Origin: Oscillibacter sp.
GTDB taxonomy: Bacteria > Bacillota > Clostridia > Oscillospirales > Oscillospiraceae
DNA: 53,114 bases
Reading direction: 5' to 3'
NCBI GenBank assembly: GCA_017482345.1
Contig: JAFUNB010000023.1
Location: 1 to 53,114 of the forward strand
Position numbers and translations under genes: made by a program. Below the pieces are notes generated by a model. That model had not been told where the DNA came from. It ran no database searches and saw only the letters and a program-made list of their open reading frames with translations. Every line of letters starts with the position of its first letter. Positions within the stretch are counted from its first letter, which is position 1. Positions 1-53,114 of this stretch are shown here, one piece after another.

Positions 1-540
1 ATCGAGGCTGACGACTTCCTGGAGACTCCCGTTCCCAAGTATAAGCGTCTGTTCCCCGGCGGCCCCGAGTGCCGTCTGAAGGGCGCCTATCTCATCACCT
101 GCACCGGCTGCGTGAAGGATGAGAACGGCAACATTACCGAGGTCCTGTGCGAGTACGATCCCAACAGCCGCGGCGGCGATCCCGCTGACGGCCGCAAGGT
201 CAAGGGCGCTACCATCCACGGGGTGGACGCTGCTACCGCCATCGACGCCGAGGTCCGCCTGTATGACAACCTGTTCTCCGACGAGTCTCCCGATGGTCCC
301 GACAAGGATTTCATCGATTGCCTGAATCCCGGCTCTCTGGAGATCATCTCCAACGCCAAGGTGGAGGCCGGCCTGAAGGCCGAGGCCGAGGCCTACGAGC
401 AGACCGAGAAGAAGGGCAAGACCGCCCCCAGCTTCCAGTTCATGCGTCTGGGCTATTTCTGCATGGACAGCAAGGACTCTTCTCCTGAGCACATGGTGTT
501 CAACCGCAGCGTGTCTCTGAAGGACAGCTTCAAGAAGTAA
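1..540 (+). CDS. glnS: Glutaminyl-tRNA synthetase, C-terminal part (5' truncated by window)
   Basis: Charges tRNA-Gln with glutamine in the cytoplasm. The frame is open from base 1, so the catalytic Rossmann domain lies outside the window. The 179 residues present match the C-terminal beta-barrel anticodon-binding region of class Ic synthetases, with family landmarks in order: CRLKGAYLITC, GNITEVLCEYDP, RKVKGATIHGV, EVRLYDNLF, FIDCLNPGSLE, and near the end FQFMRLGYFCMDSKDS. This combination is typical of GlnRS and separates it from GluRS, which lacks the beta-barrel. A strong intrinsic terminator follows 10 bases after the stop. Having GlnRS means direct Gln-tRNA charging is available beside any GatCAB route; gatCAB is not in this window. 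Confidence 0.93.
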   Translation: MEADDFLETPVPKYKRLFPGGPECRLKGAYLITCTGCVKDENGNITEVLCEYDPNSRGGDPADGRKVKGATIHGVDAATAIDAEVRLYDNLFSDESPDGPDKDFIDCLNPGSLEIISNAKVEAGLKAEAEAYEQTEKKGKTAPSFQFMRLGYFCMDSKDSSPEHMVFNRSVSLKDSFKK

Positions 541-549
541 ATACCGCAA

Positions 550-586
550 AGCGGCGCAGTGATTCGTTCACCGCGCCGCTTTTTTA
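550..586 (+). terminator. Intrinsic terminator of glnS
   Basis: The stem AGCGGCGC / GCGCCGCT is followed at once by a run of six T. An inner GTGA/TCAC pairing extends the hairpin. It lies directly after the glnS stop. Confidence 0.9.
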
Positions 587-589
587 TGT

Positions 590-625
590 AAAAAATCACC
601 TCCGACACAAAAAATGTGCCGGAGG
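590..625 (-). terminator. Intrinsic terminator of the thioesterase gene (minus strand)
   Basis: Read on the minus strand, CCTCCGGCAC pairs with GTGTCGGAGG (one G-T) around an ATTTTTT loop. A short TGA and six T follow. It sits just downstream of the minus-strand stop at 634, back to back with the glnS terminator. Confidence 0.85.
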
Positions 626-633
626 GGTATGGT

Positions 634-1044
634 TTATCCGTTCAAAGGTTCATTCAGCAGGAAGAAGGTGAATGTGCCGGTGGAGACGGGGGTACCGTCC
701 TGATTCCGGATCTCTACGTCGTAGACGCAGATGGTTTCGCCGTGCTTCACCTCGTGGGCCTCAGCGGTCAGCGTATCGCCGGGCTTTGCGCCCCGGAGGT
801 AGTTGAAGGAGGCGTTCAGCGTTACACCGCGCCGTCCGTAGGAGGAGAGGGCTGCGCCGGCAGCGGTGTCAGCCATGGAGAAAAACAGTCCGCCGTGGGC
901 CATGCCTGCGATGTTTTCGTCATCCGCCGTAACAGCCGTAGTGGTGCGGGCATACCCCTGCCGGATCTCCTCGACACGGATCCCCAGCTTCTGGGGAAAG
1001 GGATTGTGGGTGTTTCGGAAGTCGACCAGTTTCTGGAAATCCAT
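634..1044 (-). CDS. PaaI-type hotdog-fold acyl-CoA thioesterase
   Basis: A small cytoplasmic hotdog-fold thioesterase of the PaaI/YbgC-like group, expected to hydrolyse acyl- or aryl-CoA thioesters; the substrate cannot be read from sequence. The protein has 136 residues, normal for the family. The core motif is AHGGLFFSMADTAAG (about residues 49-63), where the HGG turn and the Asp of the central helix form the usual active site. The later NASFNYLRGAKPGD and FTFFLLNEP strands also fit. An upstream in-frame ATG at 1105-1107 would add 21 residues, but the ATG at 1042-1044 has a GAGGA ribosome site and matches family length, so it is preferred. It is monocistronic, with its own promoter and terminator. 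Confidence 0.85.
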   Translation of the reverse strand: MDFQKLVDFRNTHNPFPQKLGIRVEEIRQGYARTTTAVTADDENIAGMAHGGLFFSMADTAAGAALSSYGRRGVTLNASFNYLRGAKPGDTLTAEAHEVKHGETICVYDVEIRNQDGTPVSTGTFTFFLLNEPLNG

Positions 1045-1078
1045 GGCGTGTCCTCGCTTTTCGTTCTGAGATAGGCTC

Positions 1079-1107
1079 AGTTTATCCAAAATCCACCGCC
1101 GCGTCAA
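1079..1107 (-). promoter_or_regulatory. Sigma-A-type promoter of the thioesterase gene
   Basis: On the minus strand TTGACG (1107-1102) and TAAACT (1084-1079) are separated by exactly 17 bases. The -10 box lies 34 bases upstream of the chosen start. Confidence 0.7.
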
Positions 1108-1183
1108 TTTCTTTACAAATCTTTCAGGAAATTTTCAGAAAAATGCGGTATGATACCCCCATCAATCAGAAAGGTCGTGAAGC

Positions 1184-2872
1184 ATGAAACGATTTTCAAC
1201 CATGCTCCTGTCTGCGGCATTGTGTCTGAATCTTATGGCCTGCGGACAGAAAGAGGAGGCAGTGCAGCCTCCGGATACAGAGGATCCTGCCGTGCAGACC
1301 TGGGACGGATCGTTGACCATTGAACTCAGTGACGACAAGATCCTGGTGGACGGCGCAGAAGCCGCCACAGACCCGGCTTCTGCCGTATATATCGCCAACG
1401 ACATCGTGTACTACGAGGAGGGCAAGGACTTCACCTACGGCGAGGGCACCGAAGCGGACGCCCACAGCGCCGAAGAGGCCGCGGCCCACACCGTCGTCCG
1501 CATCACCCAGCCGGGCACCTATGTGCTGCAGGGCAAGCTGTCCGCCGGACAGGTGGCTGTGGATCTGGGGGAGGACGCGGAGGAGGACCCCAACGCCGTG
1601 GTGACGCTGGTTTTGAACGGCGTGGACATCACCTGCACCGTGGCGCCTGCCGTGATTTTCTACAACGTCTATGAGTGCGGCAGCACGGACACGGAAACTG
1701 CCTCCAAGGATGTGGACACCTCCGCCGCCGGCGCCAACGTCATCATTGCCGACGGCACGGAAAACACCGTCAACGGCTCCTATGTGGCCCGCATCTATAA
1801 GCCGGACAGCGTGGAGCTGAGCGAGGACGGCACGGAGGTGCTGGACGCCAAGAAGCTCCATAAGTACGATGCCGCTTTCTACTCCAAAATGAGCATGAAT
1901 GTGAGCGGTGAGTCCTCCAGCGTGGAGGGCGGCAGCGGCGTTCTGAACATCAACGCCGAAAATGAGGGCCTGGACTCCGAGCTGCACCTGACCATCAACG
2001 GCGGCGATATCAACATCGTCTCCGGCAACGACGGCATCAACACCAACGAGGACGGCGTCTCCGTCACCACCATCAACGGCGGCAGCGTCAGCATCGTGGT
2101 CTCCGGCGAGACCGGCGAGGGCGACGGCATCGACTCCAACGGCTGGCTGGTCATCAACGGCGGTACTGTCACCGCCGCGGCCTGTAACAACAGCGCCGAC
2201 TCCGGCATCGACTCCGATATGGGCATCCATATCAACGGCGGATTTGTCGCGGCCTCCGGCCACATGCTGGACCGCATTGAGGACGGCGGACAGACCTACG
2301 CCGTGTTTACCTTTGCGCAGACGCAGAAGGGCGGTACGGAGGTCACCCTGAAGAGCGCTGATGGCGATATGGCTACTTATACACCCGCCAACGATTACAG
2401 CATCCTGCTGGTGTGCGATCCCTTCCTGGAGGAAGGGGACTACACCCTGTGGCAGGGTGAGCAGCAGCTGGCCCACGGCGGCGCCATGGGCGGCGGTTTC
2501 CGGCCCGGCGGCATGGGAATGTCCGGCGGAACGGAGCGGCCCGAACCGCCGGAAGGTATGAAATTCCCCGAGGGACTTGAACCTTCTGAACTGCCCGAGG
2601 GCATGGAGCGCCCGGAAGAAGCGGTTCGTCCGGAAGGCATGGAGCCTCCCGAACTGAATGAGGACGGCACCATCACCCTGCCTGACGGCACTGTCATCGA
2701 CCCCTCTCAGATGCAGCGGCCCGAGGGTCAGGGCGGTGGCCGCGGTCCCGGCGGCATGATGGGCGGCGGCCGGCCCGGTATGATGGGCGGAGCAGGGGAG
2801 ACGGAGCGCTCCGATGTCTTTGCCATCCAAAACGGCGGCAATATGTTCTCCGGCGTCAGCGCCGCAGAGTGA
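1184..2872 (+). CDS. Carbohydrate-binding beta-helix lipoprotein (Cthe_2159/DUF4353 family)
   Basis: Probable surface lipoprotein of 562 residues. A lipoprotein signal ends LNLMAC with Cys20 as the lipid-attachment residue. Residues about 40-370 carry repeating segments such as INGGDINIVSGNDGINTNED, VTTINGGSVSIVVSG and WLVINGGTVTAAA, the short right-handed beta-helix repeats of the Cthe_2159 family, whose founder binds cellulose and pectin-like sugars. The last ~130 residues are low complexity: Gly/Met-rich stretches flank a run of PEGM / PEGLEP / PEGMERPEE repeats. These are probably a flexible wall-spanning or processing region. The start is the ATG right after AAAGGTCGTGAAGC. The gene is monocistronic. 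The exact glycan ligand is unknown. Confidence 0.82.
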   Translation: MKRFSTMLLSAALCLNLMACGQKEEAVQPPDTEDPAVQTWDGSLTIELSDDKILVDGAEAATDPASAVYIANDIVYYEEGKDFTYGEGTEADAHSAEEAAAHTVVRITQPGTYVLQGKLSAGQVAVDLGEDAEEDPNAVVTLVLNGVDITCTVAPAVIFYNVYECGSTDTETASKDVDTSAAGANVIIADGTENTVNGSYVARIYKPDSVELSEDGTEVLDAKKLHKYDAAFYSKMSMNVSGESSSVEGGSGVLNINAENEGLDSELHLTINGGDINIVSGNDGINTNEDGVSVTTINGGSVSIVVSGETGEGDGIDSNGWLVINGGTVTAAACNNSADSGIDSDMGIHINGGFVAASGHMLDRIEDGGQTYAVFTFAQTQKGGTEVTLKSADGDMATYTPANDYSILLVCDPFLEEGDYTLWQGEQQLAHGGAMGGGFRPGGMGMSGGTERPEPPEGMKFPEGLEPSELPEGMERPEEAVRPEGMEPPELNEDGTITLPDGTVIDPSQMQRPEGQGGGRGPGGMMGGGRPGMMGGAGETERSDVFAIQNGGNMFSGVSAAE

Positions 2873-2877
2873 GTGTC

Positions 2878-2906
2878 TTGCCAGCGGCAGCAGGCCGTGG
2901 TATACT
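2878..2906 (+). promoter_or_regulatory. Sigma-A-type promoter of the GNAT gene
   Basis: TTGCCA and TATACT are separated by 17 bases, starting 5 bases after the lipoprotein stop and ending 24 bases before the GNAT start. Confidence 0.7.
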
Positions 2907-2930
2907 GCAGAAAAAACAAGGAGAACGAAT

Positions 2931-3422
2931 ATGGAGATTCGCCGCGCCACAATGGAAGATCTGGACACGATCCTGGAACTGTTTGAGCAGGCCAAGGCCT
3001 TTATGCGGAAAAACGGCAACATGACCCAGTGGACGGGAAACTATCCCGGCCGGGAGCTAATCGCCACTGATATTCAGACCGGCCGCTCCTATATTGCGGA
3101 GGAGGGCGGCGGCATCGGAGCGCTGTTCTTCTTTGACCGGGGCGAGGATGTGGAGCCCACTTACGATGAGATCGACGGCGCGTGGCTCACCGGCCACAGC
3201 TACGGCGTCATGCACCGGGTGGTCTCCACCGGAAAATACCCCGGCATGGTGCGTTTCTGCAGCGATTGGTGCCTGGAGCGGTGTCCCAGCCTTCGCATTG
3301 ACACCCACGAGGACAACAAACCCATGCAGGACGCGCTGAAGCGCTGCGGCTTCCAGTATTGCGGCGTCGTCACCATTGAAGACGGCACCACCCGTCTTGC
3401 CTTTGAAAAAGTGAGCGTATAA
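2931..3422 (+). CDS. GNAT-family N-acetyltransferase
   Basis: A 163-residue cytoplasmic acetyltransferase of the GNAT superfamily. The N-terminus MEIRRATMEDLDTILELFEQAK is the typical first strand and helix. The C-terminal LRIDTHEDNKPMQDALKRCGFQYCGVV is the conserved strand-helix that closes the acetyl-CoA site. It resembles a Firmicutes GNAT subgroup with a YGVMHRVVSTGKYPGM core. The substrate is unknown. The ATG follows AAGGAG by 6 bases. A longer frame back to 2814 overlaps the lipoprotein gene and has no ribosome site, so it was not used. Its own promoter lies upstream, and it converges on sigG with a shared terminator. Confidence 0.82.
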   Translation: MEIRRATMEDLDTILELFEQAKAFMRKNGNMTQWTGNYPGRELIATDIQTGRSYIAEEGGGIGALFFFDRGEDVEPTYDEIDGAWLTGHSYGVMHRVVSTGKYPGMVRFCSDWCLERCPSLRIDTHEDNKPMQDALKRCGFQYCGVVTIEDGTTRLAFEKVSV

Positions 3423-3424
3423 GG

Positions 3425-3454
3425 AAAAGGAGGCTCGTTTGAGCCTCCTTTTTT
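3425..3454. terminator. Bidirectional terminator between the GNAT gene and sigG
   Basis: A 12-bp perfect stem (AAAAGGAGGCTC / GAGCCTCCTTTT) closes a GTTT loop, with a T-run on each strand. The sigG stop codon touches the hairpin. Confidence 0.9.
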
Positions 3455-4224
3455 CAGATATTCTTGCGGATCGTATTGATGGCGCCCTTTTCCAGACGAG
3501 AGACCTGGGCCTGAGAGATGCCCACCTCGGCGGAGACCTCCATCTGGGTCTTGCCCTCGTAAAACCGCAGGGACAGAATCCGCCGCTCCCGCTCATCCAG
3601 CCGCCGCATGGCCTCCTTCAGGGCGATGCGGTTCGTCCAGTCCTCATCGGTATTTTTCGTATCCCGCACCTGATCCATGACGCAGATGGCATCGCCGCCG
3701 TCGGAGTACACCGGCTCGTACAAAGACACGGGATCCACGATGGCGTCCATGGCGAACACCACTTCCTCGCGGGGGATCTCCAGCTCTTTGGCGATCTGCT
3801 CCACCGTCGGCTCCCGCTGGTGCTCCGCCATGTAGCGGTCCCGTACCTGCAGCACCCGGTAGGCTGTATCCCGCATACTGCGGGACACCCGGATGGCGCT
3901 GTTGTCCCGGAGATACCGGCGGATCTCGCCGATGATCATGGGCACGCCGTAGGTGGAGAAGCGGACCGGCTGGCTGATGTCAAAGTTGTCAATGGCCTTG
4001 ATGAGTCCCACGCATCCCACCTGAAAGAGATCGTCGGCGTTTTCACCCCGGCTGGCAAACCGCTGGATCACCGAAAGCACCAGCCGCAGATTGCCCTCGA
4101 TCAGCTGGCGGCGGGCCTCCTGATCGCCCTCCTTGCTGCGGCGGAGCAGCGCCATGGTCTCGTCATTTTTCAAAACCCTCAGCTTCGCGGTGTTTACCCC
4201 CGCGATCTCGACTTTTCCCAACAT
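3454..4224 (-). CDS. sigG: RNA polymerase sporulation sigma factor SigG
   Basis: Late forespore-specific sigma factor of 256 residues, the usual length. It directs core polymerase to germination and DNA-protection genes after engulfment. The family-specific N-terminus MLGKVEIAGVNTAKLRVLKN is present. Region 2 follows (GNLRLVLSVIQRFASRGE, DDLFQVGCVGLIKAIDNFD, FSTYGVPMIIGEIRRYLRDN), then regions 3 and 4 with the helix-turn-helix TQMEVSAEVGISQAQVSRLEK. A start 36 codons upstream was rejected because the ATG at 4222-4224 follows a GGGGG ribosome site and matches the family start. Unlike in Bacillus, spoIIGA and sigE are not adjacent. The gene has its own sigma-G-like promoter. SigF is the closest alternative, but the N-terminus favours SigG. 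Confidence 0.95.
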   Translation of the reverse strand: MLGKVEIAGVNTAKLRVLKNDETMALLRRSKEGDQEARRQLIEGNLRLVLSVIQRFASRGENADDLFQVGCVGLIKAIDNFDISQPVRFSTYGVPMIIGEIRRYLRDNSAIRVSRSMRDTAYRVLQVRDRYMAEHQREPTVEQIAKELEIPREEVVFAMDAIVDPVSLYEPVYSDGGDAICVMDQVRDTKNTDEDWTNRIALKEAMRRLDERERRILSLRFYEGKTQMEVSAEVGISQAQVSRLEKGAINTIRKNI

Positions 4225-4261
4225 AAAGCCGCCCCCTCTGCTGTGCGAAAACTTCTGCAAA

Positions 4262-4292
4262 CAGTATGGACGGCGGTGGTTTTTCCTATTCA
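4262..4292 (-). promoter_or_regulatory. Putative sigma-G promoter of sigG (autoregulatory)
   Basis: On the minus strand TGAATA (4292-4287) and CATACTG (4268-4262) are separated by 18 bases. The Bacillus sigma-G consensus is about TGAATA-N17/18-CATACTA. The -10 lies 38 bases before the sigG start. The match is by eye; positive autoregulation of sigG is known in Bacillus. Confidence 0.65.
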
Positions 4293-4316
4293 GGGAGCTT
4301 TTGTCGCTTTCTGGCC

Positions 4317-4345
4317 TTGCATTCCGGGGCAAAATCCAATACCAT
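4317..4345 (+). promoter_or_regulatory. Sigma-A-type promoter of the nitroreductase gene
   Basis: TTGCAT and TACCAT are spaced by 17 bases, with the -10 ending 21 bases before the start codon. It is divergent from the sigG promoter. Confidence 0.55.
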
Positions 4346-4366
4346 CATTCCTGTGGAGGGGATTTT

Positions 4367-5095
4367 ATGGATCAGTTTTATGAGATGATATATAAGCGCA
4401 AATCTGTCCGCCGTTACGACGGCAAACGTCCGCTTTCTGCCGTCGAGTTGGCGGAGATCACCGCGCAGCTGGAAAAGCTTCAGCCGCTGGACAGTGACAT
4501 TCCGGTGCGGTTCCGTATCGTAAAGCGCGGCGAGACCGGCTGCCTGTGGGGCGAATACTGCCTGCTGCTCTACAGCGAGGAGCGGGAAAACTATCTGGCC
4601 AACGCCGGGTATCTGCTGGAACAAATGGACCTCTGGTTTGCGTCCCGGGACATCGGCGCCTGCTGGTACGGCATGGGCCGGGCGGATGAAAAGAAGCTGG
4701 ATGGACTGTCCTTCGTCATCATGATGGCCTTTGGGCGCTGCCGGGCGGACGCCTTCCGCAAAAGCATGAGCGAAGCAAAGCGCAAGCCCCTTTCCGCCGT
4801 TTATACCGGCGGGGCGGAGTCTGCCCTGGAGCGGGCGCTCCAGACGGCTCACTACGCCCCCAGCGCCTGCAATTCCCAGCCCTGGAGCGTGGTGTGTGAG
4901 GAAGGAAAGCTGACGGTCAGCCAGCAGAGCGGCTTTAAAAACCCGCTGATGAAAAATCTGGTAGGCTACATGAACAAGATCGACATGGGTATTTTCTTCT
5001 GTTTTCTGGAGCTGGCGCTGCACCATGAGGGCTATGACTTCCGGCGCACGCTCCTGTCCGACGGTGCGGCGGAATATACGCTGTCAGAGGAATGA
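4367..5095 (+). CDS. Putative nitroreductase (TM1586-like)
   Basis: A 242-residue flavin enzyme of the TM1586-type nitroreductase family, expected to bind FMN and reduce nitro or quinone-like compounds with NAD(P)H. The FMN-binding N-terminus reads YKRKSVRRYDGKRPLS. The second half of the tandem-fold protein holds QTAHYAPSACNSQPWSV, the canonical nitroreductase flavin loop. A central WYGMGRADEKK stretch replaces the classical middle motif, as in this subfamily. The ATG follows GGAGGGG by 5 bases. A longer frame from 4133 overlaps sigG antisense and was rejected. The physiological substrate is unknown. Confidence 0.8.
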   Translation: MDQFYEMIYKRKSVRRYDGKRPLSAVELAEITAQLEKLQPLDSDIPVRFRIVKRGETGCLWGEYCLLLYSEERENYLANAGYLLEQMDLWFASRDIGACWYGMGRADEKKLDGLSFVIMMAFGRCRADAFRKSMSEAKRKPLSAVYTGGAESALERALQTAHYAPSACNSQPWSVVCEEGKLTVSQQSGFKNPLMKNLVGYMNKIDMGIFFCFLELALHHEGYDFRRTLLSDGAAEYTLSEE

Positions 5096-5123
5096 ATAGG
5101 ACAAAATCCGCGGTGCATACAGT
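5094..5123 (+). promoter_or_regulatory. Putative sigma-E promoter of ylmC
   Basis: GAATAGG (5094-5100), a 15-base spacer, then CATACAGT (5116-5123). The -10 fits the sigma-E consensus CATACANT exactly, and the -35 fits five of seven positions (KMATATT). The leader to the ATG at 5144 would be short. Confidence 0.55.
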
Positions 5124-5143
5124 TTCCCAAAAGGGGGGATACC

Positions 5144-5428
5144 ATGCAGTGCAGGATTCGGGATCTGAAGTGCAAGGAGGTCATCAACATCTCTGACGGC
5201 TGCCGCCTCGGGTGCGTGGGCGATGTGGAGGTCCGGGTACCGGAGGGGCAGGTGGTGGCCATCGTGGTCTACGGGCCGTACCGCTTTTTCGGATTGTTCG
5301 GCAGGGGGGAGGAGTACTACATTCCCTGGGACTGTATCCAGCGGATCGGAGACGATATCATCCTCATCGACAAGCCCTTTCAGCGGCGGGATCCCGCGCT
5401 GGAGCGAAACCGGAGAAGAAAGTTCTGA
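5144..5428 (+). CDS. ylmC: YlmC/YmxH family sporulation protein (PRC-barrel)
   Basis: A 94-residue single PRC-barrel protein of the YlmC/YmxH family, associated with sporulation in Firmicutes but without a defined biochemical role. The family pattern is clear: RIRDLKCKEVINISDGCRLGCVGDVEV, a short strand, then YYIPWDCIQRIGDDIILID, the PRC-barrel core. A basic tail RRDPALERNRRRKF ends the protein. The ATG follows GGGGGG by 6 bases. A sigma-E-like promoter overlaps the preceding stop, which fits mother-cell expression. No terminator is evident before the rpsB promoter. Confidence 0.85.
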   Translation: MQCRIRDLKCKEVINISDGCRLGCVGDVEVRVPEGQVVAIVVYGPYRFFGLFGRGEEYYIPWDCIQRIGDDIILIDKPFQRRDPALERNRRRKF

Positions 5429-5497
5429 ACTTGGACGCAAGTCGGAAAAAGTTTAGGAATTTCGACTGAATTTTCACGCATTTTTTGGAAAAAATAC

Positions 5498-5526
5498 TTG
5501 CATTGAGATTCTCGCTGTGGTATTAT
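5498..5526 (+). promoter_or_regulatory. Sigma-A-type promoter of rpsB-tsf
   Basis: TTGCAT and TATTAT are separated by 17 bases in an AT-rich stretch. It leaves a leader of about 105 bases before rpsB. Confidence 0.75.
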
Positions 5527-5564
5527 ATTTCAGCATTCCGCACGGTGCGTCGACTTTCTGTCTG

Positions 5565-5580
5565 TGCCAACTGGTTGGCA
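5565..5580 (+). other. Leader hairpin upstream of rpsB
   Basis: TGCCAA-CTGG-TTGGCA forms a perfect 6-bp stem with a tetraloop in the rpsB 5' leader, about 57 bases before the start codon. It has no T-run, so it is not a terminator. Ribosomal-protein leaders often bind their own product, and that is the possible role here (inference). Confidence 0.45.
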
Positions 5581-5636
5581 GAAGGGATGAAACCGCCGGA
5601 GGTAAGAACTAAATTTTATTGGAGGAACACACTACT

Positions 5637-6356
5637 ATGGCAAACATCGTATCCATGAAGGGCCTGCTGGAGGCAGGCGTCCACTTCGGTCACCAGACCC
5701 GTCGCTGGAACCCCAAGATGGCTCCCTACATCTTCACCGAGCGTAACGGCATCTACATCATCGACCTGGCCAAGACCGTGAAGAAGATGGAGGAGGCTTA
5801 CAGCTTCGTTCGTCAGCTGGCTGAGAACGGCCAGACCATCCTGTTCGTCGGCACCAAGAAGCAGGCTCAGGAGGCTATCCGCGAGGAGGCTCAGCGCTGC
5901 GGCCAGTACTATGTCAACGCTCGTTGGCTGGGCGGCATGATGACCAACTTCAAGACCATGCGTACTCGTGTTGACCGTCTGAACCAGCTGAAGGCTATGC
6001 AGGAGGACGGCACTTTCGATATGCTGCCCAAGAAGGAAGTCATGAAGCACATGGGCGAGATCGCTAAGCTGGAGAAGTATCTGGGTGGCGTCACCGAGAT
6101 GAAGAAGCTGCCCGGCGCTCTGTTCATCGTTGACACCCGCAAGGAGCGCAACGCCATCGCTGAGGCTCACAAGCTGGGTATCCCCGTGGTTGCCATCGCT
6201 GATACCAACTGCGATCCCGATGAGATCGATTACGTCATCCCCGGCAACGACGACGCTATCCGCGCCATCAAGCTGATCTCTTCCATCATGGCCAACGCCG
6301 TTCTGGAGGGCAAGCAGGGCGAGCAGACCGCTGAGGTCGCTGAGGACGCCGAGTAA
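5637..6356 (+). CDS. rpsB: 30S ribosomal protein S2
   Basis: Small-subunit ribosomal protein S2, 239 residues, needed for S1 docking and initiation. Family landmarks are [98 protein letters not shown]. The coiled-coil insert around residues 105-150 is normal. The ATG follows TTGGAGGAACAC; an in-frame TTG at 5619 overlaps that ribosome site and was rejected. Codons are strongly biased, as in other highly expressed genes here. It is co-transcribed with tsf across a 62-base gap with potential alternative hairpins. Confidence 0.97.
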
Positions 6357-6371
6357 TTGTAAAACCTTTCG

Positions 6372-6397
6372 GGCAAATGTGATTTGCCTGGATCACA
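6372..6397 (+). other. Mutually exclusive hairpins between rpsB and tsf
   Basis: GGCAAAT-GTG-ATTTGCC (6372-6388) and TGTGAT-TTGCCTGG-ATCACA (6378-6397) share bases, so only one can form at a time. Neither has a T-run. They end 22 bases before the tsf start, close to its TTGGAGGAA ribosome site. A role in tuning tsf translation or stability is inference. Confidence 0.45.
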
Positions 6398-6418
6398 AAT
6401 ATTTTGGAGGAATTTAAA

Positions 6419-7333
6419 ATGGCTTTTACTGCAGCTGATGTTAAGACCCTGCGCGAAATGACCGGCGTGGGCATGATGGATTGCAAGAAGGCTCTGGCCG
6501 CTTCCGACGGCGACATGGACAAGGCTGTCGAGTTCCTGCGCGAGAAGGGCCTGGCCGCTTCCGCCAAGAAGGCCGGCCGTATCGCTGCCGAGGGCATGGC
6601 TTACGCCTGCGTTATCGACGGCATGGGCGTTGTCGTTGAGGTCAACGCTGAGACCGACTTCGTCGGCAAGAACGAGAAGTTCGTTGACTTCGTCAAGGGT
6701 GTTGCCGCTACCGTGGCCGCCTGCAAGCCCGCTGATCTGGACGCTCTGATGGCCTGCAAGTATGCCGGCACCGAGATGACCGTCACCGAGCAGCAGCAGG
6801 AGATGGTTCTGGTCATCGGCGAGAACATCAAGGTCCGTCGCTTCTTCATCTTCGAGGAAGGCTTCTCTGTTCCCTACATCCACGCCGGCGGCAAGATCGG
6901 CGTCCTGGTGAACCTGGAGGTTTCCGAGGGCATCGACGCTACCGAGATCGGCAAGGACGTCGCCATGCAGATCGCCGCTCTGAACCCCCGTTTCTGGGAC
7001 AAGAGCCAGGTGACCGAGGACGTTCTGGCTGAGGAGAAGAAGATCATGATGGTTCAGATGGCCAACGATCCCAAGATGGCCAACAAGCCCGAGCAGGTCC
7101 GCGAGAAGATCGTCATGGGCAAGCTGAACAAGTTCTACTCTGAGAACTGCCTGCTGCAGCAGGAGTTCGTCAAGGACAACCAGTTCACTGTTGAGAAGTA
7201 CATTGCTTCCGCTGCCAAGGCTCTGGGCGGCACCGTCACCTTCAAGAGCGCTGTCCGCTTCGAGAAGGGCGAGGGCATCGAGAAGAAGCAGGAGAACTTC
7301 GCTGACGAGATCGCCAAGATGGTGAACGGCTGA
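6419..7333 (+). CDS. tsf: Translation elongation factor Ts
   Basis: Guanine-nucleotide exchange factor for EF-Tu, 304 residues. The N-terminal UBA-like domain is MAFTAADVKTLREMTGVGMMDCKKALAASDGDMDKAVEFLREKG. The exchange motif NAETDFVGKNEKF (about residues 79-91) contains the TDFV residues that contact EF-Tu. The C-terminal dimerisation and core halves follow. The ATG follows TTTTGGAGGAATTTAAA; an upstream in-frame TTG at 6404 lies inside the ribosome site. It is the second gene of the rpsB-tsf operon and ends in a strong terminator. Confidence 0.97.
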   Translation: MAFTAADVKTLREMTGVGMMDCKKALAASDGDMDKAVEFLREKGLAASAKKAGRIAAEGMAYACVIDGMGVVVEVNAETDFVGKNEKFVDFVKGVAATVAACKPADLDALMACKYAGTEMTVTEQQQEMVLVIGENIKVRRFFIFEEGFSVPYIHAGGKIGVLVNLEVSEGIDATEIGKDVAMQIAALNPRFWDKSQVTEDVLAEEKKIMMVQMANDPKMANKPEQVREKIVMGKLNKFYSENCLLQQEFVKDNQFTVEKYIASAAKALGGTVTFKSAVRFEKGEGIEKKQENFADEIAKMVNG

Positions 7334-7355
7334 TTTCAGCCTGACAACTGATTCG

Positions 7356-7387
7356 AAAAGGCAGACGCTTTCGCGTCTGCCTTTTTT
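7356..7387 (+). terminator. Terminator of rpsB-tsf
   Basis: AAGGCAGACGC / GCGTCTGCCTT stem with a TTTC loop, followed by a T-run. Confidence 0.93.
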
Positions 7388-7406
7388 CTGTTTCGGTGGT
7401 TTTTCC

Positions 7407-7435
7407 TTGTATTTAGTGGCCGGAGATGGTATAAT
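7407..7435 (+). promoter_or_regulatory. Sigma-A-type promoter of the scpAB operon
   Basis: TTGTAT and a perfect TATAAT are separated by 17 bases, 20 bases after the tsf terminator. The predicted transcript start (~7442) favours the downstream TTG start of scpA over the TTG at 7447. Confidence 0.82.
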
Positions 7436-7494
7436 ACTTCTATATATTGGGTTTTTATGACCTGATGAAGGAATTTTTGTTTGAGGTGGCACGG

Positions 7495-8280
7495 TTGGAG
7501 AATCCTGTATTCAAATTGGAAAAAGTAGTCCGCGCAAAAGCGGAGGAGGAAATGCAGGACTTTGAAGGACCCCTGGACCTGATTTTGTTCCTGCTGAGCA
7601 AAAACAAAATGGAGATCCAGGATATTTCCATCTCGCAGATCCTGGACCAGTACCTGGCCTGGCTGGAGGCCCGCCAGAAGCTGGATCTGGAGGTCGCCAG
7701 CGAGTTCATCGCCATGGCGTCCCACCTGATGTTCATCAAGACCCGCATGCTGCTCTCCATCGAGGATGAGGAGGCCCAGAGCGAAATGGACGCCCTGATC
7801 CAGTCTCTGGAGGAGCGCAAGCGCAACGAAAACTACGTCCGCATCAAGACGCTGGCCACCCGGCTGGGGCCCATGAGCGAGTTTGGACGCAATATCATCA
7901 CCCGCAATCCCGAGCCTATGGAGCGGGGCAAAATCTATGAATACGACCACGAGAAGAGCGATCTGGTGCTGGCTATGGCGGAGATCCGCAGCCGCGCGGA
8001 GCGTGCCCTGCCGCCCCCCAGAACCGCCTTCCAGAACATCGTGCAGCATGAGCCGTATCCGGTGGAGAGCAAGGCACGGGAGATTCTGCAGCGGCTGAAG
8101 GAGCAGGGCATCACCCGGTTCCGCCTGCTGTTCCGCGGCAACCGCAGCCGCAGCGAGGTGGTGGCCACGTTCCTGGCTGTGCTGGAGCTGTGCCGCGCCC
8201 GCGTGCTGCATCTGGCCGGCTCTGAGACGGACTGCACTGTTCGTCAGGAGGGCGAGCTGCCTGACGAGCTGCATTTTTGA
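7495..8280 (+). CDS. scpA: Segregation and condensation protein A
   Basis: Kleisin subunit that bridges SMC heads in the chromosome-condensing SMC-ScpAB complex. With the start proposed here the protein has 261 residues. The hallmark FEGPLDLILFLLSKNKMEIQDISISQILDQYLAWL is near the N-terminus, and the C-terminal winged helix includes ITRFRLLFRGNRSRSEVVATFLAVLELCRA. A TTG at 7495 is chosen because GAGGTGG ends 5 bases before it and the protein then begins MENPVFKLEKVV. Earlier candidates (TTG 7447, ATG 7465) lack a ribosome site, and TTG 7447 is only about 5 bases from the predicted transcript start. First gene of an operon with scpB. Confidence 0.92.
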   Translation: MENPVFKLEKVVRAKAEEEMQDFEGPLDLILFLLSKNKMEIQDISISQILDQYLAWLEARQKLDLEVASEFIAMASHLMFIKTRMLLSIEDEEAQSEMDALIQSLEERKRNENYVRIKTLATRLGPMSEFGRNIITRNPEPMERGKIYEYDHEKSDLVLAMAEIRSRAERALPPPRTAFQNIVQHEPYPVESKAREILQRLKEQGITRFRLLFRGNRSRSEVVATFLAVLELCRARVLHLAGSETDCTVRQEGELPDELHF

Positions 8281-8308
8281 TACGATTACGGTTTAAGGAG
8301 AAATCACC

Positions 8309-8953
8309 TTGGAAATCATGGAGATGAAAGAAATCGAATCCGCCATTGAGGGCATCCTCTTTGCCGCCGGTGAGCCGGTGCATGTGGATCGCATCTGCGT
8401 GGCGCTGGAGCTGGACCGTCCTACGGCGGAGCGGGTGCTGCAGAAGCTGATGGACTATTATTCCTACGAGCGCCGGGGCATCCGCATGCTCCGCATTGAG
8501 GACAGCTGGCAGCTGTGCTCCGCGCCGGACTACGCGGACATCATCCGCAAGGCCTTTGAGATCCGCAAGCCCGCCAAGCTCAGCCAGCCCGCGCTGGAGG
8601 TGCTGACCATCATCGCCTATTATCAGCCCACCACCCGCGCCTTTGTAGACCAGATCCGCGGCGTGGACAGCTCCTATACCATGGGATTGCTGCAGGAGCG
8701 CAAGCTCATTGAGGAGTGCGGCCGTCTGCAGGTGCCGGGCCGCCCCCACCTGTACCGCACCACCAAGCAGTTCCTGCGGGCCTTCCATTTAAGCTCGCTG
8801 GAGGATCTGCCGGAGATGCCCGATCTGGGCGGCGACGGCCAGATGCGGCTGGGTGACGACGGCCGGATCGTGGATCCCACGGAGGAACTGGAGATCAGCG
8901 GCGCCGATACCCCGGAGAACGCCGATTTCCCCAACCCTCAGGACGCTGAATAA
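8309..8953 (+). CDS. scpB: Segregation and condensation protein B
   Basis: Winged-helix partner that dimerises on ScpA in the SMC complex; 214 residues. The two winged-helix domains hold IEGILFAAGEPVHVDRI, then KLSQPALEVLTIIAYYQPTTRAFVDQIRGVDS and the closing GRPHLYRTTKQFLRAFHLSSLEDLP, all typical of ScpB. An acidic tail of about 40 residues follows. The start is TTG at 8309, 8 bases after AAGGAG; the first in-frame ATG (8318) is too far from that site. It lies 28 bases after scpA and is co-transcribed. Confidence 0.93.
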   Translation: MEIMEMKEIESAIEGILFAAGEPVHVDRICVALELDRPTAERVLQKLMDYYSYERRGIRMLRIEDSWQLCSAPDYADIIRKAFEIRKPAKLSQPALEVLTIIAYYQPTTRAFVDQIRGVDSSYTMGLLQERKLIEECGRLQVPGRPHLYRTTKQFLRAFHLSSLEDLPEMPDLGGDGQMRLGDDGRIVDPTEELEISGADTPENADFPNPQDAE

Positions 8954-8987
8954 AATCCGCCGGCACGCGGCAGGGAGGTGATGTGGT

Positions 8988-9683
8988 TTGCGCTGGCTTT
9001 GGATCATACTGGGCATCATTGCCGTATTCTGGCTGATCGGCCGGATCCGTGTGGGCGCCCACGTCACATTACAGGCCAATTCGCCCACGGTACGGGTGAA
9101 GATCGGTCCCTTTGGTATTCAGGTCTTCCCGGCGAAGCCGAAAAAGGACAAACCACCAAAGGAAAAGAAACCAAAAAAGAAGAAAAAATCCGCTAAAAAG
9201 GGTGAAACGGCAGCTTCCGGCGACAAAAAGCCCGCAAAAGCGAAGCCGAAGATCACGCTGGACGATGTCAAATCCGCGTTCAACGCCCTGTGGCCGCCTT
9301 TAAAACGGGCGTTGGGCCGCACACGGCGCAGCATCCGGATCCACCCGCTGGATCTCTCCGTGACCGCAGGCGGCGCCCAGGATCCCGCAAAGGCGGCGGA
9401 GCTGTATGGCTATCTGCACATGGGTGTCTGGACGGGTATGCCGGTGCTGGAGCAGCTGCTGGTCATCCCGGATCCCCATATCCATATCGGTATCGACTTT
9501 GACGGGGCCACCCGTGTGGATGGTGAGGCGGGTATTTCCATCCGCATTGGCACGATTTTCACCGTAGCCTTTGGAATCGGTATCCCGGCCGTGAAATGGT
9601 ATCTGAACTTTACAAAGAAACAAAAGCAGCAGGCACAAGCTCCCACGGAAGGAGAGACGAAGCCCACCGAACCTGCCGCATGA
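8988..9683 (+). CDS. DUF2953 domain-containing membrane protein
   Basis: Uncharacterised protein of 231 residues. A single N-terminal membrane segment (LWIILGIIAVFWLIG) is followed by a strand-rich stretch and a very basic Lys-rich linker (KDKPPKEKKPKKKKKSAKK). The conserved DUF2953 core then contains GAQDPAKAAELYGYLHMGVWTGMPVLEQLL and a hydrophobic IGTIFTVAFGIGIPAVKW segment near the end. In many Firmicutes this family sits directly upstream of ytfJ/gerW, as here (10-base gap), so a sporulation link is inferred. The start is TTG, 7 bases after GGGAGGTG; there is no in-frame ATG nearby. Confidence 0.82.
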   Translation: MRWLWIILGIIAVFWLIGRIRVGAHVTLQANSPTVRVKIGPFGIQVFPAKPKKDKPPKEKKPKKKKKSAKKGETAASGDKKPAKAKPKITLDDVKSAFNALWPPLKRALGRTRRSIRIHPLDLSVTAGGAQDPAKAAELYGYLHMGVWTGMPVLEQLLVIPDPHIHIGIDFDGATRVDGEAGISIRIGTIFTVAFGIGIPAVKWYLNFTKKQKQQAQAPTEGETKPTEPAA

Positions 9684-9693
9684 GAAAGGAAGA

Positions 9694-10089
9694 ATGAGTA
9701 TGGAGAAGAAGCATCCTCTCAATGATCTGATGAGCACCACCATCGACAAGATCAACCAGATGGTCGACACCAACACCATCGTCGGCCAGCCCATCACTAC
9801 GCCGGACGGTGTGACCCTGATCCCCATTTCCAAGGTCAGCTTCGGCTTCGGCAGCGGCGGCGGTGACTACGGCAAAACCACTCCCAAGGAGAACTTCGGC
9901 GGCGGCAGCGCAGCCGGCGTGAAGATCGATCCCGTGGCTTTTATCGTCATCAAGGACGGCATCACCCGCATCCTGCCGGTGGCTGTGCCTCCCACCTCCA
10001 CCATGGAGCGCATCGTGGAGAAGGTTCCCGAAATCATGGATAAGGTGGAAAAACGTTTCGACAAGAAACAGGAAAAAGACCCCCAGTAA
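9694..10089 (+). CDS. gerW: GerW/YtfJ family sporulation protein
   Basis: A 131-residue protein of the GerW (YtfJ) family, which in Bacillus is forespore-expressed and needed for normal L-alanine germination and lysozyme resistance. The conserved core is IVGQPITTPDGVTLIPISKVSFGFGSGGGDYG, then a Gly-rich turn and GVKIDPVAFIVIKDGITRILPV. The C-terminus VEKVPEIMDKVEKRFDKK is a charged helix. It follows DUF2953 directly and is followed 46 bases later by dacF. No cysteine or catalytic motif is apparent. Confidence 0.9.
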   Translation: MSMEKKHPLNDLMSTTIDKINQMVDTNTIVGQPITTPDGVTLIPISKVSFGFGSGGGDYGKTTPKENFGGGSAAGVKIDPVAFIVIKDGITRILPVAVPPTSTMERIVEKVPEIMDKVEKRFDKKQEKDPQ

Positions 10090-10092
10090 ACC

Positions 10093-10102
10093 GGGCATAC
10101 TA
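10093..10102 (+). promoter_or_regulatory. Possible forespore (sigma-F/G-type) -10 element upstream of dacF
   Basis: GGGCATACTA fits both the sigma-F -10 pattern GGNNANANTN and the sigma-G -10 CATACTA. No convincing -35 lies upstream. The site is 34 bases before the dacF start. Confidence 0.3.
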
Positions 10103-10135
10103 TCATCACTTCGTTTGATTTGAGGTGATGGAGCC

Positions 10136-11236
10136 ATGCAGCGTCAGGTAAAGCGGTGTCTCGGCTGTTTGTTGACCACATTTATGATGTTCAGTAGTTT
10201 TCCTTGTCAGTCCTTGGCTGTCAGAACTTCCGCTACATCTGCCATCTTAATGGATGCGGACAGCGGGCGGGTGCTGTATGAGCAGAACGCAGACGCTGAA
10301 ATGCTGATTGCCAGCACCACCAAGATCCTGACCGCTCTGATCGCCATTGAGTCCTGCAGCCTGTCCGATACGGTCACTGTCAGCCGGAACGCGGCGGGAA
10401 CGGAGGGCTCCGCCATGTATCTGAAGGCGGGAGAGAAGCTGCCGCTGGAGACGCTGCTGTACGGTGTGATGCTCTGCTCCGGAAACGACGCCGCTGTGGC
10501 GGTGGCGGAGCATGTGGCAGGCAGCTGCGAGAAGTTTGCGGATCGCATGAATGCGCGGGCGGCGGAGCTGGGGATGGAGAACTCCTCCTTTGCCAATCCC
10601 AACGGACTGGATCACGAGCGGCACTATTCCACCGCCCGGGACATGGCCCGCCTGGCCTGCGCCGCCATGGAGAACAAGACGCTCATGCGCATCGCCTCCA
10701 CCAAGAGTATTACCATCAGCGGACGCACCATGACCAACCATAACAAATTGCTGAATTGGCAGGAGGGCTGTCTGGGTCTGAAAACCGGCTATACCCGTGC
10801 CGCCGGCCGCACGCTGGTCAGCTGCGCGGAGCGAAACGGCCAGCGGCTGGTGGCGGTCACGCTGCAGGACGGCAACGACTGGGCCGACCATCAGGCTCTG
10901 TACGAATACGGTTTTTCCCAGTGGTCGCTGCACACCTGTGCCCGAAAAGGCGAAACGGTCAGCCACGAGACCGTGGCCAACGGCCACCTGCGCCGTGTAC
11001 CGCTGGTGGCTGCGGATACCGTCCGCTTTCCTCTGGGGCAGGAGGAGCGGATGGAAACGGAGATCCGCCTGGATCGCCCGTTGATCGCGCCTCTCACCGC
11101 CGGTGAAGCGGTGGGTGAGGCTGTTTTTTCCCTGAACGGCAGGGAAGTGGGCCGCACAGCGCTGCTGGCCGGCACGGATATTCTGCCCCGATTGAACGAA
11201 GCCATCGAAACACTGAAAACCGGCTTGCCGGGATAA
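10136..11236 (+). CDS. dacF: D-alanyl-D-alanine carboxypeptidase (DacF-like, class C low-mass PBP)
   Basis: Penicillin-binding DD-carboxypeptidase of 366 residues that trims the terminal D-Ala from peptidoglycan stem peptides outside the membrane. A signal peptide (about residues 1-29) precedes the serine peptidase S11 domain. The three active-site motifs are present: S60-T-T-K63, S115-G-N117 and K216-T-G218. A smaller C-terminal beta domain spans about residues 275-345. No clear C-terminal amphipathic anchor is visible. In Bacillus the DacF paralogue acts in forespore cortex synthesis; linkage to gerW and a forespore-like -10 upstream suggest the same, but a vegetative DacA-type role is possible. 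Confidence 0.9.
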   Translation: MQRQVKRCLGCLLTTFMMFSSFPCQSLAVRTSATSAILMDADSGRVLYEQNADAEMLIASTTKILTALIAIESCSLSDTVTVSRNAAGTEGSAMYLKAGEKLPLETLLYGVMLCSGNDAAVAVAEHVAGSCEKFADRMNARAAELGMENSSFANPNGLDHERHYSTARDMARLACAAMENKTLMRIASTKSITISGRTMTNHNKLLNWQEGCLGLKTGYTRAAGRTLVSCAERNGQRLVAVTLQDGNDWADHQALYEYGFSQWSLHTCARKGETVSHETVANGHLRRVPLVAADTVRFPLGQEERMETEIRLDRPLIAPLTAGEAVGEAVFSLNGREVGRTALLAGTDILPRLNEAIETLKTGLPG

Positions 11237-11245
11237 GGACGACAT

Positions 11246-11953
11246 ATGGAAGAACGACTGCAAAAACTGCTTTCCGCGGCGGGCGTCTGCTCCCGCCGGG
11301 CATCGGAGAGCTACATCAACGCCGGACGGGTCACCATCAACGGCGTTCCCGCCGTGCTGGGCCAGAAGGCTGACCCGGAAAAGGATGATATCCGAGTGGA
11401 CGGAAAGCCCATCGTAGAGCGTGCCAGGCCGGTGTATATCATGCTGAACAAGCCCCGGGGCTATGTGACCACCCTTTCCGACGAGCAGGGCCGCCCCACT
11501 GTGGCGGAGCTTGTGGCGGACGTGGGGGAGCGTGTCTACCCCGTGGGCCGGCTGGATCTGGACTCCGAGGGATTGCTGCTGCTGACCAACGACGGCGCCC
11601 TGACCCAGCATCTGCTGCACCCCAGCCACGAGGTCTCCAAGCTGTATCATGTGACGGTGGCCGGCCCGGTGGCAGGCGCCGCAAAAAAGCTGGCAGCCAT
11701 CCGGGATCTGCGGGGCGAACCCATCCGGCCCGCCCAGGTGCGGGTGCTGTGGGAGGGCGAAAAGACGGCGGAATACGCCATCGTGATCCACGAGGGCAAA
11801 AACCGCCAGATCCGACGTATGTGCGCCCGCTGCGATCTGAAGGTCAAGCGGCTCCGCCGCATGAAGGAGCACACGCTGGAGCTGGGCGATCTGGCTCTTG
11901 GCACCTGGCGGCACCTGACCGACGCGGAGGTCGCTGCGCTGAAACATCCATAA
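11246..11953 (+). CDS. rluB: rRNA pseudouridine synthase (RsuA/RluB family)
   Basis: Converts a specific uridine in rRNA to pseudouridine; RluB-type enzymes act on 23S U2605, RsuA types on 16S U516. The 235-residue protein has an N-terminal S4 RNA-binding domain (ERLQKLLSAAGVCSRRASESYINAGRVTING) followed by the catalytic domain. That domain holds LNKPRGYVTT, the active-site GRLDLDSEGLLLLTND (Asp104) and the closing GKNRQIRRMC. It starts 9 bases after dacF and ends at a terminator. RluB is favoured over RsuA by Gram-positive precedent, not by a decisive residue. Confidence 0.9.
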   Translation: MEERLQKLLSAAGVCSRRASESYINAGRVTINGVPAVLGQKADPEKDDIRVDGKPIVERARPVYIMLNKPRGYVTTLSDEQGRPTVAELVADVGERVYPVGRLDLDSEGLLLLTNDGALTQHLLHPSHEVSKLYHVTVAGPVAGAAKKLAAIRDLRGEPIRPAQVRVLWEGEKTAEYAIVIHEGKNRQIRRMCARCDLKVKRLRRMKEHTLELGDLALGTWRHLTDAEVAALKHP

Positions 11954-11960
11954 CGCCTTC

Positions 11961-11988
11961 AAAATAGCCGCTCCGCGCGGCTATTTTT
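11961..11988 (+). terminator. Terminator after rluB
   Basis: AAAATAGCCGC / GCGGCTATTTT hairpin with a 5-base loop, running into five T. Confidence 0.87.
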
Positions 11989-12005
11989 GCGTCTGGATAG
12001 AAATG

Positions 12006-12038
12006 TTTTTGCAAGAAATGAAAGAAAACTTGCAAAAA
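12006..12038. promoter_or_regulatory. Perfect inverted repeat next to the RpiR-gene promoter (candidate operator)
   Basis: TTTTTGCAAG and its exact complement CTTGCAAAAA are separated by 13 bases, a centre-to-centre distance of 23 bases (about two helical turns). The right arm ends 3 bases before the -35 box of the promoter for the RpiR-family gene. It has no T-run in terminator position. Binding by the adjacent regulator is inferred from position. Confidence 0.6.
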
Positions 12039-12041
12039 GCT

Positions 12042-12069
12042 TTGAATTGTTCTCGATTTGTGATACAAT
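12042..12069 (+). promoter_or_regulatory. Sigma-A-type promoter of the RpiR-family gene and downstream operon
   Basis: TTGAAT and TACAAT are separated by 16 bases, in an AT-rich pocket 57 bases before the start codon. Confidence 0.7.
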
Positions 12070-12125
12070 ACGGCAGGATAAAAAAGAACACTGCCGCCAG
12101 CGCGGCAGGATGGGGGGAATTACCC

Positions 12126-12992
12126 ATGGCAAAAAATATCTTACATACCATTGAAATCAATATGTCCGGCTTTTCCAAGGGTCAGAAGCGTATCGCCCAT
12201 TATATCCTGGAAAACTACGACAAGGCGGCCTTTATGACGGCCAGCAAGCTGGGTAAGCTGGTGGGCGTCAGCGAATCCACCGTGGTGCGCTTTGCCGCGG
12301 AGCTGGGCTATGATGGTTATCCCAATATGCAGCGGGCGCTGCAGGAGATGATCCGCAGCCGTCTGACCTCCACACAGCGGATTCAGGCGGCAGGCGACCA
12401 GTTTTCCGGCCAGAACGTGCTGACCGCTGTGGTCCAGTCCGATATCGAGAAGCTGCGCCTCATGGCCTCCCGGGCAGACCGGGGCGAGTTTGAGCAGGTG
12501 GTTGACAAGATCATGGCCGCCAAGCACATCTACATTCTGGGTGTGCGCTCCTCGTCCTTTGTGGCCGGCTATCTGCATTTCTACATGCACCTGCTGTTTG
12601 AAAACGTCACTCTGGTGCAGACCAGCGCCGCAGGCGAGATTTTTGAGCAGCTGTTCCGCATCGGCCCTGATGACGTGATCATCGCCATCAGCTTCCCTCG
12701 TTATTCCCAGATCACCGTCAACACGGTGAAATTTGCCCAGGACCGCGGCGCCAGCATCATTGCCGTCACGGACAACGAGCTGTCTCCCGTCAGCCAGATG
12801 GCGGATGCAGCCCTCCTGGCTCCCTGTGAGATGCTGTCCTTCGTGGACTCCATGGTGGCGCCCCTGTCTTTGATGAACGCGCTGCTGATCGCGCTGGCCT
12901 CCCGGATGGGGACTGACGCATCCAAGACTTTTGCCGAATTGGAGGATATCTGGAACGCCTACGGCGTGTTCGGAAAGATGGACGATGAATAA
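12126..12992 (+). CDS. MurR/RpiR family transcriptional regulator
   Basis: Sugar-phosphate-responsive DNA-binding regulator of 288 residues. An N-terminal RpiR helix-turn-helix (MSGFSKGQKRIAHYILENYDKAAFMTASKLGKLVGVSESTVVRFAAELGYDGY) is followed by a SIS domain (about residues 120-260), including IYILGVRSSSFVAGYLHFYMHLLF and VIIAISFPRYSQITVNTVKFAQDRGASIIAVTD. The SIS domain normally binds a phosphosugar; the ligand is unknown. The ATG at 12126 follows GGGGG. A longer frame from 12003 would include the promoter and has no ribosome site. No sugar gene is adjacent, and the operon continues into cell-envelope and translation genes. Confidence 0.9.
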   Translation: MAKNILHTIEINMSGFSKGQKRIAHYILENYDKAAFMTASKLGKLVGVSESTVVRFAAELGYDGYPNMQRALQEMIRSRLTSTQRIQAAGDQFSGQNVLTAVVQSDIEKLRLMASRADRGEFEQVVDKIMAAKHIYILGVRSSSFVAGYLHFYMHLLFENVTLVQTSAAGEIFEQLFRIGPDDVIIAISFPRYSQITVNTVKFAQDRGASIIAVTDNELSPVSQMADAALLAPCEMLSFVDSMVAPLSLMNALLIALASRMGTDASKTFAELEDIWNAYGVFGKMDDE

Positions 12993-14223
12993 ACGAAGAA
13001 TCGTAGTGGTGGGCGGCGGCGCCGCCGGAATGATGGCCGCTATCTGCGCCGCGGAACAGGGGGGAAGCGTCACCCTGCTGGAGCCCAATGAGCGGCTGGG
13101 CAAAAAGCTGAATATCACCGGCAAGGGGCGCTGCAACGTCACCAACAACGCCGACCTGCAGACCCTGATGGCCAACGTGCCCAAGAACGGAAAATTCCTG
13201 TACAGCGCCTTCTCCCGCTTTGACGGGCGGGACGCCATGGCGTTTTTCGAGAAGCTGGGTGTGCCTCTGAAGACCGAGCGGGGCAACCGGGTGTTCCCGG
13301 TGTCTGACCGTTCCTTCGACATCAGCGGCGCGCTGGAGCGCCGGCTGCGGCAGCTGAAAGTCACTATGGTCCGTGACCGGGCCGTGTCTCTGGACATTCA
13401 GGAGGGCGTCGCCTGCGGCGTGGCAGGCGAGAAGGGCGCATATCCCGCCGACGCCGTGATCCTGGCCACCGGCGGCGTGTCCTATCCCGCCACCGGCTCC
13501 ACCGGTGAGGGCCACCGCATGGCGGAGGCCGCCGGACACACCGTAACGCCCCTGCAGGGCTCTCTGGTGCCTCTGCGGGAGAAGGGCAATACCTGCGCCG
13601 CCATGCAGGGTCTGAGCCTGCGGAACGTGCAACTGACGGTGTTTGAGAACAACAAAAAGATCTACACGGACTTCGGCGAAATGCTGTTCACCCACTTTGG
13701 CGTCAGCGGCCCGCTGATCCTGTCCGCCTCCGCCCACATGCGGCGGTTTGAGAAGAAGGAGTACCGGCTGGAGATCGACCTGAAGCCGGCGCTGGAGGAG
13801 GGACAGCTGGACAAGCGCATCCTCTCCGACTTTGAGAAATACTGCAACCACGATTTCTGTAACGCGCTGAACGACCTGCTGCCCCAGAAGATGGTTCCGG
13901 AGATGATCCGGGCCTCCGGCATCGATCCCCACTGCAAGGTGAACGCCATCACCCGTGAGCAGCGCCGCGTTCTGGTGCAGCTGTTCAAGCACTGGCCCAT
14001 CGAGATCGCAGGTCTCCGCCCCGTGACGGACGCCATCATCACCTCCGGCGGCGTCAAGGTGTCCGAGATCAATCCTACCACAATGGAATCAAAGGTTGTA
14101 AAGGGATTGTACTTCGCAGGAGAACTCATCGATGTGGACGCCTATACCGGCGGTTTCAACCTGCAGATCGCCTGGGCCACCGGCCGGGCAGCCGGCATTT
14201 CCGCCGCAGAAAACGAAGAATAA
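12985..14223 (+). CDS. NAD(P)/FAD-dependent oxidoreductase (YhiN/HI0933 family)
   Basis: A 412-residue flavoprotein of the YhiN/HI0933 family; the reaction is not established. The N-terminal dinucleotide-binding motif is VVVGGGAAGMMAAICAAEQG, followed by the family signature KKLNITGKGRCNVTNN. Later motifs are ILATGGVSYPATGSTGEGHRMAEAAGH, MLFTHFGVSGPLIL and, near the end, GLYFAGELIDVDAYTGGFNLQIAWATGRAAG. The ATG overlaps the last 8 bases of the regulator gene, so translation is probably coupled. This family commonly sits directly upstream of cmk in Clostridia, as here. Confidence 0.9.
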   Translation: MNKRRIVVVGGGAAGMMAAICAAEQGGSVTLLEPNERLGKKLNITGKGRCNVTNNADLQTLMANVPKNGKFLYSAFSRFDGRDAMAFFEKLGVPLKTERGNRVFPVSDRSFDISGALERRLRQLKVTMVRDRAVSLDIQEGVACGVAGEKGAYPADAVILATGGVSYPATGSTGEGHRMAEAAGHTVTPLQGSLVPLREKGNTCAAMQGLSLRNVQLTVFENNKKIYTDFGEMLFTHFGVSGPLILSASAHMRRFEKKEYRLEIDLKPALEEGQLDKRILSDFEKYCNHDFCNALNDLLPQKMVPEMIRASGIDPHCKVNAITREQRRVLVQLFKHWPIEIAGLRPVTDAIITSGGVKVSEINPTTMESKVVKGLYFAGELIDVDAYTGGFNLQIAWATGRAAGISAAENEE

Positions 14224-14237
14224 CAGGAGAATGACCT

Positions 14238-14909
14238 ATGAAAACCATCAGCATCGCCATTGACGGCCCCTCCGGTGCAGGTAAGAGCACCCTGGCCCGG
14301 AGCATCGCTGCCAAGTTGGAATATTTATATGTGGACACCGGCGCCATCTACCGCACCATCGGCCTGTATGCGCTGGAGCATGGTGTTGACCCCAAGGACG
14401 AGGCTGCCGTTACCGCCTGCCTGCCCGACATTCAGGTGGGTCTGGAGTACGGCGACGACGGCCTGCAGCACATGCTGCTCAACGGCCGTGACGTGACCAA
14501 GGAGATCCGTCTGCCGGACGTGTCTCTCTACGCCTCCGCCGTGTCTGCCCATCCGCCCGTGCGTGCCTTCCTGCTGGAGATGCAGCGGAAGCTGGCCCGG
14601 GAAAACAACGTCATCATGGACGGCCGTGACATCGGCACCGTGGTGCTGCCGGACGCGGACGTGAAGGTGTTCCTCACCGCCAGCGCTCCCGAACGTGCCC
14701 GCCGCCGCTGTCTGGAGCTGGAGCAGCGGGGTACCCCTCAGCCCTTTGAGAAGGTTCTGGCGGAGATCGAGGAGCGGGATTACAATGACTCCCACCGTGC
14801 CACGGCCCCTCTGCGTCAGGCGGAGGACGCCGTTTTGCTGGATACCACGGAGCTGGACTTCGCCCAGAGCGAGGCAGCCATGATGAAGCTGATCGGAGAG
14901 CGCGTATGA
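14238..14909 (+). CDS. cmk: Cytidylate kinase
   Basis: Phosphorylates CMP and dCMP with ATP in pyrimidine nucleotide synthesis. The 223-residue protein begins MKTISIAIDGPSGAGKSTLAR, whose GPSGAGKST is the P-loop. The CMP-binding residues lie in YVDTGAIYRTIGLYAL, and the inserted NMP-binding domain is family-typical. VIMDGRDIGTVVLPDADVKVFLTASAPERARRR is the diagnostic core. The gene follows the flavoprotein by 14 bases and overlaps plsC by 4 bases (ATGA), giving the common Clostridial order cmk-plsC-ispH/rpsA. Confidence 0.96.
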   Translation: MKTISIAIDGPSGAGKSTLARSIAAKLEYLYVDTGAIYRTIGLYALEHGVDPKDEAAVTACLPDIQVGLEYGDDGLQHMLLNGRDVTKEIRLPDVSLYASAVSAHPPVRAFLLEMQRKLARENNVIMDGRDIGTVVLPDADVKVFLTASAPERARRRCLELEQRGTPQPFEKVLAEIEERDYNDSHRATAPLRQAEDAVLLDTTELDFAQSEAAMMKLIGERV

Positions 14910-15496
14910 ACAAGTTTCATTGGATCGTCCGGGCGGTGCTCCGCCCGGTGCTGCACCCGTTCCTGCCGCTGGAGGTGAAGGGCGTGGAGAATCTGCCCCG
15001 TGAGGGCGCCATGATCTGCCCCAATCACTGCAGCAACTGGGATCCGATCTTTGTGTTTATCTCCATGCCCAAGGATTATAATGTCCGCACCATGGCCAAA
15101 GAGTCCCTGTTCCACGTTCCCGTGCTGGGCTGGGTCGTTAAAAAGCTGGGCGGCTTCCCGGTGGCCCGGGGCGATTCTGACATCCAGGCCATCAAGACCG
15201 CTATCCAGACCCTGAAAAACGGCGAAAATCTGATGCTGTTCCCCGAAGGCAAGCGGGTGAAGGCGGAGGGTGAGGTGGCCGCCAAGGGCGGCGCCGCCAT
15301 GATCGCCATTCGCACCGGCGCCACACTGGTGCCTGTGTATGTGGAGCAGGAGAAACGGCTGTTCCACCGCCACCGCGTCATCTTCGGCGAGCCCTACAAG
15401 CCCACCTTCACCGGCCGCAGAGGCACCTCAGAAGAGGTGCAGGCCATTGCGGACGATCTGCTCCGCCGGGCCTATGACTTAGGCAGGGAGGGATGA
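14906..15496 (+). CDS. plsC: 1-acyl-sn-glycerol-3-phosphate acyltransferase
   Basis: Acylates lysophosphatidate at position 2 to give phosphatidate, the second acyl transfer in phospholipid synthesis, at the inner membrane face. It is 196 residues, short but normal for Clostridial PlsC. The acyltransferase block HX4D is NHCSNWDPIFVFISMP, and the later LMLFPEGKRV is the FPEG block that binds the glycerol phosphate. Hydrophobic stretches near the N-terminus could anchor it. It overlaps cmk by 4 bases and precedes ispH by 3 bases, so it is within a tight operon. Confidence 0.92.
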   Translation: MNKFHWIVRAVLRPVLHPFLPLEVKGVENLPREGAMICPNHCSNWDPIFVFISMPKDYNVRTMAKESLFHVPVLGWVVKKLGGFPVARGDSDIQAIKTAIQTLKNGENLMLFPEGKRVKAEGEVAAKGGAAMIAIRTGATLVPVYVEQEKRLFHRHRVIFGEPYKPTFTGRRGTSEEVQAIADDLLRRAYDLGREG

Positions 15497-15499
15497 CGG

Positions 15500-17452
15500 A
15501 TGTCCAATGTGATCCTGGCTGAGAGCGCCGGCTTCTGCTACGGCGTGAAGCGTGCCGTGGAGCTGGCTCAGAAGACGGCGGGGGAGTGCGACCACTGCTG
15601 GATGCTGGGCGACCTCATTCACAATACCCATGTGGTGGAGGATCTGGCCAGCCGGGGTATCCGCAAGACGGAAGATCCCGCCGCGCTGAAGGCAGGGGAC
15701 ACGGTGGTCATCCGCTCCCACGGCGAGCTGAAGAGCGTGCTGGACAGTCTGGCGGAGCAGAGCGTCAACTGCGTCAACGCCACCTGTCCCAACGTCATGC
15801 GCATTCAAAAATTGGTGGCTGAAGCAGAGCAGGAGGGACGTCAGGCGGTTATCATCGGTGAGCCGCACCATCCGGAAGTGGTGGGTGTGGCCAGCTGGTG
15901 CCGCAATGCGCTGATTTTCGACGGCCCTGACGCAGTACAGATGTGGCTTGACGAAGATCCGAAAAACCGCGAAATCCCTGTGACCGTGGTATCTCAGACC
16001 ACCTGCATCAGAAAACTTTTTGAAACTTCTTGGAAAATTCTAAAAAAAGAGTGTACAAACGTAAAAATATTTGATACAATATGCCTTGCTACGCATAAGC
16101 GTCAAACGGAAGCGGCGGAAATCGCCGGGAAAGTTGACGTGATGGTTGTGGTGGGAGACCGTAAGAGTGCCAACACAAAACATTTGACGGAAATTTGCAT
16201 GAAGAGATGCCCCCACGTGCTTCAGATCGAAAGCGCGGACGAGCTCTCGCCGGACGTTTTCACCGAATGCTCTGTTGCTGGTCTCACGGGCGGCGCCTCC
16301 ACACCAGCTGGCATTATTAAGGAGGTATATGCAACGATGAGCGAAGAAATCAAAGTGGCCGAGGGCATGGAGTCCTTCGAGGAATTACTGAATCAGTCTT
16401 TTAAAACTTTAAATACAGGAGAGAAGGTCACCGGTACCGTTCTGGCCATCAACCCCACTGAGGTTCTGGTCGATGTTGGTGCTAAGCAGTATGCTTACAT
16501 CAAGATGAGCGAACTGACCGACGACCCCACTGCTAAGCCCGAGGACATCGTGAAGGTCGGCGACGAGATCGAGACCTACATCGTCCGCGTCAACGACGTT
16601 GAGGGTTATGCTGAGCTGTCCAAGAAGCGTCTGGATGCTGTCAAGGTTTGGGAGAACATCGAGACTGCTGTTGAAGAGAAGACCGTGCTGGAAGGCACTG
16701 TCACCGAGGAGAACAAGGGCGGTATCGTGGTGTCCGTTAAGGGCGTCCGCGTGTTCGTTCCCGCTTCTCAGAGCGGTATGCCCCGCGGCGCTGACCTGTC
16801 CGAGATGAAGGGCCAGAAGGTTCAGCTGCGCATCACCGAGGTTAACCGTGCCCGCCGCCGTGTTGTCGGCTCCATCCGCTCTGTCGCTGACGAGGCTCGC
16901 AAGGCCGCTCAGGAGGCAGTTTGGGGCAGCATCGAGGTCGGCAAGCACTACACCGGCACTGTGAAGTCCATGACTTCCTACGGTGTGTTCGTTGACATCG
17001 GCGGCGTTGACGGCATGGTACATATTTCCGAGCTGTCCTGGAGCCGCATCAAGACTCCCGCTGAGGTCTGCAAGGTTGGCGACACCCTGGATGTGTACGT
17101 CATCTCCTTCGACGCTGAGAAGCGCAAGATCTCTCTGGGCTGCAAGGATCATGCTACCAATCCCTGGGAGATGTTCCTGAACCAGTACAGCGTTGGCGAC
17201 GTGGCCTCTGTCCGCATCGTCAAGCTGATGACCTTCGGCGCTTTCGCTGAGGTCGTCCCCGGTGTTGACGGTCTGATCCACATCTCTCAGATCGCTGACC
17301 GCCGCATCGAGAAGCCCGAGGACGTTCTGTCCGAGGGTCAGGTCGTTGAGGCCAAGATCACTGCTGTCGACGAGGAGAAGAAGAAGATCTCCCTGTCCAT
17401 CCGTGCTCTGCTGGCTCCCGCTGCTGAGGAAGTCGTCGAGGACGCTGAGTAA
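15500..17452 (+). CDS. ispH-rpsA: Fusion of IspH (HMBPP reductase) and ribosomal protein S1
   Basis: One 650-residue frame. Residues 1-278 are IspH, the last enzyme of the MEP isoprenoid pathway, with the three [4Fe-4S] cysteines C13, C96 and C195, EPHHPEVVG (Glu126) and late SANT and STPAG substrate residues. Residues about 280-650 are S1 with four OB-fold repeats near 297-365, 383-450, 463-530 and 545-620. The fusion is known in Clostridia. Codon choice changes sharply at the junction: the IspH part is ordinary, the S1 part matches rpsB and tsf. An internal promoter-like element and a strong internal ribosome site before Met280 suggest that S1 is also made alone. The S1 set is shorter than the six repeats of Proteobacteria, as in other Firmicutes. 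Confidence 0.95.
   Translation: MSNVILAESAGFCYGVKRAVELAQKTAGECDHCWMLGDLIHNTHVVEDLASRGIRKTEDPAALKAGDTVVIRSHGELKSVLDSLAEQSVNCVNATCPNVMRIQKLVAEAEQEGRQAVIIGEPHHPEVVGVASWCRNALIFDGPDAVQMWLDEDPKNREIPVTVVSQTTCIRKLFETSWKILKKECTNVKIFDTICLATHKRQTEAAEIAGKVDVMVVVGDRKSANTKHLTEICMKRCPHVLQIESADELSPDVFTECSVAGLTGGASTPAGIIKEVYATMSEEIKVAEGMESFEELLNQSFKTLNTGEKVTGTVLAINPTEVLVDVGAKQYAYIKMSELTDDPTAKPEDIVKVGDEIETYIVRVNDVEGYAELSKKRLDAVKVWENIETAVEEKTVLEGTVTEENKGGIVVSVKGVRVFVPASQSGMPRGADLSEMKGQKVQLRITEVNRARRRVVGSIRSVADEARKAAQEAVWGSIEVGKHYTGTVKSMTSYGVFVDIGGVDGMVHISELSWSRIKTPAEVCKVGDTLDVYVISFDAEKRKISLGCKDHATNPWEMFLNQYSVGDVASVRIVKLMTFGAFAEVVPGVDGLIHISQIADRRIEKPEDVLSEGQVVEAKITAVDEEKKKISLSIRALLAPAAEEVVEDAE
16052..16080 (+). 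promoter_or_regulatory. Candidate internal promoter inside ispH driving the S1 part
   Basis: TGTACA and TACAAT are separated by 17 bases in a markedly AT-rich stretch (about 16010-16090) inside an otherwise GC-rich gene. It lies about 255 bases upstream of the internal start at 16337. Confidence 0.5.
16319..16339 (+). other. Internal ribosome-binding site and start for free S1
   Basis: AAGGAGG (16319-16325) is followed 11 bases later by an in-frame ATG (16337, Met280), exactly at the IspH/S1 boundary. Initiation here would give a 371-residue four-repeat S1. The site is also coding for the linker residues Lys-Glu-Val. Confidence 0.6.
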
Positions 17453-17466
17453 TCAAACAGCCAATC

Positions 17467-17499
17467 AGAGACAGGTCCGAAAGGGCCTGTCTCTTTTTT
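17467..17499 (+). terminator. Terminator of the cmk-plsC-ispH-rpsA operon
   Basis: AGAGACAGGTCC / GGGCCTGTCTCT stem closed by a GAAA tetraloop and followed by a T-run. Confidence 0.92.
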
Positions 17500-17586
17500 G
17501 TCCGCTGCGGTTCGGGCAGACGGGGGAGGAGACAGATGAGGGATTCTCTTTACGTAAAAGTTTTGTGATTTTTTTCACGTTTTCCG

Positions 17587-17615
17587 TTGCATTGGTGAAG
17601 CATGTGTGTTATACT
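17587..17615 (+). promoter_or_regulatory. Sigma-A-type promoter of the butyryl-CoA transferase gene
   Basis: TTGCAT and TATACT are separated by 17 bases and leave a leader of about 55 bases. TGTGTTAT overlapping the -10 (17605-17612) recurs as its complement ATAACACA at 17646-17653, in the leader. Confidence 0.72.
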
Positions 17616-17676
17616 CTTGACAAAGTGCGAAATAATGAATTTTAGATAACACATACAACAACTAGGAGGAAGTTTC

Positions 17677-19017
17677 ATGAACTATCAGGAAATGTATCAG
17701 CAGAAGCTCACCACCGCAGAAGAGGCTGTCAAGGTCGTCAAGTCCGGTGACTGGGTGGACTATGGCTGGTGCGGCAACCATCCCATCGCTCTGGATAAGG
17801 CTCTGGCCGCCCGCAAGGACGAGCTGTACGACGTGAAGCTGCGCGGCGGCGTCACCATGTGGATGCCCGAGGTCTGCAAGGCTCCCGACGCGGCTGACCA
17901 CTTCACCTGGCATTCCTGGCACTGCACCGGCGTTGACCGTAAGATCATCGGCTCCGGCGTCGGCTATTTCAGCCCCATGCGCTATTCCGAGCTGAACCGT
18001 TTCTATCGTGAGAACGTCACCGTTGACGTGGCTATGATCCAGGTCACTCCCATGGACGCCCACGGCAACTTCAACTTCGCTCTGAACGCCTCTCACCTGG
18101 GCGATATGCTGGACACCGCCAAGCACATCATCGTCGAGGTCAACGAGAACATGCCTTGGGTCTATGGCCTGACCGGCACCGAGATCAACATCAAGGACGT
18201 TGACGCTGTTGTTCTGGGTGACAACCCCGCTCTGGCTCAGCTGGCCGGCGGCGGCGCTCCCACCGATGTGGACATCGCTGTTGCCAACCTGGTCGTGCCC
18301 GAGATCCCCAACGGCGCCTGCCTGCAGCTGGGTATCGGCGGCATGCCCAACACCATCGGCTCCATGATCGCTCAGTCCGATCTGAAGGATCTGTCTGTTC
18401 ATACCGAGATGTATGTGGACGGCTTCGTGGATATGGCTCTGGCCGGCAAGATCACCGGTAAGTACAAGAACGTGGATAAGGGCCGCCAGGTCTACGCCTT
18501 CGCAGCCGGCACCCAGAAGCTGTACGACTATATCAACCGCAACCCCGACGTCATGGCCGCTCCCGTTGAGTACACCAACGATGTCCGTGTCATCGCCGAG
18601 ATCGACAACTTCATCTCCATCAACAACGCCGTCAACATGGACCTGTTCGGCCAGGTCAACGCCGAGTCCGCCGGCATCAAGCACATCTCCGGTACCGGCG
18701 GCCAGCTGGACTTCTGCATGGGCGCCTACCTGTCCAAGGGCGGCAAGAGCTTCATCTGCATGTCCTCTGCCATGACCGACAAGAACGGCAACCTGCAGAG
18801 CCGCATCGTTCCCACCCTGAGCAACGGCTCCATCGTCACCGATCCCCGCTCCTGCGCTCACTATATCGTCACCGAGTACGGTATGGTGAACCTGAAGGGT
18901 CTGTCCACCTGGGAGCGCACCGCTCAGCTGATCGAGATCGCTCATCCCCAGTTCCGCGAGCAGCTGATCGCCGACGCCGAGAAGATGCACATCTGGCGTC
19001 GTTCCAACAAGAGATAA
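17677..19017 (+). CDS. but: Butyryl-CoA:acetate CoA-transferase
   Basis: Moves CoA from butyryl-CoA to acetate, releasing butyrate: the last step of butyrate fermentation in many gut Clostridia. The 446-residue protein belongs to the acetyl-CoA hydrolase/transferase family. It has [20 protein letters not shown]-type features, [30 protein letters not shown] (Glu244 is the likely catalytic residue by analogy with 4-hydroxybutyrate CoA-transferase), GQVNAES and [20 protein letters not shown]. Codon bias is as strong as in ribosomal genes, so high expression is expected. It is monocistronic, with a good AGGAGG site. A related 4-hydroxybutyrate or acetate-specific transferase cannot be fully excluded. 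Confidence 0.85.
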
Positions 19018-19035
19018 GTTTTTCCCGTTTATCCG

Positions 19036-19069
19036 CCGGCGGAGCAGCTGCTCCGCCGGTTCTTTTTTT
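19036..19069 (+). terminator. Terminator of the butyryl-CoA transferase gene
   Basis: A perfect 24-bp palindrome (arms CCGGCGGAGCAG / CTGCTCCGCCGG) followed by TTC and seven T. Confidence 0.9.
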
Positions 19070-19102
19070 CATAATTCTCTATCATTTTCACCAAAAAACT
19101 CC

Positions 19103-19131
19103 TTGAAAAATACATATTAACTGGATATAAT
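19103..19131 (+). promoter_or_regulatory. Sigma-A-type promoter of carD-ispD-ispF
   Basis: TTGAAA and a perfect TATAAT are separated by 17 bases, leaving a leader of about 80 bases. Confidence 0.82.
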
Positions 19132-19218
19132 GAAAATTGAGTAAAAATTTGTTCACAGCAGAGGAGACAGAGAGAGCGGTTGCCCGCCACCGCGCGGACG
19201 GGAAAGGGAAGGGAATAC

Positions 19219-19719
19219 ATGTTCAGTATCGGAGATCTGGTCGTGCATCCCATGCACGGCGCAGGTATGATTGAAGGGATCGTCAGAGAGAAGATCGCAG
19301 GCGTCGCACAGGATTACTATGTCTTCAAGATGCCTGTCGGCGGTCTGCTGCTGAAGATCCCCGTAGCCAACAGCGAGACCATCGGTATTCGTACCATCAT
19401 GTCGCAGGCGGATGCAGAACAGCTGCTGGCCGCCATTCCCGGAATGGAAGTCGAAACAAACGCCAACTGGAACAAGCGCTACCGGGAAAACATGGCCCGC
19501 ATGAAGAGCGGAGACCTGTACGAGGTGGCGCGTGTCATCAAGGCCCTCATGCATCGGGAGAAGCAGAGAGGCCTTTCCAACGGTGAACGAAAAATGCTTC
19601 ACAACGCCCGCCAGATCTTGATTTCCGAGGTTGTCATGGCGGAAAACGCTGATTACGCGGAGCTGGAAAAGCGTGTAGACGCAGCCATGCTCCGGACTCC
19701 CGAGGCAAAATCCGATTGA
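19219..19719 (+). CDS. carD: CarD family transcriptional regulator
   Basis: RNA-polymerase-binding regulator of 166 residues that stabilises open complexes. The N-terminal Tudor-like RNAP-interacting domain begins MFSIGDLVVHPMHGAGMIEGI and continues through YYVFKMPVGGLLLKIPVANSETIGIR. The helical C-terminal domain (about residues 75-160) includes WNKRYRENMARMKSGDLYEVARVIKALMHREKQRGLSNGERKML, the CarD/CdnL signature. The start is the ATG after AAGGGAAGGGAATAC; a longer frame from 19180 crosses that ribosome site. The order carD-ispD-ispF is common in Clostridia; the functional reason is unclear. Confidence 0.92.
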   Translation: MFSIGDLVVHPMHGAGMIEGIVREKIAGVAQDYYVFKMPVGGLLLKIPVANSETIGIRTIMSQADAEQLLAAIPGMEVETNANWNKRYRENMARMKSGDLYEVARVIKALMHREKQRGLSNGERKMLHNARQILISEVVMAENADYAELEKRVDAAMLRTPEAKSD

Positions 19720-19733
19720 GAGGAAAGACACGC

Positions 19734-20465
19734 ATGTTTCCTTTTTTCAAGAAGCTGAAAACCCCTGTACGGAAGCGTTGCACCGCGCTGGTTGCCGCTG
19801 CCGGCAGTTCCAACCGCATGGGCGGCGTCAACAAGCTGCTGGAGCCGCTGGATGGTGTTCCCGTTCTGGCCCGCACGCTGCAGGCCCTTGAGCGTGCCGG
19901 CCGTGTGGACGAGATCATCGTGGCCACCCGGGAGGAGGATTTGGCTGAGATCGCCCATCTGTGCCATACATACGGCATTTCCAAATGCAAAAAAGTCATC
20001 CGCGGCGGTGAGAGCCGCGCCCACTCCGTCATGCTGGCCGCACTGGAGGCCGGAACGGAGACGGAGCTGCTGGCTGTGCAGGACGGTGCCCGTCCCCTGG
20101 TGACGCCGGAGCTGATCGACGATGTGATCGCCGCCGCATCCCGCAGCGGTGCGGCAGCGCCTGCCGTTCCTGTGAAAGACACCATCAAGCGCGTCCGGGA
20201 GGACGGCTCTGTGGCCGCCACCGTGGAGCGAAGCTCCCTGCGGGCCGTGCAGACGCCCCAGGTCTTCCAGGCCGACATACTGAAGGCCGCCCTGCAGTCT
20301 GTGTTTGAGCAGGGCCTCGAGGTGACGGACGACTGCTCCGCCGTGGAAAAGCTGGGCAAGACGGTCTATCTCATCGAGGGCGACGAGGCCAATCTGAAGA
20401 TTACCACGCCCATGGATCTGATCCTGGCGGAGGCGATCCTGCGGGCCAGAGAGGAGCAGGCATGA
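19734..20465 (+). CDS. ispD: 2-C-methyl-D-erythritol 4-phosphate cytidylyltransferase
   Basis: Third enzyme of the MEP isoprenoid pathway: joins CTP and methylerythritol 4-phosphate to CDP-methylerythritol. The 243-residue protein carries the nucleotide-binding [22 protein letters not shown], then [31 protein letters not shown] and [26 protein letters not shown], all IspD signatures. A short basic extension ([14 protein letters not shown]) precedes the core. The ATG at 19734 follows GAGAGGAAAG. The stop overlaps the ispF start by 4 bases (ATGA). Confidence 0.95.
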
Positions 20466-20950
20466 CGAATCTTCGCATTGGACACGGATATGACGTCCAC
20501 CGTCTGGTGGAGGGCCGGAAGCTCATCATCGGCGGCGTGGACATCCCCTGGGAAAAGGGGCTGCTGGGCCATTCCGACGCGGACGTACTGGTCCATGCGG
20601 TCATGGACGCACTGACCGGCGCCGCCCGTCTGGGCGACATCGGCAAGCTGTTTCCCGACACCGATCCCGCCTACGCCGGCATCTCCAGCATCAAGCTGCT
20701 GGCCCATGTGGGCAAGCTGCTGGGGGAGAAGGGCTACGCCGTGGTCAACATCGACTGCGTGCTGCTGGCACAGGCTCCGAAGGTCGGCCCCTACCGGGCG
20801 CAGATGGCCCGGAACATGGCGGCCGCCCTCGGCATCGACACGGAGCAGATCAACGTAAAGGCCACCACAGAGGAGGGCCTCGGCTTTACCGGCGACGGCT
20901 CCGGCATGGCGGCCCACGCGGTGGTGCTGCTGGAAAAACTGAATGGCTGA
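20462..20950 (+). CDS. ispF: 2-C-methyl-D-erythritol 2,4-cyclodiphosphate synthase
   Basis: Cyclises CDP-methylerythritol 2-phosphate with loss of CMP in the MEP pathway; the family is trimeric and zinc-dependent. The 162-residue protein has the metal-binding GHGYDVHRL (Asp and His), [29 protein letters not shown] and [18 protein letters not shown]. The end reads [25 protein letters not shown]. Translation is coupled to ispD by a 4-base overlap. With ispH 4 kb upstream, three pathway genes lie in this window. Confidence 0.96.
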
Positions 20951-20954
20951 CACG

Positions 20955-20985
20955 AAAAGGACACGGTTTTGCGTGTCCTTTTTTT
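20955..20985 (+). terminator. Terminator of carD-ispD-ispF
   Basis: AAAAGGACACG / CGTGTCCTTTT stem around GTTTTG, ending in seven T. Confidence 0.9.
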
Positions 20986-21034
20986 CACGCTTTTTGTTCC
21001 CGTGCATAGGATAGCAGGGAGAGGAGGCGTGTAC

Positions 21035-21286
21035 GTGGAACATTATCTGATCATAGCCCGCTCGGTGACCCACGCCCAGCGCATGCAGAAGCTGCTGGGC
21101 CGCAGCGGGATCCGCAGCGGGATCTTCCGCGCCCCCAGAGAGCTGACCGATCTGGGCTGCGCCTATGCGGTGCAGATCCAGCGGCCCGACCTGACGCAGG
21201 CATTGATGCTCCTGCACCGGGAGCGTCTGGAGCCGGTGCAGATCTATCTGGAGCAGAAGGGATTTTACCGGGAGGTGTCACCGTGA
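21035..21286 (+). CDS. DUF3343 putative Se/S carrier-like protein
   Basis: A small 83-residue cytoplasmic protein of the DUF3343 family, described as putative selenium/sulfur carrier-like. It reads MEHYLIIARSVTHAQRMQKLLGRSGIRSGIFRAPRELTDLGCAYAVQIQ. The PRE...GC stretch is the family's conserved site, and its single cysteine is the presumed Se/S attachment residue. The start is a GTG at 21035, 7 bases after GAGGAGG; a longer frame from 20969 overlaps the terminator. The stop overlaps the start of the cysteine-desulfurase-like gene by 3 bases, so the pair is translationally coupled, which suggests that the desulfurase loads the carrier (inference). Confidence 0.75.
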   Translation: MEHYLIIARSVTHAQRMQKLLGRSGIRSGIFRAPRELTDLGCAYAVQIQRPDLTQALMLLHRERLEPVQIYLEQKGFYREVSP

Positions 21287-22404
21287 TCTATTTTGACAGC
21301 GCAGCAACCACATTCCAGAAGCCGCCGGCGGTCGCATCCGCCATGATGACGGCACTGCACACTATGAGCTCGCCGGGACGAGGCGGCTACGGCGCCGCCA
21401 TGCGGGCGGCAGAGACGGCGTTTGCCTGCCGCAGTGAGGCGGCGGAGCTGTTCCATCTGGACAATCCGGAGCAGGTGGTATTCACCATGAATGCCACCCA
21501 CGCCCTGAACATCGCCATCAAGAGCCTTGTTCCGGAGGGCGGCAGCGTGGTGGTCTCCGGCTGGGAGCACAATGCCGTCACCCGTCCGCTGACGGCGCTG
21601 AAGGCAAATGTGTCCGTAGCAGAGGGACCCCTGTTCGACCGTGACGCGGCGGCCGAGGCCTTTGCGCGGGTGATCAAACCGGGGGTAGACGCCGTCATCT
21701 GCACCCATGTTTCCAACGTCTTCGGCTTCGTTCTGCCGGTGGAGGAGATCGCCGGTATCTGCCGGGAGCAGGGGGTGCCCCTCATCATCGACGCATCCCA
21801 GTCCGCTGGCATTTTACCGCTGGATATGCAGGCACTTTCGGCTGATTTCGTCGCGATGCCGGGACATAAGGGACTGTATGGCCCACAGGGGACAGGACTG
21901 CTTCTGTGCGGTGGCCGCGAGACAAAACCGCTGCTGGAAGGGGGGACGGGAAGCATCTCCGTTCAGCAGGAGATGCCGGACTTCCTGCCGGACCGGCTGG
22001 AGGCCGGCACCCATAATATCCCCGGTATCGCGGGCCTGCTGGAGGGAATCCGTTTTGTCCGCCAACAGGGGACAGATCGGATTTGCGGCCACGAGCGATT
22101 GCTGGCGCAGATGGCGGCGGAGGGCCTGCGGGAATTGCCTGGCGTCCGGGTATTTGCCCGGCCTGATCTGGCCGATCAGGCCGGCGTGGTGTCCTTCACC
22201 GTGGAGGGAAAAGACGTGGAGGAGGTCGGCCGGATGCTGGGCGAGCGGGACATCGCTGTCCGTGCGGGGACTCACTGCGCGCCTCTGGCACACCGCAGCG
22301 CGGGCACCCTGGAGAGCGGTACGGTGCGCCTGAGTTTCTCCGCTTGGAACACGCCGGCCGAAATCCTGCAGTTCTTGAGCGCCATGGAGGAAATCGTTTA
22401 CTAA
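21283..22404 (+). CDS. Class V aminotransferase, cysteine-desulfurase-like PLP enzyme
   Basis: PLP enzyme of 373 residues in the NifS/CsdA branch, expected to take sulfur from cysteine or selenium from selenocysteine. It starts MIYFDSAATTFQKPP (the YxDxAATT motif). It has TMNATHALNIAIKSL, SGWEHNAVTRPL, CTHVSNVFGFVLPVEEI, VPLIIDASQSAGILPLD, and MPGHKGLYGPQGTGLL with the PLP lysine. The sulfur-accepting loop cysteine is in VRAGTHCAPLAHR. The start is GTG, overlapping the preceding stop. It is not next to iscU/nifU, so an Fe-S role is not favoured; pairing with DUF3343 points to Se/S trafficking. Confidence 0.85.
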   Translation: MIYFDSAATTFQKPPAVASAMMTALHTMSSPGRGGYGAAMRAAETAFACRSEAAELFHLDNPEQVVFTMNATHALNIAIKSLVPEGGSVVVSGWEHNAVTRPLTALKANVSVAEGPLFDRDAAAEAFARVIKPGVDAVICTHVSNVFGFVLPVEEIAGICREQGVPLIIDASQSAGILPLDMQALSADFVAMPGHKGLYGPQGTGLLLCGGRETKPLLEGGTGSISVQQEMPDFLPDRLEAGTHNIPGIAGLLEGIRFVRQQGTDRICGHERLLAQMAAEGLRELPGVRVFARPDLADQAGVVSFTVEGKDVEEVGRMLGERDIAVRAGTHCAPLAHRSAGTLESGTVRLSFSAWNTPAEILQFLSAMEEIVY

Positions 22405-22441
22405 TTTTCTGAACAGACCGTTAATTTTCATGCGGTTCACC

Positions 22442-22470
22442 TTGCAATCCAATGGCATATTTTATATAAT
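22442..22470 (+). promoter_or_regulatory. Sigma-A-type promoter of the cdaA operon
   Basis: TTGCAA and a perfect TATAAT are separated by 17 bases, in a short AT-rich gap of 104 bases. Confidence 0.8.
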
Positions 22471-22508
22471 CTAAGTATTCATGGCCTGAAGGAGATGAGT
22501 CTGTCTCA

Positions 22509-23405
22509 ATGGAAGTTAAATTTGCGGAGCTGCCCGCTGTGATCGGTCGATATCTGCTGCTGATCGAGCTGACGGATCTGTTGGATATCGTCATTATGTC
22601 GTTCGTGATGTACAAGGTTTTCATGTACGTCAAAAGTACAAAAGTGGCCAGCCTGCTGAAGGGCCTGCTGGTCTTTTTCGCTGTGCTCATGTTCTCCTAT
22701 GTCTTCAGACTGAACAGCATCAATTTCCTCATGAGCAAGATGGTGGAATGGGGCGTTCTGGCTCTGATCATTCTGTTCCAGCCGGAGCTTCGCCGGCTGC
22801 TGGAGGAGATGGGCAGCAAGCGCTTCATCTCGTTCTTCTCCACTCAGGAGACGCCTGTCAACGCGGTGGAACAGGCCATCGGCCAGACGGTCGTGGCCTG
22901 CACCGAGATGTCCCAGTCCCGTACCGGCGCCCTCATCGTGTTCGAGCGTGAAATGCGGCTGGACGACATGATCCGCAGCGGCACCGTGCTGGACGCCTCT
23001 GTGACCTCCGAGCTGTTCAAGAACATCTTCTTCGTCAAGGCCCCCATGCACGACGGCGCCGTCATCGTCCGCCGTGGCCGGATCCAGGGCGCCGGCTGCA
23101 TGCTGCCCCTGAGCAAGAACGTGAACCTGTCCCGCGATCTGGGCATGCGCCACCGCGCCGGCATCGGCATGAGCGAAAACTCCGACGCCGTGGTGGTCAT
23201 CGTGTCTGAGGAGAGCGGTTCCATCTCCGTCGCCATCGGCGGCATGCTCAAGCGCCATCTGAAGCCCGAAACGCTGGAAAACCTCCTGCGGAACGAACTG
23301 CTTCCGCGGGAGTCCGACGAGGAGGACAAGCCGAAGCTCTCTTTCAATACGCTGCTTGGCATGCTGACATCCAAAAAGAACGGAGGCGGCATCGATGAAG
23401 AATAA
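22509..23405 (+). CDS. cdaA: Diadenylate cyclase CdaA
   Basis: Membrane-bound DAC enzyme that makes c-di-AMP from two ATP, controlling potassium and osmotic balance. The 298-residue protein has three N-terminal membrane segments (about residues 12-40, 47-66 and 79-92). The DAC domain contains KAPMHDGAVIVRRGRI (D182-G183-A184) and LGMRHRAGIGMSENSDAVVVIVSEESGSISVA (R214-H215-R216), the two catalytic motifs. AAGGAG lies 14 bases before the ATG, rather far, but no other in-frame start fits. The stop overlaps cdaR by 11 bases. Confidence 0.95.
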   Translation: MEVKFAELPAVIGRYLLLIELTDLLDIVIMSFVMYKVFMYVKSTKVASLLKGLLVFFAVLMFSYVFRLNSINFLMSKMVEWGVLALIILFQPELRRLLEEMGSKRFISFFSTQETPVNAVEQAIGQTVVACTEMSQSRTGALIVFEREMRLDDMIRSGTVLDASVTSELFKNIFFVKAPMHDGAVIVRRGRIQGAGCMLPLSKNVNLSRDLGMRHRAGIGMSENSDAVVVIVSEESGSISVAIGGMLKRHLKPETLENLLRNELLPRESDEEDKPKLSFNTLLGMLTSKKNGGGIDEE

Positions 23406-24738
23406 TGAAAGTACCCGCAAGTCCGTTTACATCGCCATGGCCGTCGTTGTGGCGATCCTGATCTGGATCTTCGTGGATATCACTGCCAATCCCGACGGTA
23501 CCGCCCGGATCGTGACCAAGGAATTCAAGGGCATCCCCATCGAGTATGTGGGCGAGGATCCCGTTCTGGCTGGCCGCGGTCTGATGCTGCTGCCGGAGGG
23601 CACGGACACCACTGTGGATGTGGTGCTGGAGGGCACCCGCTGGAATCTGGCCAAGGTGGAGCGCGAAAATATCATCATTCAGGCGGATCTGGGTTCCATC
23701 ACCACCACCGGTGTACAGACCGTATCCAACCGTCAGAGCTTCACCCCCCGCACCCTGTCCCAGCAGATCACCGTCAAGTCTTTGAGCAATTACACGCCCA
23801 CGGTCAACATCGGCAACCTCTACAGCAAGAGCGTGGACGTCCATTACGACGTCATCGGCAACGTGGCTGAGGGCTATTATGCCGGCGAACTCCAGCTGTC
23901 TCATGACCGCATCGAGATCCGCGGCCAGAAGGAGGCCCTGCAGGATGTGCGCTACGCCAAGGTGACGCTGGACATCGGCACCGACGCGATGTCCTCTGTG
24001 TCCGACACCCTCACATATCAGTTCTTTGACCGGAAGGGCATGCTGCTGGACAGCGATAATATCCATTCCGACATCGAGACAATCGATGTGAATTTGCCGG
24101 TGAATGTCACCAAAGAGCTGGAGCTGACCATGAACTTCCAGGAAGCTCCCGGCGCCAAGCTGGAAAACGTGAACATCCACATCAATCCCAGCAAGATCAC
24201 CGTCACCGGTGACGCTGACAAGCTGCGCAACATCAACAAGCTGGTGCTGGCGGATTTCGATCTGCTGACGCTGAACAGCGACACCATCTACAACTACGTC
24301 ATCCCCATCCCCGAGGGCTGCGAGAATCTCAGCAACGTAAATCAGGCGTCTCTGCAGCTGTCCTTCAAGGATATGCTCTCCACCGAGTTGAGCACCAACC
24401 GCATCCGGTATGACAACCTGATGACAGAGGGCAAGTATGTGGAGCTGCTGACCACGGATATGACCGTCCACATCTTCGGCACCACCGCAGACGTGGAGAA
24501 GATCACCGGCGAGGACATCATGGTGGTGGCCGACCTGACTGACTTCAACAACGCCGTTGGCAGCTACACCGTTCCCGCCAAGATCCTCATCGACACCGAC
24601 GGCGACATCGGCATCACCGGTTCCTATCAGGTCCGCCTGAACATCAGCGAGCATCCTCACGAGGAGACGCCCGGCGAGGCGGGCGAGGAGCCGACCGACG
24701 CTCCCGAAGATGAGGAGCAGCCCGTTGAACAGCAATAA
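23395..24738 (+). CDS. cdaR: CdaA regulatory protein, YbbR-domain
   Basis: Membrane-anchored partner that modulates CdaA from the outer face. The 447-residue protein has one N-terminal transmembrane segment (VYIAMAVVVAILIWIFVDI, about residues 11-29). It is followed by about four extracytoplasmic YbbR repeats, recognisable by recurring VDVVLEG, VDVHYDVIGN, IEIRGQKEAL and ITVTGDADKL strands. An acidic low-complexity tail (EEPTDAPEDEEQ) ends it. The cdaA-cdaR order with overlapping genes is the standard Firmicutes arrangement. glmM, often third in this operon, is not here. Confidence 0.92.
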   Translation: MKNNESTRKSVYIAMAVVVAILIWIFVDITANPDGTARIVTKEFKGIPIEYVGEDPVLAGRGLMLLPEGTDTTVDVVLEGTRWNLAKVERENIIIQADLGSITTTGVQTVSNRQSFTPRTLSQQITVKSLSNYTPTVNIGNLYSKSVDVHYDVIGNVAEGYYAGELQLSHDRIEIRGQKEALQDVRYAKVTLDIGTDAMSSVSDTLTYQFFDRKGMLLDSDNIHSDIETIDVNLPVNVTKELELTMNFQEAPGAKLENVNIHINPSKITVTGDADKLRNINKLVLADFDLLTLNSDTIYNYVIPIPEGCENLSNVNQASLQLSFKDMLSTELSTNRIRYDNLMTEGKYVELLTTDMTVHIFGTTADVEKITGEDIMVVADLTDFNNAVGSYTVPAKILIDTDGDIGITGSYQVRLNISEHPHEETPGEAGEEPTDAPEDEEQPVEQQ

Positions 24739-24756
24739 TCCTACAGGAGTATCGAA

Positions 24757-25167
24757 ATGACCCAAATCGCAACTGTTGAACGCATTTTGAATCACGATTA
24801 CGCGGAAATTTCCGTTCCCAGAAAGGCCGCCTGCGGCCACGACTGCGAGGAGTGCGCCGGCTGCGGCGTCTCCGGCTCCGCCGTCCACGCCCGGGCTGCC
24901 AACCCCATCGGCGCTCTGCCCGGCCAGAAGGTCGTGGTGGAGAGCGACAGCAAGAAGATGCTGAACGTCATCATGATGGTGTATCTCACCCCCGTGGTGC
25001 TGTTCCTGGCCGGCTATCTGATCATGCTGGCTCTGGGCGCCAGCACCGCCATCCAGTACACCGTGGCCATCATCGGCTTTGTCATCAGCATTGCCCTGGC
25101 CATCCGATATGACCGCAAGCTGCGGGAGCGGGGCGGCATCAATTTCCGCATCGTGCGGCTGTTCTGA
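24757..25167 (+). CDS. SoxR-reducing system protein RseC family
   Basis: A 136-residue membrane protein of the RseC/RsxC-associated family, thought to act in electron transfer or redox maintenance linked to Rnf-type systems; no Rnf genes are nearby. The N-terminal half has the cluster C26-x3-C30-x2-C33-x2-C36 (ACGHDCEECAGCG), which could bind an Fe-S cluster or metal. Two transmembrane helices follow (VIMMVYLTPVVLFLAGYLIML and YTVAIIGFVISIALAI). A short basic C-terminus ends it. It lies 18 bases after cdaR and overlaps the next start by one base. Confidence 0.83.
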   Translation: MTQIATVERILNHDYAEISVPRKAACGHDCEECAGCGVSGSAVHARAANPIGALPGQKVVVESDSKKMLNVIMMVYLTPVVLFLAGYLIMLALGASTAIQYTVAIIGFVISIALAIRYDRKLRERGGINFRIVRLF

Positions 25168-26069
25168 TGTTCGGCTATGTTCGTCCGCCCATGGACCTTT
25201 TGAGCGAGGCGGAGAAGAATCGGTTCCAGCGGGCCTACTGCGGACTGTGCCACGCGCTGGGTGAGCGCTACGGGCTCGCTGCCCGCTTCATCCTCAATTA
25301 CGATTTCACCTATCTGGCCATTCTCCTATCCGATGGAGCGGAAGGGGAGACGTACAGCGCCCGCTGTCCCGTCAGTCCCGTAAAAAAACGGGACTACGCC
25401 CGACCGGACGCTGCCGCCGCTCTGGCGGCGGACGAGAGCGTCATCCTGGCCTACTGGCAGGCCCGGGACGGCGTGGCCGACCACGACTGGCTCCACGGTC
25501 TGAAATACCGGGGCGTATCCAAGGTGCTGGAGCCGGCCTACCGGAAAGCAGCCGCCCTGAGGCCCGATTTTGACGAGGTGGTTCGCCGTCAGCTGGCAGA
25601 GTTGAGCCGGCTGGAGGACGAGCAGTGCGACTCCATGGACCGGGCGGCGGACGCCTTCGCCGTTCTGCTGGAGCGCAGCGCCGACGGCGTGGAGGACCCT
25701 GTCCGCCGGCGGATCCTGGGCCAAATGCTGTATCATCTGGGCCGCTGGGTCTATCTGATGGACGCGGCGGACGATTTGAAAAAAGACGCGGAAAGCGGCA
25801 ATTATAACCCTGTGGCCCTGCGGTTCCGGCTGGAGGACGGCCGGTGGACGCCGGAGAGCCGCAGCGAATTTGCCCAGTCCGTAGACCATTCCATCCGCAT
25901 GATCGCCACGGCCTATGAGCTGTGGAATTTCGGCTGCTGGAAACCCATTCTGGAGGCCACCATTTACAGCGGATTGTTCCAGGTGGGAAAAGCCGTTCTG
26001 GACGGCACGTTCCGGCGAAAGGTCCGGGGCCTGGAGAGAACAAACAAGAAGGCTGAGGAGACAACATGA
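25167..26069 (+). CDS. DUF5685 family protein
   Basis: Uncharacterised 300-residue protein of the DUF5685 family. The diagnostic N-terminus is [36 protein letters not shown] with a CxxC-type YCGLC, and the helix after it ([14 protein letters not shown]) is also conserved. The middle is mainly helical and Arg/Asp-rich, with [18 protein letters not shown] resembling a conserved acidic helix. No enzymatic motif is recognised. It is translationally coupled to the RseC-like gene upstream (TGATG) and overlaps the J-domain gene by 4 bases; this pairing with a J-domain protein recurs in Clostridia. Confidence 0.78.
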
Positions 26070-26695
26070 ACGATCCTTATCAGATCCTGGGTGTGTCTGA
26101 GACCGCCACAGACGACGAAATCAAAAAGGCATATCGGGATCTGGCCCGAAAGTATCATCCGGATCACTACCACGACAATCCTCTGGCAGACCTTGCCCAG
26201 GAGAAGATGAAGGAGATCAACGCCGCCTATGAGCAGATCCAGCGGGATCGCAGCGGCCGGGGCAGCAGCTCCTCTGCGTCCTCCTACGGCTACGGCGGCG
26301 GATACCGGCAGCAGTACAGCAGCCAGTCCTCCACCGGCAGCTCCGTGCTGCAGCAGGTCCGCCTGGCCATCAACGCCGGCAATCTCAGCCGCGCTGAGGC
26401 TCTGCTGGCCAATTACGACGACCACAACGCCGAGTGGAACTTCCTCAAGGGTGCCATCTGCTATCGCAGAGGCTGGATGGATGAAGCCAAGCGCTACTAC
26501 CAGACCGCCTGCCAGATGGATCCCAACAACGGGGAATACCGCTCTGCTTTGGAGTATATGGAAAACGCAAACCAGACTACCTATCATCCCGGCGGCTTTA
26601 CGTTCAGTACGGAGCTCTGCGGCGGCAACCCCTGCCTGACTCTGTGCTGTCTGTACAGCCTCTGTAACGGCGGCGGATTCTATTTCTGCTGCTGA
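26066..26695 (+). CDS. J-domain protein with cysteine-rich tail
   Basis: A 209-residue DnaJ-like co-chaperone. The N-terminal J-domain (about residues 3-63) reads [33 protein letters not shown] and carries the HPD triad (H31-P32-D33) that stimulates Hsp70 ATPase. A Ser/Gly/Tyr-rich linker follows, then a TPR-like region ([39 protein letters not shown]). The last ~27 residues hold seven cysteines in a hydrophobic setting ([16 protein letters not shown]). It lacks the zinc and C-terminal client domains of canonical DnaJ, so it is an accessory J-protein. Confidence 0.85.
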
Positions 26696-26722
26696 TGTGA
26701 CAAAAGAGAGGGAGAATCACAA

Positions 26723-27604
26723 ATGATCAAGAGTATGACCGGCTATGGCCGTGCCCGCATGGAGCTGAACAAGCGGGATATCACAGTGGAGGTCCGCAGC
26801 GTCAACAACCGCTATCTGGACTGCACGGTGAAGATGCCCCGCATGTATATCTTCGCCGAGGAGGCCATCAAGGGCCGTGTGCAGAAGGCCATTTCCCGCG
26901 GCAAGGTGGACGTGTTCATCAGCGTGGACGCCTCCGCCGCAGACGTGGCAAAGGTCACCGTCAACCAGGAGCTGGCCGCCAGCTATGCCGCCGCCATGAA
27001 CGAGCTGGCCGGCGTGTGCGGCATGCAGGAGTACCGGGTGACCCCTGAGACCCTGTCCCGGTTCCCGGACGTGCTGACCGTCACCAAGGCGGACGAGGAT
27101 CTGGAGACCGTCAGCGCCGACCTGTGCACCGTGCTGGACGAGGCACTGGCCGCCTACAACGCCATGCGCGCCACCGAGGGCGCCAAGCTTGCGGAGGACA
27201 TCGCCAGCCGCCTGACCAGCATTGAGAACTACACCAGCCAGGTGGAGGCCCGCTCTCCCGAGACCGTGGCCGAGTACCGCGCCAAGCTGACAGCCCGTAT
27301 GCAGGAGGTGCTGCAGAGCACCTCCATCGACGCCCAGCGCATCCTCACCGAGGCTGCCATCTACGCCGATAAGGTGGCCGTGGACGAGGAGACCGTCCGG
27401 CTGCGCAGCCATGTGGCCCAGCTGCGGACCATGCTGCTCTCCGACGAGCCTATGGGCCGCAAGATGGACTTCCTCATTCAGGAGGTCAACCGCGAATCCA
27501 ACACCATCGGCTCCAAGTGCAACGACGTTGCCATTGCTCAGGTGGTCGTGGGACTGAAGGGCGAAGTGGAGAAGATGCGCGAGCAGGTCCAGAACATCGA
27601 GTAA
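26723..27604 (+). CDS. yicC: YicC family endoribonuclease
   Basis: A 293-residue RNase of the YicC/YloC family. In E. coli YicC cleaves small RNAs, and Bacillus YloC degrades mRNA in vitro. It begins [40 protein letters not shown], the family N-terminus. The C-terminal catalytic stretch reads [50 protein letters not shown], with the conserved QE.NRE.NT..SK pattern. The ribosome site is GAGGGAG. It opens the widely conserved yicC-remA-gmk-rpoZ group of Firmicutes. Confidence 0.94.
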
Positions 27605-27614
27605 GGAGCCGCCT

Positions 27615-27869
27615 ATGAAGCTCATCAACATCGGTTTTGGCAACATGGTTTCCGAGGAACGTCTGGTGGCCATCGTCAGCCCCGACTCCGCCCCCATCAA
27701 ACGAATGGTGCAGGAGACGAGAGAGCGCGGCATGCTCATCGACGCCACCTACGGCCGCAAAACGGCCTCCATCTTCATCATGGACAGCGACCATGTCATT
27801 CTCTCGGCGCTGCCGCCTGAGAAATTCGCACCCCGTACACAGACAGAACTGACGGAAGAGAAGGATTGA
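27615..27869 (+). CDS. remA: RemA/DUF370 family DNA-binding regulator
   Basis: Small 84-residue DNA-binding protein of the RemA family. In Bacillus RemA activates biofilm-matrix and osmoprotection genes as an oligomer that wraps DNA. The family pattern is complete: [70 protein letters not shown]. It lies 10 bases after yicC and 4 bases before gmk. Targets in this organism are unknown, so a general nucleoid role is possible. Confidence 0.93.
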
Positions 27870-27873
27870 CCAA

Positions 27874-28467
27874 ATGGCAAAGGGAAAGACTTTCATTATC
27901 ACCGGCCCCTCCGGCGTCGGTAAGAGTACCATCCTCCACGCGCTGATGGAGAAGCGGAAGAATCTGTATTTCTCCGTTTCCGCCACCACCCGTGATCCCC
28001 GCCCCGGTGAGGAGGACGGCGTGCACTACCACTTCCTGAACGTGGACACCTTCAAGGAGTGGATCGCCAGAGACGAGTTCCTGGAGCACGCCGAATTCGT
28101 TGGCAACTACTACGGCACCCCCAAGCGCTACGTGGACGAGGCCATGGACCGTGGCGAAGACGTCATTCTGGACATCGAGGTCCAGGGCGCCATGCAGATC
28201 TCCGAGAAGCGTCCGGAGGTCGTCCGAATTTTCATCGCTCCTCCCAGCTGGGAAGAGCTGGAGCGCCGCCTGACCGGCCGCGGCACCGACAGTCCCGAAA
28301 AGATCCGGAAGCGGCTGCAGCGTGCCCGTGAGGACGCCGCCACCGCCCGCGTTTACGATTATTTCATCATCAATGATACGGTAGAACACGCCGTATATGA
28401 GCTGGACTCCGTCATGACCGCCGAGCACTGCAGAAGCGCAGAGCGCGCCGACCAGATCCAGAGTTAA
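27874..28467 (+). CDS. gmk: Guanylate kinase
   Basis: Phosphorylates GMP and dGMP to the diphosphates. The 197-residue protein starts MAKGKTFIITGPSGVGKSTILHALMEK with the P-loop GPSGVGKST. The GMP-binding segment is FSVSATTRDPRPGEEDGVHYHFLN, followed by FLEHAEFVGNYYGTPK and ILDIEVQGAMQI. The lid arginines are in RLTGRGTDSPEKIRKRLQRAREDAATARVYDYFIIND. Length and motifs are normal. It is part of the remA-gmk-rpoZ operon. Confidence 0.96.
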   Translation: MAKGKTFIITGPSGVGKSTILHALMEKRKNLYFSVSATTRDPRPGEEDGVHYHFLNVDTFKEWIARDEFLEHAEFVGNYYGTPKRYVDEAMDRGEDVILDIEVQGAMQISEKRPEVVRIFIAPPSWEELERRLTGRGTDSPEKIRKRLQRAREDAATARVYDYFIINDTVEHAVYELDSVMTAEHCRSAERADQIQS

Positions 28468-28537
28468 TTTACCCCCCGCAAATTCAAAAAACGACAAAAA
28501 AATCAGCCGAAATCAGGCAGAATGGAAGTAGATTATT

Positions 28538-28750
28538 ATGATGCTGTATCCCGCTATGAACAAACTGACCTCTTACGTCCCCAACCGCTACATGCTGGTG
28601 AACGTGGTTGCACGCCGCGCCCGCCAGATCGCCGAGGCCGCTGAGGAGACCGGCGAGCACCTGACCGAGAAGCCCGTGACCCTGGCCATCAACGAGGTCG
28701 CAGAGGGCAAGCTGGACGCCACCCACATGAACGTGGTGGCTGAGATCTGA
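28538..28750 (+). CDS. rpoZ: RNA polymerase omega subunit
   Basis: Small subunit that helps fold and stabilise the beta' subunit. The 70-residue protein reads MMLYPAMNKLTSYVPNRYMLVNVVARRARQIAEAAEETGEHLTEKPVTLAINEVAEGK. The central RY.LVNVVA.RARQI and the closing KPVTLAI.E...GK are diagnostic. ATG 28538 is chosen on family start similarity and a weak GGAAG site; ATG 28556 is an alternative. In Bacillus coaBC lies between rpoZ and priA; here it is absent. Confidence 0.9.
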   Translation: MMLYPAMNKLTSYVPNRYMLVNVVARRARQIAEAAEETGEHLTEKPVTLAINEVAEGKLDATHMNVVAEI

Positions 28751-28785
28751 ACCGAAACACAACACCAAGATGGGAGGGGCGAGGC

Positions 28786-31230
28786 ATGGAGACCGCTGTG
28801 ATCGTAAAAGTCGCGGTCAGCGCCGCGCCCTATTCCATTGATAAGCCCTATGACTATCTGGTGCCGGAGCAGCTGCTGGATGCGGCCGTGCCCGGCGTGC
28901 GGGTGACCGTGCCCTTCGGCCGCGGCAACCGCACCAGCGAGGGCGTCATTCTGGCCAGGGGAGAGGGGGAGAAAACGCCCCGTCTGAAGCCTCTGGAGGC
29001 CGTTTTGGACCAGTCTCCCATGCTGGACGAGGATGGTATCGCGTTGGCGCTGTGGATGCGCCAGAGGTATTTCTGCACCATGTTTGACGCCATCAAGACC
29101 ATACTGCCGGCGGGCCTGTGGTATCGCCTGCAGGAGAATTGGTTCCTGGCCGACGGTCTGGACCGTCCCGCCGCGGACGAGCTGTGCAGCCGCATCCGCC
29201 GCTCTCCGGCGGTGCTGGACGTGCTGTTCGCCTCCGGCGGCAAAGCCGCATTAGACGCGCTGCAGGACGCCTGCGGCGCGGAGGTATCTGTCACCCTGCG
29301 GGCCATGGAAAAAGCCGGCGCGGTGCGCTGTGAGACAGCGGCCCGGCGGCAGATTTCCGACAAGAACCGCCGCATGGCGGAGCTGGCAATCAGCGCGGAG
29401 GACGCGCTGGCCATCGTGGAGCCCAAGCGGCGCAGCGCCCCAGTACGCTATGAAGCAGTGCGTCTGCTGGCAGCCACAGGAAGGGCCTCCGCAGCCGACG
29501 TGTGCTATTTTACCGGAGCCACCATGCAGACCCTGCGGGGTCTGGAAAAGTCCGGCCTGCTCCGTCTGACGGAGGAGGAGGCCCTGCGCATCCCGGCAGA
29601 GGAGACCGTGGAGCCGGGGGCGCCCATCGTATTGAACGAAGAACAGCAGGCGGCCTTTGACGGCATCCTGTCTCACATTACGTCCGGTAAAGCCGAAGCG
29701 GCATTGCTGCACGGCGTCACCGGCAGCGGAAAGACCCAGATTTACCTCCGCCTGGTGCAGGAGGTTCTGGAACAGGGGAAGACGGCCATGGTGCTGGTGC
29801 CGGAGATCGTTCTGACTCCCCAAATGATGCGCAAATTCAAGTCCTACTTCGGCAGTCAAGTGGCAATGCTTCACAGCTCACTGCGGATGACGGAACGATA
29901 TGACCAGTGGAAACGCATCCGCCGGGGCGACGTAAACGTGGTGCTGGGCACCCGTTCCGCCGTATTTGCCCCGCTGAAAAACTTAGGACTCATCGTATTG
30001 GACGAGGAGCAGGAGGGAAGCTATCAGTCGGAGAACCCGCCCCGCTACCACGCCCGGGACATTGCCAAATTCCTGTGCGCCAGACAGGGAGCCACGCTGC
30101 TCCTGGGGTCGGCCACACCCACGGTGGAGACCGCCTGGGCGGCACGGGAGGGCGCCTATCACCACTATCTCCTGCGCAAGCGTTACAACGACCACAGCCT
30201 GCCCAAGGTCACCATTGCCGACCTGCGGCAGGAGATCCGAAACGGTAATCCCGGCCTCATCAGCGCCCAGCTGAGAGCCGAGCTGGAGGAAAACCTCCGC
30301 AGGGGGGAGCAGAGCATTTTGTTCCTCAACCGCCGGGGCAACAGCCGCATGCTGCTGTGCGGCGAGTGCGGCCACGTGCCGGAGTGTCCCCGCTGCAGCG
30401 TGGCGCTGACGTATCACTCCGCCAACGGCCGGCTCATGTGCCACTACTGCGGCCATTCCCAGCGTGCGCCGGAGCGCTGCCCCGAGTGCGGCGGCCTTAT
30501 GAAGCACGTTGGCACCGGAACCCAGAAGGTGGAGGAGGAGCTGCGGGAGCTGTTCCCCGGCGTTGGAATCCTGCGCATGGACGCGGATACCGCCTCCGGC
30601 AACCACGAAAAGATCCTCGCGCAATTTGAAAACGAAAAAATTCCCATCCTGCTGGGCACCCAGATGGTGGCCAAGGGATTGGATTTCGAACATGTGACGC
30701 TGGTGGGCGTTTTGTCCGCCGATATCGCCCTGTATGTGGACAACTATCGGGCCGCTGAGCGGACGTTCAGTCTGCTGACGCAGGTGGTTGGTCGCGCCGG
30801 CCGGGGAAGCCGGCAGGGAAGAGCCGTCATCCAGACATATACCCCCCATCACGACGTAATTCAGGCTGCTGCCAGCCAGGATTACGATAGCTTTTATGAA
30901 AGCGAGATCCGCATGCGCCGTCTGCGCCACTGCCCGCCCTTTGCCGATCTGTTCACCTTCACGGTGTCCGGAACGGAGGAGGCCAGCGTGCTGCGTGCCG
31001 CCGCAGGCGTCCGGGAGCAGCTGCGGCAGCTCTTTGACCAATTGGAGGTGCTGGGCCCGGCCCCCGCACCGGTGCTGAAGATGAACAACCGCTTCCGCTA
31101 CCGGATTTTGCTGGTGGGCAAGAACGACAAACCCACCCGTGACGCCGTCAGCTGGGTGCTGAAGGAATTTGCGGGAAATCGGGAACATCGAGGACTGAAT
31201 ATTTTTGTAGACTGCAATACTATGGAGTGA
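28786..31230 (+). CDS. priA: Primosomal protein N' (replication restart helicase PriA)
   Basis: 3'-to-5' DNA helicase that rebuilds replication forks after collapse. The 814-residue protein has the N-terminal 3'-binding domain (YSIDKPYDYLVPEQL, VTVPFGRGNRTSEGVIL) and a winged helix. The helicase lobes follow, with Walker A LLHGVTGSGKTQIYLRLV near residue 310 and Walker B IVLDEEQEGSYQSENPPRYHARD. Two zinc sites are complete: CGECGHVPECPRC and CHYCGHSQRAPERCPECGG. The later motifs GTQMVAKGLDFEHVTLVGVL and LLTQVVGRAGRG are also intact. The ATG follows GGGAGGGG. Confidence 0.96.
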   Translation: METAVIVKVAVSAAPYSIDKPYDYLVPEQLLDAAVPGVRVTVPFGRGNRTSEGVILARGEGEKTPRLKPLEAVLDQSPMLDEDGIALALWMRQRYFCTMFDAIKTILPAGLWYRLQENWFLADGLDRPAADELCSRIRRSPAVLDVLFASGGKAALDALQDACGAEVSVTLRAMEKAGAVRCETAARRQISDKNRRMAELAISAEDALAIVEPKRRSAPVRYEAVRLLAATGRASAADVCYFTGATMQTLRGLEKSGLLRLTEEEALRIPAEETVEPGAPIVLNEEQQAAFDGILSHITSGKAEAALLHGVTGSGKTQIYLRLVQEVLEQGKTAMVLVPEIVLTPQMMRKFKSYFGSQVAMLHSSLRMTERYDQWKRIRRGDVNVVLGTRSAVFAPLKNLGLIVLDEEQEGSYQSENPPRYHARDIAKFLCARQGATLLLGSATPTVETAWAAREGAYHHYLLRKRYNDHSLPKVTIADLRQEIRNGNPGLISAQLRAELEENLRRGEQSILFLNRRGNSRMLLCGECGHVPECPRCSVALTYHSANGRLMCHYCGHSQRAPERCPECGGLMKHVGTGTQKVEEELRELFPGVGILRMDADTASGNHEKILAQFENEKIPILLGTQMVAKGLDFEHVTLVGVLSADIALYVDNYRAAERTFSLLTQVVGRAGRGSRQGRAVIQTYTPHHDVIQAAASQDYDSFYESEIRMRRLRHCPPFADLFTFTVSGTEEASVLRAAAGVREQLRQLFDQLEVLGPAPAPVLKMNNRFRYRILLVGKNDKPTRDAVSWVLKEFAGNREHRGLNIFVDCNTME

Positions 31231-31253
31231 GCAGTCGGAAAGGACGATATATT

Positions 31254-31787
31254 ATGGCACTGCGCAACATCGTGGAACAGGGCGATCCCTGCCTGGAGAA
31301 GGTCTGCCGCCCCGTCACCGAATTCAACCGCCGTCTGCACATCCTGCTGGACGACATGCTGGACACGCTGGTGGAGTCCAACGGCGCCGGTCTGGCCGCA
31401 CCCCAGGTGGGCGTGCTGCGCCGGGTGTGCATCGTCATGGACGATGACACCGAGGAATATCTGGAGCTGATCAACCCCGAGATCATTGCCACAAGCGGCG
31501 AGCAGACCGGTCTTGAGGGCTGCCTGAGCGTGCCCGGCAAGTGGGGCATCGTGACCCGCCCCAACGTGGTGCGCGTCCGCGCTCAGGACCGTGACGGCAA
31601 CTGGTTCGAGGCCGAGGGCGAGGAGCTGATGGCCCGTGCCTTCTGCCACGAGATCGAGCATCTGGACGGCCACCTGTATACCGAGCACATCGACCACTTC
31701 CTGACCGAGGACGAGCTGCGCGCTTATCTGGAGGCTGAGGAGGCGGCTGCCGAGGCCGCCATGGAAGCCGCCGAGGGTGAGGTGTAA
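31254..31787 (+). CDS. def: Peptide deformylase
   Basis: Removes the N-formyl group from nascent proteins using an Fe(II) or Zn ion. The 177-residue protein has the three family motifs: GAGLAAPQVGVLRRV (motif 1), EGCLSVPGKWG with the metal-binding Cys (motif 2), and FCHEIEHLDGHLYTEHID with the HExxH metal ligands (motif 3). A Glu/Ala-rich tail of about 20 residues ends the protein. The ATG at 31254 is chosen over an upstream frame at 31227 that lacks the family start. It is directly followed by fmt, its functional partner. Confidence 0.96.
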   Translation: MALRNIVEQGDPCLEKVCRPVTEFNRRLHILLDDMLDTLVESNGAGLAAPQVGVLRRVCIVMDDDTEEYLELINPEIIATSGEQTGLEGCLSVPGKWGIVTRPNVVRVRAQDRDGNWFEAEGEELMARAFCHEIEHLDGHLYTEHIDHFLTEDELRAYLEAEEAAAEAAMEAAEGEV

Positions 31788-31790
31788 ACC

Positions 31791-32705
31791 ATGCGGATCC
31801 TGTTTATGGGTACGCCGGACTTTGCCGTGGCGTCTCTCAAGCGCCTGGTGGAGGACGGCCACGAGATCTGCGGCGTGTTCACCCAGCCGGACAAGCCGAA
31901 GAACAGAGGGCACAAAATGCAGTTCCCGCCCGTCAAAGAATATGCGCTGGAGCAGGGCCTGACCGTGTATCAGCCTCTGAAGATGCGGGACGGCGAGGCC
32001 TTTTCCATCGTGCAGGAGCTGAATCCTGAGCTGATCGTGGTGGCTGCCTACGGCAAGATCCTGCCGGAGGACATCCTGAACTATCCCAAGTACGGCTCCA
32101 TCAACGTCCATTCCTCTCTGCTGCCCAAGTATCGCGGCGCCGCCCCCATCAACTGGGCCATTCTCAATGACGAGAAGGAGACCGGCGTATCCATCATGTA
32201 TATGGTGAAGGAGCTGGACGCCGGCGATGTGCTGCACGTTTTGAAGACCGAGATCGGCGCGGAGGAGGATCTGCCCTCCCTGTGGAGTAGACTCTCTGAC
32301 CTGGGCGCCCAGGCGCTGGCGGAGACCCTGCCCATGCTGGAGGACGGCACCGCCGTCCGCACCCCCCAGGACGAGAGCCAGGTGACCTACGCCTCCATGC
32401 TGTCCCGGGAAATGTCTCCCATCGACTGGAATAAACCTGCCCGTGCCATCGACTGCCAGGTGCGCGGCCTGATCCCCTGGCCCTGCGCCACGGCTGAGAT
32501 CGCTGGCACCCGCTTCAAGGTCTACCGCACCGCTCCCGGTCAGGCCACCGACAAGGCCCCCGGTACCGTGCTCTCCGCCGGCAAGAAGGGAATTGAGGTT
32601 GCCTGCGGCAACGGCGAGAGCCTGTATATCACCGAGCTGCAGGCGGAGGGCGGCAAGCGCATGGCCGCTTCTGCCTATCTTCTTGGACACCCTATCGAGG
32701 TGTAA
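31791..32705 (+). CDS. fmt: Methionyl-tRNA formyltransferase
   Basis: Formylates initiator Met-tRNA with 10-formyl-tetrahydrofolate. The 304-residue protein starts MRILFMGTPDFAVASLKRLVEDGHEICGVFTQPDKP. The catalytic region contains VVAAYGKILPEDILNYPKYGSINVHSSLLPKYRGAAPINWAILNDEKETGVSIMYM, the SLLPxxRGAAP signature with the catalytic Asn and His. The C-terminal OB-fold (about residues 205-300) is present. It starts 3 bases after def, and the pair forms the N-terminal formyl cycle. Confidence 0.96.
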   Translation: MRILFMGTPDFAVASLKRLVEDGHEICGVFTQPDKPKNRGHKMQFPPVKEYALEQGLTVYQPLKMRDGEAFSIVQELNPELIVVAAYGKILPEDILNYPKYGSINVHSSLLPKYRGAAPINWAILNDEKETGVSIMYMVKELDAGDVLHVLKTEIGAEEDLPSLWSRLSDLGAQALAETLPMLEDGTAVRTPQDESQVTYASMLSREMSPIDWNKPARAIDCQVRGLIPWPCATAEIAGTRFKVYRTAPGQATDKAPGTVLSAGKKGIEVACGNGESLYITELQAEGGKRMAASAYLLGHPIEV

Positions 32706-32717
32706 GAAAGGATATTC

Positions 32718-33449
32718 ATGCCCTATTCCAACGATTACGCCACATTTCTGGCCAATAATCTGTATGCCATCCTGCTGATCCCCGTGATGCTGCTGTCCCT
32801 CTGGGCGCAGGCACAGGTCAGCGGCAATTTCAAGCGCTACAGCGCCGTCACCAACCGCCGCAGACTCACCGGCGCACAGGCGGCGGAGGCTGTGCTGCGC
32901 TCCCACGGGGTCTATGATGTTGCCATCCGCCATGTGCGGGGCAATCTCACCGACCACTACAACCCCAGGGACAACACCATCTATCTCTCCGACGGCGTGT
33001 ACAATTCTCCCACCATCGCCGCCGTGGGCGTCGCGGCCCACGAGGCCGGCCACGCCGTGCAGTACGCTGTGGGCTACGCCCCCATCCGCCTGCGTCAGGC
33101 CATCGTGCCTCTGACCCAGTTCGGCTCCAAATTCTCCTTCATTCTGCTGCTGATCGGCATGCTGCTTTACAGCCAGAGCCTGTTTTTCATCGGCATCGTA
33201 CTGTTCTCCCTGACCACCATCTTCCAGCTGGTCACCCTGCCGGTGGAGTTCAACGCCTCCGCCCGGGCCATCGAGCCCATTGAGTCCGAGTATCTGCTGG
33301 AGGGCGAGGAGATTCAGGGCGCAAAGAAGGTCCTGCGGGCCGCCGCGCTGACCTATGTGGCCGCGCTGCTGATGTCTGCGCTGCAGCTGCTGCGCTATAT
33401 CCTGATTTTCGTCGGCCGCAGCGGCCGCAGAGGAGGAGGACGCGAATGA
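32718..33449 (+). CDS. Zinc metallopeptidase (YugP/Zn_peptidase_2 family)
   Basis: A 243-residue integral-membrane zinc peptidase of the YugP family; the substrate is unknown. The N-terminus holds one membrane segment (LYAILLIPVMLLSLWAQAQV). The catalytic H108-E109-A-G-H112 lies in AAVGVAAHEAGHAVQYAVGY. The conserved LTDHYNPRDNTIYLSDGVY precedes it and supplies substrate-cleft residues. Two to three further hydrophobic helices follow. It overlaps rsmB by 4 bases. The position between fmt and rsmB is conserved in many Clostridia. Confidence 0.88.
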   Translation: MPYSNDYATFLANNLYAILLIPVMLLSLWAQAQVSGNFKRYSAVTNRRRLTGAQAAEAVLRSHGVYDVAIRHVRGNLTDHYNPRDNTIYLSDGVYNSPTIAAVGVAAHEAGHAVQYAVGYAPIRLRQAIVPLTQFGSKFSFILLLIGMLLYSQSLFFIGIVLFSLTTIFQLVTLPVEFNASARAIEPIESEYLLEGEEIQGAKKVLRAAALTYVAALLMSALQLLRYILIFVGRSGRRGGGRE

Positions 33450-34771
33450 GCAACGCAAGAGAGACCGCGCTGCGGGTGCTGGTCAGCTGCCGCACCAACG
33501 GCGCCTGGGCGGACGCCGCCCTGAAGGCACAGCTCCAGCGTGACGGCGTCTCCGGCGCCGACGCGGCCCTGTGCAGCCGCATTGTCTACGGCGTTATGCA
33601 GAACCAGCTGCTGCTGGATCATTACCTGGGCGCTTTCTGCACCCAGCGCCTGGACCATCTGCAGCCGCCTCTGGCGGAGATCCTGCGGGTGGGCGCCTAT
33701 CAGATCCTGTATCTGGACAAGGTGCCTGACCACGCCGCCGTCAGCGAATCCGTGAATCTGGCCAAGCGCTTCAAGCGCGGCCAGGCGGCGGGACTGGTGA
33801 ACGCCGTCCTGCGCAAGCTGTCTCAAAACAAGAACAATCTGCCGGAAATCCCTGCACGGGACGAGATCCGGTATCTCTCCGTCCGCTACAGCCACCCCCG
33901 CTGGCTGGTGAAAAAGCTCCTGCCCATTTTGGGCAGGGAGGAGCTGGAGCGATTCCTGATCGCCAACAACTCCGTGGCGCCTCTGACCATCCAGATGAAC
34001 CCCCTGAAGACCACGGAGGATGCTCTAACCGCAAAGCTGGAGGCCGAAGGCGTTTCCGTCAAGCGCCACAGCTGGGTCCCCGGCTGTCTGGAGCTGACCG
34101 GCACCGGCGATCTGACAGGTCTGGAGGCCTTCCGGACCGGTGATTTCATGGTGCAGGATCCCGCAGCCAGCCTGGTGTCCCTGTTCGCAGGTATCCAGCC
34201 GGGCCAGCGTGTGCTGGACGTGTGCGCCGCCCCCGGCGGCAAGTCCTTCGGCGCCGCCTTCGCCATGGAAAACAGGGGAGAAGTCCTCTCCTGCGACCTG
34301 CACGAGAACAAGCTGGTCCGTATTCAGGAGAGCGCGGCGCGTCTGGGCGTCACCTGCATCGAAACTGCCGCCGCTGACGGCAGCAAGTTCCGCCCCGAGT
34401 GGGAGGGCAAGTTCGATACCGTTCTGGTGGACGCCCCCTGTTCCGGCCTTGGCATCATCCGCAAGAAGCCGGATGTGCGCTATAAAAAGGCGGACGACCT
34501 GTTCGCCCTGCCTGTGATCCAGAGCGGTATTCTGGAAAACGCCGCCCGCTATGTGGCGCCCGGCGGCACGCTGGTCTATTCCACCTGCACCGTCCTGCCC
34601 GAGGAAAACGAGCAGGTCAGCGACGCCTTCCTGGCGGAGCACCCGGAATTTGTCCGGGAGGCTGTGGTTTTGCCCCAGCCTGTGGGCAAGACGGACGGCC
34701 AGCTGACCCTGTGGCCCCAGCGCCACGACACGGACGGCTTTTACATCTGCCGCATGAAGCGGCGCACATGA
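33446..34771 (+). CDS. rsmB: 16S rRNA (cytosine-967-C5)-methyltransferase
   Basis: Methylates C967 of 16S rRNA with S-adenosylmethionine. The 441-residue protein has an N-terminal NusB-like RNA-binding domain (about residues 1-135, including AALCSRIVYGVMQNQLLLDHYL). The Rossmann methyltransferase domain follows, with the SAM-binding DVCAAPGGKSFGAAFAM. The two cysteines of the m5C mechanism are in VDAPCSGLGIIRKKPDVRYKK and VYSTCTVLPEENEQV. A PUA-like closing segment LTLWPQRHDTDGFYICRM ends it. It is co-directional with rlmN, 10 bases away. Confidence 0.95.
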   Translation: MSNARETALRVLVSCRTNGAWADAALKAQLQRDGVSGADAALCSRIVYGVMQNQLLLDHYLGAFCTQRLDHLQPPLAEILRVGAYQILYLDKVPDHAAVSESVNLAKRFKRGQAAGLVNAVLRKLSQNKNNLPEIPARDEIRYLSVRYSHPRWLVKKLLPILGREELERFLIANNSVAPLTIQMNPLKTTEDALTAKLEAEGVSVKRHSWVPGCLELTGTGDLTGLEAFRTGDFMVQDPAASLVSLFAGIQPGQRVLDVCAAPGGKSFGAAFAMENRGEVLSCDLHENKLVRIQESAARLGVTCIETAAADGSKFRPEWEGKFDTVLVDAPCSGLGIIRKKPDVRYKKADDLFALPVIQSGILENAARYVAPGGTLVYSTCTVLPEENEQVSDAFLAEHPEFVREAVVLPQPVGKTDGQLTLWPQRHDTDGFYICRMKRRT

Positions 34772-34781
34772 GAGGAACCCT

Positions 34782-35819
34782 ATGATCGATTTGAAATCCC
34801 TGTCTCTGCAGGAAATGACAGATCTCTTAAAATCCATAGGCCAGCCTGCCTTCCGGGGCAAGCAGGTGTTTACCTGGCTCCACAAGGGCGCCCGCTCCTT
34901 TGACGAGATGAGCAATCTCCCCAAGGTGCTGCGGGACCGTCTGGCTGCTGAGTGCATTTTGCACGTGCCCCAGGTGGCCCGGAAGCAGGAGTCCAAGCTG
35001 GACGGCACCATCAAGTACTTATGGGAGCTGGCAGACGGCAACTGCATCGAGTCCGTGCTGATGCGCTATCACCACGGAAACACCGTCTGCATCTCCTCGC
35101 AGGTGGGCTGCCGCATGGGCTGCACCTTCTGCGCCTCCACAATCGCTGGCAAGGTTCGAGACTTGACACCTGCTGAAATGCTTGACCAGGTGCTGTTTAC
35201 CCAGCTGGATTCCGGGCTGGAGATCTCCAACATCGTCCTCATGGGCATCGGCGAGCCGATGGACAATCTGGACAATGTGCTGAAGTTCCTGGAGCTGGTG
35301 AACCATCCGGACGGCATGAACATTGGCATGCGCCATATCTCTCTGTCCACCTGCGGCGTCATCCCCGGCATCAAGCGGCTCAGCGAGCTGGGGCTGCAGC
35401 TTACCCTGTCCGTGTCCCTGCATGCGCCGGACGATGAGACCCGCACCCGCATCATGCCGGTGAACCGGGCCTATCATGTGGACGACCTGTTCGCCGCCTG
35501 CCATGAATATTTCCGCAAGACCGGCCGCCGGATCTCCTTCGAGTATTCCATGATCGACGGCGTCAACGACAACGACTGGCAGGCCGACCTGATGGCCAAG
35601 CGGCTGAAGGGCATGCCCGGCCACATCAATCTCATTCCGCTCAACGACGTTGTGGAAAGCCCCTTCAAGCCTTCCAAGCGTATTTCCGCCTTCCAGAAGC
35701 GGCTGGAGTCCCATGGCCTGACGGCCACGGTCCGCCGGACTCTGGGCAGCGACATCGACGCCTCCTGCGGCCAACTGCGCCGCAAAGCCATGGAGGAGAA
35801 AGGGGAGACCTGCCGATGA
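34782..35819 (+). CDS. rlmN: 23S rRNA (adenine-2503-C2)-methyltransferase, radical SAM
   Basis: Radical SAM enzyme that methylates A2503 of 23S rRNA and A37 of some tRNAs. The 345-residue protein carries the CxxxCxxC cluster motif C110-RMG-C114-TF-C117. It also has the family segments VLMGIGEPMDNLDNVLKFLEL and LSTCGVIPGIKRLSELGLQLTLSVSLHAPDDETRTRIMPVNR. A C-terminal cysteine in DIDASCGQLRRK is the methyl carrier of the RlmN mechanism. Cfr, a resistance relative, is less likely given the housekeeping context. The stop overlaps prpC by 4 bases. Confidence 0.95.
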   Translation: MIDLKSLSLQEMTDLLKSIGQPAFRGKQVFTWLHKGARSFDEMSNLPKVLRDRLAAECILHVPQVARKQESKLDGTIKYLWELADGNCIESVLMRYHHGNTVCISSQVGCRMGCTFCASTIAGKVRDLTPAEMLDQVLFTQLDSGLEISNIVLMGIGEPMDNLDNVLKFLELVNHPDGMNIGMRHISLSTCGVIPGIKRLSELGLQLTLSVSLHAPDDETRTRIMPVNRAYHVDDLFAACHEYFRKTGRRISFEYSMIDGVNDNDWQADLMAKRLKGMPGHINLIPLNDVVESPFKPSKRISAFQKRLESHGLTATVRRTLGSDIDASCGQLRRKAMEEKGETCR

Positions 35820-36556
35820 TGGAGATCTGGTCCATGACGGATGTGGGCCTGGTCCGCAAGGAAAACCAGGACGCATTCGCCACGATGCAGCATGAAGCAA
35901 GCGGCCGCACCATCGGCGTGGTCTGCGACGGTATGGGCGGCGCCGCCGGCGGCCAGGTGGCCAGCCGGCTGGCCATTGACGTCTACATTCAGGAAGTCAC
36001 CGCCCATCTGCAGCCGGATATGACGCCGGAGCAGCTGCGGGAAGTGTCCTCCTACGCCGTTTCCGTGGCCAATCGCGCCATCTGGGAGGCAGCGGAGTCC
36101 AATCCCGACTACCGGGGCATGGGCACTACCCTTGTCTCCGCCATCAGCTACGAGGGCGGCGTGGTGGTCACCAACGTGGGTGACAGCCGCGCCTACCACA
36201 TCACGTCCTCCGGCATCACCCGCATCACCCGGGATCACTCTCTGGTGGAGCGCATGGTGGAGCGGGGCGACATCACGGAGGAGGAGGCACGCCGCCACCC
36301 CAACCGCAATCTCATCACCCGCGCTCTGGGCCCCGATATGTCCGCCCTCAGCGACGGTTACATCCATCCCATGGCCTCCGGCGAATTCCTGCTGCTGTGT
36401 TCCGACGGTCTTGTTGACACCGTCACTGATCAGGAAATGCTGTTTGAGGTCATTCACGGCGGCGAGCTGTCCACCTGCATGGACCGCCTGCTGGCCATTG
36501 CAAAATCACACGGCGCATCGGACAATGTGACCGCCGTGCTGATGCAGAAACGATGA
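35816..36556 (+). CDS. prpC: PP2C-type Ser/Thr protein phosphatase
   Basis: Metal-dependent protein phosphatase that reverses phosphorylation by the adjacent PASTA kinase. The 246-residue protein has the PPM-family motifs in order: GLVRKENQDAFAT (metal-binding acidic residue), VCDGMGGAAGGQVAS, VVVTNVGDSRAYHIT, ITRDHSLVERMVERGDIT, and LLLCSDGLVDTVTDQEM, ending GASDNVTAVLMQKR. Either of two adjacent ATGs (35816 or 35819) may be used. It overlaps rlmN and is translated into prkC (4-base overlap with an alternative start), the standard prpC-prkC pair of Firmicutes. Confidence 0.94.
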   Translation: MMEIWSMTDVGLVRKENQDAFATMQHEASGRTIGVVCDGMGGAAGGQVASRLAIDVYIQEVTAHLQPDMTPEQLREVSSYAVSVANRAIWEAAESNPDYRGMGTTLVSAISYEGGVVVTNVGDSRAYHITSSGITRITRDHSLVERMVERGDITEEEARRHPNRNLITRALGPDMSALSDGYIHPMASGEFLLLCSDGLVDTVTDQEMLFEVIHGGELSTCMDRLLAIAKSHGASDNVTAVLMQKR

Positions 36557-36570
36557 AAGGAGGGGAGACT

Positions 36571-38568
36571 ATGGATCAGTACATCGGAAAAATGCTGGAC
36601 AACCGCTATGAGATCCTGGAACGGATCGGCATCGGCGGTATGGCCAACGTCTATAAAGCAAAATGTCACCGGCTGAACCGTCTGGTGGCCATTAAGATCC
36701 TGAAAAACGACTTCGTGCAGAACGAAGAGTTCCGCCGCCGTTTTAACGCGGAATCTCAGGCTGTCGCGCAGCTGTCTCACCCCAACATCGTGTCCGTTTA
36801 CGATGTGTCCCGCGGGGGAGACATTGAGTATATCGTCATGGAGCTCATCGACGGTATCACCCTGAAGCAGTACATGGAAAAGCGGGGCCAGCTGAACTGG
36901 CGTGAGGCTCTGCATTTCATCACCCAGATCATGCGTGGCCTGAGCCACGCCCACAGCCGCGGCATCATCCACCGGGATATCAAGCCCCAGAACGTCATGG
37001 TCCTGCGGGACGGCAGCGTCCGCGTCACCGATTTCGGCATCGCGTGCCTGGAAAATTCCGCCCAGACCTTGACCCAGGAGGCTCTCGGCTCCGTGCATTA
37101 CATCTCTCCCGAGCAGGCGAGAGGCGACCGCACCGACGCCCGCAGCGACGTGTATTCTGCTGGTGTAGTGCTCTATGAGATGCTGACCAGCCGCCTGCCC
37201 TTCGAGGGTGATTCCGCTGTGTCCGTGGCCATCCAGCACCTCAGCTCCATCCCTCTGGCGCCCCGGGAGATCAACAAGGATATCCCCGAGGCACTGGAGC
37301 TGATCTGCATGAAGGCCATGACCTCCGATATCAACAAGCGCTATGCCTCCGCTGAGGCTATGATCGCGGATCTGGAGTCCTTCCGGAAGAATCCCGACGT
37401 GGATCTGGAATTTGAGCTGGCGGATCTGCACCAGCCTGAGGTGGACGAGCCCACCCGGCCTCTGTCTCCCGGCGCCGTTCAGGCCGCACTGGAGAAAAAC
37501 CCGCCCCGCCGCACCGCCCAGCCTCCTGTGCGCGAGCGGGAGCGCCACGCCGACTATGATGAGGACGACGCACCCGCATCCTCCGGCCTGAAAAAGGGTC
37601 TTCTGATCACAGCGGTGGCTCTGGCGGCCATTTTGCTGGTGGTCATGCTGTTCAAGACCATCCTCGGCTCCTTCGGCACGGAGCCTCCCACGGAGTATAT
37701 TGTCCCCAGCGTGGTGGGCAAGACCATTGAGGAGGCCCAGGAGATGCCGGAGGTGAAGGACATCTTCACCATCACGAAAAAATCCTCCGAGTTCAGCAGC
37801 GAGTACCCCGAAGGCGTCATCATCCGCCAGACGCCTGAAAAGGACAGCATCCGTAAAGGCGACGGACTTAACATCGAAGTCGTCGTCAGCATGGGCGAGA
37901 ACACCGGCGAGATGATCCATCTGGAAAATGTGGAGCTGCAGGAGGCCAAGGTCCGCATCCAGGCCCTGGCCCGGGACTCTGGTCTGAAGCTGAACATCAA
38001 TGACTCCGTGGAGTTCCAGGAGTTCAGCGAGACCATCACCTCCGGCTACGTCATCCGCACGGAGCCCGCCGTGGGCGCGACGCTGAAGGACGGCGACACC
38101 ATCAAGCTGTATGTCAGTAAGGGCCCCGAATTCGCGCCCGTCATGGTGCCCAAGTTCGTGGGCATGGATATCAAGCTGGCTCTGGAGCAGCTGAAGGTCC
38201 TGAAGCTGACCTGCACGGAGGCAGACATCATCCCCGCAGACAGCGAGGAGCCTGCCGGTATCATTCTGGAGCAGAGCATTGAGCCCTCCACCGAGGTAAA
38301 ATCCGGCGATACCATTCGTTTCTGGGTCAGCACCGGCGTGCCCAAAATCACCATCACCGAGAGCTATGAGCTGCCGCAGGACGGCCGCGAGTTCGTGAAG
38401 CTGGAAGTCTTTGTGGGCAGCAGCACAACCCCTCAGTACAGCAAGCAGGTCAGCTGCGATCTGGACGGCGGCGTGGTGAACGTGCCTCTGACCGCCGCAG
38501 GCATGCAGCGGGTGCAGGTGTATTTTGACGACGTTCTGTTTGCGGAATACGAGCTGCAGTTTAGTTGA
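36571..38568 (+). CDS. prkC: PASTA-domain Ser/Thr protein kinase
   Basis: Transmembrane Hanks-type kinase that senses muropeptides or lipid II and controls wall synthesis, germination and stationary phase. The 665-residue protein has a cytoplasmic kinase domain (residues about 10-275). It shows the glycine loop GIGGMANVYKA, the AIKIL lysine, catalytic HRDIKPQN and DFGIACLE. An acidic/Pro-rich linker follows, then one membrane helix (GLLITAVALAAILLVVMLF, about 342-360). Three extracellular PASTA repeats come next, starting near YIVPSVVGKTIEEAQ, MIHLENVELQEAKVR and VMVPKFVGMDIKLAL, plus a final beta domain. The ATG at 36571, after AAAGGAGGGG, is preferred over 36553. Confidence 0.95.
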   Translation: MDQYIGKMLDNRYEILERIGIGGMANVYKAKCHRLNRLVAIKILKNDFVQNEEFRRRFNAESQAVAQLSHPNIVSVYDVSRGGDIEYIVMELIDGITLKQYMEKRGQLNWREALHFITQIMRGLSHAHSRGIIHRDIKPQNVMVLRDGSVRVTDFGIACLENSAQTLTQEALGSVHYISPEQARGDRTDARSDVYSAGVVLYEMLTSRLPFEGDSAVSVAIQHLSSIPLAPREINKDIPEALELICMKAMTSDINKRYASAEAMIADLESFRKNPDVDLEFELADLHQPEVDEPTRPLSPGAVQAALEKNPPRRTAQPPVRERERHADYDEDDAPASSGLKKGLLITAVALAAILLVVMLFKTILGSFGTEPPTEYIVPSVVGKTIEEAQEMPEVKDIFTITKKSSEFSSEYPEGVIIRQTPEKDSIRKGDGLNIEVVVSMGENTGEMIHLENVELQEAKVRIQALARDSGLKLNINDSVEFQEFSETITSGYVIRTEPAVGATLKDGDTIKLYVSKGPEFAPVMVPKFVGMDIKLALEQLKVLKLTCTEADIIPADSEEPAGIILEQSIEPSTEVKSGDTIRFWVSTGVPKITITESYELPQDGREFVKLEVFVGSSTTPQYSKQVSCDLDGGVVNVPLTAAGMQRVQVYFDDVLFAEYELQFS

Positions 38569-38570
38569 GT

Positions 38571-39458
38571 ATGAGTACTGGAAGAATCAAAAAAGCCCTC
38601 AGCGGCTTCTATTATGTGGACACCGGCACAGAGCTTCTAACCTGCCGCGCCCGGGGAAAGTTCCGCAAGGACGGCATTTCCCCGCTGGTGGGCGACTGGG
38701 TTGAGGTGCGTGACCTGGGCGGCGGCGAGGGCTTTCTGGAAAAGATCCTGCCCCGCAGAAACGCCTTTGCCCGGCCTGCCGTGGCCAACATCGACCAGCT
38801 GGTGGTCATCGCCTCCGGCGCCATTCCCAAGACGGACCCCTTCCTGATCGACCGCGTGGCCGCCATCGCGGCGCTGAAGGACTGCGATCTGATCCTGCTG
38901 CTGAACAAGAGCGACCTGGATCCGGCAGACGAGCTGTACAACATCTATACCACCGCCGGCTTCACCACCCTCCGCGTCAGCGCGGAGACAGGGGAGGGTC
39001 TGGAAGACCTGAAGCCCCTCATCAGCGGCAAGCTCTCCGCCTTCACCGGCAACTCCGGCGTGGGCAAGAGCAGTATCCTGAATGCGCTGGATCCGGAGTT
39101 CAACATTCAGGTGGGCGAGATCAGCGAGGCTCTTGGCCGCGGCCGCCACACCACCCGCCATGTGGAGCTGTTCCATCTGGCCTGCGGCGCGGATGTGGTG
39201 GATTCCCCCGGCTTCTCCTCCTTTGAGACGGACGAGCTGAATCTGGAGCTGAAGCGGCGTCTGCCGGAGACGTTCCGGGAGTTCGCCCCTTATCTGGACG
39301 ACTGCCGGTTCGTCGGCTGCAGCCACACGAAGGAAAAGGGCTGCGCCGTGCTGGACGCGCTGAAGGACGGCAAGATCCAGAAATGCCGCCACACCAGCTA
39401 TCTGCGCCTGTACGAGGAGTTAAAACCCCTGCAGGAGTGGCAGGAGAAAAAGAGATAA
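38571..39458 (+). CDS. rsgA: Ribosome small-subunit GTPase A
   Basis: Circularly permuted GTPase that checks late 30S maturation and releases RbfA. The 295-residue protein begins with an OB-fold (TGRIKKALSGFYYVDTGTELLTCRARGKFRKDGISPLVGDWVEV). The permuted G-domain then places G4 (LLLNKSDLD) before the P-loop G1 (FTGNSGVGKSSILNAL), and G3 is DVVDSPGFSSF. The C-terminal zinc site CRFVGCSHTKEKGC is complete. The start ATG overlaps nothing but has only a weak site; an upstream TTG at 38565 is possible. rpe and thiN, which follow rsgA in Bacillus, are absent here. Confidence 0.94.
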   Translation: MSTGRIKKALSGFYYVDTGTELLTCRARGKFRKDGISPLVGDWVEVRDLGGGEGFLEKILPRRNAFARPAVANIDQLVVIASGAIPKTDPFLIDRVAAIAALKDCDLILLLNKSDLDPADELYNIYTTAGFTTLRVSAETGEGLEDLKPLISGKLSAFTGNSGVGKSSILNALDPEFNIQVGEISEALGRGRHTTRHVELFHLACGADVVDSPGFSSFETDELNLELKRRLPETFREFAPYLDDCRFVGCSHTKEKGCAVLDALKDGKIQKCRHTSYLRLYEELKPLQEWQEKKR

Positions 39459-39467
39459 TCGCCTCAG

Positions 39468-39499
39468 GGCCCGCCGCAGCACTTGCGGCGGGCCTTTTT
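39468..39499 (+). terminator. Terminator after rsgA
   Basis: GGCCCGCCGC / GCGGCGGGCC 10-bp stem with loop AGCACTT and a T-run of five. It probably ends the long priA-rsgA transcript. Confidence 0.9.
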
Positions 39500-39556
39500 C
39501 TGCGCACTTTGGACGACCTTCGCCGCTATACTGGTAGCAGGAAGGGAGGCGGGCAT

Positions 39557-39721
39557 ATGCATCGTGGGTTTCATAACGGAGGCAGCTGCTGGCTGCTGGG
39601 CTTCTGCGGCATCGCGCTGGGCTCGGGTATTCTGATCGCGGCTATTTTCCCTGTGGGCGCGCTGCTATTTCTGGTGGCGTTTTTGCTGATCGCGTGCGGG
39701 CTTGCCTGCTGCCGGCGGTAG
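39557..39721 (+). CDS. Small hydrophobic membrane protein (54 aa) upstream of spoVM
   Basis: A predicted 54-residue membrane protein of unknown function. It starts MHRGFHNGGSCWLLGFCGIA and is almost wholly hydrophobic after residue 10. It could form a two-helix hairpin or one long helix (GIALGSGILIAAIFPVGALLFLVAFLLIACG), ending in ACCRR. Four of its residues are cysteine. The ATG has a GGGAGG site 7 bases upstream. Only 17 bases separate its stop from spoVM, so co-expression in the mother cell is likely. It occupies the place held by rpe-thiN in Bacillus. No family could be named. Confidence 0.7.
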   Translation: MHRGFHNGGSCWLLGFCGIALGSGILIAAIFPVGALLFLVAFLLIACGLACCRR

Positions 39722-39738
39722 AGGAAAGGAGTCATCGT

Positions 39739-39810
39739 ATGAACATCGTTGTCTGGAAATCCCCTAAGGCCCTGCGGGGCATTCTGCGCAGACTGTTTCG
39801 TGTCAGATGA
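39739..39810 (+). CDS. spoVM: SpoVM, spore coat-basement peptide (23 aa)
   Basis: A 23-residue amphipathic peptide that marks the outer forespore membrane by its convex curvature and tethers SpoIVA there. The sequence starts MNIVVWKSPKALRGILR, aligning with Bacillus SpoVM: Lys7, the essential Pro9, Lys10, and the GI.R helix. Its length (26 in Bacillus) and the basic C-terminal end agree. The ATG has a textbook AAAGGAG site 7 bases upstream, and a clean TGA follows. It sits after rsgA, as in Bacillus where rpe and thiN intervene, and 73 bases before sipL. It is too short for most gene finders and is easily missed. Confidence 0.88.
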   Translation: MNIVVWKSPKALRGILRRLFRVR

Positions 39811-39837
39811 ATAACCCATCCGGTCCGGTCATACAGT
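39809..39837 (+). promoter_or_regulatory. Putative sigma-E promoter of sipL
   Basis: GAATAAC (39809-39815), a 14-base spacer, then CATACAGT (39830-39837). The -10 matches the sigma-E consensus exactly, and the -35 matches five of seven. The -10 ends 45 bases before the sipL start. sipL is sigma-E controlled in C. difficile (established). Confidence 0.65.
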
Positions 39838-39882
39838 AGATCAGAATACCATTGCTGAACGGCCGGAAAGGATGGACCGAAC

Positions 39883-41421
39883 ATGGAACTGGAATTAAAA
39901 AAGCATCAGTTTGATACATACGAACAGGGCGCGGATCTCACACTGGCCCACGAGGAGACGGCGGAGACCATTGTGCCGGACTACTGCCCGGACATCGCCC
40001 GCATCATCGCCACGGAGGGGAGCGTCTGTATCCACAGCCGTGATCTGCGGGAGGGGAGAGGCACCGTAAGCGGAACGGTACGGGTGACGGTGCTGTATGT
40101 GCCGGAAGGGGAGAGCGGCATCCGCACCCTGGGCTTCTCCATGCCCTTCACGGCGGAGAGTGAGGGACGCTTGCTGTCAGACTGCGCCTGCTTCACCGTT
40201 TTCACGGAGACGGAATCGCTGGACACCCGGATGCTGAACCCCCGCAAGGTCTTTACTCACTGCAGGCTGGCGCTGCACCTGACAGGCTATCGCCGTGTCC
40301 GGCTTTCCGTCTGCTCCGATGCGGAGGCCGCGCCGGAGCTGCGGGTCGAAAAGCGGCAGGAGCAGCAGACGGCCGTTCTGCTGACCCAGATCGCCGAAAA
40401 GGACTTTACCTTCACCGAGGACATGAGCCTGCCCTCCAACCGTCCCGGCGCGGCGGAGATCCTCAGCAGCCACATCACCGGCACTGTGACCGAGTGTAAG
40501 GTCGTGGGCAGCAAGCTGATCTTCAAGGGGATGTTCGCCGTCAGCATCCTGTACCGGACGCAGGAGCAGACCTGCGGCTTCCAGTGCCGGGAGCTGCCGT
40601 TCTCCCAGATCATGGAGACGGACGGCGTTTCCGAGGGCGCATCCGCCCGGGTGCAGCTGCAGCTGACCGGCTCCGACATCCAGATCGACGGAGGCGATCC
40701 GGAGGGACGGGATCTGGCTGTGACGCTGTACGTTCACGCCACGGCGCTGCTGCGCCAGCAGCAGGAGCTGACCCTGCTCCACGACCTGTATTCCACTCAG
40801 CATGACCTGACCTATGACGCGGAGCCCATGACGTTTACCGCCTTCCACGATGTTCAAAGCCGCCGTCAGGCCGTGCGGGAGGTGCTGGAGATTGGGGTGG
40901 AGGCGGACTCCATTCTCTCCGTACAGGCGCTCTGCGGGCCGGTTTCCGCGTCCGCCGAAGGCGGCGGGACGGTGCTGCGCTCTTTCGTCACCGTCCGCGC
41001 CCTGTATCTGGACGAGGGCGGGACGCCGCTGCTGGCGGAGCGGACGGTGGAGGTATCCTGTCCGGCGGAGGTTTCCCCGGAACGGCGGGTCAGCGCCCGG
41101 GCCGTCTGCGCCGGTGAGATCCAGTCCGCCCTGACCGACCGTGGCATCGAGGTGCGTTTCGGCGTGGACTTCCAGATGGAGGAGAGCTGTCAGAGCAAAA
41201 AGCTCTGCATCAGCGCCGTCCGCATGGACACGGAGACTACCAAGGACAGCACCGGCGCGCCGTCTCTGGTGCTGCGGCAGTTCGGCAGAGAGGGGAGCCT
41301 CTGGGATCTGGCAAAACGGTACAACACCACCATCAGCGCCATTTTGAGCGCCAATCAACTGGAGCATGAGTCCGATGTGCCGGCTGAAAAGCTGCTCCTG
41401 ATCCCGCGAAAACGGGCATAA
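39883..41421 (+). CDS. sipL: SipL-like spore coat morphogenetic protein (SPOCS/DUF3794 + LysM)
   Basis: Probable functional counterpart of Bacillus SpoVID: SipL binds SpoIVA to make the coat encase the forespore. The 512-residue protein carries two or three SPOCS (DUF3794) units; visible starts include QGADLTLAHEETAETIVPDYCPDIARIIATEGSV and ITGTVTECKVVGSKLIFKGMFAVSILYRTQEQ. A C-terminal LysM domain (REGSLWDLAKRYNTTISAILSANQLEHESDVPAEKLLLIPRKR) follows; in C. difficile that domain binds SpoIVA. The closest alternative is a generic LysM/SPOCS coat protein, but linkage to spoVM and spoIVA and a sigma-E promoter support SipL. Confidence 0.87.
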   Translation: MELELKKHQFDTYEQGADLTLAHEETAETIVPDYCPDIARIIATEGSVCIHSRDLREGRGTVSGTVRVTVLYVPEGESGIRTLGFSMPFTAESEGRLLSDCACFTVFTETESLDTRMLNPRKVFTHCRLALHLTGYRRVRLSVCSDAEAAPELRVEKRQEQQTAVLLTQIAEKDFTFTEDMSLPSNRPGAAEILSSHITGTVTECKVVGSKLIFKGMFAVSILYRTQEQTCGFQCRELPFSQIMETDGVSEGASARVQLQLTGSDIQIDGGDPEGRDLAVTLYVHATALLRQQQELTLLHDLYSTQHDLTYDAEPMTFTAFHDVQSRRQAVREVLEIGVEADSILSVQALCGPVSASAEGGGTVLRSFVTVRALYLDEGGTPLLAERTVEVSCPAEVSPERRVSARAVCAGEIQSALTDRGIEVRFGVDFQMEESCQSKKLCISAVRMDTETTKDSTGAPSLVLRQFGREGSLWDLAKRYNTTISAILSANQLEHESDVPAEKLLLIPRKRA

Positions 41422-41426
41422 CACGC

Positions 41427-41465
41427 AAAAAAACATCCCCCGACGAACTTTCCGTCGGGGGATGT
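41427..41465. terminator. Terminator between sipL and the ABC transporter operon
   Basis: A 13-bp stem (ACATCCCCCGACG / CGTCGGGGGATGT). On the minus strand it is followed by seven T and ends the ABC operon. On the plus strand the T-run is weaker (ATCCTTTTG). Confidence 0.88.
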
Positions 41466-41475
41466 ATCCTTTTGT

Positions 41476-42243
41476 TTACTTTTCGGCGTAGCGGGCCAGG
41501 AACTGGCGGGTGCGTTCCTCCTTCGGATGGTCGATGACCTCTCTGGGGTCGCCCTGCTCCACGATGAAGCCGTCGTCCATGAAGATAACCTGATCCGCCA
41601 CGTCCCGGGCGAAAGCCATCTCATGGGTGACGATGATCATGGTGGTGCGCTGATCCGCCAGATTACGGATGACCTTCAGTACCTCGCCGGTCAGCTCCGG
41701 GTCCAGGGCGGAGGTGGGCTCATCGAAGCAGAGGATATCGGGGTGGAGGGCCAGTGCGCGGGCGATGGCCACGCGCTGCTGCTGTCCGCCGGAGAGTTGG
41801 TGGGGGTAATGGTTGGCACGGTCCGCCAACCCCATCTGGTCCAGCAGCTCCCGTCCGGCCTTGAGAATGGATTCATGGCTCTCGCCGCCGTGTTCCTTTG
41901 CCATCAGCTCCCGGGCCAGCGTCACGTTCTGCAGGGCCGTGTACTGGGGGAACAGGTTGAAGTTCTGGAACACGAGGCCGAAGTGCAGCCGCTTTTTCCG
42001 GATCTCCCGCTCGCTCTGAGTGGTGGGATCCGCCGCGTCGAAAATGACCTTGCCGCCGACGGAAATGGTGCCGTGGTCTGGTCTTTCCAGGAAATTCAGG
42101 CACCGCAGCAGGGTGGTCTTGCCGCTGCCGGAGGAGCCGATGATGGACAGAGCCTGTCCCTGCTCCAGGGAGAAGCTGATGTCCTTGAGCACCTGGGTGG
42201 CGCCGAAATGCTTTTCAATGTGGTTGACTTCCAGAATCGCCAT
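41476..42243 (-). CDS. Amino-acid ABC transporter, ATP-binding protein
   Basis: Cytoplasmic ATPase of a polar-amino-acid importer (GlnQ/HisP group), 255 residues. Motifs are Walker [22 protein letters not shown]-loop [17 protein letters not shown], signature [23 protein letters not shown], Walker [15 protein letters not shown] and the His switch [11 protein letters not shown]. It begins with the GlnQ-like start [24 protein letters not shown]. The ATG at 42243 follows AAGGAGGTG by 6 bases; a GTG nine bases earlier overlaps that site and was rejected. It is the last gene of a three-gene operon on the minus strand. Confidence 0.93.
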
Positions 42244-42256
42244 ATCCGGCACCTCC

Positions 42257-42895
42257 TTATCTGAAATAGTCCAGCTTCTTCTCCAGCCGGCCGAACAGAA
42301 TGGTCAGCAGGCCGTTAAAGACAAGATAAAACACACCCGTGTAGAACAGGGGCCAGATCAAACCCTTTTTGATGAAGGATTCGCCCATCCAGATGATCTC
42401 GTACACGGCGATGACGCGCACCAGCGCCGTATCCTTTACCAGTGTGATGAATTCGTTGCCCATGGGGGGCACGATGCGTTTGATGACCTGCAGCAGGGTG
42501 ACCTTGAAGAAGATCTGACTGCGGGTCATGCCCAGCACCTCGCCTGCCTCATACTGGCCCCGGGGAATGGACTGGATGCCGCCGCGGTAGATCTCAGAAA
42601 AATAGCAGGCGTAGTTGATGACAAACGTCAGCAGGGCGGCGGTGAAGCGGGGCAGCAGCGGCAGGCCGAACATGAGGCCGGGGCCGTAATAGACGATCAA
42701 AATCTGCAGCAGCAGGGGAGAGCCACGGACGATCCAGACCACCGTCTGCGTCAGCCATCGCAAGGGTGTGAAGCGGCTCATGGAGCCGAAGCTGATGATG
42801 AGACCCAACGGCAGGGCGAAGATCAGCGTCAGCACGAAGAGCTTCATGGTGCCGCCGAAGCCCTCCAGCAAAGTCAATGTAACATCCCAGAACAT
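42257..42895 (-). CDS. Amino-acid ABC transporter, permease
   Basis: Inner-membrane permease of the same importer, 212 residues. About four to five hydrophobic helices are visible. The N-terminal MFWDVTLTLLEGFGGTMKLFVLTLIFALPLGLII and RGSPLLLQILIVYYG are typical of HisM/GlnP. The EAA loop that docks the ATPase is RGGIQSIPRGQYEAGEVLGMTRSQIFFKVTLLQVIKRIVPPMGNEF. An upstream Met at 42940 lies inside a repeat-containing spacer, and the ATG at 42895 has an AGAGGAAAG site, so it is preferred. The single permease probably works as a homodimer. Confidence 0.9.
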   Translation of the reverse strand: MFWDVTLTLLEGFGGTMKLFVLTLIFALPLGLIISFGSMSRFTPLRWLTQTVVWIVRGSPLLLQILIVYYGPGLMFGLPLLPRFTAALLTFVINYACYFSEIYRGGIQSIPRGQYEAGEVLGMTRSQIFFKVTLLQVIKRIVPPMGNEFITLVKDTALVRVIAVYEIIWMGESFIKKGLIWPLFYTGVFYLVFNGLLTILFGRLEKKLDYFR

Positions 42896-42925
42896 AACGT
42901 CTTTCCTCTCTCTGACCATGGCAGA

Positions 42926-42952
42926 GCAGAGGACCGCCAAACGGCCCTCTGC
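42926..42952 (-). other. Intercistronic hairpin between binding-protein and permease genes
   Basis: GCAGAGG-G-CCG / CGG-T-CCTCTGC (one G-T) forms an 11-bp stem around TTTGG, with no T-run after it. Such hairpins often stabilise the upstream binding-protein mRNA and cap expression of the permease and ATPase. Confidence 0.55.
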
Positions 42953-42972
42953 CCGCAGTTTCTGTTTTGAAT

Positions 42973-43770
42973 TTACTTGGCGATGATGGACTCCTGCACG
43001 CCGTAGGTGGTGGCAACTTCCATCACGGTGCCGTCCTTATAGGCATCCTTCCAGAATGCGTTGAAGGAATCCACCAGATCAGAGCCAACGCGGAAGCCCA
43101 CGCCGTACTCCTCGCTGTTGAGCTGGACGGTGTAGGTCAGCTCGGGATAGCTGGTGCCTTCGCCGATCATGGCGCCGGCCATCAGCAGGTCGATGACGCA
43201 GGCGTCGGAAGCGCCGGCGGCAACTTCCATCAGGGCGTTGGCCTGGGTCTGCAGGGCGGTGTACTCAAGGCCCAGAGCATCCAGCTGCTCGGCGCCGGCA
43301 GAACCGTTCTCAACGGCGAAGCTCAGCTCGCTCAAGCTCTCTGCGGTCTGATACTGGTCTGCGACGGCGGAGTTGACCACGACTACCTGGCCGTTGTTGC
43401 AGTAGGCCTCAGAGGTGCCCATCAGCTTCATGACTTCCTCGGTGAGGGTCATGCCGTTCCAGACCGCGTCAATGGCCTTGGTCTCCAGCTCCATGGCCTT
43501 GTTGTCCCAGTTGATCTCAATGAACTCCACGTCCACACCCAGATACTCGGCAAACAGCTTGGCCATGTCAGCGTCAAAGCCGATCCACTCGTCGCTGCCC
43601 TCTTCCTTGTAATCCATGGGAGCGAAATCCGTGATACCAACAACGATCTTGCCGTTGGCCTTCACATAGGCGGTGTCGCTGTCAGCGGCGGGTTCTTCTT
43701 TCTTGGCGCCGCAGGCGGCCAGAGACAGGATCATCATACCGGCCAGCAGCAATGCAAACAACTTCTTCAT
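42973..43770 (-). CDS. Amino-acid ABC transporter, substrate-binding lipoprotein
   Basis: Extracytoplasmic binding protein, 265 residues, first gene of the ABC operon. The signal is MKKLFALLLAGMMILSLAAC with lipid-attachment Cys20, followed by an acidic/Glu-Ala linker. The periplasmic-binding-protein type 2 fold (SBP_bac_3) begins IVVGITDFAPMDYKEEGSDEWIGFDADMAKLFAEYLGVDVEFIEINWDNK and includes KAIDAVWNGMTLTEEV. The acid-rich cleft suits polar amino acids; the ligand cannot be read. Codon use is optimised, consistent with abundant expression. Confidence 0.92.
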   Translation of the reverse strand: MKKLFALLLAGMMILSLAACGAKKEEPAADSDTAYVKANGKIVVGITDFAPMDYKEEGSDEWIGFDADMAKLFAEYLGVDVEFIEINWDNKAMELETKAIDAVWNGMTLTEEVMKLMGTSEAYCNNGQVVVVNSAVADQYQTAESLSELSFAVENGSAGAEQLDALGLEYTALQTQANALMEVAAGASDACVIDLLMAGAMIGEGTSYPELTYTVQLNSEEYGVGFRVGSDLVDSFNAFWKDAYKDGTVMEVATTYGVQESIIAK

Positions 43771-43802
43771 AACAGTTCCTCCAATACTTGAACGGAAATT
43801 CC

Positions 43803-43818
43803 ATTCGTTAATTCGTTA
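43803..43818 (-). repeat. Tandem 8-bp repeat just downstream of the ABC-operon promoter
   Basis: TAACGAAT occurs twice in tandem on the minus strand, within the first ~20 transcribed bases. The -10 box (43826-43821) lies 2 bases upstream. A regulator-binding site is possible but not shown. Confidence 0.5.
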
Positions 43819-43820
43819 CC

Positions 43821-43849
43821 AGTTTACCATGCTAAATTTTCCCTGTAAA
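43821..43849 (-). promoter_or_regulatory. Sigma-A-type promoter of the amino-acid ABC operon
   Basis: On the minus strand TTTACA (43849-43844) and TAAACT (43826-43821) are separated by 17 bases. Confidence 0.6.
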
Positions 43850-43922
43850 CACTGAAAGCGACGAAAGACTTCCGAAATATTCCAAACGGTTTTGTGCATC
43901 TCAACCAAAGACAACTTTGAGC

Positions 43923-43951
43923 GCATACTTTTTCAGTGGTGGACATAGATT
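43923..43951 (+). promoter_or_regulatory. Putative sigma-E promoter of spoIVA
   Basis: GCATACT (43923-43929), a 14-base spacer, then CATAGATT (43944-43951). The -35 fits six of seven positions of KMATATT, and the -10 fits CATACANT with one change. The -10 ends 37 bases before the start. spoIVA is sigma-E dependent in other spore formers (established). Confidence 0.6.
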
Positions 43952-43988
43952 GGAGTATCATTATGGAGCGGAAAAAGGATGGGATGCT

Positions 43989-45464
43989 ATGAATACCAGT
44001 ATCTATCAAAATATTGCCACCCGCACCGCCGGAGACATCTACATCGGTGTGGTTGGCCCTGTGCGGACGGGAAAGTCCACGTTTATCAAGCGTTTTCTGG
44101 AGACACAGGTGATCCCCAATATCGAAAACGTCTACCGCCGGGAGCGGGCCCGGGATGAGCTGCCCCAGAGCGGCTCCGGCCGCACCATCATGACGGCGGA
44201 GCCAAAGTTTGTGCCGGAGGAGGCCGCCCAGATCTCCCTGGCGGACGGCGGCATGTTCTCCGTGCGGCTGGTGGACTGCGTGGGGTACATGGTGCGCAGC
44301 GCCATCGGCCAGTTTGAGGAGGACGCGCCCCGCATGGTGACCACCCCATGGTTCGACCACGAGATCCCCATGACGGAGGCAGCGGAGATTGGCACCCGCA
44401 AGGTCATCGCCGAGCACTCCACCATTGGCATCGTCATCACCACCGACGGCAGCGTGGCGGATATTCCCCGGGAGGATTATCTGGAGGCGGAGGAGCGGGT
44501 CATCCGGGAGCTGCAGGAGCTGGGGAAGCCCTTCATTGTGCTGCTGAACTCCCAGGATCCCAAAAGCGAGCGGGCCGCCGCCATCAGCCGGGACATCGCC
44601 TCCCGCTACGGAGTCAACTGCGTGGCGGTCAACTGTCTGGAGCTGAGCGAGGAGGCCGTTACGGACATTTTAAAGGCCGTCCTGTATGAGTTCCCCATGC
44701 AGGAGCTGGATCTCTATCTGCCGCCCTGGGTGGACGCCCTGCCGGACGAACACCCCATCAAGGCGGGACTGTACGAGGCCATCCGCCATGAGACGGGCGC
44801 CTTGCGCCACATCCGGCAGGTGGAGCAGGTCATCGCCGCCTTGGGGGGGAGCGAGCACATCAGCGAGGCCGGCGTCACGTCCATTGATCTTGGCACCGGT
44901 GTGGCGGCCGCCCGGCTGCGGCTGCCCCGGGCGCTGTTCTACAAGACCCTCTCGGAGCAGTCCGGCTTCCAGATCGGGGATGACGGTGACCTCATGAGCC
45001 TGCTGACCCATCTGGCGGGGGTGAAAAACGAGTACGACAAGGTGTCCCGGGCATTGACTGACGTGCGGGAGACCGGCTACGGCATCGTGGTGCCGGGCAT
45101 CGACGAGCTGAAGCTGGAGGAGCCGGAGATCATGAAGCAGGGAGGACGGTACGGCGTGCGGCTGAAGGCCAGCGCCCCCAGCATCCACATGATCCGGGCA
45201 GACATCGAAACCGCCGTTTCGCCCATCGTGGGCAACGAAAAGCAGTCCGAGGACATGGTGAACTACCTGCTGCAGGAGTTTGAGGGGGACACCAGCAAGA
45301 TCTGGCAGTCCAACATCTTTGGCCGCAGCTTCCACGAGCTGGTGAATGAAGATTTGCAGACGAAGCTGAAGCGGATGCCGGAGGACGCCCGGAAAAAGCT
45401 GCAGGAGACCCTGACCCGCATCATCAACGAGGGCAGCGGCGGTCTCATCTGCATCATTCTGTAA
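43989..45464 (+). CDS. spoIVA: Stage IV sporulation protein A (coat ATPase)
   Basis: Cytoskeletal ATPase that polymerises on the forespore surface to form the coat basement. The 491-residue protein (492 in Bacillus) starts MNTSIYQNIATRTAGDIYIGVVGPVRTGKSTFIKRFLE. Its GPVRTGKST (residues 23-31) is the P-loop, followed by the switch-like SGRTIMTAEPKFVPEEAAQI and VRLVDCVGYMV (Walker B). The C-terminal region (MVNYLLQEFEGDTSKIWQSNIFGRSFHELVNEDLQTKL ... GLICIIL) is the SpoIVA tail that binds SpoVM. The ATG at 43989 follows AAAGGATGGG. spoVM and sipL, which encode its two partners, lie within 4.3 kb. Confidence 0.97.
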   Translation: MNTSIYQNIATRTAGDIYIGVVGPVRTGKSTFIKRFLETQVIPNIENVYRRERARDELPQSGSGRTIMTAEPKFVPEEAAQISLADGGMFSVRLVDCVGYMVRSAIGQFEEDAPRMVTTPWFDHEIPMTEAAEIGTRKVIAEHSTIGIVITTDGSVADIPREDYLEAEERVIRELQELGKPFIVLLNSQDPKSERAAAISRDIASRYGVNCVAVNCLELSEEAVTDILKAVLYEFPMQELDLYLPPWVDALPDEHPIKAGLYEAIRHETGALRHIRQVEQVIAALGGSEHISEAGVTSIDLGTGVAAARLRLPRALFYKTLSEQSGFQIGDDGDLMSLLTHLAGVKNEYDKVSRALTDVRETGYGIVVPGIDELKLEEPEIMKQGGRYGVRLKASAPSIHMIRADIETAVSPIVGNEKQSEDMVNYLLQEFEGDTSKIWQSNIFGRSFHELVNEDLQTKLKRMPEDARKKLQETLTRIINEGSGGLICIIL

Positions 45465-45473
45465 AAAGGAAAC

Positions 45474-45497
45474 GCCAGACGCTGAGCGTCTGGCTTT
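45474..45497. terminator. Terminator between spoIVA and ogt
   Basis: GCCAGACGC-TGA-GCGTCTGGC hairpin with a modest T-rich tail on both strands, between convergent genes. Confidence 0.7.
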
Positions 45498-45503
45498 CTG
45501 TCG

Positions 45504-46034
45504 TTACAGGGCAGTTCCCTTTGTGGGCACGAACATGCCGGTCATATCCGTCTCCTCCAGCTCCAGCAGCTGCTTTTTGATGTGGACGCCGCCGGCATAG
45601 CCGGTGAGGCTGCCGCTGCTGCCCACCACACGGTGACAGGGGATGATAATGGAGATGGGGTTGTGGCCCACGGCGCCGCCCACCGCCTGTGCCGCGGCGG
45701 CAATGCCGTTTGCCCTCAGGGTCTTGGCGATGTCGCCGTAGGTGACGGTTTTACCGTAGGGGATGGCCAGCAGCTGCTTCCAGACCTCCTGACGGAACTG
45801 GCTGCCCTTGGGGGCCAGCGGCGGCAGGGCAGGGAGGGGCTGCTTTGCGAAATAGGCCTCCAGCCAGGCCTTCGCCTGCCGGAATACCGGCAGGTCGGGC
45901 TGCTCGGTCAGTTCTTCGTCAATGGTGGCGGCAAAGTATTTCTGGCCCTCGATCCACAGGCCCACAATGTTCTCGCCATCAGAGGCAAGGTGCAGCAGGC
46001 CCACAGGGGAAGGCATCTTCATCAAGTACATCAT
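45504..46034 (-). CDS. ogt: Methylated-DNA-protein-cysteine S-methyltransferase
   Basis: Suicide repair protein that takes methyl from O6-methylguanine in DNA onto a cysteine. The 176-residue protein has the C-terminal helix-turn-helix and active site: GSQFRQEVWKQLLAIPYGKTVTYGDIAKTL and GHNPISIIIPCHRVVGSSGSLTGYAGG, where IPCHRV holds Cys133. It is on the minus strand, overlaps the glycosylase gene by 4 bases and is transcribed after it. The two form a DNA-alkylation repair operon. Confidence 0.95.
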   Translation of the reverse strand: MMYLMKMPSPVGLLHLASDGENIVGLWIEGQKYFAATIDEELTEQPDLPVFRQAKAWLEAYFAKQPLPALPPLAPKGSQFRQEVWKQLLAIPYGKTVTYGDIAKTLRANGIAAAAQAVGGAVGHNPISIIIPCHRVVGSSGSLTGYAGGVHIKKQLLELEETDMTGMFVPTKGTAL

Positions 46035-46687
46035 TTCTTATTTGCTCCTTTCTTTTTGGGGGCAGCCGGGTCCGTCAGCTCCGGCAGGGCGCCGCCGGCG
46101 ATGGCCCAGAGATACAGGCTGGCCGTGGTGCCGTAGGGGGAGTAGCGTTTGCAGTAGCGGGTGAAGGAGGCCTTGTCGATCTCCTTTTTGCGGTACAGCA
46201 TCCGCATGCCCCGCAGGATGGCCAGATCGCCGTAGCTGACCACGTCCGGCCGCTGCATACAGAAGATCATCAGCATCTCCGCCGTCCACGGACCGATGCC
46301 CCGCAGCGAGGAAAGGGTTGTTTTCACGGTCTCGTCGTCCATGTCATTCAGCGCGTCTACATCGAATTCCCCGTCCCGCACCTTGCGGGCGAAGTCCAGA
46401 ATATAATCCGCCTTCCGAAACGTCATGCCCAGGGCCTGCAACTCCTCCTGCGTTTTGGCGCATACGTTTTCCGCCGTCACCTCGCCCACGGCCTCCCGGA
46501 ACCGGTTCCACACCGTCCGCTGGGCGGCGGTGGAGATCTGCTGGCCGATGATGTGGTGGATGACGGAGGCAAAGAGGCCGCTCTCTGTCTCGCGGCTCAC
46601 ATGGCCGATGCGGTCAATGGCGGCGGAAAGCTTCGCGTCACGTTTTCGCAGGTGAGCCAGCTCCGTTTCGCCGTAGATAAATTCCAT
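46031..46687 (-). CDS. alkA: DNA-3-methyladenine glycosylase II (AlkA-like HhH-GPD)
   Basis: Excises alkylated bases (3-methyladenine and relatives) from DNA to start base excision repair. The 218-residue HhH-GPD protein has the helix-hairpin-helix LSSLRGIGPWTAEMLMIFCMQRPDVVSYGDLAI; the Asp in YGDLAI is the catalytic residue. HIIGQQISTAAQRTVWNRF is the family's second helix region. It lacks the N-terminal TATA-like domain of E. coli AlkA, as in other short Gram-positive forms. It lies upstream of ogt with a 4-base overlap and has its own promoter. Confidence 0.9.
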   Translation of the reverse strand: MEFIYGETELAHLRKRDAKLSAAIDRIGHVSRETESGLFASVIHHIIGQQISTAAQRTVWNRFREAVGEVTAENVCAKTQEELQALGMTFRKADYILDFARKVRDGEFDVDALNDMDDETVKTTLSSLRGIGPWTAEMLMIFCMQRPDVVSYGDLAILRGMRMLYRKKEIDKASFTRYCKRYSPYGTTASLYLWAIAGGALPELTDPAAPKKKGANKK

Positions 46688-46720
46688 GGGGCGGTTTCCT
46701 TTCCGGTTATATTTTTATAT

Positions 46721-46749
46721 ATTATAGCAGAACAAATGTACGATTTCAA
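46721..46749 (-). promoter_or_regulatory. Sigma-A-type promoter of alkA-ogt
   Basis: On the minus strand TTGAAA (46749-46744) and a perfect TATAAT (46726-46721) are separated by 17 bases, in an AT-rich stretch. No Ada-box-like repeat is apparent. Confidence 0.78.
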
Positions 46750-46783
46750 TAGATAGGCATAAAACTTCACCGGTTTCCGCCCC

Positions 46784-46812
46784 TTGCAAGGCCATCAAAG
46801 ACATGGTACCAT
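46784..46812 (+). promoter_or_regulatory. Sigma-A-type promoter of coaX
   Basis: TTGCAA and TACCAT are separated by 17 bases, 41 bases upstream of the GTG start; the -10 is weak. Confidence 0.5.
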
Positions 46813-46853
46813 AGAATTAAGAAATTATGAGATTACGAAAGGGGAGAGACCCT

Positions 46854-47624
46854 GTGCTTCTGGCAATTGACGTAGGCAACTCCAATACCTCCATCGGCCT
46901 CTTCGACGACAACAAGAATCTGCAGTTTCTGGCTTCTCTGGATACGGACAGCCGCAAGACCGCAGATCAGATCAGCGTGGATCTGATGAATCTGTTCACT
47001 TTGTACGGCTTCCACTACAAGGACGTTACAGGCGCCATTCTGTGCAGCGTGGTGCCGCCGCTGAACTTCATGATGCAGAAGGCGCTGACCCGTCTGCTGG
47101 GCAAGCCGCCCATGGTGGTTGGCCCCGGCGTCAAGACCGGATTGAACATCCGTCTGACCAACCAGACTCAGGTGGGCGCGGACATCGTGGCGGACGCCGT
47201 TTCCGCCCTGGAAAAATTCCCGGCTCCCATCATCACCATCGACATGGGCACCGCCACCACCATCGGCGTCATCTCCGAGGGACGCAATTACGAGGGCGGA
47301 TTGCTGCTGCCGGGCGTCAACGTGTCTCTGGAGGCCCTGAGCCGCCGCGCGGCCCAGCTGCCGGACATCTCTTTGCAGCACCCCAAGTCCCTCATCGGCA
47401 AGAACACCGAGGACTGCATGCGCTCCGGCATCGTGTACGGCACCGCCGGCATGCTGGACGGCGTTATCGACCGCATCCGGCAGGAATTCCCCGGCAAGGA
47501 GGTCACCGTAGTGGCCACCGGCGGCAACGCCCCCGTCATCGTCCGCTACTGCCGCAACAAGATCATCTACGACAAATATCTGCTGATGGAGGGCCTTTGG
47601 ACCATCTATCAGAAGAACAAATAA
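46854..47624 (+). CDS. coaX: Type III pantothenate kinase
   Basis: First enzyme of coenzyme A synthesis: phosphorylates pantothenate with ATP, insensitive to CoA feedback. The 256-residue protein reads MLLAIDVGNSNTSIGLFDDNKN (ASKHA phosphate motif), then GADIVADAVSALEKFPAPIITIDMGTATTIGVISEGRNYEGGLLLPGVNVSLEAL with the catalytic Asp. A monovalent-cation-dependent, homodimeric enzyme is expected. The GTG at 46854 is chosen because AAAGGGGAG ends 7 bases before it. The upstream ATG (46827) would add nine residues before the family start and has no ribosome site. Confidence 0.93.
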   Translation: MLLAIDVGNSNTSIGLFDDNKNLQFLASLDTDSRKTADQISVDLMNLFTLYGFHYKDVTGAILCSVVPPLNFMMQKALTRLLGKPPMVVGPGVKTGLNIRLTNQTQVGADIVADAVSALEKFPAPIITIDMGTATTIGVISEGRNYEGGLLLPGVNVSLEALSRRAAQLPDISLQHPKSLIGKNTEDCMRSGIVYGTAGMLDGVIDRIRQEFPGKEVTVVATGGNAPVIVRYCRNKIIYDKYLLMEGLWTIYQKNK

Positions 47625-47642
47625 CCAAGGAGAATCGACCCC

Positions 47643-48632
47643 ATGACTCAAATTTACGGCACCTTCGGCCCCGCCTGCAGCAAACAGGAGACGCTGGAGG
47701 CCTTGTTCCGCAACGGTCTGACCGGTATGCGGCTGAACCTGTCCCATGTGAACCTTGCCGACAGTGCTGAGATGATTAGCGCCTATCACGCCGCTGCAAA
47801 GGTCGCCGGCGTAGAAAATCCCCAGCTGGTCATCGACACCCAGGGCCCGGAGCTGCGTCTGGGCGCGCTGGAGACAGCTGTGACGCTGGAAAACGGCGGG
47901 GAAGTGACCCTGGGCGAGGGAGGACTCCCCATCCCCAGCGTCGTGCTTCCAGAGCTGGAGGAGGGAAGTGAGGTCCTGCTGGACGACGGCAAGATCTCCC
48001 TGACCGTGACGGCGGTACACGGCAATTCCGCAACGGCTGCGGTGCAGCGGGGCGGCGTGCTCACCGGCCGCAAGAGCGTGAAGCTGCCGGGTAAGACGCT
48101 GCGTCTGCCAGTTCTGACGGAGCGGGATCTGCAGAACATCCGCCATGCAGCGGAGTTCGGCGTCACCGGTCTGCTGCAGCCCTTCGTCCACAGCGGCGAG
48201 GAACTGAAAGAACTGAAAGCCATTCTGGCGGAAAACGGCGCGGGACATGTGCAGGTGTTCGCCAAGATCGAGACCCTGGAGGGCTTCGCCAATCTGGCGT
48301 CCATCCTGCCGGAGGCGGACGTGATCGTCATCGCCCGCGGCGACCTGGGCAACGACATGCCCCTGTGGCAGCTGCCTGCCGTGCAGAAGGACATTGCCGC
48401 CGCCTGCCGCAAGGCAGGGAAGCCCTTCATCGTGGTGACCCAGATGCTGGCCTCCATGGAGCACTCCGCGGTGCCCACCCGGGCGGAGGTATCCGATATC
48501 TTCAACGCCGTGGTGGACGGCGCATGGGGCGTCATGGTGACGGGCGAGACCGCTGTAGGCCTGTATCCGGCGGAGGTCATCCGCTATCTGACCAATACCG
48601 CAAATGAGGCCCGCTGCTGGTTGGAGAGATAA
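47643..48632 (+). CDS. Pyruvate kinase-like protein lacking the C domain
   Basis: A 329-residue enzyme that is clearly pyruvate kinase by motif but about 140 residues short. The A and B domains are present: TFGPACSKQETL, MRLNLSHV (substrate-binding Arg, Asn, Ser), VIDTQGPELRLG, FAKIETLEGFAN (catalytic Lys), VIVIARGDLG (metal Asp) and PTRAEVSDIFNAVVDGAWGVMVTGETA. The lysine of the usual DTKGPE motif is Gln. The C-terminal allosteric domain is missing; the stop follows the barrel closely. It may still be active but without effector control, or serve another phosphoryl transfer. It starts 18 bases after coaX. Confidence 0.8.
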   Translation: MTQIYGTFGPACSKQETLEALFRNGLTGMRLNLSHVNLADSAEMISAYHAAAKVAGVENPQLVIDTQGPELRLGALETAVTLENGGEVTLGEGGLPIPSVVLPELEEGSEVLLDDGKISLTVTAVHGNSATAAVQRGGVLTGRKSVKLPGKTLRLPVLTERDLQNIRHAAEFGVTGLLQPFVHSGEELKELKAILAENGAGHVQVFAKIETLEGFANLASILPEADVIVIARGDLGNDMPLWQLPAVQKDIAAACRKAGKPFIVVTQMLASMEHSAVPTRAEVSDIFNAVVDGAWGVMVTGETAVGLYPAEVIRYLTNTANEARCWLER

Positions 48633-48650
48633 ACGAGGAGGGAATTGGCG

Positions 48651-50927
48651 ATGTTCAAGTTTTTTGCACGCAAACAAATGGAAAAACAAATTGCCGCTGC
48701 AAAAGAATCCCAACAGAAAGCAAGTCTGGATAAGGCCTGCGCCGATGGTCTGAAAAGCATGACCCCTGAGGAACTGGATAAAGCGGCTGAGTATGCCTAC
48801 AAACAGCAGCAGTTCACAAAAGCCAGGGAGCTACTGGAAGAATTGCGGAAACGTGACCCATTGGACCATGACCCCAAGTTTTCACTGTGGTACTTGACGG
48901 ATATCTGTTTTTGGGAAAGAGGCGGTCTCCCCGCTGACATGGAGACCGCATCAAAGACGGCTGTCCGGTTAGTCAATACAGGAACAGACGGTGCGTTCTA
49001 TCGTTACGTTTTAGGCTATGTAGATAAAATTGGAAGATCGCGTACGGAATTACCCATACCGACAGGCAAAGTATTCAAACCCAACTTTGAACTGCTGGAA
49101 AAGCGAGTCGACATCCTTTTCAAAGCGGCTAAAGAGCATTACGAAGCTGCGAAGAAGGAGGGCTCTAAAATCCTTCAGCCCAGCTATCAATCCATCATAT
49201 ATATGGAGGAGATTTGGAACCTGCGCCGGGTCGGGTATGACAAGATCGAGCATACGCCGGAGAACATTCTTTCTTTTTTTCAGGAGCTTGCGGATAAAGG
49301 CGATCCCACAGGTCAATTCTGGCTGTATCAGTGCTATTATAACCATCTATTCAAGGAAGATGAATCGCGGGAGCTTAGAAACAAAAGCTACGAGCTTGCT
49401 AAATTCGCTGGTCTGCAGGGTTACCCCGCGGCTCTCTATACGAAGCGTTCCGAGTATCCTTTACCTGGCTCTATGAGCTATTCTTATGACGAAAAATTAG
49501 ATGCTTACATACTCAGAGACAAGCTGTTAGCGAAGCTTGATGAATACATAAACGAAGCGAATACAGATGATCCCTTGCTGTCAATTGATGATTTTTTCAA
49601 CCAGAAAAACGCTCAGCAAACCGCTCAAAAAGAAGCGGCGGCTCGGGCTGCCAAAGCAGCCGGATTGTACCAGCAGGCTGTTATGGCCTATGCCATTGGC
49701 CAGCAGGAGCAAGCCCTTGCCGATATGGCACAGGCAGCGGAGTTGGGCCACGATGGTGCGTACCTCTGGCTGGTGGGCCGCGCCGCCGAGCAGGGCAGTG
49801 CCCAGGCCCAGTATCAGATGGGCGAATACAGCCTGACCGGTACCGCGTCCACGCCGAAAAACGTCACCGCCGCCTTCGAGTGGCTGGCGAAAGCCGCCAG
49901 CGGCGGCGTGGCGGACGCGTTCTGGCGGCTGGGTGAGCTTTACCAGCACGGCGCCGACGGCTTTGCCGCCAACAAGGAGATGGCTGTCTCCATGTACCAA
50001 AAGGCGGCGGAGGGCGAAAGTCTGCCCGGTATGCTGGCCTATGGCGGTTTCTGTAACCCCGCTGAGGCCAAGGCCCTGTACCGCAGGGTGGTGAATACCG
50101 GGCGCACCGATCTGGCCGCCCGCTCCTACATCATGGAGGGCTGGCGCAAGCTGGCCATCGTGGACCCGGAGGACTTTGGCGCCTCACTGGAAGGCGCTGC
50201 GCACTTTACGCTGCTCTATTTCGACCCCGACAAGAACCTTGGCTACACCGATAAAAAGCCCGCGGATGCGGTAAAGACTGCTTTGAGTGGAGATTCTAAA
50301 ACGGCTTACAGCTTGGGAAATACACTGACAAGCGATAAGTTTTCCGGTGACATTGCGGATCATAAAGAAATCGGCCGGGTCTGGTATCAATTGACAGCAA
50401 ATTACTATATCGCCCAGGTAGGCAAGGGCGACCCGGACGCCTGTAGAAACCTGTTCTATATTTACCATGATGAGCTGCGCGATGATTCCCTCGCCAGACA
50501 ATGGGGTATCAGAGCGCTTCTCTCCGGCGACGTCGAAATGTATTATGTCGCTGCAATGAATCCCAAGGTATTCGACCTGAGTGAGGCGCAGGTCATTGAG
50601 TACTTGTGCATCGCCGCGGCAAACGGTGATGAGGGCGCCCGAAACGAGCTGGAATATCGGCAGCGGCAGGCCCAGTGGGAGGCCAACCGCCAGCGCTGGG
50701 TGGAGCAAGTACGCCGGGAGCAGGCCGCAGCCCGGGAGAGGGAAGTGGACGAGGCCATCGCTGCCAAGCTGGACAGCGCGGAGCGGCTGGTCAATACCCT
50801 GGCCTACGGCGAAATGTTCACCGACGAGGAGCGCGCCCTCATGGGCAAGGTCTCCCAGATGGACGCCATCCGAAGCGCCTCTCTGCGGGACGACATCATC
50901 CGGGAAATGAAGAAAAAACTCAACTGA
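48651..50927 (+). CDS. Sel1/TPR repeat protein of unknown function, compositionally mosaic
   Basis: A 758-residue protein, probably cytoplasmic (no signal peptide; a basic N-terminus MFKFFARKQMEKQIAAAKESQQK), rich in helical solenoid repeats. Sel1-like repeats are clear near residues 350-470: GHDGAYLWLVGRAAEQGSAQAQYQMGEYSLTG and GVADAFWRLGELYQHGADGFAANKEMAVSMYQKAAEG. The last ~110 residues are a charged coiled-coil-like tail (RQRQAQWEANRQRWVEQVRREQAAAREREVDEAI). The DNA alternates in composition: AT-richer with relaxed codons at ~48.65-49.66 and 50.27-50.63 kb, GC-rich at ~49.68-50.26 and 50.64-50.93 kb. The function is not known. It starts 18 bases after the pyruvate kinase-like gene; TTG 48645 was rejected for ATG 48651. 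Confidence 0.7.
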   Translation: MFKFFARKQMEKQIAAAKESQQKASLDKACADGLKSMTPEELDKAAEYAYKQQQFTKARELLEELRKRDPLDHDPKFSLWYLTDICFWERGGLPADMETASKTAVRLVNTGTDGAFYRYVLGYVDKIGRSRTELPIPTGKVFKPNFELLEKRVDILFKAAKEHYEAAKKEGSKILQPSYQSIIYMEEIWNLRRVGYDKIEHTPENILSFFQELADKGDPTGQFWLYQCYYNHLFKEDESRELRNKSYELAKFAGLQGYPAALYTKRSEYPLPGSMSYSYDEKLDAYILRDKLLAKLDEYINEANTDDPLLSIDDFFNQKNAQQTAQKEAAARAAKAAGLYQQAVMAYAIGQQEQALADMAQAAELGHDGAYLWLVGRAAEQGSAQAQYQMGEYSLTGTASTPKNVTAAFEWLAKAASGGVADAFWRLGELYQHGADGFAANKEMAVSMYQKAAEGESLPGMLAYGGFCNPAEAKALYRRVVNTGRTDLAARSYIMEGWRKLAIVDPEDFGASLEGAAHFTLLYFDPDKNLGYTDKKPADAVKTALSGDSKTAYSLGNTLTSDKFSGDIADHKEIGRVWYQLTANYYIAQVGKGDPDACRNLFYIYHDELRDDSLARQWGIRALLSGDVEMYYVAAMNPKVFDLSEAQVIEYLCIAAANGDEGARNELEYRQRQAQWEANRQRWVEQVRREQAAAREREVDEAIAAKLDSAERLVNTLAYGEMFTDEERALMGKVSQMDAIRSASLRDDIIREMKKKLN

Positions 50928-50934
50928 ACCCATA

Positions 50935-50970
50935 AAAATATCCCCGCCACGGTTGTGGCGGGGATATTTT
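50935..50970. terminator. Terminator between the Sel1-repeat gene and pfp
   Basis: A 16-bp perfect stem (AAAATATCCCCGCCAC / GTGGCGGGGATATTTT) around GGTT, usable from both convergent genes. Confidence 0.92.
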
Positions 50971-50982
50971 CATGAGTGATTC

Positions 50983-52221
50983 TTACTTTGCCAGAACCTT
51001 CTTCAGCTTGGCGAAGCGGGGCAGGGAGTCGACCTTGGGCAGCTTGGGCTCGCCCTGGATCAGAGGCAGAGCGTAGTCGATGAACTCCTTGGTGACGTTG
51101 TTGTGCTCGGGGGTGATCCACTCCAGAGGAACCTTGTTCTCGGTGTTGGCAACGTCGGTCAGGCCCAGCAGCTTCGTCTTGCAGACGTACTTGCCGTCCA
51201 CATACTCGCGCTCGAAGCCGACCATCTTGTCGGTGATACCGGCCACGGCGTTCTCCACGGCGGCCTTACCGGACATGTAGGACTCCTCGATATCGGTCTC
51301 GGAGGCCAGGTGAGCGGCGCAGCGCTGCAGCAGGCTCAGCTCGATGCCGCGGACCTTGGCGCCGGTCTTGGACTTGACAACCTCAGCCAGCATAGAGGCC
51401 AGGCCGCCCAGCTGAGCGTGGCCGAAGCCGTCGGTGGCAGAGGTCTTGGCCTCGGAGACGAAGGAGCCGTCAGCATAGTGGATGCCCTCGGAAACGGCGA
51501 CCATGCAGTTGCCCTTCTCCTTGTAGATGCGCTCCACGTCGGCCAGGAACTTGTCCATGTCGAAATCGACCTCGGGCAGGTAGACCAGGTCGGGGCCAGC
51601 GCCGTAAGCGGAAGCCAGAGCGGCAGCGCCGGCCAGCCAGCCAGCGTGACGGCCCATGATCTCGATGATGCAGACCATGCCGGTGTCATAGACGCGGGCG
51701 TCCTGATAGACTTCCATGCAGGAAGTGGCGATATACTTGGCAGCAGAGGCGAAGCCGGGGCAGTGATCAGTGCCGTACAGGTCGTTGTCGATGGTCTTGG
51801 GCACGCCCATCACGCGGCACTCATAGCCGACCTTCTGCATGTACTTGGAGATCTTGTTGCAGGTATCCATGGAGTCGTTGCCGCCGTTGTAGAAGAAGTA
51901 ACGGACGTCGTACTTCTTGAAGATCTCCAGGATGCGCTTGTAGTCGGTATCGTCCACATCGGGATCAGCCATCTTGTAACGGCAGGAGCCCAGAGCGGAA
52001 GAGGGAGTGTACTTCAGCAGTTCCAGCTCGGCGGGATCCTCCTCGGCCATGTCAAACAGACGGTCGTTCAGGACACCCTTGATGCCGTGCTCGGCACCCA
52101 GAACGCGGGTGATGTTGGGGTTCTTCAGGGCGGTGTCGATGACACCATAGACGCTGGAGTTAATAACAGAAGTAGGGCCGCCGGACTGGCCCACGATGAT
52201 TGCACCTTTCAGCTCGCTCAT
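50983..52221 (-). CDS. pfp: 6-phosphofructokinase, probably pyrophosphate-dependent
   Basis: Phosphorylates fructose 6-phosphate in glycolysis. The 412-residue protein has IIVGQSGGPTSVINSS at the phosphoryl-donor site. GGNDSMDT (residues 113-120) has Asp116 where ATP-PFKs have Gly, and VPKTIDNDL carries Lys142; both are hallmarks of PPi-dependent enzymes. IMGRHAGWLAG is the fructose 6-phosphate region. Codon bias is strong. The start ATG at 52221 has AGGAGG upstream; an earlier frame from 52293 overlaps the promoter. PPi use by a fermenter saves ATP and makes the step reversible. It is divergent from fba. Confidence 0.9.
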   Translation of the reverse strand: MSELKGAIIVGQSGGPTSVINSSVYGVIDTALKNPNITRVLGAEHGIKGVLNDRLFDMAEEDPAELELLKYTPSSALGSCRYKMADPDVDDTDYKRILEIFKKYDVRYFFYNGGNDSMDTCNKISKYMQKVGYECRVMGVPKTIDNDLYGTDHCPGFASAAKYIATSCMEVYQDARVYDTGMVCIIEIMGRHAGWLAGAAALASAYGAGPDLVYLPEVDFDMDKFLADVERIYKEKGNCMVAVSEGIHYADGSFVSEAKTSATDGFGHAQLGGLASMLAEVVKSKTGAKVRGIELSLLQRCAAHLASETDIEESYMSGKAAVENAVAGITDKMVGFEREYVDGKYVCKTKLLGLTDVANTENKVPLEWITPEHNNVTKEFIDYALPLIQGEPKLPKVDSLPRFAKLKKVLAK

Positions 52222-52255
52222 GAGAATATAATCCTCCTCAAAATTTGGTACGTTT

Positions 52256-52284
52256 ATCATATCATTCAAAAAAAGAATTGTAAA
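52256..52284 (-). promoter_or_regulatory. Sigma-A-type promoter of pfp
   Basis: On the minus strand TTTACA (52284-52279) and TATGAT (52261-52256) are separated by 17 bases. Confidence 0.72.
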
Positions 52285-52287
52285 TAC

Positions 52288-52315
52288 TTGCAATTTAAAT
52301 ATTCTGTGATATCAT
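52288..52315 (+). promoter_or_regulatory. Sigma-A-type promoter of fba
   Basis: TTGCAA and TATCAT are separated by 16 bases. Its -35 begins 4 bases from the pfp -35 on the other strand. The leader to fba is about 120 bases. Confidence 0.68.
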
Positions 52316-52365
52316 CAAAGAAGAAAATCGTTTTCGTCCGCCTGAAACGCGGAATTCGCCATTCC

Positions 52366-52379
52366 TTAACAAATGTTAA
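52366..52379. promoter_or_regulatory. 14-bp palindrome in the fba leader
   Basis: TTAACA-AA-TGTTAA is a perfect 6-2-6 palindrome about 45 bases downstream of the predicted fba transcript start. A repressor operator or a small leader hairpin are both possible. The half-sites are in the wrong order for a Rex site (TGTTAA-N6-TTAACA). Confidence 0.4.
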
Positions 52380-52440
52380 CGGGAGCGGCGGCCAAAAGCG
52401 GCCAGGCAGCGCAAACAAATTTAAACAGGAGATGATAATT

Positions 52441-53114
52441 ATGGCACTCGTTACTACTACCGAGATGTTTAAGAAGGCTTATGACGGCGGTTACGCCATC
52501 GGCGCTTTCAACGTCAACAACATGGAGATCGTTCAGGGCATCACTGAGGCTGCCAAGGAAGTCAACGCTCCCCTGATCCTGCAGGTTTCCAAGGGCGCCC
52601 GTGCCTATGCCAACCATACCTACCTGATCAAGCTGGTTGAGGCTGCCGTCATCGAGACCGGTCTGCCCATCGCTCTGCATCTGGACCACGGCGACAGCTT
52701 CGAGACCTGCAAGAGCTGCATCGACGGCGGTTTCTCTTCCGTCATGATCGACGCTTCTTCTCATTCCTTCGAGGAGAACATCGAGATCACCAAGAAGGTC
52801 GTTGAGTATGCTCACGATCACGGCGTCGTCGTCGAGGCTGAGCTGGGCTCTCTGGCCGGCATCGAGGATGAGGTCAACGTCTCTGCCGAGGCCGCTTCCT
52901 ACACCCGTCCCGAGGAGGTCGAGGAGTTCGTGACCCGCACCGGCTGCGATTCTCTGGCCATCGCCATCGGCACCAGCCACGGCGCTTACAAGTTCACTCC
53001 CGAGCAGTGCACCGTCAACGAGCAGGGCATCCTGGTTCCTCCCGCTCTGCGCTTCGACGTTCTGGAAGAAGTCACCAAGCGTCTGCCCGGCTTCCCCATC
53101 GTTCTGCACGGTTC
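52441..53114 (+). CDS. fba: Class II fructose-1,6-bisphosphate aldolase (3' truncated by window)
   Basis: Zinc-dependent aldolase splitting fructose 1,6-bisphosphate in glycolysis. The first 224 residues are present: MALVTTTEMFKKAYDGGYAIGAFNVNNMEI, then the metal-binding HLDHGDSFETCKSCIDGGFSSVMIDASS with its two His ligands. The later VEAELGSLAGIEDEV and SLAIAIGTSHGAYKF are class II signatures, and the frame is still open at the end (FPIVLHG). The ribosome site AGGAGATGATAATT precedes the ATG. Codons are biased as in rpsB. It is divergent from pfp and likely co-regulated with it. Confidence 0.96.
   Translation, partial: MALVTTTEMFKKAYDGGYAIGAFNVNNMEIVQGITEAAKEVNAPLILQVSKGARAYANHTYLIKLVEAAVIETGLPIALHLDHGDSFETCKSCIDGGFSSVMIDASSHSFEENIEITKKVVEYAHDHGVVVEAELGSLAGIEDEVNVSAEAASYTRPEEVEEFVTRTGCDSLAIAIGTSHGAYKFTPEQCTVNEQGILVPPALRFDVLEEVTKRLPGFPIVLHG

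Follow-up and report, generated by a model that had tools for sequence, protein, structure and literature searches.

Background

In Escherichia coli, rpsA is located downstream of cmk as a separate gene, not joined to ispH, and has its own promoters near or inside the upstream coding sequence. The locus described here resembles this arrangement in that its S1 gene lies 3' of cmk, but differs in that S1 is fused to IspH. It is the same fusion, with the same domain order, as the IspH-RPS1 'Rosetta stone' fusion, for which no other ispH or rps1 gene was found in the fusion-bearing organisms and which has been discussed as evidence linking IspH to the ribosome (Rao et al. 2015, PMC4746011). The Clostridium thermocellum fusion expressed in E. 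coli had IspH activity in vitro (PMC4746011), and in a Fusobacterium gel study the bifunctional protein is listed as a spot, in an entry giving no size (PMC5348791). The main text of Rao et al. treats the fusion as one polypeptide and uses none of the terms internal, promoter, Shine or start codon (PMC4746011), whereas the gene analysed here adds a predicted internal promoter and a predicted internal start.

In Salmonella spaO, one frame is likewise described as encoding a long protein and a short C-terminal one; the internal start of the short form is conserved in relatives and can be GTG (PMC13059759). Unlike in spaO, the short product here would be a complete, otherwise separate protein, S1; the Shine-Dalgarno (SD) sequence is near-perfect, and the family also has a predicted internal promoter. 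In a search of the open-licence literature we did not find a proposal of a two-product ispH-rpsA gene. Comparison with related loci suggests that this gene, whose annotation shows one fusion protein, probably has two products.

Organization of the fusion locus

We analyzed a stretch of 53,114 nucleotides from an Oscillibacter sp. contig, referred to as the window, in which the fusion gene and its neighbours are arranged as follows:

14238-14909, + strand: cmk, first upstream gene of the putative operon (TIGR00017, above its cut-off)
14906-15496, + strand: plsC-like acyltransferase gene, second upstream gene of the putative operon (TIGR00530, 91.7 bits, under the cut-off of 102.95)
15500-17452, + strand: IspH-S1 fusion frame, 650 aa (NF000907, 711.2 bits; PF02401 and four S1 stretches)
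17467-17494, + strand: terminator-like hairpin 3' of the fusion gene; presumably the shared end of long and short transcripts

The score of the whole protein exceeds the curated cut-off of 624 for NF000907 (bifunctional IspH/S1), which makes it a member of this family. Seven relatives turned up in the named collection, Oscillibacter valericigenes and Dysosmobacter included, with best segments that are 81-90% identical, which presumably places the window in this part of the Oscillospiraceae. In the organism's own genome (72% complete), apart from the fusion gene, only a 69-residue S1-like stretch matches the fusion. Genomes of one family of the class (f110: G567, G593, G617, G639, G661, G679) encode the fusion plus, at another place, a frame of 378-422 aa with a further S1-like match. 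A PF02401 search of 25 genomes of the class or phylum gave no IspH match in 10, small genomes of 0.8-1.1 Mb among these. The gene that follows the fusion gene (17677-19017) encodes a butyryl-CoA:acetate CoA-transferase (TIGR03948, 765 bits, cut-off 675), and the host organism is therefore probably a butyrate producer.

For comparison, 101 loci (window included) were sampled from the family, in which all 400 genomes had a match; 100 of them are fused, and one (L090) is cut by a contig end. They comprise the 30 best-scoring loci, 40 from further down the list, 30 that looked unfused and 1 further locus, none of them chosen by motif. Left out were L002, which is not IspH, and L090, whose IspH is truncated at the contig end; L091 was left out of the codon alignments, and L038 (G122), with one in-frame TGA, was kept in the family set.

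Sites inside the fusion frame

Four promoter features and two translation features lie within the frame (codon frequencies are observed versus expected):

16042-16048, + strand: A-tract 5' of the -35 box, retained in relatives (K182 AAA 1.00 versus 0.57)
16052-16057, + strand: -35 box TGTACA, 4/6 to TTGACA (T186 ACA 0.99 versus 0.25, family loci)
16072-16080, + strand: extended -10 TGATACAAT (T193 ACA 1.00 versus 0.25; I194 ATA 0.99 versus 0.22)
16086-16093, + strand: predicted transcript start region, placed by its distance from the -10 box; GCTACG at 16088-16093 is conserved
16319-16326, + strand: internal SD AAGGAGGT in the Lys-Glu-Val codons of the IspH end (GGAGG and an in-frame start in 191/191 fused loci)
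16337-17452, + strand: predicted free S1, start ATG and frame of 371 aa (conserved start, weak RNA structure, ribosomal-protein-like codons)

The original prediction described an AT-rich island with TGTACA-N17-TACAAT inside the frame, and an AAGGAGG 11 nt before an in-frame ATG exactly at the IspH/S1 border. Both are present: the GC content is 0.31 at 16000-16099 compared with 0.55-0.67 in the intervals from 15450 to 15999, TACAAT (16075-16080, 5/6 to TATAAT) is preceded by the TG of an extended -10 (16072-16073) and separated by a 17 nt spacer from TGTACA, and AAGGAGG at 16319-16325 is followed by ATG at 16337-16339, the 3' end of AAGGAGGT being located 10 nt upstream of this ATG. Judged within the window alone, promoter and SD sites barely exceed chance. 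AAGGAGG-N4-12-ATG occurs four times (expectation 1.27), a count attained by 6 of 100 shuffles; there are seven promoter-like sites in 8 kb (the internal promoter and six others) versus 2.6 expected (sd 1.8), and three occurrences of the spaced promoter motif with at most two mismatches versus 0.64 expected, of which the internal promoter is the only exact one. What places the sites far above chance is their conservation at synonymous positions.

Conservation of the predicted internal ribosome site

In the 191 fused loci GGAGG leads to ATG at 11 nt (183 loci), ATG at 8 nt (6), GTG at 11 nt (1, L116, the sole locus with GTG in place of ATG) or TTG at 11 nt (1, probably L165, where ATG is present at 8 nt as well). 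When simply the first start is taken, two loci show GTG or TTG at 5 nt. Two loci with the border peptides IIKEVNQTM (L079) and IIKEVKQTM (L091) are among the 191. Our definition of an internal-start two-product gene, an in-frame start with a ribosome site conserved in relatives, thus describes 191 of 191 fused loci, and codon constraint is found at the same place. By comparison, among IspH genes without a joined S1, GGAGG occurs at the equivalent place in 1 of 13 readable genes (L239), and those that retain Glu-Val mostly use GAA for Glu; this control of 15 genes, from which L248 and L250 were excluded since the right motif was not read, is small because the Glu-Val pair itself is lost in 7 of the 13.

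In five loci (L131, L135, L136, L212, L213), which belong to families f3 and f29, ispH and rpsA are unfused and overlap out of frame, and S1 starts 10-11 nt past an AGGAG at the end of ispH, with GTG in L135 and L136 and ATG in L131, L212 and L213. In two others (L132, L133) ispH stops before S1, and CAAGAAGTT or CAGGAAGTC, without GGAGG, is found at that place. Since f3 also holds a fused locus (L217), the fused or unfused state changes within a family. The fusion frame is kept in most loci read, and not one of the 573 spacer codons of the 191 fused loci is a stop, with 265 of them one change away from one. The fusion is likely also made and useful; we go no further than this because the IspH end may need the spacer codons and because two families have parted the genes.

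An out-of-frame minigene between SD and S1 start (ATG CAA CGA TGA, 16329-16340) was discarded as a candidate, being absent from many relatives.

Synonymous-codon constraint

A blind scan asked, for each alignment column and amino acid, how often the commonest codon was used relative to its overall use within that half of the genes; it comprised 1122 tests for the family (99 loci, window included), 674 for the other families of the class (43 loci) and 709 for other classes (47 loci). As kinship among the loci means that neither the scan trials nor the locus counts are independent, the ranking of a column against all other columns served as control. For the family, the top three columns (I194, T193 and T186, with the frequencies listed above) all lie in the promoter boxes, and rank four is A197 GCT, at the expected transcript start, where the codons of GCTACG are A197 GCT (0.77 versus 0.13 expected) and T198 ACG (0.83 versus 0.30). 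In the other families of the class the top two columns are those of the SD (E275 GAG 1.00 versus 0.36 and K274 AAG 1.00 versus 0.31), followed by I194 ATA at rank three (0.86 versus 0.34). The SD also takes the top two ranks in other classes (E275 GAG 1.00 versus 0.39 and E274 GAG 1.00 versus 0.41), for which no promoter columns were found among the 20 top-listed. Early S1 codons are A-rich, for example E283 GAA (0.93 versus 0.29 expected).

Several further high-ranked columns fall outside a two-product explanation (S223, T95, V364), foremost S1 residues 303-307 (16406-16420), with the constrained rare codons ACT TTA AAT ACA GGA (observed 0.50-0.92 versus 0.06-0.33 expected in the family). These constrained codons track the S1 domain, not the start codon.

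The predicted internal promoter across relatives

T[GA]TACA-N17-TACAAT is found in 98 of 99 family loci, with exact TGTACA in 90, and the promoter block of the family reads approximately AAAAAA-nnn-TGTACA-AAY-NNN-RAA-NNN-TTTGATACAATATGY. Third-position AT in the 99 aligned IspH halves is 0.17-0.28 over most of codons 1-130, rises to 0.84 at residues 186-195 and then drops. A housekeeping-sigma promoter was defined by -35 and -10 boxes at a spacing of 16-18 nt with a score above a codon-preserving null; the best score in the family was 11.01 versus 8.57 (sd 1.15) for the null. All seven relatives from the named collection carry both promoter and ribosome site.

Beyond the family the promoter is less widespread. 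Of 43 loci from other families of the class, 28 have their best promoter at the same position; the -10 box stays, while the -35 box is often TTGCAA, TTGCCA or TTGTAA with a spacer of 18 nt, and the score over all 43 loci shows a modest excess (10.84 versus 9.75, sd 0.89). The best site of five loci (L194, L195, L198, L202, L208) scores well and is located elsewhere in ispH, which is perhaps turnover. In the 48 loci of other classes that keep the fusion, we found no promoter excess (8.68 versus 8.77 for the null).

Loss of the SD and the AT-rich island from relatives that keep the fusion, which the original prediction had named as evidence against it, was thus not seen for the SD, retained in 191/191 fused loci, and was seen in part for the promoter, retained in the family and in 28/43 loci of the class, with no excess in other classes. 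This argues for an internal start that is general and a promoter that is limited to certain lineages. Because the ribosome site is general among the sampled fused loci and the promoter narrower, the promoter was probably a later addition, and free S1 in classes without it would require the long transcript.

Matches to the same promoter type elsewhere in the organism's own genome (4 further ones, some preceding open reading frames, and 0 in a reversed-pattern control) are too few to use.

RNA structure around the predicted internal start

The RNA at the internal ATG is less structured than that of synonymous shuffles, with mean z of +0.92 in the family (98 loci), +0.87 in the class outside the family (43 loci) and +0.73 in other classes (48 loci); the mean z at 177 other ATGs of family loci is -0.58.

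We also considered a conserved structure in the leader RNA and rejected it: RNAalifold, applied to 35 family sequences, yielded -3.5 kcal/mol, compared with -1.3 (sd 0.3) in synonymous nulls, but the structure has no more than eight pairs, and five of these form a weak CCUCC-GGAGG pairing over the SD. With so few pairs a feedback element is not claimed. The CCUCC derives from the codons of IspH G-A-S-T-P and could pair weakly with the internal GGAGG (16295-16325), too weakly for a switch. Both Rfam matches in 15400-17700 are far under their gathering scores.

Codon usage of the two halves

A shift in codon bias from ordinary to ribosomal-protein-like was predicted to coincide with the border. 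The shift itself was found, with a codon score of 0.26 for the S1 half and a mean of 0.23 for ribosomal proteins (20 ORFs), compared with -0.39 for the IspH half and a background mean of -0.37 (67 genes). Its position differs from the prediction: the change is best placed at codon 308 (16421), some 28 codons past the ATG, near the border but not exactly at it. Codon tables were taken from G355, a closed genome of the same genus, since a search of the organism's own incomplete genome for ribosomal protein L16 found none; the fusion gene of G355 itself scores 0.18 in the S1 half and -0.43 in the IspH half. Relative to 50 genes of the window the S1 half is at the 94th percentile and the IspH half at the 8th, percentiles that are rough because the 20 ribosomal-protein ORFs were identified by their sequence and operon order and the background genes by a simple criterion of amino-acid composition. 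The AT-rich block itself pulls the IspH score down. Codon usage is the basis on which we infer that free S1 would be much more abundant than the fusion.

A probable two-product gene and its alternatives

Comparison of the loci shows promoter boxes, ribosome site, start codon and weak RNA structure to be conserved beyond the needs of the protein. In our judgement the frame probably contains two expression units, one for the IspH-S1 fusion and one for a free S1 of 371 aa. The comparison supports the two-product reading of the original prediction, as regards the start in every sampled fused locus and as regards the promoter within the family and in some other members of its class. Translation of a long transcript, probably originating in a cmk-plsC-ispH operon, would begin at 15500 and give the fusion. 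A shorter transcript would begin at about 16088 under the control of a housekeeping-sigma promoter (-35 box, 16052; extended -10, 16072-16080) and carry a leader of some 249 nt. Ribosomes would start at ATG 16337 on either transcript, guided by the SD in the last IspH codons, and produce free S1. We infer that RNA polymerase and ribosomes use these sites, that free S1 is the major form of S1 and that the fusion is also made; such an arrangement would let one frame encode both an enzyme made at low level and a ribosomal protein made at high level.

If only the full-length fusion were made, the promoter- and SD-like strings would be by-products of the IspH peptides F-D-T-I-C and K-E-V. The residues concerned are indeed conserved in IspH and the sites in the window alone little exceed chance, but the codons are fixed as well (ACA and ATA at 0.99-1.00 versus 0.22-0.25; GAG at 1.00 versus 0.36-0.39 outside the family) and unfused IspH genes with Glu-Val mostly use GAA, so that we regard this as very improbable. 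There is equally little to recommend an embedded SD that slows down elongation between the domains to aid folding and starts nothing: it does sit precisely at the domain border, but a start codon always follows 8 or 11 nt past it, the RNA around this codon is weakly structured, S1 of the unfused loci begins from the same site, and an upstream promoter is needless for pausing. A regulator-binding site or an antisense promoter in place of a forward promoter would agree with the palindromic TGTACA and with three minus-strand promoter-like matches at 16037-16105. Two conserved boxes with a variable spacer, the conserved extended -10, the conserved stretch at the expected forward start and the TTG-type -35 boxes of other families nevertheless make it unlikely.

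A stronger alternative, which we consider possible though somewhat doubtful, accepts both products and takes the fusion as a functionless read-through by-product, kept by the fixed distance between SD and start. An in-frame spacing of 8 or 11 nt suffices to hold the frame, and in f3 and f29 the parted genes of the five unfused loci mark the fusion as dispensable there. The lack of stops among the spacer codons speaks against it, weakly, as the IspH end may need those codons. A broader picture can be sketched, tentatively: across much of a phylum the main S1 would come from the internal start, a minor retained fusion would put an iron-sulfur isoprenoid enzyme on some ribosomes, and the supply of S1 would be coupled to the synthesis of IspH by ribosomes passing over the embedded start.

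Should most S1 be free, what the IspH-S1 fusion does would have to be reconsidered, S1 annotation would miss one product in a large group of gut anaerobes, and IspH proteomics, knock-outs and inhibitor work in these organisms would need to allow for a second product. The gene would also provide a clear example from nature of coding sequence that carries a ribosome site and, less widely, a promoter across long evolution.

Linkers between IspH and S1

Genomes first taken as unfused controls turned out to be fused, with longer linkers, wherever IspH was readable. The linker from the border Met to the first S1 domain has 37-133 residues in L072-L089 and L092-L100, many of these linkers being Glu/Ala-rich, and 18-26 residues in other family loci (18 each in L101 and L102). 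In the long-linker loci SD and start remain at the IspH end.
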